Origin: Gautieria morchelliformis
Taxonomy: Eukaryota > Basidiomycota > Agaricomycetes > Gomphales > Gomphaceae
Assembly: GCA_015179125.1 (NCBI GenBank)
Contig: WHVA01000110.1
Span: 186,001-250,000 of the forward strand
DNA length: 64,000 nt
Direction: 5' to 3'
Positions 1-64,000 of this stretch are shown here, piece after piece. Made by a program: the position numbers and the translations under genes. The notes below the pieces were generated by a model that was not told where the DNA came from, ran no database searches, and was given only the letters and a program-made list of their open reading frames with translations. The first letter of the stretch is position 1. Each line of letters opens with the position of its first letter.

Positions 1-19
1 AGACCCACCAGTCTCCGAG

Positions 20-964
20 ATGGGCCTCCTACCACGACCAGTAGGAAAGGCTCAACAGCATCATACGCAATGGTACCACATCTTCCCGCTCAACGACCCA
101 CGCTTCGTCAAGCTCATAGCACATGCAAAAGAAATGCCGCAACTCGCACGCACACGCGAGATGATCAGTGTGTTCAAGCACATCGAGTGCGAGCAACATG
201 CTCCCAATCCCGAAAGGGATTGTCTCGTGATAGCAAGCAGTACCCCGCATGACATCGCCGCCATCCTAAGGGGTTGGATACACAACCCCGAAGGAATCGC
301 ATCTGCCATCTGTGACAATGTGGATGGAACATTCAACCTAGACGACATGGACCTCTGGATGTGGTTGAAGGCCCTCGCGCCCCATGTTAAAGGGGTCGCG
401 TCACCTCTCAAGTTGAGACTTCTCGACTTGTTCGGCTCAACCGACCAATGGTCGAGCTTCGTCGATGCCAGGGAATGCCTGACACCGCAGAGCACCAGGC
501 TGCGGCTCTCCATCACGGGCCCATATCCCATGGGGGGCCAAGCTGGCCCTGACATCCCGCTCGCTGAGATTGTGTGATGGCTGACCCACTACACCGGGGT
601 CACTCACGAACGAGCGATGTGCATTGAACAGATCGTTCAGTGCAGCATCACCGGTGCAGCATTCAGTGCCGCCGCTCAGGAGGGCCAACAAAAGGTCCTT
701 GAAACCAGCCATGTGAGGGCCACGGTGCTGCGACAGCTCACCCACGCTCAGCTCAATCAAGAGCTGGCGCGCTTTGGCCTCCTCCCCAGGCTGAGGATCC
801 GGCCGTCGAGGCCATGCTCCGCGAGGATGCAGGCCCCATCACCCAAGCAGAAACCACCGCCAGTGGTGAGGCTTAACCGCCTCACCCAACCACCCCCGCC
901 GATGTGGAGGTGCCTCCGGAGGAGTCACATGCTCCACCGGCCCCGTACGACAACAATGTCATAA
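20..964 (+). pseudogene. Uncharacterised ORF with in-frame stop and frameshifts
   Basis: I do not recognise this protein. One frame runs from the ATG at 20 to a TGA at 575-577, then continues open in the same frame to about 780. After that the plausible reading moves to another frame (an acidic, Pro/Glu-rich stretch) and then a third, which ends at a TAA near 1013 after residues DDLYES. The first 185 residues are soluble in composition, with a Trp-rich patch (LDDMDLWMWLKAL) and no obvious membrane segment. The tail lies about 25 bases before a purine run that could be a polypurine tract, so it may be the 3' ORF of an LTR element rather than a host gene. The 5' end may lie outside the window. 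Confidence 0.35.
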
Positions 965-1036
965 TATCGGAAACACTAGAGGACTCCATCATGGATGACC
1001 TCTATGAGTCCTAAGCGGTATCCTATAGTTGTCTAT

Positions 1037-1099
1037 AGAGGGGGAGGGTGTAAATAACCTATGTATCTACATGTACACTAGTTATTACATAACCCCAGT
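1037..1099 (+). repeat. Possible polypurine tract and truncated LTR start
   Basis: A purine run (GAGGGGGAGGG) is followed at once by TGTAAATAACC, the arrangement expected at a polypurine tract/3' LTR junction. The putative LTR is cut after about 50 bases where LINE A begins. No second copy is present in the window, so this rests on local pattern only. Confidence 0.3.
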
Positions 1100-3074
1100 G
1101 GTGTGGATTTTTTCCATGCTGTTCGGTTTCAGGCTGTAAGCATGCAGGATTCCGTGGAGGGGCGAGCGGTGCCGTTTTACGTATCTTCTGGCAGCCTTTT
1201 TTATCCTTGTGGCGAGTGGGTGGTTGTGCGGTAAGCAGGCAAGTCGCACCGCCGCCCTGTGTACTAGCTTTGAGACTAGGAGCGGGAACGGTAGGAGGTT
1301 GGCATGCGCGTCGAGCGTGTCAGTTGCCGTGGTTCTTAGGGCCCCTGTTATGTCCAGTGCTTCCTGTCTCTGTATCCATGCCAACTTATTCACTTGTCCT
1401 TTCGTTCCCTTGGCGCGTTTGGTGGCTGGTATAAGGAAAATGTCAGCTGCGTAGAGCATTCGCGGCACGGCCACTGTTAGGTAGTATGTTCTCATGTGCT
1501 TAGCTGTGGCTCCCTTCGTCGGCTTCGCTAATCTCTTGTATTGCCCGATGTATGCCTCTCCCTTCCTTAGTGCGTAGTTCGCGTGCTCCTTAAACCTCAG
1601 CTCCTGGTCGATGATTACTCCTAACAGTTTGTGCATCGCTGCCGGCTTTATTACATTCTGTCCAATTCTAATCGACGGCCTCTAGATTGGCCTGGTTTTG
1701 CCTGGTCTCGTTGGATCTTTTTCTCTGCGTCTGGTGAATCCTAGTAAACCGAACTTTTCGATGGCGAACTGGCAGTCGTGTTCGGTCGCCCAGCAGCTTG
1801 CACCCCCAGGTCTATTCATGATATCTGTGAGCTTGCCGAAAGCCTCCCCGAGCGTGGCTCCTTCTGCTATCAGTGTTGTGTCATCGACGAAGCCTACGCT
1901 ACCCTCTCCTCTTCTGTCTTTTACTACATCGATCAAATCCGCATTGTAGAATTGATATGCGATTGCCGACAGCGGGCAGCCCTGGTCCATCCCGCGCTGT
2001 ATGGGCCTGGTCGTCGAGGTGTAATCATCGAAGCTAACCATGGTGAGCCGGCCCTGCACCTTTCAGCGTATCCAGTCCGTGTATTCTTGGGGTACTCCTT
2101 TCCTGCACATATTGTGTATGAGTCTGTCTAACAGTATGCTCGGGAAAGCCCCCTTGATATCCAAGAACAACGCTCCCAATACCCTTCCCTTCCTCCATGG
2201 GTCTTTAGCCTCCCCTACTATGTAGTGTATGGCGTCGGTCGTGGTCCGCCCTGGCCTGCATCCGAAATGGTTGTTCGGCAGTAGGCAGTGCTTCTCCGCC
2301 ATTTTCACTAGGTCCTCGGCCACGCATGCTGATAAAACCTTTCCGATCGTGTCCAGTAAGGCGATTGGCCTGTACGCCCCTGGGGCCGTGTAATCCGCCT
2401 TCGCCGGTTTGCGCAGGACCCTCGTGATTGAGTCTCTCCATTCCGCTGGGTACACTTTCAATTCAAAGGTTGCGCGGAATAAAGGCCCTATATAAGGGAG
2501 TAGGACTTTAATACACTGTTTAATGAGGACGTTCGGGATACCGTTCTCCCCTGGGGCCTTGAACGGGTTCAGCTTGTCGACTGCTCTCCTTATCTGTTCG
2601 TCTGAGATCGGCTGGTATTCGAATGCTGGTGCAGGGTATTCGTAGTCTCTCGGCACTTGCTCTATCCCGGCGGCTGGCTGTGGAAAGAACGTGTTGAAGA
2701 GCAGATCTGCTTTTTGTTCATTTGTCTCCGCTGTTTGCCGTGTGCCACCTTCTCGTGTCGTTACCAGTGTCAGCACTCGCGCTCGTCCCCCGTCTGTCGC
2801 ATCTGACGATGCATACCTGTGCGCCGTCCAAATTGTTTTTTGGTCTATGTTGGCCAGGAAATCCTTCCAGTGGTCCTTCTTCGACCCCTCGATTGCCTCT
2901 GCGTATCGGTTCCTGGCTACTCTGTATTCTTCATGTGCCGCGTCTGCTGAGTCATTCCGCCTAGCGTATGACCTTCTGCCCAGCCGTCTCGTCTCCACTC
3001 TTATCTGTGTAAGCTGTAGTGACCACCAGTGTTTCATGAATGGCAACGGCCTGCTTGTGGGTACCAGTTCTTCT

Positions 3075-4065
3075 TGTTGGGTGCATTTATGCTCCTGCAC
3101 CAAAATCAAGCATAATATATCCAATTTGTTGTGTGGTTTCTCAATTTCTTTTCATATTGTTCTTCTATGATGCATCCATTTCTCTGGTTATTTTCGAAAT
3201 TTTCCACTCACTCCCTATCTCTCCATTTCATCTTGTTATTCCTACTTTCACAAGCGGCTGCACCCAGCGGAGTCTGAAACGACTTCGACGCGCGAGCTCT
3301 TGGGTGCTAAAGGGCCGGGTAGTAGTACATGCGCAGTGAAACAGTTTTCCCCCTCTCTCAGTGACAACTAAATTCACTGAGAGAGGCAAGTAAATTAGTC
3401 TAGCATTCTTTCGATTTATTAACCTAGAAATCCTCTGTAGTGAATTGTTTTCTAGGTAGTGTATAATATATTTATAGTGACAACTAAATTCACTGAGAGA
3501 GTGAATTGTTTTCTAGTCTATTCTTTTGAGCAACAAGTCCATACCTACTGCCTATAATGTTAGCAACTAGGGGCTATGGCAGGGAAGGTTCGGTAGAGTT
3601 CTTAGAAAGCTAGAATCAAATACACTCTCTCAGTGAATTTATTGTCACTGATGTATTAATACAATACCTAGAATCAAATACACTACATGATTTTCAGTCA
3701 ACATGCTATGTAAATATGAAATATACTACTCGCCTCTCTCAGTGAATTTATTGTCACTGAGAGAGGAGCACTATCCTGTCTCAGAAGGCATATACGTGCA
3801 CCCGGCCCTTTAGCGCCCAAGGGCTCCCGCGTCGAAGTCATTTCAAACTCCGCTGGGTGCAGCCGCCTGTGAAAATAGAAATAACAGAATGGAATGGAGA
3901 GATAGGAAGTGACTAGAAAATTTCGAAAATAAGCAGAGAAGTGGATGCATGGTACAAGAACAGTATGAGAAAATATTGAAACACCACACAATAAATTGAA
4001 TATATTATGCTTGATTTTGGTGCAGGAGCATAAATGCACCCAACATATAATTCCTGTCTACTACA
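3075..4065 (+). mobile_element. Solo copia-1-family LTR inserted in LINE A (itself interrupted)
   Basis: The LTR runs TGTTGGGTGC... from 3075 to 3557, resumes at 4051 and ends ...CTACTACA at 4065. It is flanked by the perfect 5-bp duplication CTTCT (3070-3074 and 4066-4070). It is the same family as the copia-1 LTRs at 13901 and 18662 but in the opposite orientation. A second LTR occupies 3558-4045. No internal retrotransposon sequence is present, so it is a recombined solo LTR. Confidence 0.9.
3558..4045 (-). mobile_element. Second, divergent copia-1-family solo LTR nested in the first
   Basis: On the plus strand it begins TGTTAGCAAC and ends ATGCACCCAACA. It is flanked by the 5-bp duplication TATAA (3553-3557 and 4046-4050). 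It is visibly diverged from the host LTR but keeps the same ends and the CCTCTCTCAGTG...CACTGAGAGAGG inverted repeat. It lies in the opposite orientation to the LTR it interrupts, which makes the whole 3075-4065 block look like a long imperfect palindrome. Confidence 0.88.
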
Positions 4066-5006
4066 CTTCTGTCACGTCTGCGATTACTTCCGTCAGCATC
4101 CTCAAGTGCCTGTGGAACTGCTGTGGGGTGGCCGGCGTTGGAGTTCTGATGTCCTGTTCGAGCTTTTCCTTGAGTCGCTCTGTGTAGGCCCACTAATCCA
4201 CCTGTCTGAAGTTGGGCTTCGCTGTCTGTGTGCTGTCTTTGACCGTGACTTCGAATGTGGTATCTACAGGGAAATGGTCGCTTTTGGGGGGTCTGTCCTC
4301 CGGCACCACCCTGCAGTTAATTAGGCTTTCTGCTAGCGGTGAAGCGCGAATACATTATCCGTGTGTGTGTAGTTTCCCATGGCCATTGCTCTCAGCGTGG
4401 GTATCTCTTTTGGTAGTATCATCTGCAGGTCCAGTTTGGCTACCGCGTCGAGTAATATCTGCGCCTCATCTAGATTAGCTCTTGTGAACAGATGTGAATT
4501 CCTCAGCTCGTCCCATGTTGGGTGATGTCTATTGAAATCCCCCAGCCATATTATCCCTTCCACGTCTTGTCCCTGCCTCTGCATTCCTTGATCGGCTGCC
4601 TGTCTTTGAAGATATGTCTGGACGGCTCTTATACTATCAGATTGCGCACAGTCGCAGTATATGTTAATGATGAGCACATTACCCATGTTTGTTTTGACCC
4701 TCGTCGCCGTGGCGTCCGGCATTCCTATCTCTACTGCCTCCCACACGCTTGTAGCTATCCTTTTGCTTATCATGATCATCGATCTCGTCCTTTTGCTTTT
4801 CTCTTGGGAGTGCGTCTTGGGGTACACCGTGTACCAGCTAGGGGTCGCTCTAGAGTTGCCTAGGAAATCAATATATGGTTCCTGCACTGCAAGGATATCA
4901 TAATTGTCAGGTGAGCACTTAGCTAGCATCTCTGTCGTTGCGATCAGCGACTTGTCGACGTTTTGTTGTCTAATCTTCAATTTTTTGATCTGCAGGCTTT
5001 CCCTGT

Positions 5007-6835
5007 TCATCCCCGGTGTGTGTTGTTGCCACCTTCCTCGCGCTCTGTTGGTTGTTCTTGTCTGTGCAGGTCTCCTATTCCGTATTCGTCCAGTTGGCTT
5101 TGGCGAATCTCTCCTGCCTCTCGTTCATGCCCTTGCCACCCCTGATCCCTGTGCCCTATCTGGGGGTTGGCCCCGTCTCTTCGTCCCCTCATGCTTCCCC
5201 TACGCTGTCCCCCTTCTCTATGCCATGGACCGTTCTCGTCTGTCTGCTGTCTCTCGCAGCTTCTGTAATCCGTTTGTCTTCCGTTTCGATATTCCCCTTC
5301 TGCCGCTTGTCTCCTTCTGCCCTCCTGTGCGCTGTATCTCTTTAACAGGTCCCCAGCATCTTCCACCTCCTCTTCTGCTCCGTTTTGCTCCCACGTCCAC
5401 GGGTTCTCGTCTGGGAAGAACTTGTATGTGTGCTCTGGGTCTCCTTTTTCCGCCGCCAAACATGCTGCCCTGAATATCGGGCATGTCCTGTCCCAGGACG
5501 CGTGTCCTTGTACGTTGCAGTTCGTGCACTTGAACCTGCTCGGGTCAACTTCTTCGCATTCCGCCGTTCTGTGCTCGCCTCCACACGTTCCGCACTTGTC
5601 ACTGCTGTTGCACTCGGCCGCGATCTGTCTTGCATTGTATTTTTGGCATTTGAGGCATCGGCGTGGTTCTCTTTTCAATCTTCTAGCCCATGTCCTCTTG
5701 CCGGCTATTATCAGTCCGTCTCTTATGCTTTGATTCGCGGCCTCGGTCGTGGCGAATCTGGCGATGATGTGAGCTGATTTTTGTCCAGTTGTTCTCCTGT
5801 GTACGGGTTTTATCCACCGAGTTGATAATAGGGAGCCGGCAGGAATCCTGGAATCTCTTTCTATTTTTCTCATCTCCACGAGTGTGTCGGGTGAATGGCT
5901 CAGGGGTACGTATTCCACTATTACCATCATTTCCCGGCCCTTTATTACGGCTGCCCCGCTGAATTTGCTCAAGAAAGCCCTCTTGTTCTCCTGGATCCAT
6001 CTTGCTGCCTCTTCCGTCTCCATGTCGAAAACTATCCCCCCATTTGCAGCTTTTTGGCCCCGATAAAGGTCATGTCGGCTTGGCCGTGGTCTTCCTCTAG
6101 GTTGCTGACTGCCTCGTTCGCCTTCGCTACCAGCTCCTGTTTGGTGAGCCCGCCGAAGGGGTCCTGCTCTCCTTGTGTGTCCTCATCTATCAGTAATTGC
6201 CTCGCTTTCGCTTTCGCTTTTGCCAGGTTGTTCGGGTGCGATAGAGGTACGTTACCTTTCAACGCCGCTGCATATGTCCTCTCCCCGCGTCCTTCCTCCC
6301 TCCCTTGTTCTCTCTGCTGGCTCATAATGTTCAGGTGCTCCATTAGATTACTGGCCCCTTCCGTCGTGTCCTTCGCGACCTCCGTGACCTCCTTCACCGT
6401 CTCTGCCGCCGCCTCGATCTTGGCTATGATTGGGGCGAGACTCTTCTCCACGTGTTGCATGACCGCTACTCCTACCCCCTTCGCTGCTTCCTCCGTCATC
6501 ATGATTGCCACCGCCCTTACTCCTTCCTGCAACGTCTTTCCGCTGGCGTTGTGCACTAGCGACAGCAGCACGTAGCTGAGCTGGTCCGCTGAGTGGGGGT
6601 CCTCTTTGGCTAGGTAGCCGTATCTGTCGAGGTGACTCCTGGCCTGCTCTCTTGTGCGTACTGTTGCATTTGGCTCTGCTAATAGTTCGGCTCTGGATTT
6701 ATTGCTGGTCTGCTGCATGGTGCCCGCCCTCGTGCAGCTTTGTGACGTGGAAGGCAAAAGCGGGTCAGCGCTTGGTGGCATCGTTTTTTTGCCAGCTTTC
6801 TTTTTGCAGGAGCTGTGTGGTATCGCTGGTGACAA
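5007..6835 (-). pseudogene. LINE A ORF1 (gag-like nucleic-acid-binding protein)
   Basis: The first part (6835 to 6032) has a Ser/Thr-rich start, a long Ala/Glu/Lys helical stretch and a conserved YAAALKG segment. The second part (6023 to 5007) has clustered CCHC-type knuckles (CLKCQKYN, CGTCGGEHRTAEC, CTNCNVQGHASWDRTC) and then an Arg/Gly/Gln-rich tail. The two parts are in different frames. Adding one G to a six-G run near 6030 would join them, and LINE B shows the same continuity of homology, so I read this as one ORF1 with a homopolymer frameshift. Its role would be binding LINE RNA in the RNP. The stop codon overlaps the ORF2 start as ATGA at 5010-5007. Confidence 0.75.
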
Positions 6836-6914
6836 GCAGCGACACTCTAGAGTGTTGTGTATCTATTGTGTACACGGGAAAAGGGGTTTTTGCGTTTTGG
6901 TTGTTGTGGTGAGT

Positions 6915-7075
6915 GTTAGAAAAGTTTATCAGGATCATTGATCTTGTCCGCACACCTCTGTCGTTGTAGTGGGTCTTCGGGTATACTGTGTACCAGCTGT
7001 GTGTGGCCCTGGAGTTTCCGAGAAAAACAATATATGGTTCCTGGATCATGAGAATGTGTGCACTTAGCCCAAACA
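6915..7075 (-). pseudogene. Detached LINE endonuclease fragment
   Basis: The minus strand reads IQEPYIVFLGNSRATHSW, then YTVYPKTH and TRSMILI, which match the endonuclease start of LINE A (QEPYIDFLGNSRATPSW...). It lies just 5' of LINE A ORF1, where an endonuclease does not belong. It is therefore a piece of another LINE copy or the result of rearrangement. No catalytic centre remains. Confidence 0.75.
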
Positions 7076-8006
7076 AAGACCAACATGGACACTGACTCGG
7101 CTCGTAGCAGCATGACAGACACGGACACGGACAAACCCTGACATCGCCGTTGCATGGTACGCACATGTCCTCCCTCTACTCCCTCGTCTTTCATGGCATT
7201 ATCACAGATATTACCCGTCCACTCCAAACCCCAGTTCACCTCCCTGGAATAACACTAACAGCGTTTTCTTATCGAAATTCGAGGAATATTTGAATAGAGT
7301 TTTCCCAATAATAGCCACGTATATTTGCTACTATCAGCTGGGAAAACAAGGTTTTAGGACGATTTTAATCCTTTTTTCGTGAGGCTTTTCATTAGCAACG
7401 GTTCCCACACAGTGACCTTGTGATACAAGGCATAAGATTGACATCTTTACACTTAGATACAAATGCAAAATCCTTTTCCTCTGCTTGTCTGACTGTCTCC
7501 TTGGATTTGAACCACTTCGGTGCCTGGCCCCTGGTTTGCACAGACTTTCACAGCCATACACAGCCTTGCACTGCCCCGCACTGCCCTGCACAGCCACTAT
7601 GACATCAAGGGACTTATTTGGTGTCATAGCATTGCGTTTGGAGGATCCATTCATCCAATAGGGTTTGTTAAACCTGCACCCTAGTTTTGGCTTTGTACAT
7701 CTTTGTGTGGCTTTATACACAACCTTGCACGGCCATGGTTGCTATGATGCAAGTTATGTGCCAGCTGGGTTTGAATTGCACAGGCTTGTGTAAGCAGTTG
7801 AGGATGCATTCAGTCATAGTGGCTGAGTTTGAGTGAGCCAAGGTACCGGAGTTGTAGGTGCTTGAGTACCTGCAACTCCGAATTCACGGTTTGTGGAAAG
7901 CTCCGGTCGGAGTTTGAAACTGAGCTGCTGTGGCAGAGTTGTGGATGTGTGTGGGTTCATAACTCTGCCTGACAGAATAAGGAGTTTTTGAGCCAGGGAA
8001 ACCAAG
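7076..8006. other. No recognised gene; contains two inverted repeats
   Basis: I see no supported coding region. There is a CTGCCCTGCAC-type short repeat near 7560-7600. Two inverted repeats are present: CGGAGTTGTAGGT with ACCTGCAACTCCG (about 7850-7882, one mismatch) and GGCAGAGTT with AACTCTGCC (about 7932-7968). This stretch may be decayed Harbinger-related or non-autonomous DNA. Confidence 0.5.
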
Positions 8007-8774
8007 TTAAATGGCGAAAAAATAGTGGCCATGTGTCCATGAGTTGTATGTTGCGTTTTCAAGCCCCGGGTCTTCAGGCACCTCCACTGTCAAATTCAAC
8101 CCATCTATACTCCCAAACGCGCCCTGGAGCAGCGCATGACGCTCCGTTATCATTCCTTCGTACACCTTCATCTTCGCTTCATTAGGCCATGATATGCGCG
8201 CTAGTGGCATGTTAGCCAGGGTCGTCTCTAACAGGTTAAGACCGAAGTTGATATAGCGGTCAACGGTTGCAGGAATAAGGCCAAATATTTGTTGCAAACT
8301 TGTGGTTGTCATGCATGAATGGATATAATGTAGACAAAGACCCAGGCCACCGGCAGCATTGAGGGAACATCTGCCAAGACAAGGCACACCATGTACGTCC
8401 ACATCTGTACGTTCGATGGCCGTGGTCTCCCATGCTGCTTGAAAACCTGAATGGAGAATCAGATAGAAGGTTTCTACATTGAAGCCCATTGTTGTAATAA
8501 AAGCCCAGTCATTTTTAGCAGCTAGCAAGTGCATCCATGGGGTGTCGCTGTTTGGCAGAGGGAGATCAGGACGAGTAAGCGTCCCAGGCACTGGCTTGCG
8601 ACGATCAGCACGCTCTTGTCGCAAGTCTAGTTCCCCAGCGAGTGCAAGCACTATAGTCATAAAATTTCAATACAACTTCAAGAGTTCCATAAATACAATC
8701 GTACAGATGAGCCTGTTGCGCAGTGCCTCTTCCTCTTCCAGTTCAGCCAGGAGGTCGCCTGAGCGCAGGCCATC
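8007..8774 (-). pseudogene. PIF/Harbinger-like (DDE_Tnp_4 type) transposase fragment
   Basis: The 217-residue minus frame from 8660 carries features typical of fungal Harbinger-type transposases: FITTMGFNVETFY, SLQQIFGLIPATVDRYINFGL, then FGSIDGLNL with the first catalytic Asp, and ENATYNSW. It ends at 8007, before the remaining acidic residues, so it is truncated. Upstream the frame continues through one TGA as DLLAELEEEEALRNRL up to 8774, where the Gypsy-1 LTR begins, so the gene was cut on its 5' side by that element. The endonuclease role is lost. The family call rests on motif recognition only. Confidence 0.8.
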
Positions 8775-9078
8775 TGTCAGGGTTCACGCATTTCCTTCCA
8801 CAAGTTTCTATTTCTTTCCATGAGTTTCCGTCACCTTCCATCACACTCCGTCACCTTCTGTCACATTCTGTCACACTCTGTCACATGTCACCTTCTGTCA
8901 CCTTCCGTAACCTTCTACAAGTTTCCGTCTCCCCTATTATGTAAGCCTTGCCAGCGCTATAAGACTGTAGCCCGTGTGGTGGCGTCCTCAGCTTGATCTC
9001 TGAGGATACCCACTACACAGGCAAGTCCCCATGTATCTATCGTTGGTAGAGTTATAAACTGAGGATACCCACTACACA
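8775..9078 (+). repeat. Gypsy-1 5' LTR (probable)
   Basis: It begins TGTCAGGG, a common start of fungal gypsy LTRs, and ends CTACACA just before the gag leader. A TATA-like GCTATAAGAC lies at about 8956-8965. The string GAGGATACCCACTACACA occurs twice (about 9000-9020 and 9061-9078). No 3' LTR is found, so the boundaries are inferred from the TG...CA ends and the interruption of the Harbinger frame at 8774. Confidence 0.6.
8826..8932 (+). repeat. Short tandem repeat (GTCACCTTCYGT-like) in the Gypsy-1 LTR
   Basis: Imperfect 10-12 bp units of the form GTCACCTTCTGT, GTCACATTCTGT and GTCACACTCTGT are repeated about nine times within the putative LTR. Confidence 0.8.
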
Positions 9079-9217
9079 GTTGGTCATTGTCCTAGTATCG
9101 GCTCTTATCTCCTTGAGTATCTTTGGTTGTGGCTTCGTCATTAGTGTTGCCCTCACAGAAGATCAAGCTCATAGGACGACCCCATGCACTTTTCTTAACC
9201 AGCCTTTATCTCAGCCT

Positions 9218-10324
9218 ATGGCAGACCAACTCCCAGACGCATACTGGGACTCCCTGGGTGACCATGGGCCATTTTTTCGAGGCCTCCTTTCCAGCCAAGC
9301 ACAGCAGCTGCAGCAACTTCAACTGCAGAATCAGGAACTGCACAGTCAGATTGTTAACGTTCATGACCACTTAGCCAATGCTGCCACCAATGCTGCTGTT
9401 GCTGCTGCTCAAGCCCTTGCGCCCTCAGTACCTCACAGTATCCCTCCATCTACTCGCTCTATCAAAGCAGCGGAACCGGAGAAGTTCAATGGAGACCGTG
9501 CAGAGACTGAAGGGTTTATCAGGTCTATCAGATTGTCGATTGCTGTCCAGCCAGCATCCTTCCCAGATGAGCGCACAAAGATCCTGTATGCTCTTTCCTT
9601 CATGACAGGAGGCTCTGTGGAGATATGGGCACACAACGAGACACAGGCTGTCATTGATGGCACCTCCTCTATATCCACTCTGAAGGGGTTCATTAAACGT
9701 GTGGAGGAGGCCTTTGGTGACCCAGATCATGCCAGGACGGCTCGCACTAAACTGCATGACCTCAGGATGGCGTCAGGAATGTCGGCAGATGAATACACGG
9801 CTCAATTTGAGATCCTGGCAGGCAGGACAGGCTTTAATGATGAGGCACTCGAGGATGCCTATGCTCGTGGCCTTCCAGCAGGTATCCTTGATAAGATCCA
9901 CGCCCAGCCCTTTCTTCCATCCAACCTCAAAGCCTGGAAGGAAGCAGCCTGTCAGATTGACCGCAATCATCGCCGTCTGTTAGAGGTCAGGAAGGCACAG
10001 ACACCTCATGTCCCTAATCGCCCTCCTCCTGCCCGACCACTCCACACTCCTACTATGGCTCCTGTTGTCACAGCACCACCCAGTAATGCGACACCTATGG
10101 ACATTGACTTATCCCGCCGCCGCACCGAAACACGGACCTGCTACAACTGTAAGAGACCTGGTCACATTTCACCAGACTGTCCTGAACCTCGCAAGCCACG
10201 AATCCGCGCAAACCTCACGGAGGCAGACATTGCAGCAATTGTCTCTAAATCTGTGGCAGCGGTGATGGAGGAACGCAAACAGAAGGTGGAAGCCCATGTC
10301 CAAGATGAAGGAAAGGGTTTTTAG
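9218..10324 (+). CDS. Gypsy-1 Gag
   Basis: Gag forms the virus-like particle and packages element RNA. The frame is open from the LTR, but the first ATG is at 9218 (MADQLPDAYW), giving 368 residues. It contains Gln-rich coiled-coil sequence near the start, a Retrotrans_gag-like core (EKFNGDRAE..., MTGGSVEIWA, VEEAFGDPDHARTA, MSADEYTAQFE) and one CCHC knuckle near the C-terminus (CYNCKRPGHISPDC). No internal stop is present. The stop at 10322-10324 directly follows a -1 slippery heptamer, which would extend Gag into Pol. Confidence 0.85.
   Translation: MADQLPDAYWDSLGDHGPFFRGLLSSQAQQLQQLQLQNQELHSQIVNVHDHLANAATNAAVAAAQALAPSVPHSIPPSTRSIKAAEPEKFNGDRAETEGFIRSIRLSIAVQPASFPDERTKILYALSFMTGGSVEIWAHNETQAVIDGTSSISTLKGFIKRVEEAFGDPDHARTARTKLHDLRMASGMSADEYTAQFEILAGRTGFNDEALEDAYARGLPAGILDKIHAQPFLPSNLKAWKEAACQIDRNHRRLLEVRKAQTPHVPNRPPPARPLHTPTMAPVVTAPPSNATPMDIDLSRRRTETRTCYNCKRPGHISPDCPEPRKPRIRANLTEADIAAIVSKSVAAVMEERKQKVEAHVQDEGKGF
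10315..10321 (+). promoter_or_regulatory. -1 ribosomal frameshift site, GGGTTTT, at the gag stop
   Basis: In the gag frame the codons are G GGT TTT followed at once by TAG. This matches the X XXY YYZ rule. Slipping back one base gives GGG TTT TTA GGC CAG and enters the pol frame without a stop. A possible 5-bp stem (AGCGG with CCGCT) lies about ten bases downstream. Confidence 0.7.
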
Positions 10325-13300
10325 GCCAGTCAGCGGTGAAAGACATGCCCCGCTCGACGAATCGGTTTTCAGTTCTCGAAACATGTACAATAGGGATCAC
10401 AGGCGATATGATGCATCCTTCTCCTATCCCTGATCGAACTGAAACCAAACCAGCCATGCCAAAAACCCAACCCATCGCTCCAGTTGCTAATGCAAACCTT
10501 CCAGTCCCTCTATATGTCCGTACTGCTGACCTCCGCCGATGCACCAAAGTACCTCTCAAGGTCCACTCCGTTGACACAGGGCATCCACTTGCAATTGACT
10601 CCCTCCTTGACAGTGGTGCTACAGGGATGTTCATCGATGTGGAGTTTGTAAGGGAACACAGACTTCGGACCCATCCCCTACCCCGTGCCATCCCCGTCTA
10701 CAATATTGATGGTACCCCAAATGAGGCTGGCTCAATCAAGGAAGAAGTTGACCTCATTTGCACCTTTGGGGATCATACGGAACATGCCACATTCTCCGTC
10801 ACGAGCCTTGGACGACTTGCCATCATTCTTGGTCACACATGGCTTGTTGAACACAACCCAGAAGTTGACTGGCGTACAGGAGATGTGAAGATGACACGCT
10901 GTCCCAAGTCATGTGGGGGCAGACCTGTTGTCAGAGGGCCCACAGTCGAAACTGTTCCAGAAGAGAGTGTAGATCAAGAGGAGGTTCCCATACAGCACAC
11001 CCGCTCCCTACTTGAGGAAGGAGACAGGACCTTTGTCATCTTTGTGAATGAGAGTCCTGAAATGATTGGCGCAGGCTGGACTGTCTCCCAACAGCTTGCT
11101 GAACGGGCCAGCAAGTCTGCACCAGTCAGATCCTTCGAGGACCTTGTCCCCAAACCATACCAGGAGTTCAAGGATGTGTTTTCTAAGGAGTCATTTGACC
11201 AACTGCCTCTTCGAAAGCCCTGGGACCATGCAATTGAGCTCACTCCAGGTGCACAACCCTTCAGCACAAAGGTTTACCCAATGTCACCGGTTGAGCAAAG
11301 GGAACTGGATAACTTCCTTGAGGAGAACCTGAAGAGCCATCGTATCCGCCCTTCCAAGTCACCTATGGCATCTCCAGTCTTCTTTGTGAAGAAAAAGGAC
11401 GGCAGTCTTAGATTTGTGCAAGACTACCCGAAGCTCAATGATATAACAATCAAGAATGCCTATCCTTTGCCCCTTGTTCCAGACATCATGAATAAGATTG
11501 CTGCTGGAAGGGCTAAATACTTCACAAAGCTTGACATTCGCTGGGGATATAATAATGTACGCATAAAAGAAGGAGATGAGTGGAAGGCAGCCTTTCGGAC
11601 AAATAGGGGCCTGTATGAACCTCTAGTCATGTTCTTTGGACTCACGAACAGCCCAGCAACCTTCCAGACGATGATGAATGACATCTTCAAGAGTCTCATC
11701 GATGAAGGGGTTGTGGTGGTGTTCATGGACGACATTCTCATCTTCACAGAGTCGCTTGAAGAACATTGTAGGATTGTACGACGAGTCCTTGAAATCCTCC
11801 GGGCCAACAACCTGTACCTCAAACCTGAAAAATGCCTATTTGAGCAACTAGAGGTGGAGTATCTCGGCCTCATCCTCTCTCAAGGACAGGTTGCCATGGA
11901 CCCAGTCAAGGTTGCAGGGGTGCGGGACTGGCCAATACCACGTAACCTCACTGAAGTCAAATCATTCCTTGGTTTCATCAACTTCTACCGTAGATTTGTG
12001 GAAGACTTCTCACACATTGCAAAGCCCCTCAACCAGTTGACAAAACAGGATGCCCAATGGTCTTGGGATCCAAATGGCCCAGAGCAAATGTCCTTCGACA
12101 AGCTCAAACTCCTCATCACCTCAACACCGATCCTTGTCCTCCCTGATCAAGACAAACATTTCCGTCTTGAAACAGATGCCTCAGCCTATGCCACAGGAGC
12201 AGTACTGTCCCAGCTATGTGATGATGGCAAATGGTGGCCTGTGGGGTTTTTCTCCAAAAGCCTCAATGATGCTGAACGCAACTATGCCATCCATGACAAG
12301 GAGCTTCTTTCTGTGATTCGGGGATTAGAGGAATGGCACCACATCTTAGAGGGAACGAAGCACAGGATTGAGATTCTCAATGACCATCAGAATCTCACCT
12401 ACTTCCGCACTGCACAAAACCTGAACCGTCGTCAAGCACGCTGGTCACTCTACCTCTCTCGCTTTGATTTTGAGCTGATCCATCGTCCTGGTCGTCATTC
12501 AGCCAAGCCTGATGCACTCTCACGACGCGTGGATCATAAGCGGGGGAAGGAAGACAACCAAAATCAAGTCTTACTTACCCCTGACTTGTTCCACATCAAG
12601 GCGAATCTTCCAGAGGCTGGCACGCAGTTAGTCCCAGGTGAAGGTGATGCTTTCCTCAATCGAGTAAGGAACTGTGTAGACCGGGATGAAAAGGTTGTCA
12701 AGGCTCTCAAAGAACTGGGCTCCTCTGGCAATTTACGAGGAGAAGAGTGGTCTGAACAGGATGGGCTTGTCCTCTATCACAACAAAGTGTACGTGCCGCT
12801 TGATGCAAAACTACGACATGACATAGTGAAAGTGCACCATGACATGCCTCTCACCGGTCACCCTGGTCGTTGGAGAACCACTGAACTAGTTGCTCGGAGT
12901 TACTGGTGGCCTGGGATGGGACGTTACATTGCAAAATACGTGAAGGCCTGTGACCTGTGCAACCGGACAAAAACCTTCCCTGCTTCTCCCATTGGCAAGC
13001 TTCTACCAAACCGTATCCCAGACCGTAGATGGCAGGTTATGTCTGTTGACTTGATTGTAGAACTGCCTACCAGTCATGGCTATGATGCTCTCCTTGTTGT
13101 TGTTGATCGCCTCTCAAAGCGTGCACATGTCATTCCCACCACTTCAGATGTAACTTCAGTGGGAGTTGCTGGAAGGGCTATGGAGCTGCCGACGATCTCT
13201 GGCTACCAGCGAAAGATGTCTCTGGGGCAAAGCGACTCGTTAAAGAATTTCACCGGCAGAACCCAGAGGCACCTCAGCGTATCTCAGCAGCCACATACAT

Positions 13301-13418
13301 GTCCCTCCCCTTCCAGAGATTTCAGAACTTCACAGAACCTTCCAGGCAAACTCTCTTCGACTGGACAACAGGCAGGGCTTCTACTCATAATGTCAAGGGT
13401 CCAGAACCCCAAAGATAA
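10325..13418 (+). pseudogene. Gypsy-1 Pol (protease, RT, RNase H, partial integrase), internally deleted
   Basis: Pol is read by -1 frameshift from gag. Visible in order are an aspartic protease (LLDSGATGMF), RT with [11 protein letters not shown] and the catalytic FMDD (11722-11733, an unusual form of YxDD), RNase H (ETDASAYATGAVLSQ, AIHDKELLSVIRGLEEW), the integrase HHCC finger (HHDMPLTGHPGRW ... CDLCNRTKT) and the first integrase Asp (SVDLIVELP). Near 13170 homology to Gypsy-3 jumps, in another frame, to a chromodomain tail (GYGAADDLWLP, LVKEFHRQNPEAP) that ends at TAA 13416-13418. Most of the integrase core and the start of the chromodomain are therefore deleted. Everything upstream of the junction is open. 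Confidence 0.85.
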
Positions 13419-13458
13419 GCGATATCGGCCTCCGCCTAACCAATTCATTCCGATAAGC

Positions 13459-13465
13459 TATATAT
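13459..13465 (+). promoter_or_regulatory. TATA-like box upstream of the ATG at 13525
   Basis: TATATAT lies 60 bases before the ATG, with CCAAT about 20 bases further upstream (AACCAATTC, 13438-13446). The intervening pyrimidine-rich leader looks like a fungal 5' UTR. Inference from pattern only. Confidence 0.35.
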
Positions 13466-13524
13466 CCCCTCTCCACCTGTGCCCGCTCACTTCCACTGCA
13501 TCGACCCTACCATATCCATCAACC

Positions 13525-13900
13525 ATGTCCTCGCCCGCCATTGAGCTTGTTGCCCTCCCCAGCTTCACCCAAAACCTCTCTGACCTGCCAAACATGTCAC
13601 GTGTCGATCCCACCCTCCTGCACTTCTCCGGCTTCTCGTCATCCAGAGCAGCCAGTGAAGCCAAGTTACAAAGGATGCTTGACTGCCGTGATCTCGACGT
13701 TGCATGGTCTTCAAAGTGGTCCGTCAGCTCTGAGGACCTCACACCAGCGGAGAGTCAGGCGCCCACTCGCCCTGCACTCACATTCCTCAGACCCCGACAC
13801 AGACGAGAGAACACGTACTACATCGGCGACCCTGTCTTCCTCAACGATGGAACCCCCCTTGTGGAACCCCTTACACTTTTGAAGGCTGGGTGGGGCGGTG
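13525..13900 (+). pseudogene. N-terminal fragment of an unknown protein, cut by copia-1
   Basis: This is a 125-codon open stretch starting MSSPAIELVALPSF, rich in Ser, Leu and Pro, with ENTYYIGDPVFLNDG near its end. It happens to be in frame with the deleted Gypsy-1 pol, but the stop of the true pol frame and a TATA/CCAAT arrangement lie between them, so I treat it as separate. It ends at the copia-1 LTR. I do not recognise it. It could be a host gene's first exon or the gag of another element. Confidence 0.35.
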
Positions 13901-14398
13901 TGTAGAGGACAGGAATTATAGGCAGTAGGTATGGACTTGTTATTCAAAAGAATAGACTAGAAATCAATTCACTCTCTCAGTGAATTTAGTGGTCACTCTA
14001 AATATATTATACACTACCTAGAAATCAATTCACTACAGAGGATTTCTAGGTCAATAAATGCAAAGACTACTAGACTAATTTACTTGCCTCTCTCAGTGAA
14101 TTTAGTGGTCACTGAGAGAGGGGGAAATGTGTTCCACTGCGCATGTACTACTACCCGGCCCTTTAGCGCCCAAGAGCTCGCGCGTCGAAGTCATTTCAGA
14201 CTCCGCTGGGTGCAGCCGCTTGTGAAAGTAGGAATAACAAGATGAAATAGAGAGATAAGGAATGAGTGGAAAATTTCGAAAATAACCAGAGAAATGGATG
14301 CATAATACAAGAACAATGTGAGAAGAAATTGGAAGGCCACACAACAAATTGGATATATTATGCTTGATTTTGGTGCAGGAGCATAAATGCACCCAACA
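13901..14398 (-). repeat. Copia-1 3' LTR
   Basis: In element sense it begins TGTTGGGTGC and ends CCTCTACA. It is 498 bp, one base longer than the 5' LTR, in the run before TTTCGAAAATAACC. Confidence 0.95.
14087..14121. promoter_or_regulatory. Conserved 12-bp inverted repeat in copia-1 LTRs
   Basis: CCTCTCTCAGTG and CACTGAGAGAGG are separated by 11 bases. The pair recurs in every LTR of this family in the window, including the divergent nested one at 3558-4045, where the arms are kept but the loop differs. It could be a protein-binding palindrome or an RNA hairpin. Confidence 0.6.
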
Positions 14399-14407
14399 CG
14401 CCCCCTC
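14399..14407 (-). promoter_or_regulatory. Copia-1 polypurine tract
   Basis: In element sense GAGGGGGCG sits immediately before the 3' LTR, the expected plus-strand primer position. Confidence 0.8.
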
Positions 14408-14411
14408 AAGC

Positions 14412-17400
14412 TTAATATATTCCAATTTGCTCGTTGAGAATCTTCACTCTAGGACTAGGAAGTCCTTTAGTGAGGATATCTGCCAACATTTGTTCGGTTG
14501 GCAAATAAACGAGCTTGGCTTGTTGATTTTTGATTATATCTCGAAGGAAATATAATCGGATGTCGAAATGCTTGGTTCTCGTGTGTTGTTGGGTGCCATA
14601 CGTGATGGCAATGGCTGATTGATTGTCTGAATAAACTTGGATGGGTCTGTTCAGTGGTTGGAATATTTCAGAAATAAAATGGCGCATCCAAAGAGCCTCT
14701 TTGCCCGCATGGGTCAGGGCGACGAATTCGGCTTCAGTTGATGAGAGGGCTACTATCGACTGTTTCTGGCAACTCCATGAAACAGTGCCTCCATCAATCT
14801 GAAATAAGTATGCCGAATACGAACGCCTATGACTCTGTGAACCCCAATCCGCATCTGAATACCCCATCAAGCCGTCTTGATTTCTTCCAAGTGTGAGCTT
14901 GTAATGCTTTGTGCCTTTCAAATATTTGAAGACACGTTTGACTGCATTCCAGTGTGTGCCACCTGGATTTTCAAGGAATTGCGAGAGTAATGACACCGCA
15001 AATGCAATGTCAGGTCGAGTGGCTACAGCCGCCCACATCAGTGATCCTATAGCTTGCCTGTATGGAAACTTCGACATGGCTTTCTTGCCTCTCTCTGTAG
15101 AAGGACATTGGTCTTTAGATAATTTTACGGCTGGATCAAGAGGCGTAGCATAAGTCTTTGCATCTTCGAGATTAAATTTTTTGATGATCTTCTCGATGTA
15201 TGCAGGTTGTGAAATTGCAATGGTCTTCTTCTGCCAGTCTCTTTCGATTTTGAGATTCAATAGCCAATGAATCTCGCCTAGATCTTTCATGCTGAAGACC
15301 TGAGCAAGATCTCGTTTGACTTCGTCCAGGACTGACTGATTCTCAGCTGTGATGGTAAGGTCGTCTACAGCTGTTGCAATGATCACATGCCCCTTTCCGC
15401 CACGTCTATAAAATACAGCCCCGTCTGTGGCTGACGTAGTGAATCCTAACTTGTGGAATTCACCACTTAGACGTTTGTACCATTCTCTTCCAGATTGCTT
15501 GAGGCCGTAGAGTGCTTTCTTCAAAAGTAGCACTTCGCCTTTGTCTCCTGACTCATATCCATACGGCTGCTTCATGTAAATAGGTTCGGGCAACGTAGCA
15601 TTGAGGTATGCATAGTCCACGTCCATTTGATGAATAGGCCAGTCATTCCTAGCAGCAATGGCACATATGATCCGTAGGGAGGATAACCGAGCAACAGGTG
15701 AGTATGTCTCATCATAGTCGACTCCAAACTTCTGTGTGAAGCCTTGGGCGACCATTCTCGATTTAGGCATTATTGGTTTCCCTTGTGGATTACGCTTCCA
15801 AAGGTAGACCCATTTATTACCGACAATGTTGGCTCCAGGAGGTGGTTTGGCTCGTTCCCACACTCCCTTGTCGATTAGGGCCTCATACTCTTTGTCCATT
15901 GATTTCTTCCATATAGGATTATTCAGAGCTTCGTCTGCATTGCTAGGTTCAATTTGACTTAAATCCGGCGCCTTGTTATTGTTTTGACCGTCGGTTAGAA
16001 ACGCACTGATGGCACACTCATAGTTACTGATGCCATCAATCTCGGAGGATAATTCTTGGTCGGATAAAACTTCTTTATGGTCCTCAATGTCCTCGTAAGC
16101 TAGCGTAGTCATATGTGCGCCAGCTTGTCTCTGGGTTTGAGATCTTGTTACGGGACCTGATGGGGCCGGCTGCACTTGTTGTTGACGGATCCTTTCGCTT
16201 CTCCTTATCGGTTCAGCTTCTCTAGGTCTGTCATCAACTCCCTGAATAGGTTGCAGCTTTTCAAGATATTCCTCCGGTGCACTTTCATCAATTTCTTCGA
16301 TCTTTGCCTCTTCGCTGACTAAGCGACCGGGCACAGGCACTGATGCCGGAATGGCCTTCTTCTCTTCTTTAGACGTAGGTAGCTTGGATTCCTCAATAGA
16401 AATGATTGGGACCTTTCCCTTCTTCATCTCTGAATCAAAGACAACGTTCCGCTCGACAGAAACTTTGTGCGAGTCAGGCCAATAAACATAATGACCATGG
16501 CTCTGCGCAGAAATTCCTATCCACCGAGCTCTCTTGGCACGAGCTGCCAATTTATCTCCCTGAGTGACTTTGACATAGATTTCAGTTCCCCACGCGTGAA
16601 TGTCTTTGAGATTCGGTTTTTCATGGTGAATCATCTCGTAGGGCGTTTTATCTGGTAGAGCTCTTGTATGCGTCCTGTTCCTAAGATAATTGGCATGCTG
16701 TATCGCATAGCCCCATAATATCTTAGGAAGGCCTGATTCTAGCAGCATGGCACGAGTTCTCTCAGTGAGAGTTCGGTTCAGGCGTTCCGCAACACCATTG
16801 GACTCTGGTGTGTCATGTACCGTCAACTGATGCTTCGTGCCTTGTTTGGCTAGATGCTGTTCGAATTCAGAGCTCGTATACTCGCCCCCTCGATCAGAAA
16901 CAAGTGCCTTGATGTGTACATTTCTCTGTCGAAGCATTAAAGCCTCATAGAGCTTGTACTTTGAAAATGCTTCTGATTTGTTCGCCATGAGATAGATCAC
17001 CGATTCTCTTGAGTAATCATCGATAAAGGAGACATAATATGACTTCTTATCGATTGTGAGGTGCCTTGCAGGTCCCCAGACATCAGAATAAATTCTGTCA
17101 CCGAATTTTGATGTTCGGTCTCTGGGTTCTCGAGGAAGAGGTTTGCGCGCAATCTTGGCCTGAATACATGCATCACAGACAATTCTATCGCCTGTGGAGC
17201 TCAGTTCAATGCCCAATATCATGCCATGATTTAATAGATGTTGTAGGGACTTCTGCGAGATATGCCCCATCTTTTGATGAATTTCCATGGCAGATAAACA
17301 CATATGGGCTTGAGCACTTGGTGACTGGAGGTCTAGTCGATATAAGCCATTGACTTTCGGTGCTTGCATCAATACTTTTCCAGCAGCATTAGATATTGTG

Positions 17401-18656
17401 CATTTCTGGCCACCAAGTCGAATGTCGTAGCCAGCATCATCGCACCGACCGATCGAGACGAGGGTAACAGCAATTTTGGGTGCATAGTATGTATCTTGCA
17501 ACGTGACTTCTACTGTTCTATCTCCAACCTTATTGGATAATACGAGCAGTCCTGAGCCGAAGGCATCAAAAGTACCTTTGTTGGCTGCTCGGATAGTCCT
17601 CGGCTGTGAGAATTGACAGTAGTTCCTCAATAAATTTTTGTGAGGAGTCATATGCGATGTCGTTCCGGTGTCGAGTATGACTATAACTCCTGAGGATGTG
17701 CTCAAATTGAAATTAGAGCACTCGTCGAAATTGGTGAAGGCAAGATGCCCATCACCACTTTCCTCAGAAGTAGACTCTTCTTCGGCAACATTCGCTTTTG
17801 CTTTACCCTTCTTCTTCTTCTTGCCTTTGGCTTTCTTCTTTTGACGTGGTCCTTGACCTTCTTTACCACCTCCTTTAGCCCAGCAATTTTCGATGGAATG
17901 TCCAGGCTTCTTGCAGTTGGTGCATACATGCGCCTTCTGCCCCTTCTGGTCCTTCTTAGTAGATGAACCAATAAACACCTGCTCTTCTTGCGGGAGTGTT
18001 TTCTTCCTGTCATACTGAGCCTTTAGTACCCTAATAATATTATCAGGGACCAATGGCATCCCGCATTCTTCAAGCGAAGTTGTAAGGGCATTCATGACTG
18101 CCTCATAGGATGGTGGAAGTGACGCAAGGATTATGTCCATGAATTCTTCTTCAGAAACTCTAGCTCCCATCTCATTAAGACGAGCATATAGGTCTTGGGC
18201 CTTGTCCAAGTGATCTCTCAAGTCTCCATCCTCAGGACATCTCATACTGCGGAGTTGTCTCTGCAGGCTGGTGAGGACCATCTTGGGCTTTTTGGTCATT
18301 TCATTGACCAGTGCATCCCAAGTCTCTTTTGCTGTCTTCTGCTTCTGTAGCATCAGGGCTAATGACTCTGACACTGAGACGATGATTTGGGTCTTGGCTT
18401 GTCCTTCTCTAGCAAGGTATCTCTCCAGCTTCTCCTCGGCCTTATCCATCTGAGTTTCCTCAGCTTCTGTTAGAATATGGCCTGGGGGCATGACTGGAGG
18501 ATCAGGAGGTCGAGTGACTCTCCCTTCTACATGCTTGAGCAGATTTTTGGACTCGAAATAGCTGATGAGAGTGGCTCGCCACAATGGCCAATTACTTCCA
18601 TCAGTAGCAAGCTTCTCAACACCCAATAGCTTCTCAGAAGTGTCTCCGGGGCCCAT
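14412..18656 (-). CDS. Copia-1 Gag-Pol polyprotein, intact
   Basis: A 1414-residue single ORF. Gag occupies the first 270 or so residues, with a CCHC knuckle at 245-258 (CTNCKKPGHSIENC), then a Lys-rich stretch. The protease has DTG at 329-331. The pre-integrase HHCC region (MGHISQKSL, CDACIQAK) is followed by the integrase core (YSDVWGP, SDRGGEY, ESNGVAERLNRT), which shows all three acidic residues. RT_2 follows (WVYLWKRNPQGKP, MDVDYAYLNA, LYGLKQSGREW) with catalytic AVDD. RNase H has SDADWG, STEAE, SDNQSA and FDIRLYF. The order protease-integrase-RT-RNase H defines Ty1/copia. No frameshift separates gag from pol. The start ATG lies inside the primer-binding site. The element appears competent on sequence grounds. 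Confidence 0.95.
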   Translation of the reverse strand: MGPGDTSEKLLGVEKLATDGSNWPLWRATLISYFESKNLLKHVEGRVTRPPDPPVMPPGHILTEAEETQMDKAEEKLERYLAREGQAKTQIIVSVSESLALMLQKQKTAKETWDALVNEMTKKPKMVLTSLQRQLRSMRCPEDGDLRDHLDKAQDLYARLNEMGARVSEEEFMDIILASLPPSYEAVMNALTTSLEECGMPLVPDNIIRVLKAQYDRKKTLPQEEQVFIGSSTKKDQKGQKAHVCTNCKKPGHSIENCWAKGGGKEGQGPRQKKKAKGKKKKKGKAKANVAEEESTSEESGDGHLAFTNFDECSNFNLSTSSGVIVILDTGTTSHMTPHKNLLRNYCQFSQPRTIRAANKGTFDAFGSGLLVLSNKVGDRTVEVTLQDTYYAPKIAVTLVSIGRCDDAGYDIRLGGQKCTISNAAGKVLMQAPKVNGLYRLDLQSPSAQAHMCLSAMEIHQKMGHISQKSLQHLLNHGMILGIELSSTGDRIVCDACIQAKIARKPLPREPRDRTSKFGDRIYSDVWGPARHLTIDKKSYYVSFIDDYSRESVIYLMANKSEAFSKYKLYEALMLRQRNVHIKALVSDRGGEYTSSEFEQHLAKQGTKHQLTVHDTPESNGVAERLNRTLTERTRAMLLESGLPKILWGYAIQHANYLRNRTHTRALPDKTPYEMIHHEKPNLKDIHAWGTEIYVKVTQGDKLAARAKRARWIGISAQSHGHYVYWPDSHKVSVERNVVFDSEMKKGKVPIISIEESKLPTSKEEKKAIPASVPVPGRLVSEEAKIEEIDESAPEEYLEKLQPIQGVDDRPREAEPIRRSERIRQQQVQPAPSGPVTRSQTQRQAGAHMTTLAYEDIEDHKEVLSDQELSSEIDGISNYECAISAFLTDGQNNNKAPDLSQIEPSNADEALNNPIWKKSMDKEYEALIDKGVWERAKPPPGANIVGNKWVYLWKRNPQGKPIMPKSRMVAQGFTQKFGVDYDETYSPVARLSSLRIICAIAARNDWPIHQMDVDYAYLNATLPEPIYMKQPYGYESGDKGEVLLLKKALYGLKQSGREWYKRLSGEFHKLGFTTSATDGAVFYRRGGKGHVIIATAVDDLTITAENQSVLDEVKRDLAQVFSMKDLGEIHWLLNLKIERDWQKKTIAISQPAYIEKIIKKFNLEDAKTYATPLDPAVKLSKDQCPSTERGKKAMSKFPYRQAIGSLMWAAVATRPDIAFAVSLLSQFLENPGGTHWNAVKRVFKYLKGTKHYKLTLGRNQDGLMGYSDADWGSQSHRRSYSAYLFQIDGGTVSWSCQKQSIVALSSTEAEFVALTHAGKEALWMRHFISEIFQPLNRPIQVYSDNQSAIAITYGTQQHTRTKHFDIRLYFLRDIIKNQQAKLVYLPTEQMLADILTKGLPSPRVKILNEQIGIY

Positions 18657-18661
18657 AACCC
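18648..18661 (-). promoter_or_regulatory. Primer-binding site matching the tRNA-iMet anticodon arm
   Basis: Directly after the 5' LTR the element reads GGGTTATGGGCCCC. This is complementary to the GGGCCCAUAACC anticodon stem-loop known from eukaryotic initiator tRNA-Met, as in Drosophila copia, which is primed by an internal tRNA fragment. The gag start codon (18656-18654) is within this site. Confidence 0.75.
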
Positions 18662-19158
18662 TGTAGAGGACAGGAATTATAGGCAGTAGGTATGGACTTG
18701 TTATTCAAAAGAATAGACTAGAAATCAATTCACTCTCTCAGTGAATTTAGTGGTCACTCTAAATATATTATACACTACCTAGAAATCAATTCACTACAGA
18801 GGATTTCTAGGTCAATAAATGCAAAGACTACTAGACTAATTTACTTGCCTCTCTCAGTGAATTTAGTGGTCACTGAGAGAGGGGGAAATGTGTTCCACTG
18901 CGCATGTACTACTACCCGGCCCTTTAGCGCCCAAGAGCTCGCGCGTCGAAGTCATTTCAGACTCCGCTGGGTGCAGCCGCTTGTGAAAGTAGGAATAACA
19001 AGATGAAATAGAGAGATAAGGAATGAGTGGAAATTTCGAAAATAACCAGAGAAATGGATGCATAATACAAGAACAATGTGAGAAGAAATTGGAAGGCCAC
19101 ACAACAAATTGGATATATTATGCTTGATTTTGGTGCAGGAGCATAAATGCACCCAACA
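18662..19158 (-). repeat. Copia-1 5' LTR
   Basis: 497 bp, base-for-base the same as the 3' LTR apart from one missing A. It contains the same inverted-repeat pair. Confidence 0.95.
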
Positions 19159-20960
19159 CTCCATTCTGCCCTCGTCTCATTTTCACAAGTCACATCTTCA
19201 CGCAGACTTATGGTGCCCCTTGTCGCAGTGTTTGGCTGCGTACCCGACATCCTACCATCTGCTTCATGCCTTTCTCTACCTCGAGTACAACCGAACTTTG
19301 CCCTTGTTCCCGCCGCCCAGATCGTATCCTTTTTTCAGCTCCTACAGCAGTGTATACTAGCAATTGATACCAGTGACTTATATATTATAATTTGAACTTC
19401 TAAGCAGTGATTGGACACTGATGAGCAGTGCCAATTGTACTTAAAGTCATTTTGTTTACTGCACATCAGCGTGCATCTTCCAACTTTGCCGCAGCTTCAT
19501 TGAAGCCACTGCGGACCAGTATCCGAGCACTGGTCCGCAATGGTTTCGACACTTGTTATCAGTCCCTCTGGAACTGATGACAAGTGCCTTTCTTCCTGCA
19601 GTGGTCTGAGCTTTCCTGGGTGCCCCCGCCGGATTCCCTGGCGTGGATCATTTCCCCCTGCCAGGCATGATGGAACGGGGACATGTACTGTTAATCAGCG
19701 ATATCTGCTGTTTATCAGCGGCAGGTAGTACTCACCACTGGCTACATGTTGCGGGTCTGCCCTGTGTCGGTGTTCGAGGCTGTGAGGTACAGGTTGGCTG
19801 TGGACAGCATCAGTCAGCACGGCCGGGTACCAACCCGTGGTGGTGCACGCTGGTGGCCAGCGCTGTGCACCAGCAATTACCACCGTTTAGCACCACGCGG
19901 TGCTAACCCCTATGAACCGTGTATAACTCTTGGACCTTATGACTCTCATTGGAAAATTGGTCTTACGGTTTGAACCTTGGTCTAAACCTACAACTTTTCT
20001 CACGAAGCTGCTTTAGAACTGCGAGTTTAGGATGTTAGGGCTATGGTAAGTCACCCAATGTTGCTTATATTTAGCTCGGGAGCCAACCAGTTACCAAGGG
20101 AGCTGACATGCTTCACAACAGCTACAAATATCTCCAATCTGAATAATCAAATGTCTCAGCATCCAATACCGTTTATTCTCGCTAGGCACTGTCTCATTCT
20201 AATAATATCATCAACGTCACAGATCACCTCAGTAGCTTCCTGGGCTTTCCTGGGCCACCGAGCACAGCTCTGCATCGCCGTCACATCCAATACAATGAAT
20301 GCTCAGCCTTGCGGATACCATGTTGTTGTGCTCCAAGTTTAAATTTGATAGTCCCTTCCTAGCACTTCTTTCCACGTCGTACAGGACATCTCCCGAATGA
20401 GAGTTGTCTCGTGTCGCCACATCAAGCAACGTTGACACGAACTGATGCCGCTTCCGAGATCATCCAGCATCGCTAAGAATTACAGCCACATGCATGCATA
20501 CTCTGGTGTATCAGCTGACCAGGCTAGATCTCCCATATCATCTCGCTTCCTCATGTTCTCAGCTTCATTAGTAAACCACTGGAGATGTGTCATCTTAATA
20601 CACATCAATGAGCTTTATTGCAGTGTTTTCATGTGCCGCTATGCTGACACTTCACTATGAGTCGTCAATGAGTGTTAATTGTGCTCACACGACGACAAGT
20701 TTAAATGGATTTGGGAGACCATTCCGCCCAGGAAAATCGGATGCACTAACCAATTCCTGGAAGGCCTCAATTGCTCGCCCGAGCAGCTAACTATACTTTT
20801 CCGATGCTTCTATGTTGTAATGCTAGCTTTAATTCTTTTAAATATGATGTTCTTCTATCAGACCCATCCGCATCGCAGATTGTGCCATGCTGAGGGACTG
20901 ATATAGGCTACTGTGAATATCTGTTGACCTGGCAGCACCCATGGCCAGAATCCTACATAT
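19159..20960. other. No recognised gene; hairpin-rich stretch at 19500-19925
   Basis: There is no supported ORF. Several short inverted repeats cluster here: GCGGACCAGT with ACTGGTCCGC (about 19511-19536), CACTTGTTATCAGT with ACTGATGACAAGTG (about 19550-19585, one mismatch) and TAGCACCACGCGGTGCTA (about 19888-19905, near-perfect palindrome). The remainder shows no pattern I can name. Confidence 0.5.
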
Positions 20961-21607
20961 TGTTACGACCGTTCATTTCCAACTTCCGACCTCCAGTTCC
21001 GCAACACTTTCCGCCCCTCCGATATTTCCGACATTCCTCCCCTTGTACATTTCCCTTGTTCTTTTGACTCTATTACTCGGACCCACCGGACCCACCTCAC
21101 CATTCATCAAGACCATATATCCAGTCACCCTTGTAGTTCGTTGTCAGATATGTTTTCCCGACCCCTTGTTCTTTGCCATTGTTCTACCTTACCCTGAACC
21201 CCCCTTGTAGTCCCATTGTTCCCAATTAGTTAGTTCCCACGCATTGTCTACTCGACTTCCGCTTCCCCCGGAACTTGCTTAGTATCATACCATTACTTGT
21301 TGTTTCTGCGCTTTGTATAAAACCCCCTCATGTATGTCTGTTATTCTGCAATCAGATAATCACCTTCGATACTTGATTTCCTTCGCTCCATCTCCTGTTC
21401 TTAGTACAGCGAGTCTAGCAAGACCTCAGTCTCTCCACCTTCCGCCTCAGTTCTGACTCAAGTTCCAACCAACCTTTGGTTCAGACCTTTCCGACTTCCG
21501 ACTCAGTTCCGAAATACTTAGGACGATAGTTCATTGGGGGTGCAACCTACAAGTTGAAGCCGCTGTCCTTTCCAGTTCCGACTTAGTGGAAATCTCGATA
21601 CGTAACA
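20961..21607 (+). mobile_element. Solo LTR of the Gypsy-2 family
   Basis: It begins TGTTACGACCG and ends GATACGTAACA, homologous over its length to the Gypsy-2 LTRs but in the opposite orientation to the element that follows. The flanks (ACATAT and CTGCC) do not form a target duplication. It retains the TTCCG-rich 5' part. Confidence 0.85.
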
Positions 21608-22108
21608 CTGCCTTTCATCAGCCAACCTACCCATCTTCTATCCTACACGTGACCTCATGTGACTTGCAGCTTACTAAGCTGCTAATCCCAGCTAGGGTTA
21701 TTCACTTACTTTAGTGTCTAATTCCTTGTTAAGTAGTTACTTTACTGCTTAGCCACTTGGACTAATCCTCCGGGTGTAATTCTACAGAGTGAGTCTGTCA
21801 ATTGAAAGTCTTGCCATTCACACTCCAATACCTGAGACGATTTGATCAGTCGATGTTCCTGATTAGAGACTTTCACAAGTCGCTTTGTTCACAAAACTCG
21901 TCCCTCATTTTATTGCAGTGCGCTGGTAGATTATCAGGGCAGTCCATTTATAAATTTGCCTGCTAAGTACTTTCCCTTATATTTTGGAGTACGCTTGGAC
22001 CCCGATACTGTCCTTGAACCTACAGTCTTTTAGTTTATTGTTCAGTGCTGCTAAGAAACATATTGCCTTCCATCCATATTAACTTGGACTAGTCCTTATG
22101 TGGATTGC
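21608..22108. other. Unassigned 0.5 kb between inverted Gypsy-2 LTRs
   Basis: No ORF of note and no recognised repeat. It contains scattered ACTTAGTT-like and TTACTT-like AT-rich stretches only. Confidence 0.4.
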
Positions 22109-22769
22109 TGTTACGTATCAAGATTTCCGCTAAGTCGGAACTGGAAAGGACAGCGGCTTCAACTTGTAGGTTGCACCCCCAATGAACTATCGTCCTAGGT
22201 ATTTCGGAAATGGGTCGGAAGTCAGAATGTACTGAACTGAAGGTTGGTCGGAACTTGAGATGGAATTGAGGCGGAAGACGGAAGACGGAAGGCAGAGAGA
22301 CTGAGGTCTTGCTAGACTCGCAGTGCTAAGAACAGGAGATGGAGCGAAGGAAATCAAGTATCGAAGGCGGTTATCTGATTGCAGAATAACAGACATACAT
22401 GACAGGCTTTTATACAAAGAGCTGAGACAACAGGTAATGGGGTGGTACTAAGCAAATTCCGGGGGAAGCAGAAGTCGAGTAGACAATGCGTGGGAACTAA
22501 CTAATTGGGAACAATGGGACTACAAGGGGGGTTCAGGGTAAGGTAAAACAAGGGCAAAGAACAAGGGATCGGGAAAACATATCTGACAATGAAACACAAG
22601 GAGGGCCGGACATATGGTCTTGATGAACGATGAAGTGGGTCCAGTTGGTCCGAGTAATCGAGTCGAAAGAACAAGGGAATAGAACAATGGGCGGAATGTC
22701 GGAAATATCGGAGGGGCGGAAAGTGTTGCGGAACTGAAGGTCGGAAGTCGGAAATGAACGGTCGTAACA
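22109..22769 (-). repeat. Gypsy-2 3' LTR
   Basis: TGTTACGACC...CGTAACA in element sense, 661 bp. It differs at a number of positions from the 654-bp partner LTR, so the element is older than copia-1. CGGAA pentamers are frequent throughout. Confidence 0.9.
22692..22761. promoter_or_regulatory. Array of eight CGG triplets in the Gypsy-2 U3
   Basis: CGG occurs on the plus strand at 22692, 22700, 22709, 22717, 22729, 22742, 22749 and 22759, mostly as CGGAA. In element sense this is the start of U3, where enhancers usually lie. It is also 130-200 bases upstream of the ATG of the opposite-strand gene at 22890. The same array is visible in the LTRs ending at 30007 and 59117 and, with some losses, in the one starting at 20961. 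Confidence 0.6.
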
Positions 22770-22889
22770 GTATCTCCCTTCTAAGGTCGAGCCCCGTAAG
22801 ACCACAGGTCGGATCACATGACTTGTGAACAAACGTGTCGGAGTTTGAAAGATAGGTGGGAAGCAGAACACGTCTTGTCCTGATCCAAC

Positions 22890-24149
22890 ATGAACTCCCA
22901 ACCTGACCTCTCGAAAATGTCCAGCGCCGAGATGAAGAAGTATTTCGACGACCTGCTTGCACAGAAGGAGCTGGCAGAAAAGCAAGCGGTTGAGGAAGCT
23001 GCGTGGAAAGAGAAGGAACGGCTGGAGGAGGAGCGCAGGGAGAAGGAGCGCAGGGAACAAGAGCGTCGGGACCAGGAACGGAAGGAGAAGGAGGAGAAGG
23101 ACTGTAAACACCGCGAGGAGGAGTCATGTCTCTGCGAGGAACAGCGGAAAAGAGACGCGGCCAAAAAAGCTGCGGCGGACAAGGCCGCGACGGAAAAGGC
23201 AGGAAAACAACAGGTGAGTCGGAAACATTGTGTGAGGAGTTCCGAGGTTTGACAGGAAAACTGGCAGAGGATTGTCGAGTCCGAATCTGAAGCGGAATCG
23301 GAAAGCATGGCGGAAAGGATGCCATCCCCTGAGGGTAAGGGGAAACAAAAAGATGTCACCCCTGTGCTGAATCTTGTTGCGGAGTGGAAGCAGAGGGCGG
23401 ACAAATTCCAACAGGCCAGGAAGAACAAGCTGGCCAGCATGTTGGATTTACGGGAATTGGGACCGGAGAATCCCGCGACACGGAAGCGGAAAACAAGGGA
23501 CGGCGAGGAGGAGAAGGGTCCTTGTGACACGTGCGAGGTCAAAGGCTTGGACTGCATGTGGTCGGCAAATCCACGGGAAACGGCCTGCAAACGGTGCCAG
23601 GACAAGAAGAGGTGTTGCGTAGTGGACGGGTGTGCCATGAGGGTGGAGTGGAAAAGGCGCAAGGTCGAGACCGAGGGGCCTGAAACCCCAATGTTGAAAC
23701 CGGGACCGAGCGGAGGGAAGTCTGCAGGGAGGTTTCCGGTGACCGGAAACTCGGAGGCAGCGGTCCTAAACCGCTTCACGATGGCGTCACCGCTACTTGA
23801 TATTGCCAGATCGTTAAGGGGTATCCGGAAAACACAAGGCGGGATCCGGAATATCCTTGCGGAGATGGCGGAGGTTCAACAACACCAGTTGTTGTCATTC
23901 CAAAACCAAATGACCGTTATGTCCACGGTCTTGGAACAGTTGAAACGGGAGTTCCGGTGGCGGAACGATATGCTCTGGGACCAAATGGAGTTACGAATGC
24001 GGGAGCAGGAGAATGAGGTGGAAATGGGTCCGAGTCAAAAGGCGGATGCGAGGGTGGAGACAGAGTTGGTGAGCGTTGAAGTGGGACATGCAGAAGAAGG
24101 TCCAGAAGCGGAGAACAAGGGCGAGGGGGGAACAATGAGGGAGGAGTAG
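22890..24149 (+). CDS. Antisense accessory gene of Gypsy-2: coiled coil plus Zn2Cys6-like cluster
   Basis: Exon 1 is 22890-23213 and exon 2 is 23256-24149, giving about 405 residues; the 42-nt intron starts GTGAGT and ends GACAG and joins the two frames in phase. Residues 15-105 are a highly charged Glu/Lys/Arg helix, probably coiled coil. Around residues 198-229 is a cysteine cluster with spacing CX2CX6CX10CX2CX6C (CDTC, GLDC, ACKRC, KRCC), which fits the Zn2Cys6 rule, flanked by basic runs (RKRKTR, KRRK) that could be nuclear signals. A further helical segment near residues 300-370 may be a second coiled coil. The function is not known; DNA binding is inferred from the cluster. The gene converges on the chromodomain end of pol and is intact although pol is broken. 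The short intron is the least certain part. Confidence 0.65.
23214..23255 (+). other. Predicted 42-nt intron in the antisense gene
   Basis: GTGAGT donor after a complete CAG codon, acceptor GACAG, no frame change on removal. Without splicing, exon 1 reaches a TGA at 23250-23252. It is at the short end for fungal introns. Confidence 0.55.
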
Positions 24150-24258
24150 GTGTTGAGAGACTTGTAGATATTTTTCTTGAGGTGTCAGAAAATAGTATAA
24201 TGGAGAATTAATCGGATTTTGACATATGACTTGAGAACTGTAAGAAATTAATGGGGTA

Positions 24259-27200
24259 TCAGAAATGAGGTCGGAATTGACTAAGGCGCGGAATGGGGCC
24301 AGGCTTATCAGGATATGACTTGTGAAAATCAGAGACGAGGTCAGAAGTGTGGTCTAGTTCCGTGGCGGAAATCCACGAGGTCTCTTCGTCAGTGTTTTCA
24401 TAGCCTGCCCACTTGACTAGGTACTGGAGTTCGCAGCGGTATCGTCTGTGAGCTTTGAGTTGAGAATCTCCAAGATCTCTATTCCGGTTCTCCATCGACA
24501 ATGACTGGCAGAGGCGGAGGTTGTTCTTGATTCAGAATTGTATTCAGAACTGCGGCTCAAGCATGGAGACATGGAATACCGGGTGTACTGCGCGCATATT
24601 GTCAGGGTCTGAGAGTGAAAGAATGACTGCCGGCCTTAGCGATGATCTCGTAAGGGCCAAGGTATTTTTCAGAGAGCTTCTTCGAGGGGCGAGTGGTGCG
24701 GAAGTTTTCAGCTTTGACAAAGACTTTGTGCCTATCTCGAATGCCGGTTGCGGAAGTCGTTTCCGATCGGCGGAAGTTTGGTATCTCTTCTGGGCAGCGG
24801 ATATGTTCTCTCGGAGGTGCTGGTGAAGGTCGTCAAGTTCTACAACGAAATCTCAGGGTCTTGCAGAGGCAAGGTCGCGTTCAGGGTGGATGGCGAGATT
24901 CGGGTGGTAGCCCTTGTTGGCGTAAAAGGGTGAAATTCCGGTGGTGCGGAAGGCGCATTGTTGTAAGCAAATTCCGCAGCGGAAGGAGGTCGGACCAATT
25001 GCTGTGTTGGTAGTTGCAATAGACGCGGAGATACTGCTCAAGGGTCTGATTAGTACGTTCCATTTGTCCGTCTCCTTCGGGATGATAACCGGAAGTGAAG
25101 TGGAGCTTCATGTCGAGAGCCTTGCCGAGTGTGCGGAAAAAGGAGGACATGAATTCTGATCCACGGTCGGAAGTCACATGGGAAGGATTCCGTGCTTGGA
25201 AAAGACGTGGAGCACGAAGAGTTGTGCGAGCTGGGCGGAAGTGATGGTGTCGTAGGTCGAATAAAGATGGACTGCTTTGTGAGGCGGTCAACGATAACTA
25301 GAATGGTATCATAGCCAGATGACTTAGGAAGTTTCTCAATGAAATCCATGGATATCGAATTCCACGGTTGTTCCGGGATCGGAAGTTGCTTCAGGAGGCC
25401 GTAGGGTTTGTGACGTTGAGGCTTGGCTCGCATACAGGTGGTGCATGACTTGCAATAGTCTTGGACCATTGTGCGGAGGAGAGGCCAAGTGTAGGTACGT
25501 CGGATTATGTCGAGGGTTTTGTTCTGGCCTTGGTGTCCTGAGAGCGGATGATCGTGGCTTTGCTGGAGTACGCGAAGTCGTAGATCATTGGTATCCGGAA
25601 CGTAGATCCGGGACTTGTACCGGAGAAATCCGTCGGAATCGAGGGACCATCCAGGACTGGTGGGGTCATCGAGGTGGGCTGCGGAGATGGGGTCGGAACA
25701 GAGTGCGGAACGGATGTCGGAATGGAGAGACTCGGTGTCCATAATGATTGAGGCGCGGAGTAGCGGAAACTGCAATGCTGTGGCACGCAGGGACGATGCC
25801 AGTTGCTCAGTGGAGAATACTGGGGGAAGTTGTGCGGATTAACGCTGGCATAGTCGCTACTTCCCTCTTTTGGGTAGACGTCCCAACGTCTAGTGAGCGC
25901 GTCGGGTTTTGCTCCGAGCTTTCCGGGGCGGAAGCGGATCACCATGTTGAACTGTGAGAGATATTCAGACCAGCGGACTTGACGGCGAGTCAAAATCTTA
26001 GTAGTCGCGAAATACTCAAGGTTCTTATGATCCGTTACAACGTCGATCGGATAAGTTGGACCTTCGAGGTAGTGTCTCCAGATTTTGAAGGCTTCGAAAA
26101 TCGCAAGTAGTTCCTTATCGTGGACGTCGTAGTTGAGTTCCGGGGCGGAAAAGGTGCGGGAATGAAAGGCGATCGGATGAATTTCTCCGTCGTCGGGGGA
26201 AATGATGGAAAGAATGGCGGCTAGCGCGTAGTCGGAAGCGTCGGTTTCGAGTACAAGTTGGGCATCAGGAATCCAGAAACCGAGTATGGGAGCCGTAGTG
26301 AAGGCCGATTTGAGGGCTTCAAATGCGGAACGGCATTCCGGAGTGAAATTCCATGGGGCACCCTTCCTGGTGAGACGCGTGAGCGGAACAGTAATGTCGG
26401 AAAATTATAAATGAAACGCCGGTAAAAGTTGGCGAAGCCAAGGAAAGACTGCACATCCTTAACACGTCGGGGTTCCGGCCATTCTTGAATTGCCTTGACT
26501 TTGTCCTCTGCCATGGTGAGACCTGTAGGAGAGAGGATGTAGCCGAGGTATTCGACCGTGTCGCGATGCCATTCGCATTTCTCTGCTTTTGCGTAGAGGT
26601 GGTGTTTGCGTAGACGGCGGAGTACTTCACGGACATGTTCCCGATGTTTTTCCGGTGTGTCGGAATAGATGAGGATGTCGTCAATGTAGACTAGGACGCA
26701 TACGTCGAGAAGGTCGGAAAATACGTCGTTCATGAATCGCTGAAAAGCGGCGGGAGCATTGGTTAGACCGAAAGGCATGACAACCCACTCAAAAGCACCG
26801 TAGCGGGTGCGGAAAGTGGTTTTCCACTCGTCACCTTCCCGGATGCGGACAAGGTGATAAGCGTGCCGGAGGTCAATTTTGGTGTAGATCTTCCCCTGCG
26901 GGGAGTGTCGAGTAGGTCGGAAATGCGCGGAAGCGGATATTTGTCCTTTTAGTGAGGGCATTGAGTCCGCGGAAATCGACGCAGAGGCGGAGAGATCCAT
27001 CCTTCTTCTTGACGAAAAGGACCGGAGCGCCGTGCAGAGACAGCGAAGGGCGGATGAAGCCCATGTTGAGATGTTCATCGACGAACTCGTGGAGAGTTTG
27101 GAGTTCACTTTGCGAAAGAGAGTAGATCGGTCCAAGGGGCGGAGATGCTCCTTCTTCCAAATCTATCTTCAAATCGTAAGGTCGATGTTCAGCAGGTTTA

Positions 27201-28122
27201 TCGGCTTTGGCCTTATTGAACACATCCGGGAAGTCACGATATTCTTCCGGAACTGAGCTCATGTCGACCGGAGCGGAAGTCGAGGCGGAACGAGCCTTGA
27301 CTGAAGCCGAGTCGGAAAGGTGAAGCTGGAAAACGGTCGTATCTTCTTGCCGTTGCAATACGCGGAAAGCGGTGGCGGAAACGAGCGCAATTCGAGGAGC
27401 TTCGAGGGCGGAGGTGCTAAAGCGGGACCGGAGTGCGGAACTGAATCCATGAGCGGAGTTGCAGAAGAGGCTGAGCCATCTTTGCGGACGACGTCGGAAT
27501 AGACGGAAGTTGATCCGGGGTACGGAACTGTATTTGACCCAATGCCCAGTTAATCGACGGATTATATCGGGTGAGCCAATTGTGTCCTAGTACAACGGAA
27601 CAGCTAGCATCTAGCGGAGTAACGTAAAACGTAACTTCATGGTTGTCCCCAGTAGCGAAACGGATAGACAGGTCCACGACTTGGGAAATTGCCGTGTTGG
27701 ATGACCCGTCGAAAAGGCGGAGCGGAATTGTCGGAATGTTGCGGGTCGGAAGTTTATGTTTCAAAACAAAGTCGGAATCGAGGAAACAATGAGTCGAACC
27801 GGAGTCGATCAATGCTGTAAATGGGGGTGCGGAAATGGTGTCGGAAGTGAGCGGAACAGAGAGGGAGTCGGAGGACGAAAGAGCGGATGCGTTGAGTTTA
27901 ACCTCGTTTGTCGCACGAATGGGGTCAACACAGCCCTCAGCTCGTGCGGAGGCCGGAGGACTGCTGACTATTTTTTTGCATCCATAGGGGAGCCGCTTCG
28001 GATTTCTCTTCCGTCTTTGCCGCACGGCCCTTGGCCTTAGCAGCGGAAGCGGAAGCTCGGGTGCAATCGCAGCGACGTGACCGCCTTTGCCGCAGAAAAG
28101 GCAAAGGTTGTTGTCCATGCAC
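24259..28122 (-). pseudogene. Gypsy-2 Pol with chromodomain, multiply frameshifted
   Basis: In minus-strand order: a protease (ALIDSGSTHCFLDSDFV), RT ([22 protein letters not shown], split by a frameshift near 26880, then [12 protein letters not shown] with catalytic YIDD), RNase H in another frame (about 26240-25900; HDKELLAIFEAF, HKNLEYFATTK), the integrase finger and core (HDHPLSGHQGQNK, CTTCMRAKP, SMDFIEKLP, VTSDRGSEF, GDGQMERTNQ) and finally a chromodomain (LQYLVKWAGYENTDEETSW, 24500-24259). Reading needs at least five frame changes, so the protein is not made as is. The chromodomain places it among chromoviruses, which target chromatin marks. Confidence 0.88.
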
Positions 28123-29320
28123 GTGGCATTCTGCGGGGTTAGTTTTCCGTCCTTCCCAAGTTTGTCGGAAAGGTCTGGAGTGCTCTTCCGGGCATTGGTG
28201 TTGGAACCAGAGGCCTGGTTATTGCGAGGGGTGGAGTTGTTGTTCCGGTTGCCGGAGTTGGATCCGGAACTGTTGTTGTTGTTGTTTCCAGAGTTGTTGT
28301 TTCTGGAATTAGTCTTCTTCTTGTCTTTGTCAGACTTCTTGTCGGAAGACTTGTCGTTCTTGCTCTGGGCGGAGTTTTGTGAGCAATCTCGGAGTGTCTT
28401 TCCCAGTAGCGCGAATCGATGGATTGGGCTAAATTGCGAAGGTCGGTAAGGGTGGCGGGTTTTCCGATGTGGGCAATTTCATCCTTGATCCGGGCAAGCC
28501 CATGTAAAACTGGCGTCGGAGTGCGGCTTCTCCCCATTGGACTCGAGGAGCGAGCTGCTGGAATGTGACGATATATTTAGCTATCTTATGAGTGTCTTTC
28601 ATACGAAGCTTATCAAGTTCATTTTCCATGTTGGCTTCCATATCAAATGGTCCGAAGTTGCTGCGGAGTTCGGAAACGAAGTTGTGGTAATCGTTGGCCC
28701 AGTCGACGAGAGTGAACAGGTCCATAAGGGCGGGTTCGAAGTAGTCGAGAGCCGTGCCTCGGAGATAGGAAAGGGCGTAATTGACCTTTCGGATCGTGGA
28801 AGTTGAGTTGAAGCTGGACCAGAAATGGCTGGAGCTTCTTGGGGTCAGAACCATCGAACTGATCTGATTCACGGACTTTGGTCTTGGGGCGTGGTGGTGC
28901 TTGGGCCGGGCACTGAAGTTGGCCAGCTAGCATGGTGATGGCTTGTGCAAGATCCGGACCTGGCACTTGCGGAACTGGGTTGGCGGGAATAGGTGGGATT
29001 GGAGGTGGAGGACCGCCGGGTGGGCCGCCTGGGGGTGGTCCTGGTGGAGGTGGTGGTGGTGGAGCTGGGCGTCGGAATGACGCTGCTGTTTGTTCGCTGC
29101 TGCTACTTGTCGAATTCCCGTCATAGTCGGGATTGTCGTCGGGATTAGCGTCGGGAACTTCTTCGAAACGTGGTGGAATCACGTCGGAGAGCTCATCGTC
29201 TGCACGAGAGCTGCCTGAAGGTTCCGTGTGCCTTGGTGCTGCGGATCTAAGACTGCCAAAATAAGAGAGAGCTTCGACAGCTCCTGCTTGAGCTGAAGTA
29301 GCTGTGGTACGAGGAGGCAT
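28029..29320 (-). pseudogene. Gypsy-2 Gag, frameshifted
   Basis: It starts with MPPRTTATSAQAG at 29320, has an acidic/Ser region, then a long Pro/Gly run (PPPPPPPGPPPGGPP), then a gag core (ESDQFDGSDPKKL, shifting frame near 28840 to YALSYLRGTALDYFEPAL, LRSNFGPFDMEANME and QQLAPRVQWGEAALRRQF), and ends with a CCHC-like knuckle (CLFCGKGGHVAA) near 28100 whose last Cys is in another frame. At least three frame changes are needed. Confidence 0.8.
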
Positions 29321-29353
29321 AGCGATAGTTATCGGGTGGGAATCAGATAATAC

Positions 29354-30007
29354 TGTTACGTATCGAGATTTCCGCTAAGTCGGAACTGGAAAGGACAGCG
29401 GCTTCAACTTGTGGGTTGAACCCCCAATGAACTATTGTCCTAGGTATTTCGGAAATGGGTCGGAAGTCGGAATATACTGAACTGAAGGTTAGTCGGAACT
29501 TGAGGCGGAGTTGAGGCGGAAGATGGAAGGCGGAGAGACCGAGGTCTTGCTAGACTTGCTGTGCTAAGAACAGGAGGTGGAGCGAAGGAAATCAAGTATC
29601 GAAGGCGATTATCTGATTGCAGAATAACAGACATACATGACAGGCTTTTATACAAAGAGCTGAGACAACAGGTAATGGGGTGGTACTAAGCAAATTCCGG
29701 GGGAAGTGGAAGTTGAGTAGACAATGCGTGGGAACTAACTAATTGGGAACAATGGGACTACAAGGGGGGTTCAGGGTAAGGTAAAACAATGGCAAAGAAC
29801 AAGGGGTCGGGAAAACATATCTGACAATGAGACACAAGGAGGGCCGGACATCTGGTCTTGATGAACGGTGAGGTGGGTCCGGTGGGTCTGAGTGATAGAG
29901 TTGAAAGGACAATGGAATAGAACAATGGGAAGAATGTCGGAAATATCGGAGGGGCGGAAAGTGTTGCGGAACTGAAGGTTGGAAATCGGAAATGAACGGT
30001 CGTAACA
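29354..30007 (-). repeat. Gypsy-2 5' LTR
   Basis: 654 bp with the same ends as the 3' LTR. It abuts the remaining 191 bp of the copia-2 LTR. It contains the conserved CGG-rich U3 start (about 29935-30002). Confidence 0.9.
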
Positions 30008-30198
30008 CATTGTGACAACATATGCGCAGTCTCATTGTTCTACAGTTTCCATTGTCCAACATCCCTATTGTAGTTTATTCCCATTGTTCTCTTAGACTAT
30101 AAAGTAGGTAGTTAGAAGTCTTTCTTCCTCAGTACTTTGCACTCAAGCATTTACTGAGAATACTCGCATAGATAAATATATTTATAACAATTCTTACA
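30008..30198 (+). repeat. Copia-2 5' LTR, missing its first 53 bases
   Basis: It corresponds to 35156-35346 of the 3' LTR and ends TTCTTACA. The first part of the LTR is replaced by Gypsy-2. Confidence 0.9.
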
Positions 30199-30214
30199 GG
30201 TTATTGGGCCCCGG
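30199..30214 (+). promoter_or_regulatory. Copia-2 primer-binding site
   Basis: GGTTATTGGGCCCCGG directly follows the LTR. It matches the copia-1 site and the initiator-tRNA anticodon arm except for one extra T, which also removes the ATG present in copia-1. Confidence 0.65.
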
Positions 30215-30264
30215 ATCCCACTAAACACACTCACTGGCTTGTTCCCTGCTGCTCCCGCTCTGCA

Positions 30265-33200
30265 ATGTCCACCACAATGCTCACTACAACCGACCTCCTT
30301 CCTTCCTCTGTCCTGAAACTCCTGGCCAACGGTCTCAACTGGACCGTGTTCTCGATGCGCTTCCAAGACACTGTCAAAGCAAAGGGTCTGTGGGGGCACT
30401 TCGACGGCACTATGACTCAGCCATCAGTCAGCACTCTGCCCACTGCTGATGAAGAAGAAGCCCTCACAAAATGGGTCAAAGACGAACGTACGGCAAAAGC
30501 TTTCCTTACTCACCCAATCCCCAAGTCCACGCTCATCCGCATCCATGGGAAGCCATCTCTGAAGGACCGATGGGAACTCATCGTAACCGAGTTCTCATCG
30601 AAGGGTGCCTTTGCGCAGGCAGACTTACGCACTCACTTCATGGAGTCTAGATGTCCTGATAAAGGAAATGTTCGAGAGTTTCTTGACGGCCTACGAGTCA
30701 AAAAGGAAGAGTTAGCAACCCTACAGTGTGGACATCGAGGAAAAAGATTACCGGTCTACTATTATAAAGTCCTTTCCCCCTCACCTCTCTGCTTTCGCAT
30801 CAAACCTACTGGCAGGCACAAAGCTATACAGTTCGACCAAGACTATTGACCCTGATGAACTCATCACATTAGTGTCAGAAGAATATGAGCGGCACACTGC
30901 TCACAAGTCTTGTCATCTGGCGCATGCTAGCGGAAAAGCTGAAGAAAGGGACGAAGCCATGTTTGTATCTGGTAATGGAAAGGGAAAGAGACCCGTGCGT
31001 AAACCCAAAGGGACTTGCTGGAATTGTGGAGACAAAGGACACTATAAGAACAAGTGTCCTAAACCTGACAAAACGCTAGGTGACAAGAAACGAGACTCAC
31101 CTAAAGGGGCAGGCTCTGCAAATGCTGCTGTAGAATCCAATGATGAAGAAGATGCTGCCTTCTTTGCCGATTATGACTCGGACGATGAGCTACCCCAACT
31201 GCTGATGAACTGTGAGTCCAACTCGGATGATGACTGTGCAGGTGACTGGTTTTCTGAAGTCGGCGATGACTCAGAAGATGATCGCGAGACTGAAGAGTTG
31301 CACATTGCTGATGAAAGTGATACCTGTTCACTTGTCAGCATTGACCAGGAGGATGTGCATGCAGTATGCGCAGAGGTCAACACCGTGGTGGAAAACTTAC
31401 CTCAAACCGAAGTCTACGACTCTGGATGCACAAGACACATAACGCCATACCGAGACACAGTGACAAGTTATACCCCCATACCGCCAAAATCCTTCCAAGC
31501 TGCAAACAGAAAGAATTTCAATGCAGTCAGGACGGGTGAGATGAGAATCAACGTACCTAATGGAGCTACGACATCTCAGCTTAATCTAACTGAGGTTTTG
31601 TATTCACCTGATGTCGGGTATACTCTTGTATCAATTGGATGGCTTGATGATGCTGGTTTCGCCATATCATTTGCAGATGGCAAATGCATAATACGGGATT
31701 GAAATGATCAGCTTGTAGGCACGGTCCTGAAAACTGGACACGGCCTCTACCGCGTTTCACATGAGCAGGATATAGCAAACTCAGCCGAGGAAGTGCTTAC
31801 CTTGGACCAATTCCATCGCAGAATGGGTCATATTTCTCTTGAAATAGCCAGGAGATTAGTTACAAAGGGTTTTGTAACTGGAGTAAAGCTCGAAACATTA
31901 CCATCAGGGGAGCCATTCTTCTGCAAATCCTGCGTATACACGAAAGCCACATGGAAACCGCTTCCGAAGATCAGGGATGGCACGAGAGCCACCGCGTTTG
32001 GACAAGAAGTCCACAGTGATCTATGGGGACCAGCTCCAGTTGCCACAAAAGCCGGGAAGCGTTATTATATCATGTTCACGGATGATATGACATGCTTGAC
32101 TCACCTCTACCTGCTGCGCTCCAAAGACGAGGCATCTAGTGCCTACAAGGAGTATGAGATGTGGTGTGACATGCAGCTGAACGCTCATGTCAAAACACTC
32201 CACTCAGACAGAGGTGGTGAATATCTGGGAAAGGAATTCACTGTTTATCTGAAGTCAAAAGGAACCACGCAGAAACTCACCGTGAATAACACACCCCAGC
32301 AAAACGGCGTTGCCGAACGTCGCACCCGCACGATCGTTGAGCGTGTACGAGCCCTGCTCCATGTGAGTGGGCTCCCGAGGTTCTTGTGGGGTGAGGCGGC
32401 TCGGCATGTTGTCTGGCTGATGAATCGTACCACGACTAAGGCTGTCGATGGCAAGATCCCACACGAAGCGACTTTCGGAGACAAACCGAACCTTAAGCAC
32501 GTTCGTGAAAGGGGGGAAAGAGTGTGGGTATGCACTGAAGGGGGCGACAAGCTCGGCGGTCGAGTATCTGAAGGCCACTGGATAGGGGTTGATGAGAGGA
32601 GTAAAGGTTTCCGAATTTACTGGCCGGAGAAGAAATCTGTCACTGTGGAATGCAACGTCCACTTTGACAACAGCTCTGCGTCAGCTTCTCGCCTCGAGGG
32701 GGAGAATTGGCAAATAATTGAGATGGAAACTAACGCACCAGAGAACAAAACCCCCTCCTCCAACGCACCCATACCCATCGCCCCATCTATGCCCCACACC
32801 AGTGAACCCCAGTCCGACTCCGATGCCGAGGCACCTGCCAAACGCCTGCGAAAGCCCGGTCAGCGCATCAGAGACATTCTCGAAGGGCATGGAACGTCCT
32901 CTCACCGATCATCAGATCCTGTCATCCCAACAGGAGTCCAGATGCCCTCCATTGCTGAAAAGATGTACTGGAAGGGGAAGAAACCGCTGATTGGATGCTT
33001 ATCGCTGATGAAGTGGATGGGTATGTACTGGTAGCAGAGACAAGTGAGGTTGAAGTGATCAAACCTCAATCCCTGGCAGAGGCAAGGCGACGCCCCAACT
33101 GGCACCTATGGGAGACCGCCATTCATGAAGAGTTAGCGGTGCTCCATGATGCCCGGACTTGGAGACTCACCGAAGCCCCAAGCGGTGCAAACATTGTTGG

Positions 33201-35095
33201 GTCAAAATGGGTTTTCAGAGCAAAGAAGGATGCTGTGGGAAACATAGTCAGATATAAAGCCCGCCTTGTTGCACAAGGCTTCTCACAGGTACCTGGCGTC
33301 GATTATTTCGACAGGTTTGCCCCCGAAGCAAAACTAGCTTCTATTCGGATGGTACTGGCCTTGGCGGCTGCGAACGACATGGAGCTTCATCATATTGATA
33401 TCAAGGGTGCATACCTAAACGGAGAACTCACCGACAAAGAAACTATATACATGTCTCAACCTCCAGGGTATCCTGCGCCAAGCTCCTCGGGAAAAGTCTG
33501 TCTCCTGCAAAAGATGTTGTATGGGTTAAAACAGTCTGGTCGTCGTTGGTACCAAAAGCTTGTCGACATAATGCTCACCAAGTTACTCTTCTCCCGCTGC
33601 GACGTAGATCAGGCCGTTTTCTTTCGATGCACAAACAATGCACTCATGATCGTCTTGGTACATGTCGACGATTGCACTATTGCTGCGATGTTGGAGATGG
33701 TGGTAAAACAATTCAAAACCGGAATCTTGAAGCATGTTGAAATCACTGACCTCAGCGAACTGCATTGGCTATTAGGCATCAAAATCAAACGAGACAGAGA
33801 AAGACGAACCGTACATCTTTCTCAACGGTCCTACATGGAGCCAATTATACGTAAGTATAATTTCGAGGATCTCAAACCTGTATCCATGCCGATGGATCGT
33901 GGCCTATTTCTATCCATGTCGCCAATCCCTAAGACCATGGCTGAATGGGCAGAAATGTGAGACATACCTTATAGGGAGGCTGTTGGATCACTCATGTAAG
34001 CTGCCCTCGGAACCCGCTGTAGAGGACAGGAATTATAGGCAGTAGGTATGGACTGCTTGCTCAAAAGAATAGACTAGAAATTAATTCACTCTCTCAGTGA
34101 ATTTAGTTGTCACTGTAAGTATATTATACACTACCTAGAAATTAATTCACTACAGAGGATTTCTAGGTCAATAAATCGAAAGAACACTAGACTACTTTAC
34201 TTGCCTCTCTCAGTGAATTTAGTTGTCACTGAGAGAGGGGGAAATCTGTCTCACTGTGCATGTACTACTACCCGGCCCTTTAGCGCCCAAGAGCTCACGC
34301 GTCGAAGTCATTTCAGACTCCGCTGGGTGCAGCCGCTTGTGAAAATAGAAATAACAAGATGAAATGGAGAGGTAAGGAGTGACTGGAAAATTTCGAAAAT
34401 AATCAGAGAAATGGGTGCATGGTACAAGAACAATGTGAGAAGAGATTGAAACACCATACAGCAAATCGAATATATTATGCTTGATTTTGGTGCAGGAGCA
34501 TAAATGCACCCAACACCCGCCCTGATATTGCCTTCGCCGTACAAGCCATATCCAGATACTTGACCAAGTTTGGCCCCGGTCATTGGAGTGCAGTTAAACG
34601 AATTTTTCAGTACCTGAAGGGCTCTATGAACTTGTGGTTGACTTACGGTCATATGAAAAACGAACTGATTGGATACGCTGATGCCGATGGCAGTACGGCC
34701 GAAGATAGACATGCAATCTCAGGATACGCATTCATCATCAACGGCGGAGCCATATCCTGGAGCGCAAAGTGTCAGTCGATTGTGTCCCTATCCACGTCGG
34801 AAAGCGAATACGTAGCTGCTGCTCATGCTGTGAAAGAGGCCCTGTGGCTTCGGTCACTGATCGAACAACTTTTCGACAAAAAATTGTTACCCACGACGTT
34901 GTTTTCCGACAATCAATCCACCACCGCGCTTGCCAAGATGTACGATATCATTTTATCTGGTGGATCGTTGAGAAAGGCGCTATTCGATTAGTTTACTGCC
35001 CAACCGATGACATGGTAGCAGACACGCTTACCAAAGCATTGCCGTCTGCGAAAGTAAAACATTTTGCGGTTGAACTCAGGTTGACTACGGTTTGA
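30265..35095 (+). pseudogene. Copia-2 Gag-Pol, broken
   Basis: Gag starts at the ATG at 30265 (MSTTMLTTTDLL) and shifts frame near 30725. A CCHC knuckle (CWNCGDKGHYKNKC), an acidic linker and the protease (DSGCTRHI) follow. A TGA at 31700-31702 falls where related proteins have Arg. Pre-integrase (RMGHISLEIAR) and integrase (HSDLWGP, HSDRGGEY, QQNGVAERRTR) are intact. A frameshift near 33000 precedes RT (WVFRAKKDAVGN, IDIKGAYLNG, LYGLKQSGRRW, catalytic HVDD). Stops at 33958-33960 and within SLM-stop-AALGTR follow. The frame resumes after the nested LTR with RNase H (YADADGS, STSESEYVAA, SDNQSTTA) and has a deletion before IRLVYCPTDDMVADTLTKAL. Confidence 0.88.
34018..34515 (-). mobile_element. 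Copia-1-family solo LTR inside copia-2
   Basis: 498 bp with the usual ends, flanked by the perfect duplication CCCGC (34013-34017 and 34516-34520). Removing the LTR and one CCCGC restores the reading GTRPDIAFAV across the join. Confidence 0.95.
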
Positions 35096-35102
35096 GGGGG
35101 AG

Positions 35103-35346
35103 TGTAGGAGGTGAACGCGTAAGCCAGGAGCAAACCACGTCACCCCGTGTCACCCCATTGTGACAACATATGTGCAGTCTCATTGTTCTACATTTTCCAT
35201 TGTCCAACGTCCCTATTGTAGTCTATTCCCATTGTTCTCTTAGACTATAAAGTAGGTAGTTAGAAGTCTTTCTTCCTCAATACTTTGCACTCGAGAATTT
35301 ACTGAGAATACTCGCATAGATAAATATATTTATAACAACTCTTACA
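35103..35346 (+). repeat. Copia-2 3' LTR
   Basis: 244 bp, TGTAGGAGGT...CTCTTACA, directly after the polypurine tract. A TATA-like ACTATAAAGTAGG lies near 35245. Confidence 0.9.
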
Positions 35347-36013
35347 TGCACCTGTTTGGGCAGCTGAATTGAAGGCCTCATTTATGAGGCCCGGATATAG
35401 CTGTCAACCCACTGCTATATGGGCAAGCCAGTGGGTGATTTCCCCAAGGGGAACATCAGGGTGGCCTGGCCCTGTATTGGGAATGGAGCTGTGATCAATG
35501 TCTGAAGGTTGTTTCCCTATGGCACCAGGATCTCATTGGGGCTTACGAGATCCTGAAATCCTTCAGTCCTACAGCTACTGACTCCTCCTTGTCAATCTTC
35601 CCCTCACCCATTGGTGTCTCGTTCTCCACCTCTTTTTCCTCATCATTTCCTTCGTTTTCCACTACTTGAGCCTCCTCTTCTCCTGGGTGAAGTGGAAGCA
35701 CATGGTGGTTGCTTCACTTGATCCTGAGGCCTTGTTATATATCGGGAATCCTGGAAATCGGAACTAAAAGGACAGCGGCTTCAACTTATGTGTTGTTCCC
35801 CCAATGAACTATCATCCTAGGTCTTTTCAGCTCATATGTGTGTAGCTGCTCCATATTCTCATAGCGTTCTGCTGTCTATCTCTTCCATTGATGAGAACTC
35901 AGACGTAAAGCTGTTCTCCATCCACTTCAGTCAGATACATGTTTCTGCCCCATCCCAGTATTTTTGTATCAACTGGAACTCTGTAATGTCCGGCAGATGC
36001 ACAGCCATCGATT
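35347..36013. other. No recognised gene; contains a Gypsy-2 LTR scrap
   Basis: The first 390 bases show nothing I can assign. About 35745-35825 is a diverged piece of the Gypsy-2 LTR (GGACAGCGGCTTCAACTT, CCCCCAATGAACTATC, TCCTAGGT), truncated on both sides. The rest to 36013 is unassigned. Confidence 0.55.
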
Positions 36014-36590
36014 TCAATTGACGTAATAGTCCTTTATAGGCCTTTTCCCTTGCCTATATTCATTGAACTTAACACGCATCTGACGATGAAACACTGGAGG
36101 GAAGCAATAATTGAATAGAGCTTGTCCTAGTGAGTCAACCATCCAGATTTTTATGTCTGGGGCTACAAATGTCATGAAGAAGTCCACAGCTTTGCCTTTC
36201 ATGAAGGCCAGCATCTGCTTGACATGCTGCTTTTTTGGAAAACCAGTTCTTTCAAACCATGTGTTGACAGCGTAAGTCCAATGTTCAAAGGCATTTAATC
36301 TGCCATCCCTTCGTATGGGGCAGGGAAGTCTATCTTTAATTTAGTAGCTTGCTCCATATGCTGCTTCTCACCTTTCCGATAGCGCTTGTGTTTTTCTCGC
36401 TTTCACCTACGCTCACCATCAGATAGTGTGAGCCACTTGTGGTGTCCGACTCTGACGAGCTAAGGTCACCTGGGTCAGGATCTCCCACTGCTGTGTTCAG
36501 ACTAGCAAAATAGCTGAGCGGTGGAGGCTGGGCCATTGGGGCCTGCACCTCATGTGGGGCAGCAGGTGGGTTTGGTTGTCCACCCAGCAT
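36014..36590 (-). pseudogene. Retrotransposon gag remnant
   Basis: The minus strand reads an N-terminal part (PPPLSYFASLNTAVGDPDPG, then Ser/Asp-rich) in 36590-36336. After a stop it continues as VNTWFERTGFPKKQHV and LAFMKGKAVDFFM, QALFNYCFPPVFHRQMRVKF in 36300-36014. This is the layout of a Ty3/gypsy Gag core, but it belongs to none of the elements above. It is interrupted on its 5' side by LINE B. Confidence 0.55.
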
Positions 36591-36599
36591 TATTGTGGA

Positions 36600-37924
36600 G
36601 CACCTAAGTAGCATGAGCCAATAGAGGGAATGAGAGGGAGGGAGCAGACAGGGATGGACATCATATGCGGCTGCACTCAAGGGTAACATACCACTCTCAC
36701 ACCCCAGCAACCTAGCAAAAGCAAAAGCGAGAGCAAGACAGATACTGATAGATACCGACCCTCAAGGGGAACGGGATACACTTGGCGAGCTAATGGAGCA
36801 GGAGCTAGTGACCAAAGCAAACGAGGCCATCAGCAACCTGGAAGAGGAGCATTGCTTGACTGACTCAGCCTTCATTGGGGTGAAGAAACTCGCAAATGGA
36901 GGGTCATTTTCGACCTAGACATGGAGGAGGCAGTGACATGGATACAGGTGAACAAGGGAGCATTCCACAGCAAGTTCAGCAGAATGGCCACGATAAAGGA
37001 CAGAGCCCGATCCCTGATAGTGGAATACGTACCCTTGAGTCACTCGCCTGAGGCACTAGCAGAGATGAGGAACATAGAATGCGACTCAAGACTCCCAACT
37101 GGCATGCTACTGTCGACCCGCTGGATAAAGCCAATCCACAGAAGGACAGTGGGGCAGAGATCCGCCCACATCATTGCCAAGTTCGCCACCACCGAGGCTG
37201 CGAACCAGGGCATCAGAGATGGGCTAGTAATTGCCGGCAAGCGGATGTGGGCTAGGAGAATGAAGTGGGAACCGCGCCGTTGCCTAAAGTGCCAAAAATA
37301 CAATGCACGACACATTGCAGCAGAGTGCAATGGCCAAGACACATGCGGCACGTGCGGTAGCGAGCACAGAACAGCAGAATGTCAGGAGAACAATCCAGCA
37401 AACTTCAAGTGCATCAACTGCAATGTATATGGACATGCGTCGTGGGACAGAACGTGCCCAGCATTCAGGATAGCGTGCACAGCAGCAGAAAAGAGCGACC
37501 CTGAACACATATACAAATTTTTCCCAGATGAAAACCTGTGGACATGGGAGAAACAGGGGATGGCGGAAGAAGTAGAGGACATGGGCGACCTGCTGAAAAT
37601 GGCCTACACCAGGGAGGACAGAGAACGAGGAGCAACGGGATGGGGGCACAGCAGAGAGAGGCTGGAGCGCTGGGGCCACAGGGGACAACAAGGGGATAAT
37701 GGTAACTCCCAATACAGAGGATGAACGGGACGCAGGGAAAGCGATCCGGGAAGCAGGAGAAGAGCGAATCCCTGAGTAGGGCACAAGGATCAAGGGTGGC
37801 AAGGGTTGGAACCGGGGGAAGTAAGGCAGAGCCGGCTAGATGAATATGGTATTGGTGGTAGCCATGAACAGATGCAAGAGAGGGGAGACAATAACGATGA
37901 CAACGAAGACTTATACCGAGGATG
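36600..37924 (+). pseudogene. LINE B ORF1, truncated and broken
   Basis: It begins inside the helical region (YAAALKGNIPLSHP). It shifts frame near 36910 relative to the knuckle part (37290-37480: CLKCQKYN, CGTCGSEHRTAEC, CINCNVYGHASWDRTC). Another break falls near 37724, after which the Arg/Gly-rich tail continues in other frames. The original stop appears to have been the TGA in GGATGA at 37920-37925, overlapping the ORF2 start as in LINE A. Confidence 0.75.
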
Positions 37925-40900
37925 AGTGAAAGAGGACAACAGATTGCAGAACTGAGAATGAGACAACAAAACGTCAACAAGTCGCTGATAGCGATGTCGG
38001 AAATGATAGCTAAGTGCTCACCTGACTGTTACGATATCCCCACAATCCAAGAACCATATATTGACTTCTTGGGAAATGCCAGAGCCATGCCAAGCTGGTA
38101 TTCTGTGTACCTGGGGACCTACTTCTGTGAAAAGGAAAAGTGCATGAGATCGATGCTGCTAATAAGCAAACGAATAGCCACCGGAGCATGGAGAGCGGTA
38201 GAGATGGGCACACCAGATGTCATGGCGGTAAGGCTCAAAACGAGCATGGGCAATATCCTCATTATCAATGGGTACGCGGACTGTACACAACCTGACAGCA
38301 TAATAGCCATACAGGAGTACTTGCAGAGATGCGCAGCAGAGGAGGACACACAAGAACGGGACATAGAGGGAATGGTCTGGCTGGGGTACTTCAACAGGCA
38401 CCACCCGATGTGGGATGAGCTACGAAATTCCCATCTGTTCACCAGGGCCAACCTGGACGAAGCAATGTTGCTAGATGCGATTTCAGACCACGACCTACAC
38501 ATGGCCTTACCAAAGGGGGTGCCCACACTCAAAGCGATAGCAACTGGAAACTATACACGAACAGACAATGTCTTCATCTCTTCTACATTAGTCGATAGCC
38601 TAATCAGTTGTAAGGCAGAACCAGAAGGACGACCCCGGAAAAGCGACCACTTCCCCATCGACACCATTCTCGATGTCGCCCTCAGAGAGAGCACACAGAA
38701 ACCAAAACCAAATTACCGACAGGTAGATTGGAAGGCGTACAATGAGCGGCTGGCAACGAGGCTCAGCGAGGCGATAAGTACGCCAGTACCAGTCACACCA
38801 CAGCAGTTCTACAGTCACCTCCACGCTCTAACTAGGGCTATAACGGAAACAACAGAAGAGCTAATACCCAAGAGAAAACCGTCCCCCTCCATGAAGCGCT
38901 GGTGGTCGCTGCAGCTGACACAAACACGATCAGAGATGAGACGACTGGGCAGGAGGTTGTAAGGGCAACCCTGGCTGGTTGTGGAGATCACACTACCACA
39001 CAACTGACAAGGGGAAATCCAAAGTATGTATAAATGAACAGAGTATACAAGAGAGGGGATTCTCACCTGACAAGGGGAAATCCAAAGAGAAAAGTCTAAG
39101 GACCCCCAATGTCAGCGAGCCCGTATTATACTACGCTGCGCAGCCAGGGACAACACTTGGCACCCGCCATCAACCCTGCATCCCCCTGACCTCCCTGACC
39201 CTTGATTGACCCTTGATGCCACCTATTACGCGAGTCGCTTGATTTCCAACACTGTTCCAAGAGTGGAAGTCGGAAATTGGAGTGGAACTGGCAAAGCGAA
39301 CAGAACTGGTAGAAGTTCTCCCAGAAGCGGAATCATTTCCGAAAGCGGAGGCGGAGATGGAATCGGAACTGGAACCGGAGTCGGAAATGGAGTCGGAACT
39401 GGAAATGGAAAACAGGGTGTCCCCTGACAGAGGTCTTACGCACGACAGAATGACCCTACAGATGCAGCGCATGAAGAGTACAGGATGGCTATAAATCGAT
39501 ACATTGGAGCCATCGAGAGGTCTAAGAAAGACCACTTGAAGGACTTCTTAGAGAACATAGACCAGAAAATGATATGGACGGTGCACAGGTATGCCTCAAC
39601 CAATGCATCTGATGGGGGATGGGCGCATATCCCAACACTAGAGTCTATCCAAGCCAGTGGCACACGTATAATAGCAGAAACAAATGAGCGAAAAGCTGAC
39701 CTGCTATTCGACACGTTCTTCCTGAAACCAAACACAGATGCAGAATGAGTGCCGGAGGACTACGTGTACCCAACCCCAGCTTTCGAGTACAAGCCAATAT
39801 CGGATGCACAAATAAGGAGGGCCATTGAAAAGCTCAACCCGTTTAAGGCACCGGGAGAGAACAGTATCCCTAATGTACTCATCAAGCAGTGTATTAATGT
39901 GCTCCTACCATACATAAGGCCCCTCTTCCAAGCAACCTTCGAGCTTAAGGTCTACCCCACAGAGTGGAGGGACTCAGTCACAAGAGTCCTCCGCCAGCCA
40001 GGGAAGGCGGATTATACAGTCCCCGGAGCCTATAGACCAATCGCTTTGCTGGACACTATAGGTAAAGTATTGTCAGCTTGCTTGGCAGAGGATCTGGTAA
40101 AAATGACAGAGAGATACCGATTACTGCCCGACAACCACTATGGCTGCAGACCTGGGTGAACCACAACCGACGCCATACATTATGTGATAAGCGAAGCAAG
40201 GATGCTTGGAGGCGAGGGAGAGTCATGGGGGTGCTATACCTGGATATCAAGGGGGCGTTCCCAAGTGTTATCCTGGACAGACTTACTCACAACATGCGCA
40301 GACATGGGGTGCCAGTCGAATATACAGACTGGATATACAGGAAGGTTAAGAACAGACTCACCATGGTCAGCTTCGATGACCACACATCAGCGACCAGACC
40401 AATAGGATGGGGGATGGACCAAGGGTGCCCCCTCTCAGCCATCACTTACCAGTTCTACAACAGTGACTTGCTAGAAGTTGTAGAAGGCAGAAAAGGGGAA
40501 GGTAGCGTGGGGTTCATGGATGACACAACTACCATAGCCGAAGGAGCCAACCTAGAAGAAGCATTCAGCAAGTTGACCAACATAATGGTCAGGCCAGGTG
40601 GAGCCTGTAGCTGGGAACACAATTGTCAATTCACGATAGAGAAGTTCGGGCTAATGGGACTCACCAGGCACAGAGAGAGGGACCCCATGAGGCCGAGCAA
40701 GACCAGGCCGATGGCAAGGCTGCAGATAACAATCGGCCAACATGTTATCAAGCCTACAGTAACACACAAGCTCCTAGGAGTAGTGATGGACCAGGAGCTA
40801 AGATTCAACAAGCATGCCAACTACGCCCTGAAAAAAGGGGAGGCGTACCTTGGACAATACAGAAGGTTGGTGAAGCCGACTAAGGGCACTACAGCTAAGC

Positions 40901-42356
40901 ATATGAGAATCTACTATCTAACTGTTGTGGTCCTGAGGTTGCTTTATGCGGCTGACATGTTCCTTATACCAGCAACCAAGTGAGGCAAAGGAACAAAAGG
41001 AAAAGTAAACAAGCTGGCACGGATCCAAAGGCAAGCGGTGTTAGACATCACAGGGGCCCTTAAGACTATGGCCACTGACACACTAGATGCAAATGCCAAC
41101 CTTTTACCTTTCCCATTGTTGGTCTCTATGCTAGTACATAGGGCGGCGGCAAGGTTGGCTTGTCTTCTTAATAGTCACCCTCTCGCAGCAAAGACAAAAA
41201 GGGCAGCGAAAAGATATGTGAAGTGGCACCGTTCTCCCCTCCAAGAAATCTTACACGCTTACAACTTAGACCCAGACAGAATGGAGAAAATCCAGATGGT
41301 AGTTTATGGGCCCAAGTGGGCCCCAGCCTTTAGCATGAGCATCCCACAAGACAAGAAACGAGCCATCAGGGAGATCGAGGCGGAAAAAGCAGAAGTGGTG
41401 GTGTTCTCAGACAGGTCATGCATAGAGGGAGGAGTAGGGGCATGGCAGTGTTGTACAAGAATGGGAAGGAGCTCAAGTCCATGCGGCCATACATGGGACC
41501 GGAGAGCGAACACATGGTGTTTGAGGCCGAGGTAGCGGGGGCAGCCATGGGGGCTAAGATGCTAAACATGGAGAGGAGCAGCAAATACACAGTTGCCCTA
41601 GACAATCAAGCAGCCATCCAGATGACCAGGAGGGAGAGTGTCATCTCCGGCCAGTACCTGGTAAATGCAGTACACAGGCAAATCCAAGGAGTGGTCCAAC
41701 AACAAGCAGGAGCAAAGGTCGTAATGAGATGGGTACCGGGACATGAGGGTGTGGAAGGGAACAAAAGAGTGGATGAAGAGGCGAAGAAGGCAGTGAAGGG
41801 GGAGACCAGCGAGGAATCGCAAATCCCAATAGAGTGCCAGGGAGTGCTACTGATAAGCAGGGCAGCTGAGAATCAAAGGCACAACGCAGAGCTAAAGCGA
41901 AGCGCACAGGAAACATTCACTAAGTTGCCTAGAGCTCGATTTGCATATGAGGTTGACCCTACAATGCCGTCAGCAGCCTTCTCAAACATCACCAAGAACA
42001 TGCCGTGCAAACATGTGGCCTTACTCGTTCAGCTTAGGATGGGGCACGTCTCTTTAAACAAACACCTATATAAGATACACAAAGCGGACTCCCCACTATG
42101 TCCGGCATGTAGGAATGTGCAGGAGACTGTGCACCACTACCTGTTTCGGTGCCTGGCATTCATGGAACAAAGGAAGCGGCTGGAAAGGAAGCTACGGAGA
42201 GGTGTGAGCTCTGTGAAAACACTGTTAGGAGGGCACAAGGCCATGGAACATTTGTTCAGATATGTACATGAGACGAGAAGGTTCGAGAAGGCGTTCAGGG
42301 ACATGACTCTTCCGGCAGAGAAGGAGAATAGGGGCAGAGGGAGGAAGAAGAATTAG
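37922..42356 (+). pseudogene. LINE B ORF2: endonuclease, RT, RNase H, broken
   Basis: The endonuclease (QEPYIDFLGN ... SDHFPID) has WLGYFNRHH, where LINE A has WLGDFN, so a catalytic Asp is replaced by Tyr. The frame is cut at 38958 by a Gypsy-3 LTR and resumes at 39435. RT shows KAPGENSIPN, LDIKGAFPS, GMDQGCPLS and FMDD. In-frame TGA codons lie at about 39748, 40159 and 40983, with a frameshift near 41430. RNase H follows (FEAEVAGAAMGAKM, ALDNQAAI, WVPGHEGVEGN). It ends with a zinc-knuckle-like CPACRNVQETVHHYLFRC and stops at 42356. About 190 bases of 3' UTR precede the A tail. Confidence 0.88.
38958..39429 (-). mobile_element. Gypsy-3 solo LTR inside LINE B
   Basis: 472 bp, TGTAAGGGCAACC...CCCCTGACA on the plus strand. 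It is flanked by the perfect duplication GAGGT (38953-38957, 39430-39434). Removing it restores RRLGRRSYARQND, matching LINE A. Confidence 0.95.
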
Positions 42357-42721
42357 ACAAGACAAAACACACAGTGCATGGGCTGCACACACCTCGCTCA
42401 CATAGGCATGGACTAACTCGGGGCCACACCCAAAGAGTGCAAGCTGAGATAGAGGTCGAAAGGTGAGAAGGAGACAAAGTAGGATAGGGCATGTAAACAC
42501 CATCTTACATAGGGTACAGCCCCAAAAGACAAAAATGGGATTCAAAAAAAAAAAAAAAAAGATTTTAGCACAGGAATTGCCAGGAGAATGTCGTCATCCT
42601 GCATTTGAAGCACACTGAGAGCTTAGAAGTTGAAAACTCTTTTATGTTCTTGTAGGCTGATCTCCATATGCTAATACCATTACAGAATATTCTATTCACA
42701 ACTGCTCTCCTTACCTAATCC

Positions 42722-43605
42722 CAGCCTTGCCTATATTACAAATGACATAGGTACAAGTGTCAACGGTTATCAAGCCAAAGATATGCGACAGACGGCCCAC
42801 CATTTGTTTGCATCGCTTCATGACGCTGGTTATGCCCTGAAATCCTGGTCTCGAGCTCCCTTCAACGCGGTTGAGTATTTTCCGGCTAACATGTACAAGC
42901 ACTATCCCGACCTTTGCCTTTGCGAGGGTCATTGGAAACTTAATCTGTTTGCTAGCCAAGAATACCCGGCCTTCACGCATGCACTGAAGAACAGAGGCAA
43001 TGATAAGGAGGAGCCTGAATCTGATAACTCCTTGTCTCCTACTCCCGAAACCCCAAAGAAATGCATTCATGCTTCCTCTGACAAACCAGCTCTGAATGTC
43101 AAAAAAACCAAGGTAAATCATCCAGTGCCTGGCACTGCAGGCCCAGGTTCTGGGTCTACCTGTGCTGTTGCGATACCCACTTTGACGTCCAAAGGCAGTC
43201 CAATTGTGTCACTGACATCTTCAAGTGAGATGTTCTCAACTAGTATACCATCTTCCGACTTGGACTTTACTCTTCATACCATGTCAGTACCTTCTGCCGC
43301 TAACCAGGACACCATTCAAGCATCAACTACCAAAAGTTCAGCTCCATCTATTAGCTCACGGCACTCCATCTATTACTCAGGCTTCGAAATCTTCCTTGTG
43401 CAGCCCTGCTTTGCTGGACACTCTCTATTCTACCTTGCCTGTCTCTATCCTGCCATCTGCTTCAGCTCCTCTTCCCCTTAGCCTCACAGTTCAGCCACTG
43501 AAATCTACTATCAAGGACAACCTGCCGCAGCTGATATCAGCGTCTCCACTTACCCCTAATGAGGCGACAGATATTCGTGGGTTTTGTCCATATTTATTTA
43601 TTTAA
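42722..43605 (+). pseudogene. Unknown fungal protein fragment with WK/YP motif, frameshifted
   Basis: A frame opens after a possible acceptor (TAATCCCAG, about 42721) and reads GYQAKDMRQTAHHLF, FPANMYKHYPDLCLC, then HWKLNLFASQEYPAF, followed by a Ser/Thr/Pro-rich tail. The N-terminal pattern resembles a group of agaricomycete proteins of unknown function with conserved acidic, WK and YP residues; this is from memory and not checked. The frame shifts near 43370, and the tail continues in the next frame to 43605 (TLPVSILPSASAPLPL). No function can be given. Confidence 0.4.
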
Positions 43606-43828
43606 TCCCAAGCTGACTGTCAGTGCAAGCGGGCAATGCAGCGCCAAGCTCCAATCCGAGCGTTGGCAACACAACTGCAATGCTGAAGCAACCTGAAGCT
43701 TCGGCTCAAATAGTAAGAAATTTCTCCTGTAGTAGCGTTAGTTATTGATCATTGCTACATGATGTGCACAGATAAATCCTTTGTGAGTACATCATCTTTA
43801 AGAGTTGAATGTAATATCTTCCGACATG

Positions 43829-44335
43829 TCCCGCAGTGCACAGCACATTCACGTGATACCGAAAGTCAATCTACGGCTTCCCGAGCCACCTCCACCAACC
43901 CCATCCTTGAATAATGCATCCAAAGGCAAGAAGAACTTGGACGACGCTGTCTGGAAACCAAGCCCCAAATGTAATTCTCCTAGTCAGTGTTGATTATTAT
44001 TCTCAGTCTACTCTAATGATGTTAGTTGATGCCACAGTAACTTATTCAGCATCGACTATATACGTACTCATCCAAATGCATCTAAAATAAATGTTAGGCT
44101 AGCATTCGAGGGCCTGTCAGCTCAGGAGAAGAAGGTAAGAGCTATTATACCATCTGACTGGTACTCATTTGCCTCTGGTTATAGGTATACGCTGACCGAG
44201 GTGCTTACAACAAGAAAAACAATCTCCCCCCTCAGTTGGACTTGGTGGATGCCAGCAAAGGTTCGCTGGATGATGTGCGCATATTGTCAGTTAATTACCT
44301 GATGCTGATTTCACACAGAAGCAATCACGGGAAGT
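43829..44335 (+). pseudogene. Possible spliced gene remnant with a 50-nt intron at 44135-44184
   Basis: Reading blocks are VNLRLPEPPPPTPS...DDAVWKPSPK (43860-43968), SIDYIRTHPNASKINVRL with FEGLSAQEKK (about 44050-44134), and VYADRGAYNKKNNLPPQLD from 44185. The intron GTAAGAG...TTATAG between the last two is canonical and keeps frame. The FEGLSAQEKKVYADRGAYNKK stretch is weakly reminiscent of the end of an HMG box. I could not join the first block in frame. Confidence 0.35.
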
Positions 44336-46054
44336 GGTGTGAGTGTATAGGTGAGTGAGAGGGGTGGTAAGCGCCGAGTTGGAGGTTTGTGCTGCACAGG
44401 GAGCCATCAGGTGGATGGGGCCCATATCTGGTCAACTAGGATTGCGTCAACTGGGATTGCTCTGAGAGATGCCGTAGTATACCATCGTATGTCGAGATGT
44501 ACCGAAAATGACCGATGGTTACCGAGTGGTACCTATGGGGCGCTGATTAATGGGTTGAAGTCCGCTAGGACTTGACTAGGCAAGGATGTATAGCGGCGCT
44601 ACTACAACCTTGCCGTGGTTTGGGGGGAGAGGAGCAGGACGTTCGCCGCTGGCTGCACGGGTGGTCCCGATGTCAGATGTGGGCGATGTGGGGCGACTTG
44701 ATTGACCCTCATGGCAATCTGACGGGAGCACCCGGGGACACATGATTCCGAGTCACGTGACCCCCCGGCGAATCCTGGCCACCCTCGAGCGTGAGGATGC
44801 GGAGGGGAACTCCAACACCCATTTTTCCATCAATCTGCTGCGGATTGACGGGACGTGAGTTCCACTCTGAACTCACACCCCCAAACCATGCAGAAAGATA
44901 GATTCCAGATGTCTGCAAGCTTCGACCTGGGATGGACATGTTTGGAATAAGGTGTGCCGCTGGTTCAGGGCTTCGTCCGCAAATCCTCCCATTGCAGTAA
45001 TTTAAGGGACCAATCCTGTGTCACAGGTGCCCAGCCTCCCTCCGCTGTCTCGAAGGTGAACCGGGGTGCGCGTGAAGGAACGCATGGGTTGCACGGAAGA
45101 GATGCTCAAGTGAGATAAACGAGTTCGTGGGGTCATCGACCTCCATCAGGTTAGTGATGTTGCCCAGATGCCGCTTAGGTTCAGTGTACGGATTATGAAT
45201 TGTGGTAGACCTTCGGCCTCGCTTGGTCATGCCATGAGATGTGGCTGTGAAACATGATCATGAAGTGTGCCATCGACTGCATTGCGTGCGGGCCACACTA
45301 GCCCAGCAAGAAAGCGGAAGTTCCTGTGTACACTCGCAGTGTGGAAATATTCTTAAACACGTCAAGTTCAACTCTCAGCGCAAGCCGGCGCTCCCGCACT
45401 GCTTGCTAGCTCTCGACGAGGGGTCTGAGCCCTGCCGGCGTGAGGCTTGCTGCACCTTCCTTAGCTGTGCGAGGGCCTCGCCCCCGTGCTGCAGTGCGTT
45501 GTGTATGATGTGTCGTGTTGCAGTTTCCGGATGCCGCCTTCGGTGACAAACGCGCACAAGAGCCTCTCCGAGGCTGGAACTGAACGGATTCTGGGATGGA
45601 AAGCCTATGCGGTACGGATGAACACATAGGCGGCCTGTGCCCCAGTTTCTCACGTCTTTCTAACGCCAGTGTACGTGAATGCCCGTCGAGGCGGAACCTG
45701 CGACCCTGAGGAACCATCCTCTTAAGGCTGCCTGCCCTCCTGCCCTCATCTCGGCCTGGCCTGTGTTGTCGCCTGCAGCGCCTTTCCAGTTTTCCTGTGA
45801 GCCTCTAGGCAGCCCAACTGATGCCATCCAGTGGCATGCACAGGAAACCAGCTCTGAGGCAAATTCTCTTCGAGCGGCACCTTTCCATGTCACCTCAGAC
45901 ATCGCTCCGTACAAACCATGTGATAAACGCTGGTTGTTGAATGTGACGGTGTAGCGAGTGTAGGCTAGCTGCAAGGACTTGCCGAGAGTGAGATGCCTCA
46001 TCTGCTAGGTACTTTGCTGGTGCTTCCACCATCGACTTCGTCAACGAGAAGGAT
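44336..46054. other. No recognised gene
   Basis: Short ORFs on both strands overlap each other and have shadow-like composition. A CACGTG motif occurs near 44751. I see no conserved motif, RNA gene or clear repeat. Confidence 0.5.
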
Positions 46055-46625
46055 GCGATGTCCTAGAGGCACCTCTCGCGCCTCTGTCCCGGTACTGCAA
46101 CCAAGCATACTATGAAGTTTGGTGGCCCACGCTTGAGATGTTTCTCACTCTTCTGTCCTGGTATTACAACCGAGCGCATCGCAAAGATCAGGGATGGTAC
46201 AACACGCTAGAGCATCTTCTTGTGCTTTCGTCCTGGTACTGCGACTGAGCATACTGTGTGGTCCACGGATGGCATGACATGCTCGAGATACCTCTTGTGC
46301 TTCTGCCCTGGCGCCGCGGCCAAGTGCATTGCAAGTTCAGGCTGGTACAACATGCCTGAGGCACTTCTCGCATTTCCGTTCTGGTACAGCTACCGAGCGC
46401 ATCGCAAGGTTTAGAGATGGTACAACAAGCTTGAGGGAACTCCTGCTTCCATCATGGTACTGCGACCAAGCATACTGCGTGCTTCAAGTATCTTACGGCA
46501 CACCCGGGGTACTTCTCGTGTCTCTGACCTGGAACAGCGACCGAGCACATTGCGATGTTCAGAGATGGTGCAACCCCTTTTCACTTGTCCTGATACTGCG
46601 ACCAAGCTCACTGTGACCGAGCGCG
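46055..46625. repeat. Degenerate tandem repeat, unit about 73 bp, about eight copies
   Basis: The core CCTGGTACTGCGACCGAGC recurs at about 46085, 46154, 46228, 46305, 46378, 46451, 46527 and 46590, each followed by a GATGGTACAAC-like and a GAGGCACTTCTCG-like block. The copies are strongly diverged. Confidence 0.8.
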
Positions 46626-46959
46626 CCGCGAGGCTCCCTAAGAAAACTGATGTGGCTGCATCTGAATGAGAGGACGCTTCCCCTAACGGTGACATCGCGT
46701 CGTGGGACGCCCAGCGGGCACATGACCACCAAAACTGTGTTGAGATCATATGATTGTACACTGTGCCAGCTTCTGTCTCCATTTGTGAGCTACTGGGTTT
46801 TGAGAGGTTAAGGTTGTCAATTCCCTTTCACCTCGTGCGTTGAGTTTGTTTTGGAGCGCATTTGCCGCTGTCTTTCAAGGCCTCCCCCTGTGGTGAGCCT
46901 GGGATATGCATAGGTCTATGTAGCAGCCGCTTCGCCGGTGGTGGGTTATGTAGTGCTCA

Positions 46960-47960
46960 TGTGCATTCGTGTATGTCACAGGTCCGTTCAGACATAACAT
47001 ATTGCCCCAAGACAGCGGGGATGAATGCCGAAAGCGTTAGTCAGAAGCTGAGCCGCCAATCTGGCCGTGGCATCATGACATACACGGGAACTGGTGGATC
47101 CAGGAATGCTTTCCAGATATTCGTGCACGCCGCCCTCTTTCCGAGTATGACAAAAGCGGCGATGGGCAGGTGATATGCAAATTTCAAATATTCGTGGCAT
47201 CATAACATACATGTTTGATTCAGCTGTGGGTGTGTATGTTCACCCAAGTCGCAAGTCCTTCCCGACAGGTGCACGTTCATGCATATCATGTGTCCATTCC
47301 AACCTGCGCACGTCCATGTGGTTCACAAGTCTGTCCCGACGTGATGTGTTGCCCGATACAGTGGGATGAATACAATGTGAATCGTGGAACTGACTGTCGC
47401 TACGACGCACAAGCTGTATGCTGTGTTCGCAAGCATGGGGAGGGGGGTACGCTGACGCATGAAGTAATGGAAACGATGTGGGGCTTACTTACTGCTCGAC
47501 TATCCATGCCGAACCCCAACGGGTCGGGTAGTCGTCCGAACTGAGCATTCACTCACAGAAATACCTGAGCATTTGCTCACGGAAACACCTGAGCCTACGC
47601 TCAAGGAAGCACCTGAGCCTTCGCTCACGGATACACCTGAGCCTCCGCTCATGGAAACACCTGAGCCTGAGCCTACGCTCACGGAAATGCCTGAGCCTTC
47701 GCTCACGGAAACACCTGATCCTTCACTCATGGAAAACACCTGAGCCTACGCTCACGGAAACAACTCGTCCCTCTCTTGGACAGATACTAGCATAATGTTT
47801 GACCGTCCACGTCAGACCCTAACGGGTCGGGGAGTCATCTGAATCGCGTATCGATACAAGTCACAAGTCCATCCGGACATGCGCATGTCCATGCACGTCG
47901 CAGGTCTATCCAGAGATGACATGTTGCCCCAAACAGCGGGGGTGAATACGACACCGGTCA
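46960..47960. repeat. Three dispersed copies of a second repeat
   Basis: Blocks of the form CACAAGTCCGTCC...GACATGACATGTTGCCCC, then ACAGCGGGGGTGAATAC, occur at about 46970-47030, 47320-47375 and 47895-47955. A CCGAACCCCAACGGGTCG-like phrase recurs near 47510, 47815 and 48015. The whole 46-48 kb stretch is repeat-derived and has no convincing gene. Confidence 0.65.
47546..47763. repeat. 24-bp minisatellite, about nine units
   Basis: The unit is close to CCTGAGCCTACGCTCACGGAAACA with base changes between copies. One plus frame reads an eight-residue repeat of the type PEPSLTET through most of the array, and substitutions largely keep the frame until a one-base insertion near 47730. Confidence 0.85.
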
Positions 47961-48060
47961 GGGCCTAGACCATCCCTACCGCATACAAGCCGTCTGCCGT
48001 GGTCGACCATCCATGCCGAACCCAAACGGTCGTCTGGATTGGACATATCGTCCGCGGAAA

Positions 48061-49480
48061 CACCTTCTGCGTCCCTCTGTGCCTTGCTCCGAACTCTTCT
48101 GCCCTGTGCTTCTCAACAGCTTCAGCTTTGCGCGGTGTTGTGCTGGTGTGCAACTCACACACGGGGTACTGTGCCGCTCCGTGGTAGGCGACAATACGAA
48201 TGCCGCGTGACAGCACCGTCTGGGTTGTGGACGAGGCGTCGTTGGTGGAGATGTGAGTGTCTTTGCTTCCGTCATGCAAGCCATGTCCGATGGACAGCTG
48301 GTTCTCCTTGTCTTCAAAAGGAGTGGTCGCCGCTCCCTGAACTCGAACCCAAGTTGTTTCTGGATTCGATGGAACCCGTGGAAGCATACGTGTAGTCTGG
48401 TTGGTAACGATGCTCGTGGTTGCTGCGGTGTGATGACCTCGATGTTGCAGTCCTGGATTCGGTCTGATCGATGAATACGTCGTGAGCTTCACTTCCGTCT
48501 TTGGATCACGTGCATTTCGTCCGGTAGTGCCTTCAGCCTCCTAGAACGCTGGACCAGTTCCGTAGCAGAGCTCGACTCGGATGAGCCGTGACAGGTTTGG
48601 TTGGACTGTGTGCATATAAGTGTCGCGCTCAAGCCTGGTACGCTCTAGTCTGATGATGATGAAGAAATACGGTAGGACGTCGACTTGAAAAGGTAAGGGG
48701 ATGTGGGCATGATGCTGACTCCTAGTGGTAACGTTGAGCGGTGATAGCGCGGACAATCGTTTGTTACGTGTCTTCCACCACCTCTGATGATGAGATGTCG
48801 GCGAAGAAGTTGTCAGAAGCGATAGTAGTCGTAGCTGGGTTCACGGTGCTAGTGAGTGGATTCAAGTTAGGCATACCACTGCCCTGCTGTCCTCATACAT
48901 CAATTTCTCCGTTCCAATTCCTTGTGGTTCCTGAGCTTTCCGACACTGTCACTGACCGAAAGGTCCTTTTGACTTAGATTTTGACAAGAAACTGTTATGG
49001 TTTTGTCGGCCACTGAATCGCCGGCCGTTTTAGATGTGGTGACAATGTTCGGTGGCCTTTGACGCGTCTGGTGGGTCGGAAGTTCACTGTGCTACAAGGA
49101 GATGGTAGTCGCGGAGATAGCAAAAGAAGCATCTGCTCGCTGTCCTACGAGGAGATGGTGGTCACGGAGCGAGCTCTTCGACGTTTGACAGCTTAGCTAA
49201 TCAACCTGTTAATCAGCCCGGCCGTAGTGCGCGGCATCGCAAGCTCCACCTAGCACTTCAGCATCCACCTGTCTATTCTAGCTCATCTCATTTTCACTGT
49301 GTCCACAAATACAACCGATATATTCAGAAGTGTTCTGTAGTATTCCAATTTACAATCGGTCAGACTCTCGTTTTACGGGATACAGCAGACTGCAGTGGTG
49401 AATCAGATTGTTCCAATATTCACCTACAAATCCCGAGGCATCCCTGGTCAATTCTCACTGGGTTTGGGAGGTAGGGTTTT
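48061..49480. other. No recognised gene
   Basis: Only short overlapping ORFs. A 35-bp phrase (CTACRAGGAGATGGTRGTC) appears twice near 49090 and 49145. Nothing else stands out. Confidence 0.45.
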
Positions 49481-49484
49481 TGAT

Positions 49485-49580
49485 GATTACGTGCACAGTT
49501 TTCGATGGGAGACGATTCCTACTTAGCGCCCGCGTTCGATTGTCTTCGCTACTATATTTAGATGCATGTGGCTGTGCCAG
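49485..49580 (+). repeat. Copy 1 of a TATA-containing repeat
   Basis: It contains TTTTCGATGGGAGACGATTCC, TAGCGCCCG and GCTACTATATTTAGAT, matched by 51485-51640. In this copy an ATG follows immediately after the TATA-like CTATATTTAG. Confidence 0.6.
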
Positions 49581-51113
49581 CACAGCACGACATCGTCGCA
49601 AGCACCCTCGACCACCTTCGCCATGATCGGCTCAGGCCGATGGTCACACAGAGTGTCAATACAGGAGCAAGTGAAGATAAGGATTTGCCTGCACAGCCAC
49701 AAACGGCTGGCGGAAGTGTCAGTAAAACATCCAGAGCCCCAATGCCAAGAAAATTCCGTGACCGGAGAAGCCTTGACGGCAGAGTGCGTCTAATACTTCT
49801 GTCAGTATCGCTGTCTAGCTGACTGGGGTGCAGTCCGTCAGTGAGAGCTCCACGTCGACGCAGCGCACGCAAGATCATGAGCGTACGATATCACTGGGCA
49901 TCCTAGTCGCATGTGGGGCTGCCTCGCCACAATCTGCTGGTGCTGGTGGAACATTCTCTGTAACACCCACATCTCCCCGTGCTCAGAGAGCTGCGCGACC
50001 GTCAACTTTGCGTGATTCCTCGAGGCGCGTGCAGCGCTGGAGTTCCGTGGACGAGGTGGCACTTAATGGAAACGGGAACAGTCCATCGAGGGATGATCCT
50101 GACGGACGGCGGCAGTCGCGTCATGCAGGGAGTACGGAGAGCCCGTTGGGTGGGGGCGAAGGCCGTAGTGTTGTGGGCGAAGGGTTACGAGCTGCTGGAC
50201 TCCCCCGTCGTGGCTCGGAAGATGTCTTCACTGAAGGTGTTCCGCAACGCCGAGCACGGCTTAGCGTTGGATTGGGGAGCAGGCCTTCACTGAACGGCAG
50301 TGGGGATGGAGACCTGGACTGGGATTGCGCAAATTGTAATTGGGCTTCCCAACGAGGAACAGGATCCACGAACACCAACTTCTGCATCTGGCTCTGTGCG
50401 GTATGGGGCTGCACGTAATATTCACAGCGTTTTGCCTAGTGGTGCCTCACGGGCAGGCACATCGCTCGGGTCGTATGGTGCAGATGAGGAGGGACCTCGC
50501 ATGACTCCGCTGCGGACGTATCGATCATCATACGCGCTACCAGAGAACGATGTCACGACACGCCCCACAACACGAGCGCTCGCATACCTTGCCCTATGGC
50601 CGGGCCACGCAAACGCCATCTTCGGAGCACGCCCGGCTAATGTTCGACTCCCTCACCATGTTAGAGACGTAGCTAGCATGCATACCGATGTCCTCGTCCG
50701 CTTCAGACCTTAGTAACGTGCATCGCACACAGGGTAGTGCAGAGCGCGAACTGATGAGGGTGAGTGATGAGGTAGTGAGGAAGGTGACTGCGCTGCATAG
50801 GATGGACTCGCTGGACCTTGGTGGGGGAGGGGGTGGGAGTGGGCAGTCCAGTTTGGATGGGGGAGACAGATCTGTGAGGACGGTGAGGAGGAGTGTGGAT
50901 GTCCATGGGAGGCGTAGTACTGAGGGGTCAGTGTATCGCGAGGCCCGGCGGAGCTGGGAAGATACAGAGGCGTCGGCACGGCGGACGGCGGCGAGAGTAG
51001 ACCTGAATATTTCAGAGGTCAAACTTGAACTGCATTGTGAGCGATGTTCTGAACATGATACAATGCATTTATCTCGTCTCATCGAGGTACAAACACGTCT
51101 AGATAGTAATTAA
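49562..51113 (+). pseudogene. Unknown Ser/Arg-rich spliced gene, frameshifted
   Basis: Exon 1 (49562-49783, from ATG) is joined in phase to 49834 by a canonical 50-nt intron (GTGCGT ... CTGAC ... GCAG, 49784-49833). Exon 2 reads SVSESSTSTQRTQDHERT, TFSVTPTSPRAQR and RRVQRWSSVDEVAL until about 50340. There the frame changes to SASGSVRYGAARNIHSVL and MTPLRTYRSSYALPE, and changes again near 50690 to SSSASDLSNVH, ELMRVSDEVVRKVTALHRMDSL and a Gly run, ending at 51113. The two later changes may be indels or unrecognised introns. Low-complexity Ser/Arg/Gly composition suggests a disordered regulatory or cytoskeletal protein, but I cannot name it. Part of it is duplicated near 62.3 kb. Confidence 0.4.
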
Positions 51114-51484
51114 GTCGCTTCTTGTCACCCACCCACCAGATGACCATGAGTACAGCTATGATTCGCTTGGGAGGGGGCTGCTACCCTTTCCCAACAGATT
51201 CTAGCAACAACTCGATGTTATCATCGGCGCTGCGGGAGAACGGGTCGCCCAGCTTCGCGCCAGATCCGCCATGCCCTTCACTTATCCTCGCCCTGGTCCA
51301 TCACACCCTGGTCAGGCTGCGACTAACAACGAATTAGTGTCGGTCATACGGGCAGACCGCGAGCATGCACCTTAAAAGGCGCACCCTGAGCCTTTAAAGG
51401 TTGATGATTATGGTCATGTATTTATGGGGTAGCGATGGCGGGGATTTGGAAGCGAGATGTCGATTGTATTTTGGAGGCAGACGC

Positions 51485-51640
51485 AACGTACACACTTTTC
51501 GATGGGGGACAATTCCGTTGGGGAGAGTGTTACTGGCATTGAATGACGAGGGTTCTGGGTCGATCACATCCGGAATAGGGATAGCGCCCGTGCACTATCT
51601 TCTTTGCTACTATATTTAGATCCACTTGGCAGTGTCATCA
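51485..51640 (+). repeat. Copy 2 of the TATA-containing repeat
   Basis: Same blocks as 49485-49580 (TTTTCGATGGGGGACAATTCC, TAGCGCCCG, GCTACTATATTTAGAT), with about 70 extra bases between them. It lies 2 kb from the first copy in direct orientation. Confidence 0.6.
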
Positions 51641-51868
51641 CGACAGCTTCTGCCATCACAGCGATGCGGTGAGCGATCACGTCGATCATGTCGATCGTGG
51701 AACCACACGAAGTTCACCATTTATAGCATATGAATGATGTACATCCGGTCCCAATTAGGTGACTAAGAATGCATGGCCTGACGCTTGATATTTTATGAAT
51801 CTGAGCATGACATGGCAAGTTGGAATCTTTGGCTCACTGGCAGAGTATGCACTCACAAATGGTACAAC

Positions 51869-52358
51869 TGTAAGGGCAACCCTGGCCGGTTGTGGAGATC
51901 ACACTACCACACAACTGACAAGGGGAAATCCAAAGTCCGTATAAATGAACAGAGTATACAAGAGAGGGGATTCTCACCTGACAAGGGGAAATCCAAAGAG
52001 AAAAGTCTAAGGACCCCCAATGTCAGCGAGCCCGTATTATACTACGCTGCGCAGCCAGGGACAACACTTGGCACCCGCCATCAACCCTGCATCCCCCTGA
52101 CCTCCCTGACCCTTGATCGACCCTTGATGCCACCTATTATGCGAGTCGCTTGATTTCCGACACTGTTCCGAGAGCGGAAGTCGGAAATTGGAGTGGAACT
52201 TGCAAGGCGAACAGAACTGGTGGAAGTTCTCCCAGAAGCGGAATCATTTCCGAAAGCGGAGGCGGAGATGGAATCGGAACTGGAAGCGGAGTCGGAAATG
52301 GAGTCGGAACTGGGTGTGGTGTCGGAACTGGAAATGGAAAACAGGGTGTCCCCTGACA
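51869..52358 (-). mobile_element. Gypsy-3 solo LTR
   Basis: 490 bp, TGTAAGGGC...CCTGACA on the plus strand. The flanks are ACAAC and GTCAG, so no duplication is present. It is in the same orientation as the full Gypsy-3 that starts 0.5 kb downstream. Confidence 0.9.
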
Positions 52359-52555
52359 GTCAGCGCACGGTGCGCTGGCGGCTGGCATTGACAGTGTACA
52401 GTCAGCACACATGGCGTTGGTGGCTCAGGCTGTCAGCACATGGTGCATCGGCGGCTGGCACTGTCAGCGCAAGGTGTGCTGGTGGCTGGCGCTGACAACG
52501 CACGGTCAGCGCACAGGGCATTGGTGACTGGTGCTGTCAGCACATGGTCAAGGCA
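52359..52555. repeat. Minisatellite of about 30-bp units next to the LTR
   Basis: Units of the type GTCAGCGCACGGTGCGCTGGCGGCTGGC recur about six times with variation, starting directly at the LTR end. Confidence 0.75.
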
Positions 52556-52657
52556 CTATTCCAATTTCTAGACAATTTCCCAACCCAAAAAATCCTCAGG
52601 AAATCTTTGAGATATTGTGAATTTCCTGCTACTAGAAACTGTGTGCGGGGAACTTAC

Positions 52658-52855
52658 GCGGTTGACCAAGCATATTGTCAGCATGATCCTCGTCGTCTGA
52701 AAGGCGCAAGCACAGTCAGTAATAAGCATGGCTTTACATAAACCCACAACGTTGTACTTACCGCTTGCGCGGGAGACTCGACTTCCCCAGCCCCATATTG
52801 ACATCATCCTCCAGCAATTCCTCTATGTCTTCCAAATTGTCAGCAGGTACGTCTG
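52658..52855 (-). pseudogene. Two putative exons of a gene cut by Gypsy-3
   Basis: On the minus strand 52855-52762 is open (ADNLEDIEELLEDDVNMG, Lys/Arg-rich end) and stops at a consensus donor GTAAGTAC. A 65-nt intron ends CTTTCAG at 52697. The next 39 bases (52696-52658) are followed by another donor, GTAAGTT. The phases of the two exons do not match as written, so an indel or a different acceptor is needed. The upstream part is missing because the 3' LTR of Gypsy-3 begins at 52856. Confidence 0.4.
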
Positions 52856-53345
52856 TGTAAGGGCAACCCTGGCTGGTTGTGGAGATCACACTACCACACA
52901 ACTGACAAGGGGAAATCCAAAGTATGTATAAATGAATAGAGCATACAAGAGAGGGGATTCTCACCTGACAAGGGGAAATCCAAAGAGAAAAGTCTAAGGA
53001 CCCCCAATGTCAGCGAGCCCGTATTATACTACACTGCGCAGCCAGGGACAACACTTGGCACCCGCCATCAACCCTGCATCTCCCTGACCACCCTGACCCT
53101 TGATCGACCCTTGATGCCACCTATTACGCCAGTCGCTTGATTTCCAACACTGTTCCGAGAGTGGAAGTCGGAAATTGGAGTGGAACTGGCGAGGCGAACA
53201 GAACTGGTGGAAGTTCTCCCAGAAGCGGAATCATTTCCGAAAGCGGAGGCGGAGATGGAATCAGGACCGGAAGCGGAGTTGGAAATGGAGTCGGAACTGG
53301 GTGTGGTGTCGGAACTGGAAATGGAACACAGGGTGTCCCCTGACA
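52856..53345 (-). repeat. Gypsy-3 copy A 3' LTR
   Basis: 490 bp. Element sense begins TGTCAGGGGACACC and ends TTGCCCTTACA. The pol frame runs 278 bases into it. A 20-bp direct repeat (TGACAAGGGGAAATCCAAAG on the plus strand) occurs twice about 65 bases apart. Confidence 0.93.
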
Positions 53346-56300
53346 TCACCCCCCCTCTAGCGTGCTGCATCCTCGAAGCACGGGACACGAGGGATTGAAA
53401 TGCCAGTGAGCGGATTCGGCGAGGGGCACCGGGGTGTGTCCTATAGAACTCACGGAGTTTGTCTGGAGTGGAAACATCTGGCTCCGGGACCCACGAATTC
53501 TCCTCGTACCCATACCCTTCCCATTTCACGAGGAATTGGAGTCGCCCTCGCACCAACCGGCTGTCCAGGATCGGTTCCACCACATAGTGCTCTTCCCCAT
53601 CTACAATTTCCGGCGGAGGTGGCGGACGAGCCTTCTGACCTGGAATTGGGTCCTCAAGCACAGGGAGTAACTTCACCACGTTGAAGACGGGGTGGAGGCG
53701 GGACATGGACATCGGAAGTCGGAGGCGGTATGCATTCCGTCCAACCCTCCGCGTCACCGTGAAGGGCCCAAGGTAGCGGTGGGCAAGCTTCTGCCAAGGG
53801 CGTGTGGTGCGGATGTCACTTGCATCTAGATACACCTTGTCTCCAACTTGGTACTCTGGGGCAGGAACCCGGCATTGGTTGTAGTACCTTGCCATGTCAT
53901 CCTTGGCCTTTGCAAGGGCCAACTTGGCTTCCGAAAGGGTGGAGTCCATGCGGTCTCGGAACTCATTGACCGTCTCGAGTCGGGAGTCAGCCTGGCATGG
54001 CTCGAAGCCCATCCGCGGGTGTCGTCTGGAGTCAAGCATGAAGGGAGTCTGTTGTGTGGCGGAATGTACATGGTTGTTGTATTGGAATTCCGCCAGTGGA
54101 AGTAACTCATCCCAGTCATCCTGCCTCTCGTTGACAAAGAGGCGGAGGTATTGCTCCAACTCCTGATTGACCCGTTCCGTCTGTCCGTCACCCTGCGGAT
54201 GGTATGCTGTGGTGGTAGCCAGCTTTATGCCGAGCAGGCGGTAGAGCTCCCGAGTCAGTTCCACGACAAACTGCACACCTCGGTCGGAAACAACTTGCTT
54301 CAGGAGCCCATGCAACTTCCAGACATGTGCAAGGAACAGGCGGGCCGCTCCGAGGGCTGTGATCATCGTGTGTGTCGGAATGAAGTGGGACACCTTGCTT
54401 ACCGAATCCACGACGTTCATGATCGCGTCGTAGCCATGATACTCTGGGAGTTCAACGATGAAGTCGACACTGATGGTGTCCCAGCGGGATTCGGGAATCG
54501 GGAGCGGAACAAGTTCTCCGACGGGCGGATGTCGTTGTGCTTTAGTTCGGAGACAAAGGTCACATGTCTTCACGTACTGTCCAATGTAGCGGGACATCTG
54601 GGGCCACCAGTAATTCCGAGCCACTAACTCCAGCGTCTTCCACCTGCCAGCATGCCCAGCGACCCGTGTGTCATGGTGCTGGGACACAATGCGGCAGCGG
54701 AGGTCTGCCCCACCTGGAACATAGACCTTGCCTCTGAAGTGGAGCAGTCCATCACGTTCCGACCATTCCGCTGCCCGTACAGACCGTGAGTGCCCTTTCC
54801 GAAGTTCCTCCACTGCCTTCACCACCGACTCCTCCTTCTCTCCATTCCGGTACTGCCTCCGGATATCCCGGAGCATTTCCGCTTCCACCCCAACTGCAGT
54901 CACTCCCTCTAGGGCACGGATTGCAAAGAGACTTGGGCGCAGCACTGTCATATCCGCGTTGTCTCCACTTCCACTTCCATGATCCGCACGGCGGGATAGG
55001 GCATCGGGCTTGCCCATGGTGCAGCCGGGCCGGTGGTGGAGCATGAAGTCGAACCGGGACAGGTGTAGGGACCACCGTGCTTGTCGTCGGTTCAACTTCT
55101 TGGATGTGCGGAAATACTTGAGGTTTTTGTGGTCTGTCCAGATCTCAAACGGGCATAGAGCACCCTCGAGGAAATGTCGCCACTCCTCCAGCGCTCGGAT
55201 GATTGCCAGCATCTCTTTGTCGTGGATCTCATAGTTCCGCTCAACCGGACTAAGGCTTTTAGAGAAGAAGGCAATTGGATGCCATCCCCCATCATCTTCC
55301 GATGATTGTTGTGACAAGACCGCTCCGGTAGCTGTGTCGGAAGAATCCGCCTCGACTCGATAAGGGCGAGAGTCATCAGGAAAGATTAGGACCGGGGCAG
55401 ACGTGATCAGCTCCTTGAGTTTGTCAAAGGAGGCCTGTTCCGGCTCTCCCCACTGCCATCCAACCTCCTTCTTGGTGAGGTTGAAGAGGGCACGAGCGTG
55501 GCAGGAGAAGTCCTTGATGAACCGCCGGTAGAAATTGACAAACCCAATGAAGGACTGGACCTCCTTCTTGTTCCGCGGCACAGGCCACTCCGATACACCA
55601 GAAACTTTGACTGGGTCCATTTCCACCTTTCCTTCCGACACAATCACCCCAAGATACTCTATCCGCGTCCGCTCAAATTCGCACTTTTCCGGCTTGAGAC
55701 ACAGGTTGTACTTCCGGAGCCGTTCCAGCACTCTCCGCACGACTTCCCGATGTTCGGACATTGTTTTTGTGAAGATGAGGATGTCATCGAGGTAGACGCA
55801 GACAACCCCTTCTGCTATCATGTCACGGAAAATGTCATTCATCATCGTCTGGAATGTGGCGGGACTGTTGGTGAGGCCGAAGAACATGAGCTGCGGCTCA
55901 AAGAGTCCTCGGTTGGTGCGGAATGCGGCCTTCCACTCGTCTCCCTCTCGGATCTGAACATTATTGAAGCCCCAGCAGACATCCAGCTTAGTGAAGTACC
56001 TTGCCCCGCGGAGTTGTGTGATTAGTTCGGAAATGAGTGGAATGGGGTACCGGTTCTTGATTGTGATCGCATTCAAGGCCCGGTAATCCTGCACAAGTCT
56101 GAGCGAGCCGTCCTTCTTCTTGATGAAGAACACCAGAGATGCCATGGGTGACTTGGAGGGGCGGATCCTCCCTGTACGGAGGTTTTCCGCAAGGAATGCA
56201 TCAAGCTCTACCTGCTCCTTGGGTGACAGCGGGTAGACTTTGCAGTTGGTGGGCTTTGACCCAGGCTCCAACTCGATGGCGTGGTCCCACAGCTTCCGTG

Positions 56301-57273
56301 GAGGCAGGGCATCAAACGACTCCTTGGAAAAGACATCCTCGAACTCCCGCAGGTACTCCGGAATTTCCGCCTCCGCTCTATCATGCTTCTTGGAGGCTTC
56401 AGCAAGGCGTTGCGAAATATTTCTGGTGGCACGGATGTGTTCCGCTTCTGGCAGAAGGTTTACGTACAGCAAGCGCTCCCCTTCTGCCAGAGTGTCTTCC
56501 GGGCCGAGTCGGATGACGTCGGAATCGGAATCGGAATCGGAATCGGAATTGGGAGTGGGATCCAGTTCAGATTCCGCTTCCGAGTCTTCTTCTGCAAGCA
56601 GTGGATGGGGGCCAGAACGACATGTCTGTATGAGCCGTTCGGTCTTCCGCTCCTCCTGGCGTTCCTTCCGCACTTCCGACCGGCACATGTGACACTTGGC
56701 TGGACATCGACTCATCAGTACCTTCCGAGTCTGCCAATTGATCTCCGGGTTGTGCTCCTGAAGCCAGGTAAACCCGAGGATGATGTCTTGCTTCCCCAGG
56801 CTGGTGACTGCAAAGGAAGTGCGTTCTGTGTGTCCGTCGTAGCGGAGAATTGTGTCTACTATCTCTGTGATAGACCTTGCTTCACTGGGGCTTCCATCCA
56901 CATTGAACACCGGGATTGCATGTTGCAACTTCCACGTGGTCAGTCGGTTCCGTTCCACATAGTCCCGGTCCATAAACTGACCAGTGGCCCTGCAATCGAC
57001 AAGGGGGGGTCCGGATTTGACTTCCGCCGTATCTGTCGTCTGGATCTCCACCTTAATGACTAGTGACTTGGGGCCAGGGGTGGCAGCAACAACATAGCGC
57101 TTCGGGAGGCGTCTCTCCCAAGGGCGGATGTGGGATGGATGGGGTGTCGGATTTGGTTTTTGTGTGACTTTATCCGGTGGGTCTGTACGAAGTGAGGGGT
57201 GTGGGGGCTTTTCATTCTCTACTTCAAGACAGGCAAACCGGTTATGTACAGGCAGCAGGGGCACACATATCAC
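53068..57273 (-). CDS. Gypsy-3 Pol with chromodomain, full-length frame
   Basis: A 1401-codon open frame that begins at the gag stop in the -1 frame (first codon is not ATG). The protease region has DCRATGQF at 93-100, where relatives have DSGATG or DCGATG, so a glycine next to the catalytic Asp is Arg. A Ser-Asp repeat lies at 243-252. RT has [11 protein letters not shown] and catalytic YLDD at 494-497. RNase H (EADSSDTATGAVLSQ, HDKEMLAIIRALEEW), the integrase finger (HHDTRVAGHAGRW, CDLCLRTKA) and core (SVDFIVELP, VVSDRGVQF, GDGQTERVNQELE) keep all three acidic residues. The chromodomain is LQFLVKWEGYGYEENSWVPE. The last 92 or so codons are polypurine-tract and LTR sequence, giving a Ser/Asp/Gly-rich tail. 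Confidence 0.9.
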   Translation of the reverse strand: MICVPLLPVHNRFACLEVENEKPPHPSLRTDPPDKVTQKPNPTPHPSHIRPWERRLPKRYVVAATPGPKSLVIKVEIQTTDTAEVKSGPPLVDCRATGQFMDRDYVERNRLTTWKLQHAIPVFNVDGSPSEARSITEIVDTILRYDGHTERTSFAVTSLGKQDIILGFTWLQEHNPEINWQTRKVLMSRCPAKCHMCRSEVRKERQEERKTERLIQTCRSGPHPLLAEEDSEAESELDPTPNSDSDSDSDSDVIRLGPEDTLAEGERLLYVNLLPEAEHIRATRNISQRLAEASKKHDRAEAEIPEYLREFEDVFSKESFDALPPRKLWDHAIELEPGSKPTNCKVYPLSPKEQVELDAFLAENLRTGRIRPSKSPMASLVFFIKKKDGSLRLVQDYRALNAITIKNRYPIPLISELITQLRGARYFTKLDVCWGFNNVQIREGDEWKAAFRTNRGLFEPQLMFFGLTNSPATFQTMMNDIFRDMIAEGVVCVYLDDILIFTKTMSEHREVVRRVLERLRKYNLCLKPEKCEFERTRIEYLGVIVSEGKVEMDPVKVSGVSEWPVPRNKKEVQSFIGFVNFYRRFIKDFSCHARALFNLTKKEVGWQWGEPEQASFDKLKELITSAPVLIFPDDSRPYRVEADSSDTATGAVLSQQSSEDDGGWHPIAFFSKSLSPVERNYEIHDKEMLAIIRALEEWRHFLEGALCPFEIWTDHKNLKYFRTSKKLNRRQARWSLHLSRFDFMLHHRPGCTMGKPDALSRRADHGSGSGDNADMTVLRPSLFAIRALEGVTAVGVEAEMLRDIRRQYRNGEKEESVVKAVEELRKGHSRSVRAAEWSERDGLLHFRGKVYVPGGADLRCRIVSQHHDTRVAGHAGRWKTLELVARNYWWPQMSRYIGQYVKTCDLCLRTKAQRHPPVGELVPLPIPESRWDTISVDFIVELPEYHGYDAIMNVVDSVSKVSHFIPTHTMITALGAARLFLAHVWKLHGLLKQVVSDRGVQFVVELTRELYRLLGIKLATTTAYHPQGDGQTERVNQELEQYLRLFVNERQDDWDELLPLAEFQYNNHVHSATQQTPFMLDSRRHPRMGFEPCQADSRLETVNEFRDRMDSTLSEAKLALAKAKDDMARYYNQCRVPAPEYQVGDKVYLDASDIRTTRPWQKLAHRYLGPFTVTRRVGRNAYRLRLPMSMSRLHPVFNVVKLLPVLEDPIPGQKARPPPPPEIVDGEEHYVVEPILDSRLVRGRLQFLVKWEGYGYEENSWVPEPDVSTPDKLREFYRTHPGAPRRIRSLAFQSLVSRASRMQHARGGVMSGDTLCSISSSDTTPSSDSISNSASGPDSISASAFGNDSASGRTSTSSVRLASSTPISDFHSRNSVGNQATGVIGGIKGRSRVRVVREMQG
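56521..56550. repeat. GGAATC hexanucleotide run coding for Ser-Asp repeats
   Basis: Five near-perfect copies. On the coding strand they read TCCGAT, giving the SDSDSDSDSD stretch of Pol. Confidence 0.85.
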
Positions 57274-59139
57274 CCGCTGCGCGTCACAAAATCCGACGCA
57301 TCTTCCACCTCCAATGCGCCATGTTCCGCATTTTCGGAAATTCCTTCCACAGTGGGCACTCCGCTTATGTCTGCGAGTGCGAGGAACTCTGGAAGGAGCT
57401 CAAGCTTCTCCTCTGTGGTCATAAGCCGGATGTCAAAGGCTTGGGGGCACTCGCGGGCATAGTGGCCTGGTTGTCGGCATCGGAAGCAGGTGATGGCTCC
57501 GTGGCCTTTTCCGCGCATGCGGTCAACATCCATCGGGGCAGGGCCACTCTTCGAGGGAGGGGGGCTAGGGTTCCTAATAAGAGCAGGCGGAACAACCATC
57601 AGAAATACTTTCCGTGTGGGAACAAATGCACTTCCGGGTTATGGCACGGGTGGAGCAGGACGAGCGGAACTGCATGTCATGTTCCGGTTTGTCTCCACAA
57701 AGGCCTCGTTTGCTTCCTGTTTCGGGACACCCTTCGCGCAGCTTGGTACCACCCTTCCGGGTCATCGAAATCCGGAGCTCCATCCCCAAGCAGCGCAACT
57801 TGGTTCTGGAGTGTCGGATCAAGCCCTCGTCGGAATTTGATGACGATCATCTTGTCATCGTCATACTCCGCAAGGTCGATGAGCTCCTGGAAGCGGTCAA
57901 TGTAGTCATCGCCCACATCCTTGGCCAGGTACCAGCTGGTCCCCTCGAGCTTCGTAAGGGCTGTGAGCTGCTCATTTTTTGGGCAGAACTGGTCGGAAAA
58001 TGTTTTCTCGAAGGCATCCCAGTCCCGGAAGTAGTTCCCCTTGCCCTTTGCTTCATGTCGGATCACCTTGTTTGCAAAATGGGCTGCGCGATCCGACTTG
58101 AAAAAGGACAATGTCCAGTGAATCCGAGCCTGGTCGTTCAGAAAGAGGTCTCCGACAATTGCGAAGTAGATGCTGCATGTGTTGAAGAATGCGCATCCCT
58201 TCTCCCGATCTCCGTCAAAGTCCGCCGGAGTTGCGGGTTTGACCTTTGCCAACTTTGCGGACATCCTCTCTTCCGCCAGTTCCGCTTTTCCGAAATCCGG
58301 CTCATCCAGCATTACATTTCCACCACCTTGTGGAATATCTAACTTAGCCAAAATCGTTTGTAAGGCTGTTTCAATCGCATCGGTCTTCATCCGGTTCCGC
58401 ATCAATTCCTCCTCCATATTCCGAAGGTGTTACGTATCGAGATTTCCGCTAAGTCGGAACTGGAAAGGACAGCGGCTTCAACTTATAGGTTGCGCCCCCA
58501 ATGAACTATCGTCCTAGGTATTTCGGAAGTGAGTCGGAAGTCGGAAAGTACTGGACCAAAGGTTTGGTTGGAACTTGAGTCGGAACTGAGGTGGAAGACG
58601 GAATACGGAAGGCTGAGAGAGACTGAGATCTTGCTAGACTCGCTGTGCTAAGAACAGGAGATGGAGCGAAGGAAATCAAGTATCGAAGGTGATTATCTCA
58701 TTGCAGAATAACAGACATACATGAGGGGGTTTTTATACAAAGTGCAGAGCAACAAGTAATGGTGTTGTACTACGCAAATTCCGGAGGAAGCGGAAGTCGA
58801 GTACAATGTGTGGGAACTAACTATTGGGAACAATGGGACTACAAAGGGGGTTCAGGGTGAGGTAGAACAATGGCAAAGAACAAGGGGTTGGGAAAACATA
58901 TCTGACAACGAACTACAAGGGTGACCGGATATATGGTTTTGATGAACGATGAAACGGGTCCGGTGGGTCTGAGTAATAGAGTCGAAAGAACAAGGGAGAT
59001 GTACAATGGGCGGAATGTCGGAAATGTCGGAGGGGCGGAACGTGTGGCGGAACTATCGGAGGGGCGGAAGGAGTTGCGGAACTGAGGGTCGGAAGTCGGA
59101 AATGAACGGTCGTAACAGAAGGCGATCATCCGGATCCAT
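57270..59139 (-). pseudogene. Gypsy-3 copy A Gag, interrupted and frameshifted
   Basis: It starts MDPDDRL at 59139 and is interrupted by a Gypsy-2 solo LTR with duplication CCTTC (element sense). It resumes as NMEEELMRNRMKTDA, VKPATPADFDGDREKG, FFNTCSIYFAIVGDLF, SFFKSDRAAHFANKV and LIDLAEYDDDKMIVIKF to about 57710. Frame changes near 57700 and 57650 lead to the C-terminal part (57599-57270), with a CCHC knuckle (CFRCRQPGHYARECP) and a Leu-rich tail. Its stop overlaps the open pol frame by a few bases, so expression of pol would need -1 frameshifting; no classic slippery heptamer was seen there. Confidence 0.82.
58428..59117 (-). mobile_element. Gypsy-2-family solo LTR inside Gypsy-3 gag
   Basis: 690 bp, TGTTACGTATCG...CGTAACA on the plus strand, flanked by the perfect duplication GAAGG (58423-58427, 59118-59122). 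It is longer than the other copies because of an expanded CGGAA-rich stretch near its U3 start (about 59030-59080). Confidence 0.95.
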
Positions 59140-59317
59140 GTCAGAAGGGGAAATATCGGACGGGATTTCCGGGATTGGGAGCTCGACGTAGGAAGAGGGG
59201 CTGTCGTATACCGTGTGCACGGCGATCTCCGAGTCGCTGTCTCCGATTCCGAACGCACCTATGGCGAATGCAATGCGCAGCACGACCGCCGGTCTTCTAG
59301 GGGAGAGACTTTTCTGC

Positions 59318-59794
59318 TGTAAGGGCAACCCTGGCCGGTTGTGGAGATCACACTACCACACAACTGACAAGGGGAAATCCAAAGTCCGTATAAATGAACA
59401 GAGTATACAAGAGAGGGGATTCTCACCTGACAAGGGGAAATCCAAAGAGAAAAGTCTAAGGACCCCCAATGTCAGCGAGCCCATATTATACTACACTGCG
59501 CAGCCAGGGACAACACTTGGCACCCGCCATCAACCCTGCATCCCCCTGACCTCCCTGACTCTTGATCGACCCTTGATGCCACCTATTATGCGAGTCACTT
59601 GATTTCCGACACTGTTCCGAGAGCGGAAGTCGGAAATTGGAGTGGAACTGGAAAGTGAACAGAACCGGTGGAAGTTCTCCCAGAAGCGGAATCATTTCCG
59701 AAAGCGGAGCTGGAGATGGAATCGGAACCAGAAGCGGAGTCGGAAATGGAGTCGGAACTGGAACTGGAAATGGAAAACAGGGTGTCCCCTGACA
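59318..59794 (-). repeat. Gypsy-3 copy A 5' LTR
   Basis: 477 bp, about 13 bp shorter than the partner because of small deletions in the repetitive GGAACTGG region near the element-sense start. Confidence 0.92.
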
Positions 59795-60464
59795 ACAAGG
59801 CCATTACCACAGCACTCAGTTAGGTGGCGGAGAACGAGCCGTACTAGCCACCTGGAACTTTTTACACAGCACTCGTTTAAGGAAACCTGCTCCCAACATG
59901 AATAGGTTACACAAACATCCTTTACAGTAGTGCATTGGATTGGGTGATCATATCTTTCTAGGAAGTGTATATATTTTTCATTCTACTTTTAACTCATAAT
60001 ATAAAGAAAAGCTCATAATGGGGATATGAATAGAAAGTATATTTTACAATTTATAAAACAGAAATAAATAATTCTTCTCTTGCCCTCCCCGATTGGTGGC
60101 CCTGCTGACAACAAATCCATATATTTGTATTTCTACCAACTTTTAATATAAACCATATTGGTGTTACTATATAATTAGTACTATACCCTGTCCTACATAT
60201 CATATCATATATACATATATTATACTATGAAGGTTCTTATCTCATAGTACATAGACTTTATGAATAACCTCTGTAGGGCACTATGGTTCCTGGTTCGTTT
60301 CTGCACCCACGTATGTGTGTGTATGACTTACTGCTCCAGCTGCTGACCCTGGCCCACACATTTCTTTAGTTCCAACTCCCTGGTTAATCACATATAATCC
60401 CCAATTCTCTTAGATCCAATTCTCTCTCCCTTTACTTATCTGACATTATGATTCCCTCTTGCAG
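59795..60464. other. AT-rich stretch, no gene before the exon at 60465
   Basis: 59930-60240 is markedly AT-rich, with several ATATAT runs and no ORF. The 3' part leads into a splice acceptor at 60464 with a CTGAC branch-like sequence about 20 bases upstream. Confidence 0.5.
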
Positions 60465-60557
60465 CGGATGCTCGATGTCGTCGCCGCCTTCCTGGACATC
60501 AAAGAGGTCGTGTTCGACTACCACCGTATAAAAGAACCCGAAGGAGGGCATCACTGA
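60465..60557 (+). pseudogene. Orphan terminal exon, unknown gene
   Basis: After the acceptor CTCTTGCAG, 31 codons run to TGA: RMLDVVAAFLDIKEVVF, DYHRIKEPEGGHH. The amphipathic, non-repetitive sequence looks like a genuine conserved C-terminus. I do not recognise the family, and no matching upstream exon is visible, so it is probably a displaced fragment. Confidence 0.4.
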
Positions 60558-61499
60558 GCTCCATGTTATCGGTCTTTGTCATGGTATTTGTTGTAAACTG
60601 GCATATATTGCTTCATCTATTTACTATGTCAGCGCCGCCTGTGTTGCGAACCGGCATGTTCCCAGGCCTATCCACATTAGGGTACTCCTATTTAGTTCCC
60701 ACTCCGCTGTCCCCTGACCGAGCACTCGCACATGCATCCATACGCATAAGTAGCTAGCTCAGTAGCTACAATGAATCCAATGGTTTTAGCCCTTCACTCC
60801 CATGAGGAGTCCAGTCGAGCGAGTTAACAGTGTCCTCGCTAGTGTCTATTCTCTCGCGCGTTGCGCTTCGTGTTCCGCTCCGTCTGTCTCTATCTCCCTC
60901 CTTATCCCTCAATAACAGTATTGGTGGCAGAGAACAAGAAGCTTGTGTCTGTGCTCTGGCCGGTGATGGCAGGAGCAAGAAAACCTGAATCCAAATCAGC
61001 TCAAATTATGAATTCAAATCAGGCTTATCAGAGTTAAAACTGATTTTGGGGGCTTTGTTGGAGCTTTTAAATGTTTCAAATCCTTGTTCAAATCCTCTCC
61101 AAATCCCCCTCTACTCTGATAGGCCCTATTGCTTCTGTCTACATTCTATTATATATTCTTTCTCTGAGATACAGGACCTAGGCACTATCAAAGAACCAGC
61201 CACACCATCAAAGAACCAGACACCTCACAAAGAACCCAGAATGCCAAGCAAACACTGTCAATCAAGTGATCGGGTTAGCAAAGGTCAGCAGGGGATGATT
61301 GCACCACATCAACTGTCACATGTAAATTACATAACAGTAATACAATGGCCGCTGACTTTCGGCGTTCAACAGCAACTACCATTTGAAGGACTCATGCCCA
61401 CTCTCACCCACACTTGATCTGCTGCTAGCATGCCGCATGTACACTGTCCTTCACTATCCACTCGTGTTCCACACCACTCACACTCCCATTCAGTGTCCC
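60558..61499. other. No recognised gene
   Basis: Short ORFs only. There is a brief CAAAGAACCAG repeat near 61190-61230 (three copies). Confidence 0.45.
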
Positions 61500-62120
61500 C
61501 TGCCATCCACTCATGTTCCACCAGTTGGCCTTGGCCAGAAGGTGAAATAAATGCATCCCTACCCACCCACAAATACCTTGACTCAACGTTGGCGTGCTGT
61601 CCAGCACCTTCAGAGCGCGTAAGGTGTGATAAGTCTGGTGGAGACTGCTGGCAAACAAGGTAGATATCAAGCAGCTCTATTGTCGAGGTGCAGGGATTCA
61701 GGTAAATGTATGACCATAACCCAGGCATCTGCAAGGCGACGTTATGCCAGTGGCGTGACACGTGGGATACCAATATTTCAATGCCACTGCTGATGTCCGT
61801 AGATGAGCTGGTCATGGAGAATATCCTCGAAAATATCGATATCGGATAGTATTTCACTCGGGATTTTATTCATACCAACATTCCAGTTGAGACTCTCTTA
61901 GACATCAACAGGAACGGCTGCTAGAGTCTTGTCCACCGCTTTCAGTTGTGTGGGTAGTTGTTCCTTGGTAGCTTCCAGGTCGGCGACCTCCTCGTAAAGC
62001 ATTTCCAGGGTTGTCATGGCGTTTTTGTAATGGTGTTGCCACCTAATAACTAGGACATTATAAGTTTTGGTGCAGGCAGGTCGAAGAGAACTTACCCCGA
62101 GGCGTAAAACACGAAGGAAG
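61500..62120 (-). pseudogene. F-box-like protein fragment, spliced and frameshifted
   Basis: On the minus strand a short exon ends at 62096 with donor GTAAGTTC, and a 53-nt intron ends TTATTAG at 62043. The next exon has a coiled-coil stretch (LEMLYEEVADLEATKEQL) leading to NKIPSEIL. After a frame change come LVSHVSRHWHNVAL, MPGLWSYIYLNP and STIELLDIYL. A heptad helix, an I/LPxEIL box and VSHVCRxWRxVAL...LWS is the usual layout of the large agaricomycete F-box family, whose members recruit substrates to SCF ubiquitin ligases. A stop (PVDV-stop) precedes the box and the C-terminal repeats are missing, so it is a pseudogene. Confidence 0.55.
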
Positions 62121-62239
62121 CAATGCTACAGTTGCGCGAAATCAAGTGGCTCTAACAGACTACGGATTAGGATGCCTGATGATGAACCACAATCAGCCTG
62201 TTAGGCTGTGCTCAGTGTTAGGTGGAAGTGCAAATGTAG

Positions 62240-62410
62240 CGATGTGCCTGCTAGTGAGAAACCACTAGACAAAACACTGTGAATTATAATATTACGTGCA
62301 GCCCCATACCGCACAAAGCCAGATGCAGAAGGCGGTGTTGTGGATCCTGTCCATCGTCGGGCAGCCCAATCCCACATGCGCAATCCCGCCCCTGGATTCG
62401 TCCGGGCCTC
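62240..62410 (-). repeat. Duplicate of the 50.3-kb gene segment
   Basis: The minus strand is similar to 50320-50470: GGGATTGCGCA, ACAGGATCCAC, CTTCTGCATCTGGCT, TGTGCGGTATGGGGCTGCAC, GTGTTTTGYCTAGTGG. It is a detached piece of the same unknown gene. Confidence 0.75.
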
Positions 62411-62652
62411 CATCCCTGAGTGCATACTCAGTGAGCCAAAGATTCCCACTTGCCATGAGCGTCCGGCCCCGGGAGGACAAGGAGCGGACCAGGAAAACCA
62501 GAGCCTTCTGGTTCTCTACAAGACAAAGGATCTAATTATAATTAGAATAGTACCCATGTATGTAAGGCAGCGACTTGCGTCGCTGAAAATTATCGAATCC
62601 ACGACTACATATCTTACCCAACTGTGAGCGTCTTCAACCTATGCTCCCAGAC

Positions 62653-63142
62653 TGTCAGGGGACACCCTGTTTTCCATTTCCAGTTCCGACACCACACCGA
62701 GTTCTGACTCCATTTCCGACTCCGCTTCCGGTCCCGATTCCATCTCCGCCTCCGCTTTTGGAAATGATTCCGCTTCTGGGAGAACTTCCACCAGTTCTGT
62801 TCGCCTCGCCAGTTCCACTCCAATTTCCAACTTCCACTCTCGGAACAGTGTCGGAAATCAAGCGACTCACGTAATAGGTGGCATCAAGGGTCGATCAAGG
62901 GTCAGGGTGGTCAGGGAGATGCAGGGTTGATGGCGGGTGCCAAGTGTTGTCCCTGGCTGCGCAGTGTAGTATAATACGGGCTCGCTGACATTGGGGGTCC
63001 TTAGACTTTTCTCTTTGGATTTCCCCTTGTCAGGTGAGAATCCCCTCTCTTGTATGCTCTATTCATTTATACATACTTTGGATTTCCCCTTGTCAGTTGT
63101 GTGGTAGTGTGATCTCCACAACCAGCCAGGGTTGCCCTTACA
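62653..63142 (+). repeat. Gypsy-3 copy B 5' LTR
   Basis: 490 bp, TGTCAGGGGACACC...GGTTGCCCTTACA, in plus orientation, followed by GCAGAAAAGTCTC as in copy A. Confidence 0.93.
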
Positions 63143-63329
63143 GCAGAAAAGTCTCTCCCCTAGAGGACCGGCGGTCGTACTGCACGTTGCATTCGCCATA
63201 GGTGCGTTCGGAATCGGAGACAGCGACTCGGAGATCGCGACCTCTTCCACACACACAGCGTACGACAGCCCCTCTTCTTACGTCGAGCTCCCAACCCTGG
63301 AAATCCCGTCCCATATTTCTCCTTCCGAC

Positions 63330-64000
63330 ATGGATCCAGACGATCGTCTTTGGAATATGGAGGAGGAACTGACGCGGAACCGGATGAAGACCGACACGAT
63401 TGAAACAGCCTTACAAGCGATTTTGGCTAAGTTAGATATTCCACAAAGTGGTGGAAATGAAATGCTGGACGATCCGGATTTCGGAAAAGCTGAAGTAGCG
63501 GAAGAGAGGGTCTCCGCGAAGTTGGCAAAGGTCAAACCCGCAACTCCAGCGGACTTTGACGGAGATCCGGAGAAGGGACGCGCATTCTTCAACACATGCA
63601 GCATCTACTTTGCAATTGTCGGAGACCTCTTTCCGAACGACCAGGCTCGGATTCACTGGGCATTGTCCTTTTTCAAGTCGGACCACGCAGCCCGTTTTGC
63701 AAACAAGGTGATCTGACATGAAGCAAAGGGCAAGGGGAACTACTTCTGGGACTGGGATGCCTTTGAGAAAACATCTTCCGACCAGTTCTGCCCGAAAAAC
63801 GAGCAGCTCACAGCCCTTACGAAGCTCGAGGGGACCAGCTGGTACCAGGCCAAGGATCCGGTCGATGACTACATTGATCACTTCCAGGAGCTCATCGACC
63901 TTGCGGAGTATGACGATGACAAGATGATCGTCATCAAATTCCGACGAGGACTTGATCCGACACTCCAGAACCAAGTTGCGCTGCTTGGGGATGGAGCTCC
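63330..64000 (+). pseudogene. Gypsy-3 copy B Gag, one in-frame stop
   Basis: It starts MDPDDRLWNMEEEL and follows copy A closely through YFAIVGDLFPND and ANKVI. It then has TGA at 63714-63716 where copy A has CGA (Arg). The frame continues open (HEAKGKGNYFWDWDAF ... LIDLAEYDDDKM) to the window end. Apart from this single C-to-T stop the visible gag is whole and lacks the LTR insertion of copy A. Confidence 0.85.

Follow-up and report, generated by a model that had tools for sequence, protein, structure and literature searches.

The window, as we call the whole stretch of 64,000 nucleotides that was analysed, carries on its minus strand a retrotransposon, termed gypsy-2, that spans positions 22109-30007. 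Its 5' LTR (29354-30007, minus strand) has the ends TGTTACG...CGTAACA and contains a CGGAA array at about 29938-29990, and its 3' LTR occupies 22109-22769 (minus strand). Pfam searches on the minus strand detected, in this order, a reverse transcriptase piece (RVT_1, PF00078, E 9e-35; 26224-27135), integrase pieces (rve and Integrase_H2C2, PF17921, E 2.2e-20; 24884-25775) and a chromodomain (PF00385, E 2.2e-7; 24262-24501). An ORF piece at 28643-29320 on the same strand was assigned to the N-terminal part of gag from its position. With reverse transcriptase, integrase and a C-terminal chromodomain in one sense unit between two LTRs, gypsy-2 is a Ty3/gypsy chromovirus. In the window copy gag-pol is split over several frames, and no clean target-site duplication was seen around this copy, the 5' LTR of which abuts a copia LTR. 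A TATA-like sequence at 22408-22416 (minus strand), picked out by eye, is a candidate for gag-pol transcription. Over all of 22109-30007 the plus strand has 33% G and 19% C, regardless of which strand is coding. Two solo LTRs of the same family are found in the window, one inverted and about 500 bp from the 3' LTR (20957-21608), the other inside a second chromovirus, gypsy-B (58427-59118).

A further gene lies between the chromodomain and the 3' LTR on the plus strand and, since the element is on the minus strand, is antisense to gag-pol. It consists of exon 1 (22890-23213) with the ATG at 22890, an intron (23214-23267; GTGAGT...CAG) and exon 2 (23268-24149, stop included), and the predicted spliced product has 401 amino acids. 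At least 138 copies of the exon-2 ORF were scored in the species' own 122-Mb assembly, a lower bound given 722 candidates at first look, and by hand count 112 among the 138 exon-2 matches listed are free of internal stops. Among 30 fetched loci, 29 retain the GTGAGT donor; the intron has a branch-like YTSAC in most of them, and the acceptor reads NCAG. Introns are 49-57 bp long in 29 loci, and the exon-2 frame is preserved in 28 of these 29 even though many of the lengths are not multiples of three. This signature across copies suggests that the gene is spliced. The dN/dS analysis was done with 28 of the 30 loci, leaving out L030, whose upstream part is replaced, and L014, whose acceptor is out of frame. 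The median dN/dS is 0.17 over 378 pairs, and the antisense frame is stop-free in 20 of the 28 copies. We also considered, and rejected, that a different frame here encodes a gene: the five other frames give dN/dS values of 0.33-1.89 and are stop-free in at most one of 28 copies. Judged from these sequence comparisons, the antisense gene is almost certainly real and under purifying selection. An E-box-like TCACATGAC is present at 22814-22822, between the LTR and the antisense ATG; in this interval TCACGTGAC is exact in 19 of 30 loci and found in a CpG-decayed form in seven more (26/30), which suggests that the antisense promoter may also use a host factor.

The predicted protein has a charged N-terminal part, followed by a Zn2Cys6-like cluster and then a coiled coil. 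The cluster C-x2-C-x6-C-x10-C-x2-C-x6-C, to which an earlier note on this DNA had drawn attention, is indeed encoded at 23523-23618 (plus strand), and scanning the window in all six frames revealed no other. Of 28 loci, 25 retain all six cysteines (L002, L010 and L028 each lack one), and the canonical Zn2Cys6 spacing, CX2CX6CX5-16CX2CX6-8C (PF00172), is likewise found in 25 of the 28. Membership in this class, as proposed in the note, is supported in part: a weak similarity to Zn_clus recurs at E <= 10 among the stop-free copies (19 of 20, the best at 9.3e-4), but most matches fall short of the Pfam cut-off, and the whole exon 2 of the window copy, alone among the 20, has no Zn_clus match at E <= 10. 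The cut-off is 21 bits; 70-amino-acid pieces of four copies reach 14.5-20.1 bits, and a 33-amino-acid piece of L005 reaches 22.7 bits. In three of three copies the first cysteine triad, taken together with the basic residues leading into it, aligns with the second half of Zn_clus (18.0-22.7 bits at model positions 7-36). For the second triad there is a weak match to the first half in two of three copies (E 2.7 and 4; positions 2-15), one of which also weakly matches CxC6 of KDZ transposases. Since the triads match the two halves in swapped order, the domain resembles a Zn2Cys6 that was permuted or had one half replaced. All 24 aligned pieces share a seventh cysteine (stretch 23523-23636), perhaps left over from a duplicated cluster whose outer halves were lost. 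AlphaFold predicts helix-strand-helix-strand for the cluster, with a pLDDT of about 70, and a long, coiled-coil-like helix for exon-2 residues 163-252 (23754-24023, plus strand), the middle of which is confident. Searches of the PDB by sequence gave insignificant matches only, and by fold no match. The profile matches weakly suggest that the cluster is a diverged relative of Zn_clus. Fungal Zn2Cys6 regulators (PF00172) share with the antisense protein the cysteine spacing, a basic second triad and a coiled coil after it; the antisense protein differs from them in its scores, in the order of the halves and in the seventh invariant cysteine.

Zn2Cys6 proteins contact CGG triplets, and eight CGG within 70 bp had been reported for the U3 of the 3' LTR. 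They are present from position 22692, in a CGGAA/CGG array at the start of U3 (22692-22765), with the gag-pol promoter side on one flank and the antisense gene on the other, and the only other site in the 64 kb with eight CGG per 70 bp is at 59011, in a solo LTR of the gypsy-2 family. The antisense ATG is found about 125-200 bp downstream, close to the 130-200 bp originally given. In the 5' LTR the array is upstream of gag-pol, also as described, and in the 3' LTR it faces the antisense 5' end; one array can therefore serve both promoters. The two U3s are not identical, however, as had been claimed: the LTRs of the window copy share 93.2% identity (those of another copy, L041, are 99.9% alike), and the array of the 5' LTR has six CGG versus eight in the 3' LTR. 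A second CGGAA array is located on the R/U5 side of the LTR (22249-22290). A recognisable LTR/internal junction was found in 27 of 30 copies, with 2-11 CGG in the 115 bp before it. In ten copies the last 100 bp of U3 hold 30-70 CGGAA per kb versus 8-13 per kb in the rest of the internal region, and in several of these ten the U5-side array is as dense as the U3 array, or denser. The LTRs average 30 CGG per kb and are no denser than the whole element (32.5 per kb), which by the refuting condition named in the note speaks against its interpretation. A further point against it is that gypsy-B, which is without the antisense gene, also has CGGAA arrays in its LTRs. An array of CGG restricted to U3 was rejected, as CGG is dense and CGGAA in excess along the whole element with U3 as the peak. 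The actual signal is not CGG, as first thought, but one exact word, CGGAA/TTCCG, throughout the element. A near-duplication of 29 bp in the U3 array is seen in L041 (identity 0.83), L049 (0.86), the solo LTR at 58427-59118 (0.86) and, weaker, L050 (0.76); it is absent from the window copy, L034, L035 and L038. At C2:271307-271551 there are about 20 copies of the 12-bp unit CGGAACGGAGTG, whose neighbours resemble a gypsy-2 copy, a local tandem growth of the word.

The whole L041 element contains 121 CGGAA, compared to 11 expected from base composition. For coding sequence, synonymous codons were shuffled 2000 times within stop-to-stop frames, keeping protein and codon usage. Relative to these shuffles the sense genes gag and pol are enriched in the word about 3-fold; for the antisense gene the factor is 1.6 to 2.2. 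The top-ranked 5-mer is CGGAA or TTCCG in all seven gypsy-2 ORFs ranked (three pol, two gag, two antisense), which come from related copies and are therefore not independent. Observed versus expected TTCCG counts are 39/11.8, 27/7.8, 16/5.1 and 19/5.2 in four pol ORFs and 11/3.2, 10/2.9 and 13/3.8 in three gag ORFs, reached in none of the 2000 shuffles. The corresponding CGGAA counts in four antisense ORFs are 17/8.9, 15/6.7, 10/6.4 and 12/7.2, reached in 2, 0, 157 and 32 of 2000 shuffles, the excess being weak in the last two. In gag plus pol of L041, counted on either strand, CGGAA is found 75 times versus 23, and its 15 one-letter variants, including those that contain CpG, are at 0.4-1.5 of expectation. 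TTCCG is raised in all three phases of L041 pol, CGGAA mainly in one phase of pol and two of gag, and the total CpG of this copy is 264/264.7 (observed/expected) in pol, 102/93.1 in gag and 77/70.8 in the antisense exon. When clusters are counted once, L041 pol has 31 sites versus 15.1, a second figure for gypsy-2 pol is 24 versus 10.7, and gypsy-B has 33 versus 14.4. Isolated sites were considered as evidence against the excess in pol (13 versus 13.2 in L041, 10 versus 9.2 in L049) and dismissed, being confounded by crowding; elsewhere their counts are 7 versus 4.5 (L041 gag) and 25 versus 12.7 (gypsy-B). Same-strand in-frame neighbours in L041 pol occur at random frequency (4 versus 4.1), so that slippage is not the source of the excess there. 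The plus-strand bias of CGGAA accompanies the G-over-C skew of gypsy-2. Since the word is enriched on both strands, the unit of selection would be duplex DNA rather than RNA. Genome-wide, triples of CGGAA with gaps of 1-8 bp number 5075+4750, versus 198+173 for the reversed pattern. The whole element has thus accumulated CGGAA, both in LTR arrays and, through the choice among synonymous codons, in the genes of either strand.

As controls we used 12 ORFs from six other element families. Neither the six from the window (copia, gypsy-A and LINE-like) nor the six gypsy ORFs taken from other parts of the assembly (L051, two ORFs of the gypsy-A family and three that belong to one other family) show an excess of CGGAA or TTCCG in the shuffle test, the best rank of either word being 72 (TTCCG, 4/1.9 in L052). 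The control L051 (C251:31900-35900) is the closest pol relative sampled, at 51% in pol; its own top 5-mers are TAGCT (10/1.8) and TGACA (16/5.5), maybe another word. Measured against these ORFs, all of them from transposable elements, CGGAA is very probably selected at the DNA level. Between L041 and seven other copies, C>T changes affect 5-16% of C at CpG and 2-4% elsewhere (2.5-4 times), a decay compatible with methylation. CpGs within the motif and other CpGs are kept at rates of 0.805/0.813, 0.831/0.809 and 0.833/0.804 with three reference copies (ten comparisons each), and with L032 as the reference those of the motif are kept less often (about 0.60 versus 0.76). CpG retention between copies gives no sign that CGGAA sites are protected, and since motif CpGs decay like other CpGs, differential decay did not make the excess.

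The second chromovirus shares the word. The pol ORF of gypsy-B (53068-57273, minus strand) runs into the LTR, whose U3 side with a CGGAA array is at 53140-53346 (minus strand), and such arrays are found at the U3 start in four LTR copies. In the one copy examined there is no room for an antisense gene, as pol reaches the LTR. Its pol is 42% identical to that of gypsy-2 and 52% to that of gypsy-A, and CGGAA ranks first among its 5-mers (33/8.8) and TTCCG third. On either strand CGGAA is found 57 times versus 19, with one-letter variants at 0.4-1.7 (highest TGGAA, 24/14), and both families show a similar weak 5' G/T preference at the word. Since gypsy-A and the other sampled families are without it, gypsy-2 and gypsy-B probably acquired CGGAA independently. 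No other finding weighs as heavily as this sharing against a wholly self-contained system, or as heavily in favour of a common reader of CGGAA.

Antisense genes beside the 3' LTR are known from plant gypsy elements: gene23 of Grande, an ORF of RIRE2 and TRP28 of Retand lie between pol and the 3' LTR, and their roles are unknown, although they are suspected to be regulators (PMC11963269, PMC7264820). The extra gene of gypsy-2 resembles them in position, orientation, retention in many copies and suspected DNA-binding regulatory function. Retand and Grande, however, are plant elements, Retand being a non-chromovirus with a TRP28 domain, whereas gypsy-2 is a chromovirus with a Zn2Cys6-like cluster. 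TRP28 (PF04195) is not among the Pfam matches of gypsy-2 in lists up to E 1 and 10; gypsy-2 thus works like a Retand element but is not one. Moreover, CGGAA is a candidate target word, and the cited passages describe none for Grande, RIRE2 or Retand (PMC11963269, PMC7264820). A second parallel is VANDAL of Arabidopsis (PMC5735166, PMC10398659), in which a short word is dense, arrays grow by tandem repetition and the unrelated AT9TSD1 also carries the VANC motif (PMC5735166); VANC proteins are the anti-silencing proteins of VANDAL, for which binding and demethylation have been demonstrated (PMC5735166). All three traits have a counterpart here. CGGAA is dense over gypsy-2, the 29-bp near-duplications in U3 correspond to the growth described for VANC targets (PMC5735166), and outside gypsy-2 the word is in excess in gypsy-B but in none of the six other families. 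The differences are that VANDAL is a DNA transposon with a mainly non-coding motif, whereas gypsy-2 is an LTR element whose word also resides in coding sequence via synonymous codons, and that VANC, whose binding has been demonstrated, belongs to another protein family than the predicted antisense protein of gypsy-2. Among fungi, chromoviruses with an unexplained 'add. ORF' and basidiomycete elements with dUTPase are on record (PMC2864245). They too are gypsy elements with a chromodomain, and the passages of that source mention no zinc cluster or antisense regulator. Among open-licence PubMed Central titles, abstracts and passages we came across none that we could identify as describing a fungal chromovirus that carries a Zn2Cys6 gene in antisense, though one may exist in print.

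The explanation that we favour, taken as a whole and held tentatively at slightly under an even chance, is that the antisense protein reads CGGAA to the benefit of its element, in the manner of VANC, and that gypsy-B is served in trans. A sequence-specific DNA-binding protein most likely reads the word to the advantage of gypsy-2; that this reader is the antisense-encoded protein seems to us evenly balanced. It would bind the arrays at the U3 start, and hence its own promoter in the 3' LTR and that of gag-pol in the 5' LTR, and also the CGGAA clusters through the body of the element, so that copies stay active or unsilenced as in VANDAL. The second family would exploit the same reader. If the antisense protein is the reader, its role is probably positive or anti-silencing rather than repressive. 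Weighing against this explanation are the presence of the word in gypsy-B without the gene, the weak Zn_clus match, the lack of a match by fold, the weak excess in two of four antisense ORFs and the unprotected CpGs of the motif. Nor did protein database searches find a relative outside this genome (nothing at E <= 0.001, and with an alignment nothing at E <= 1), so that gene and word are not traceable together across species. A bolder version, in which a permuted antisense Zn2Cys6 reads CGGAA, the whole element is a silencing-resistant binding platform and gypsy-B wrote the same word in order to exploit the protein, we give a minority chance.

The main competitor, to which we grant an appreciable minority chance, is a host DNA-binding factor, either an activator or one that excludes nucleosomes, for which two chromoviruses independently loaded sites while the antisense protein does another job. 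It would account for the exact word, and for the similar 5' preference, in an element without the antisense gene. Six other element families in the same genome are without the word, however, and the gene flanking the U3 array encodes a Zn_clus-like protein, of a class that contacts CGG; neither point is decisive. We consider it improbable that the antisense protein binds CGGAA but represses, as a copy-number or latency control, or that antisense RNA silences gag-pol. A regulatory role has been discussed for retroviral antisense products and aORFs, and a silencing role for antisense RNA (PMC7264820), and the U3 array can serve both promoters, but sites throughout the body and their sharing by a second family are hard to explain if a repressor costs copies, and a pure RNA role does not explain the dN/dS of 0.17. 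Finally, although C>T decay is concentrated at CpG and tandem growth does occur locally, a mutational or codon artefact is very improbable, codon-pair bias, CpG context and slippage having been rejected as origins in view of the phases of TTCCG in pol, the retention of motif CpGs, the variants that are not raised and the random neighbour counts, and the twelve control ORFs being negative.

In plant retrotransposons, antisense ORFs that adjoin the 3' LTR have long been a puzzle, their products being suspected regulators without a known target. To this puzzle the antisense gene of gypsy-2 brings a candidate target, one exact word of 5 bp whose enrichment can be measured against synonymous codons. 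Should its protein read the word, gypsy-2 would be a fungal LTR element with a system of the VANC type, in which coding sequence also serves as the binding platform and a second family cheats. Even if the reader were a host factor, a word on which two unrelated chromoviruses converged, and the six other families sampled did not, would be a clear trace of selection acting on DNA words in transposons.

Two further repeats in the window were noted. At 47516-47759 there is a 24-bp tandem repeat with CCTGAGCNTNCGCTCACGGAAA-like units, possibly coding. The segment 34018-34517 is LTR-like, belongs to the copia family located at 14-19 kb of the window and is nested as an insertion within the second copia element (30.0-35.3 kb).
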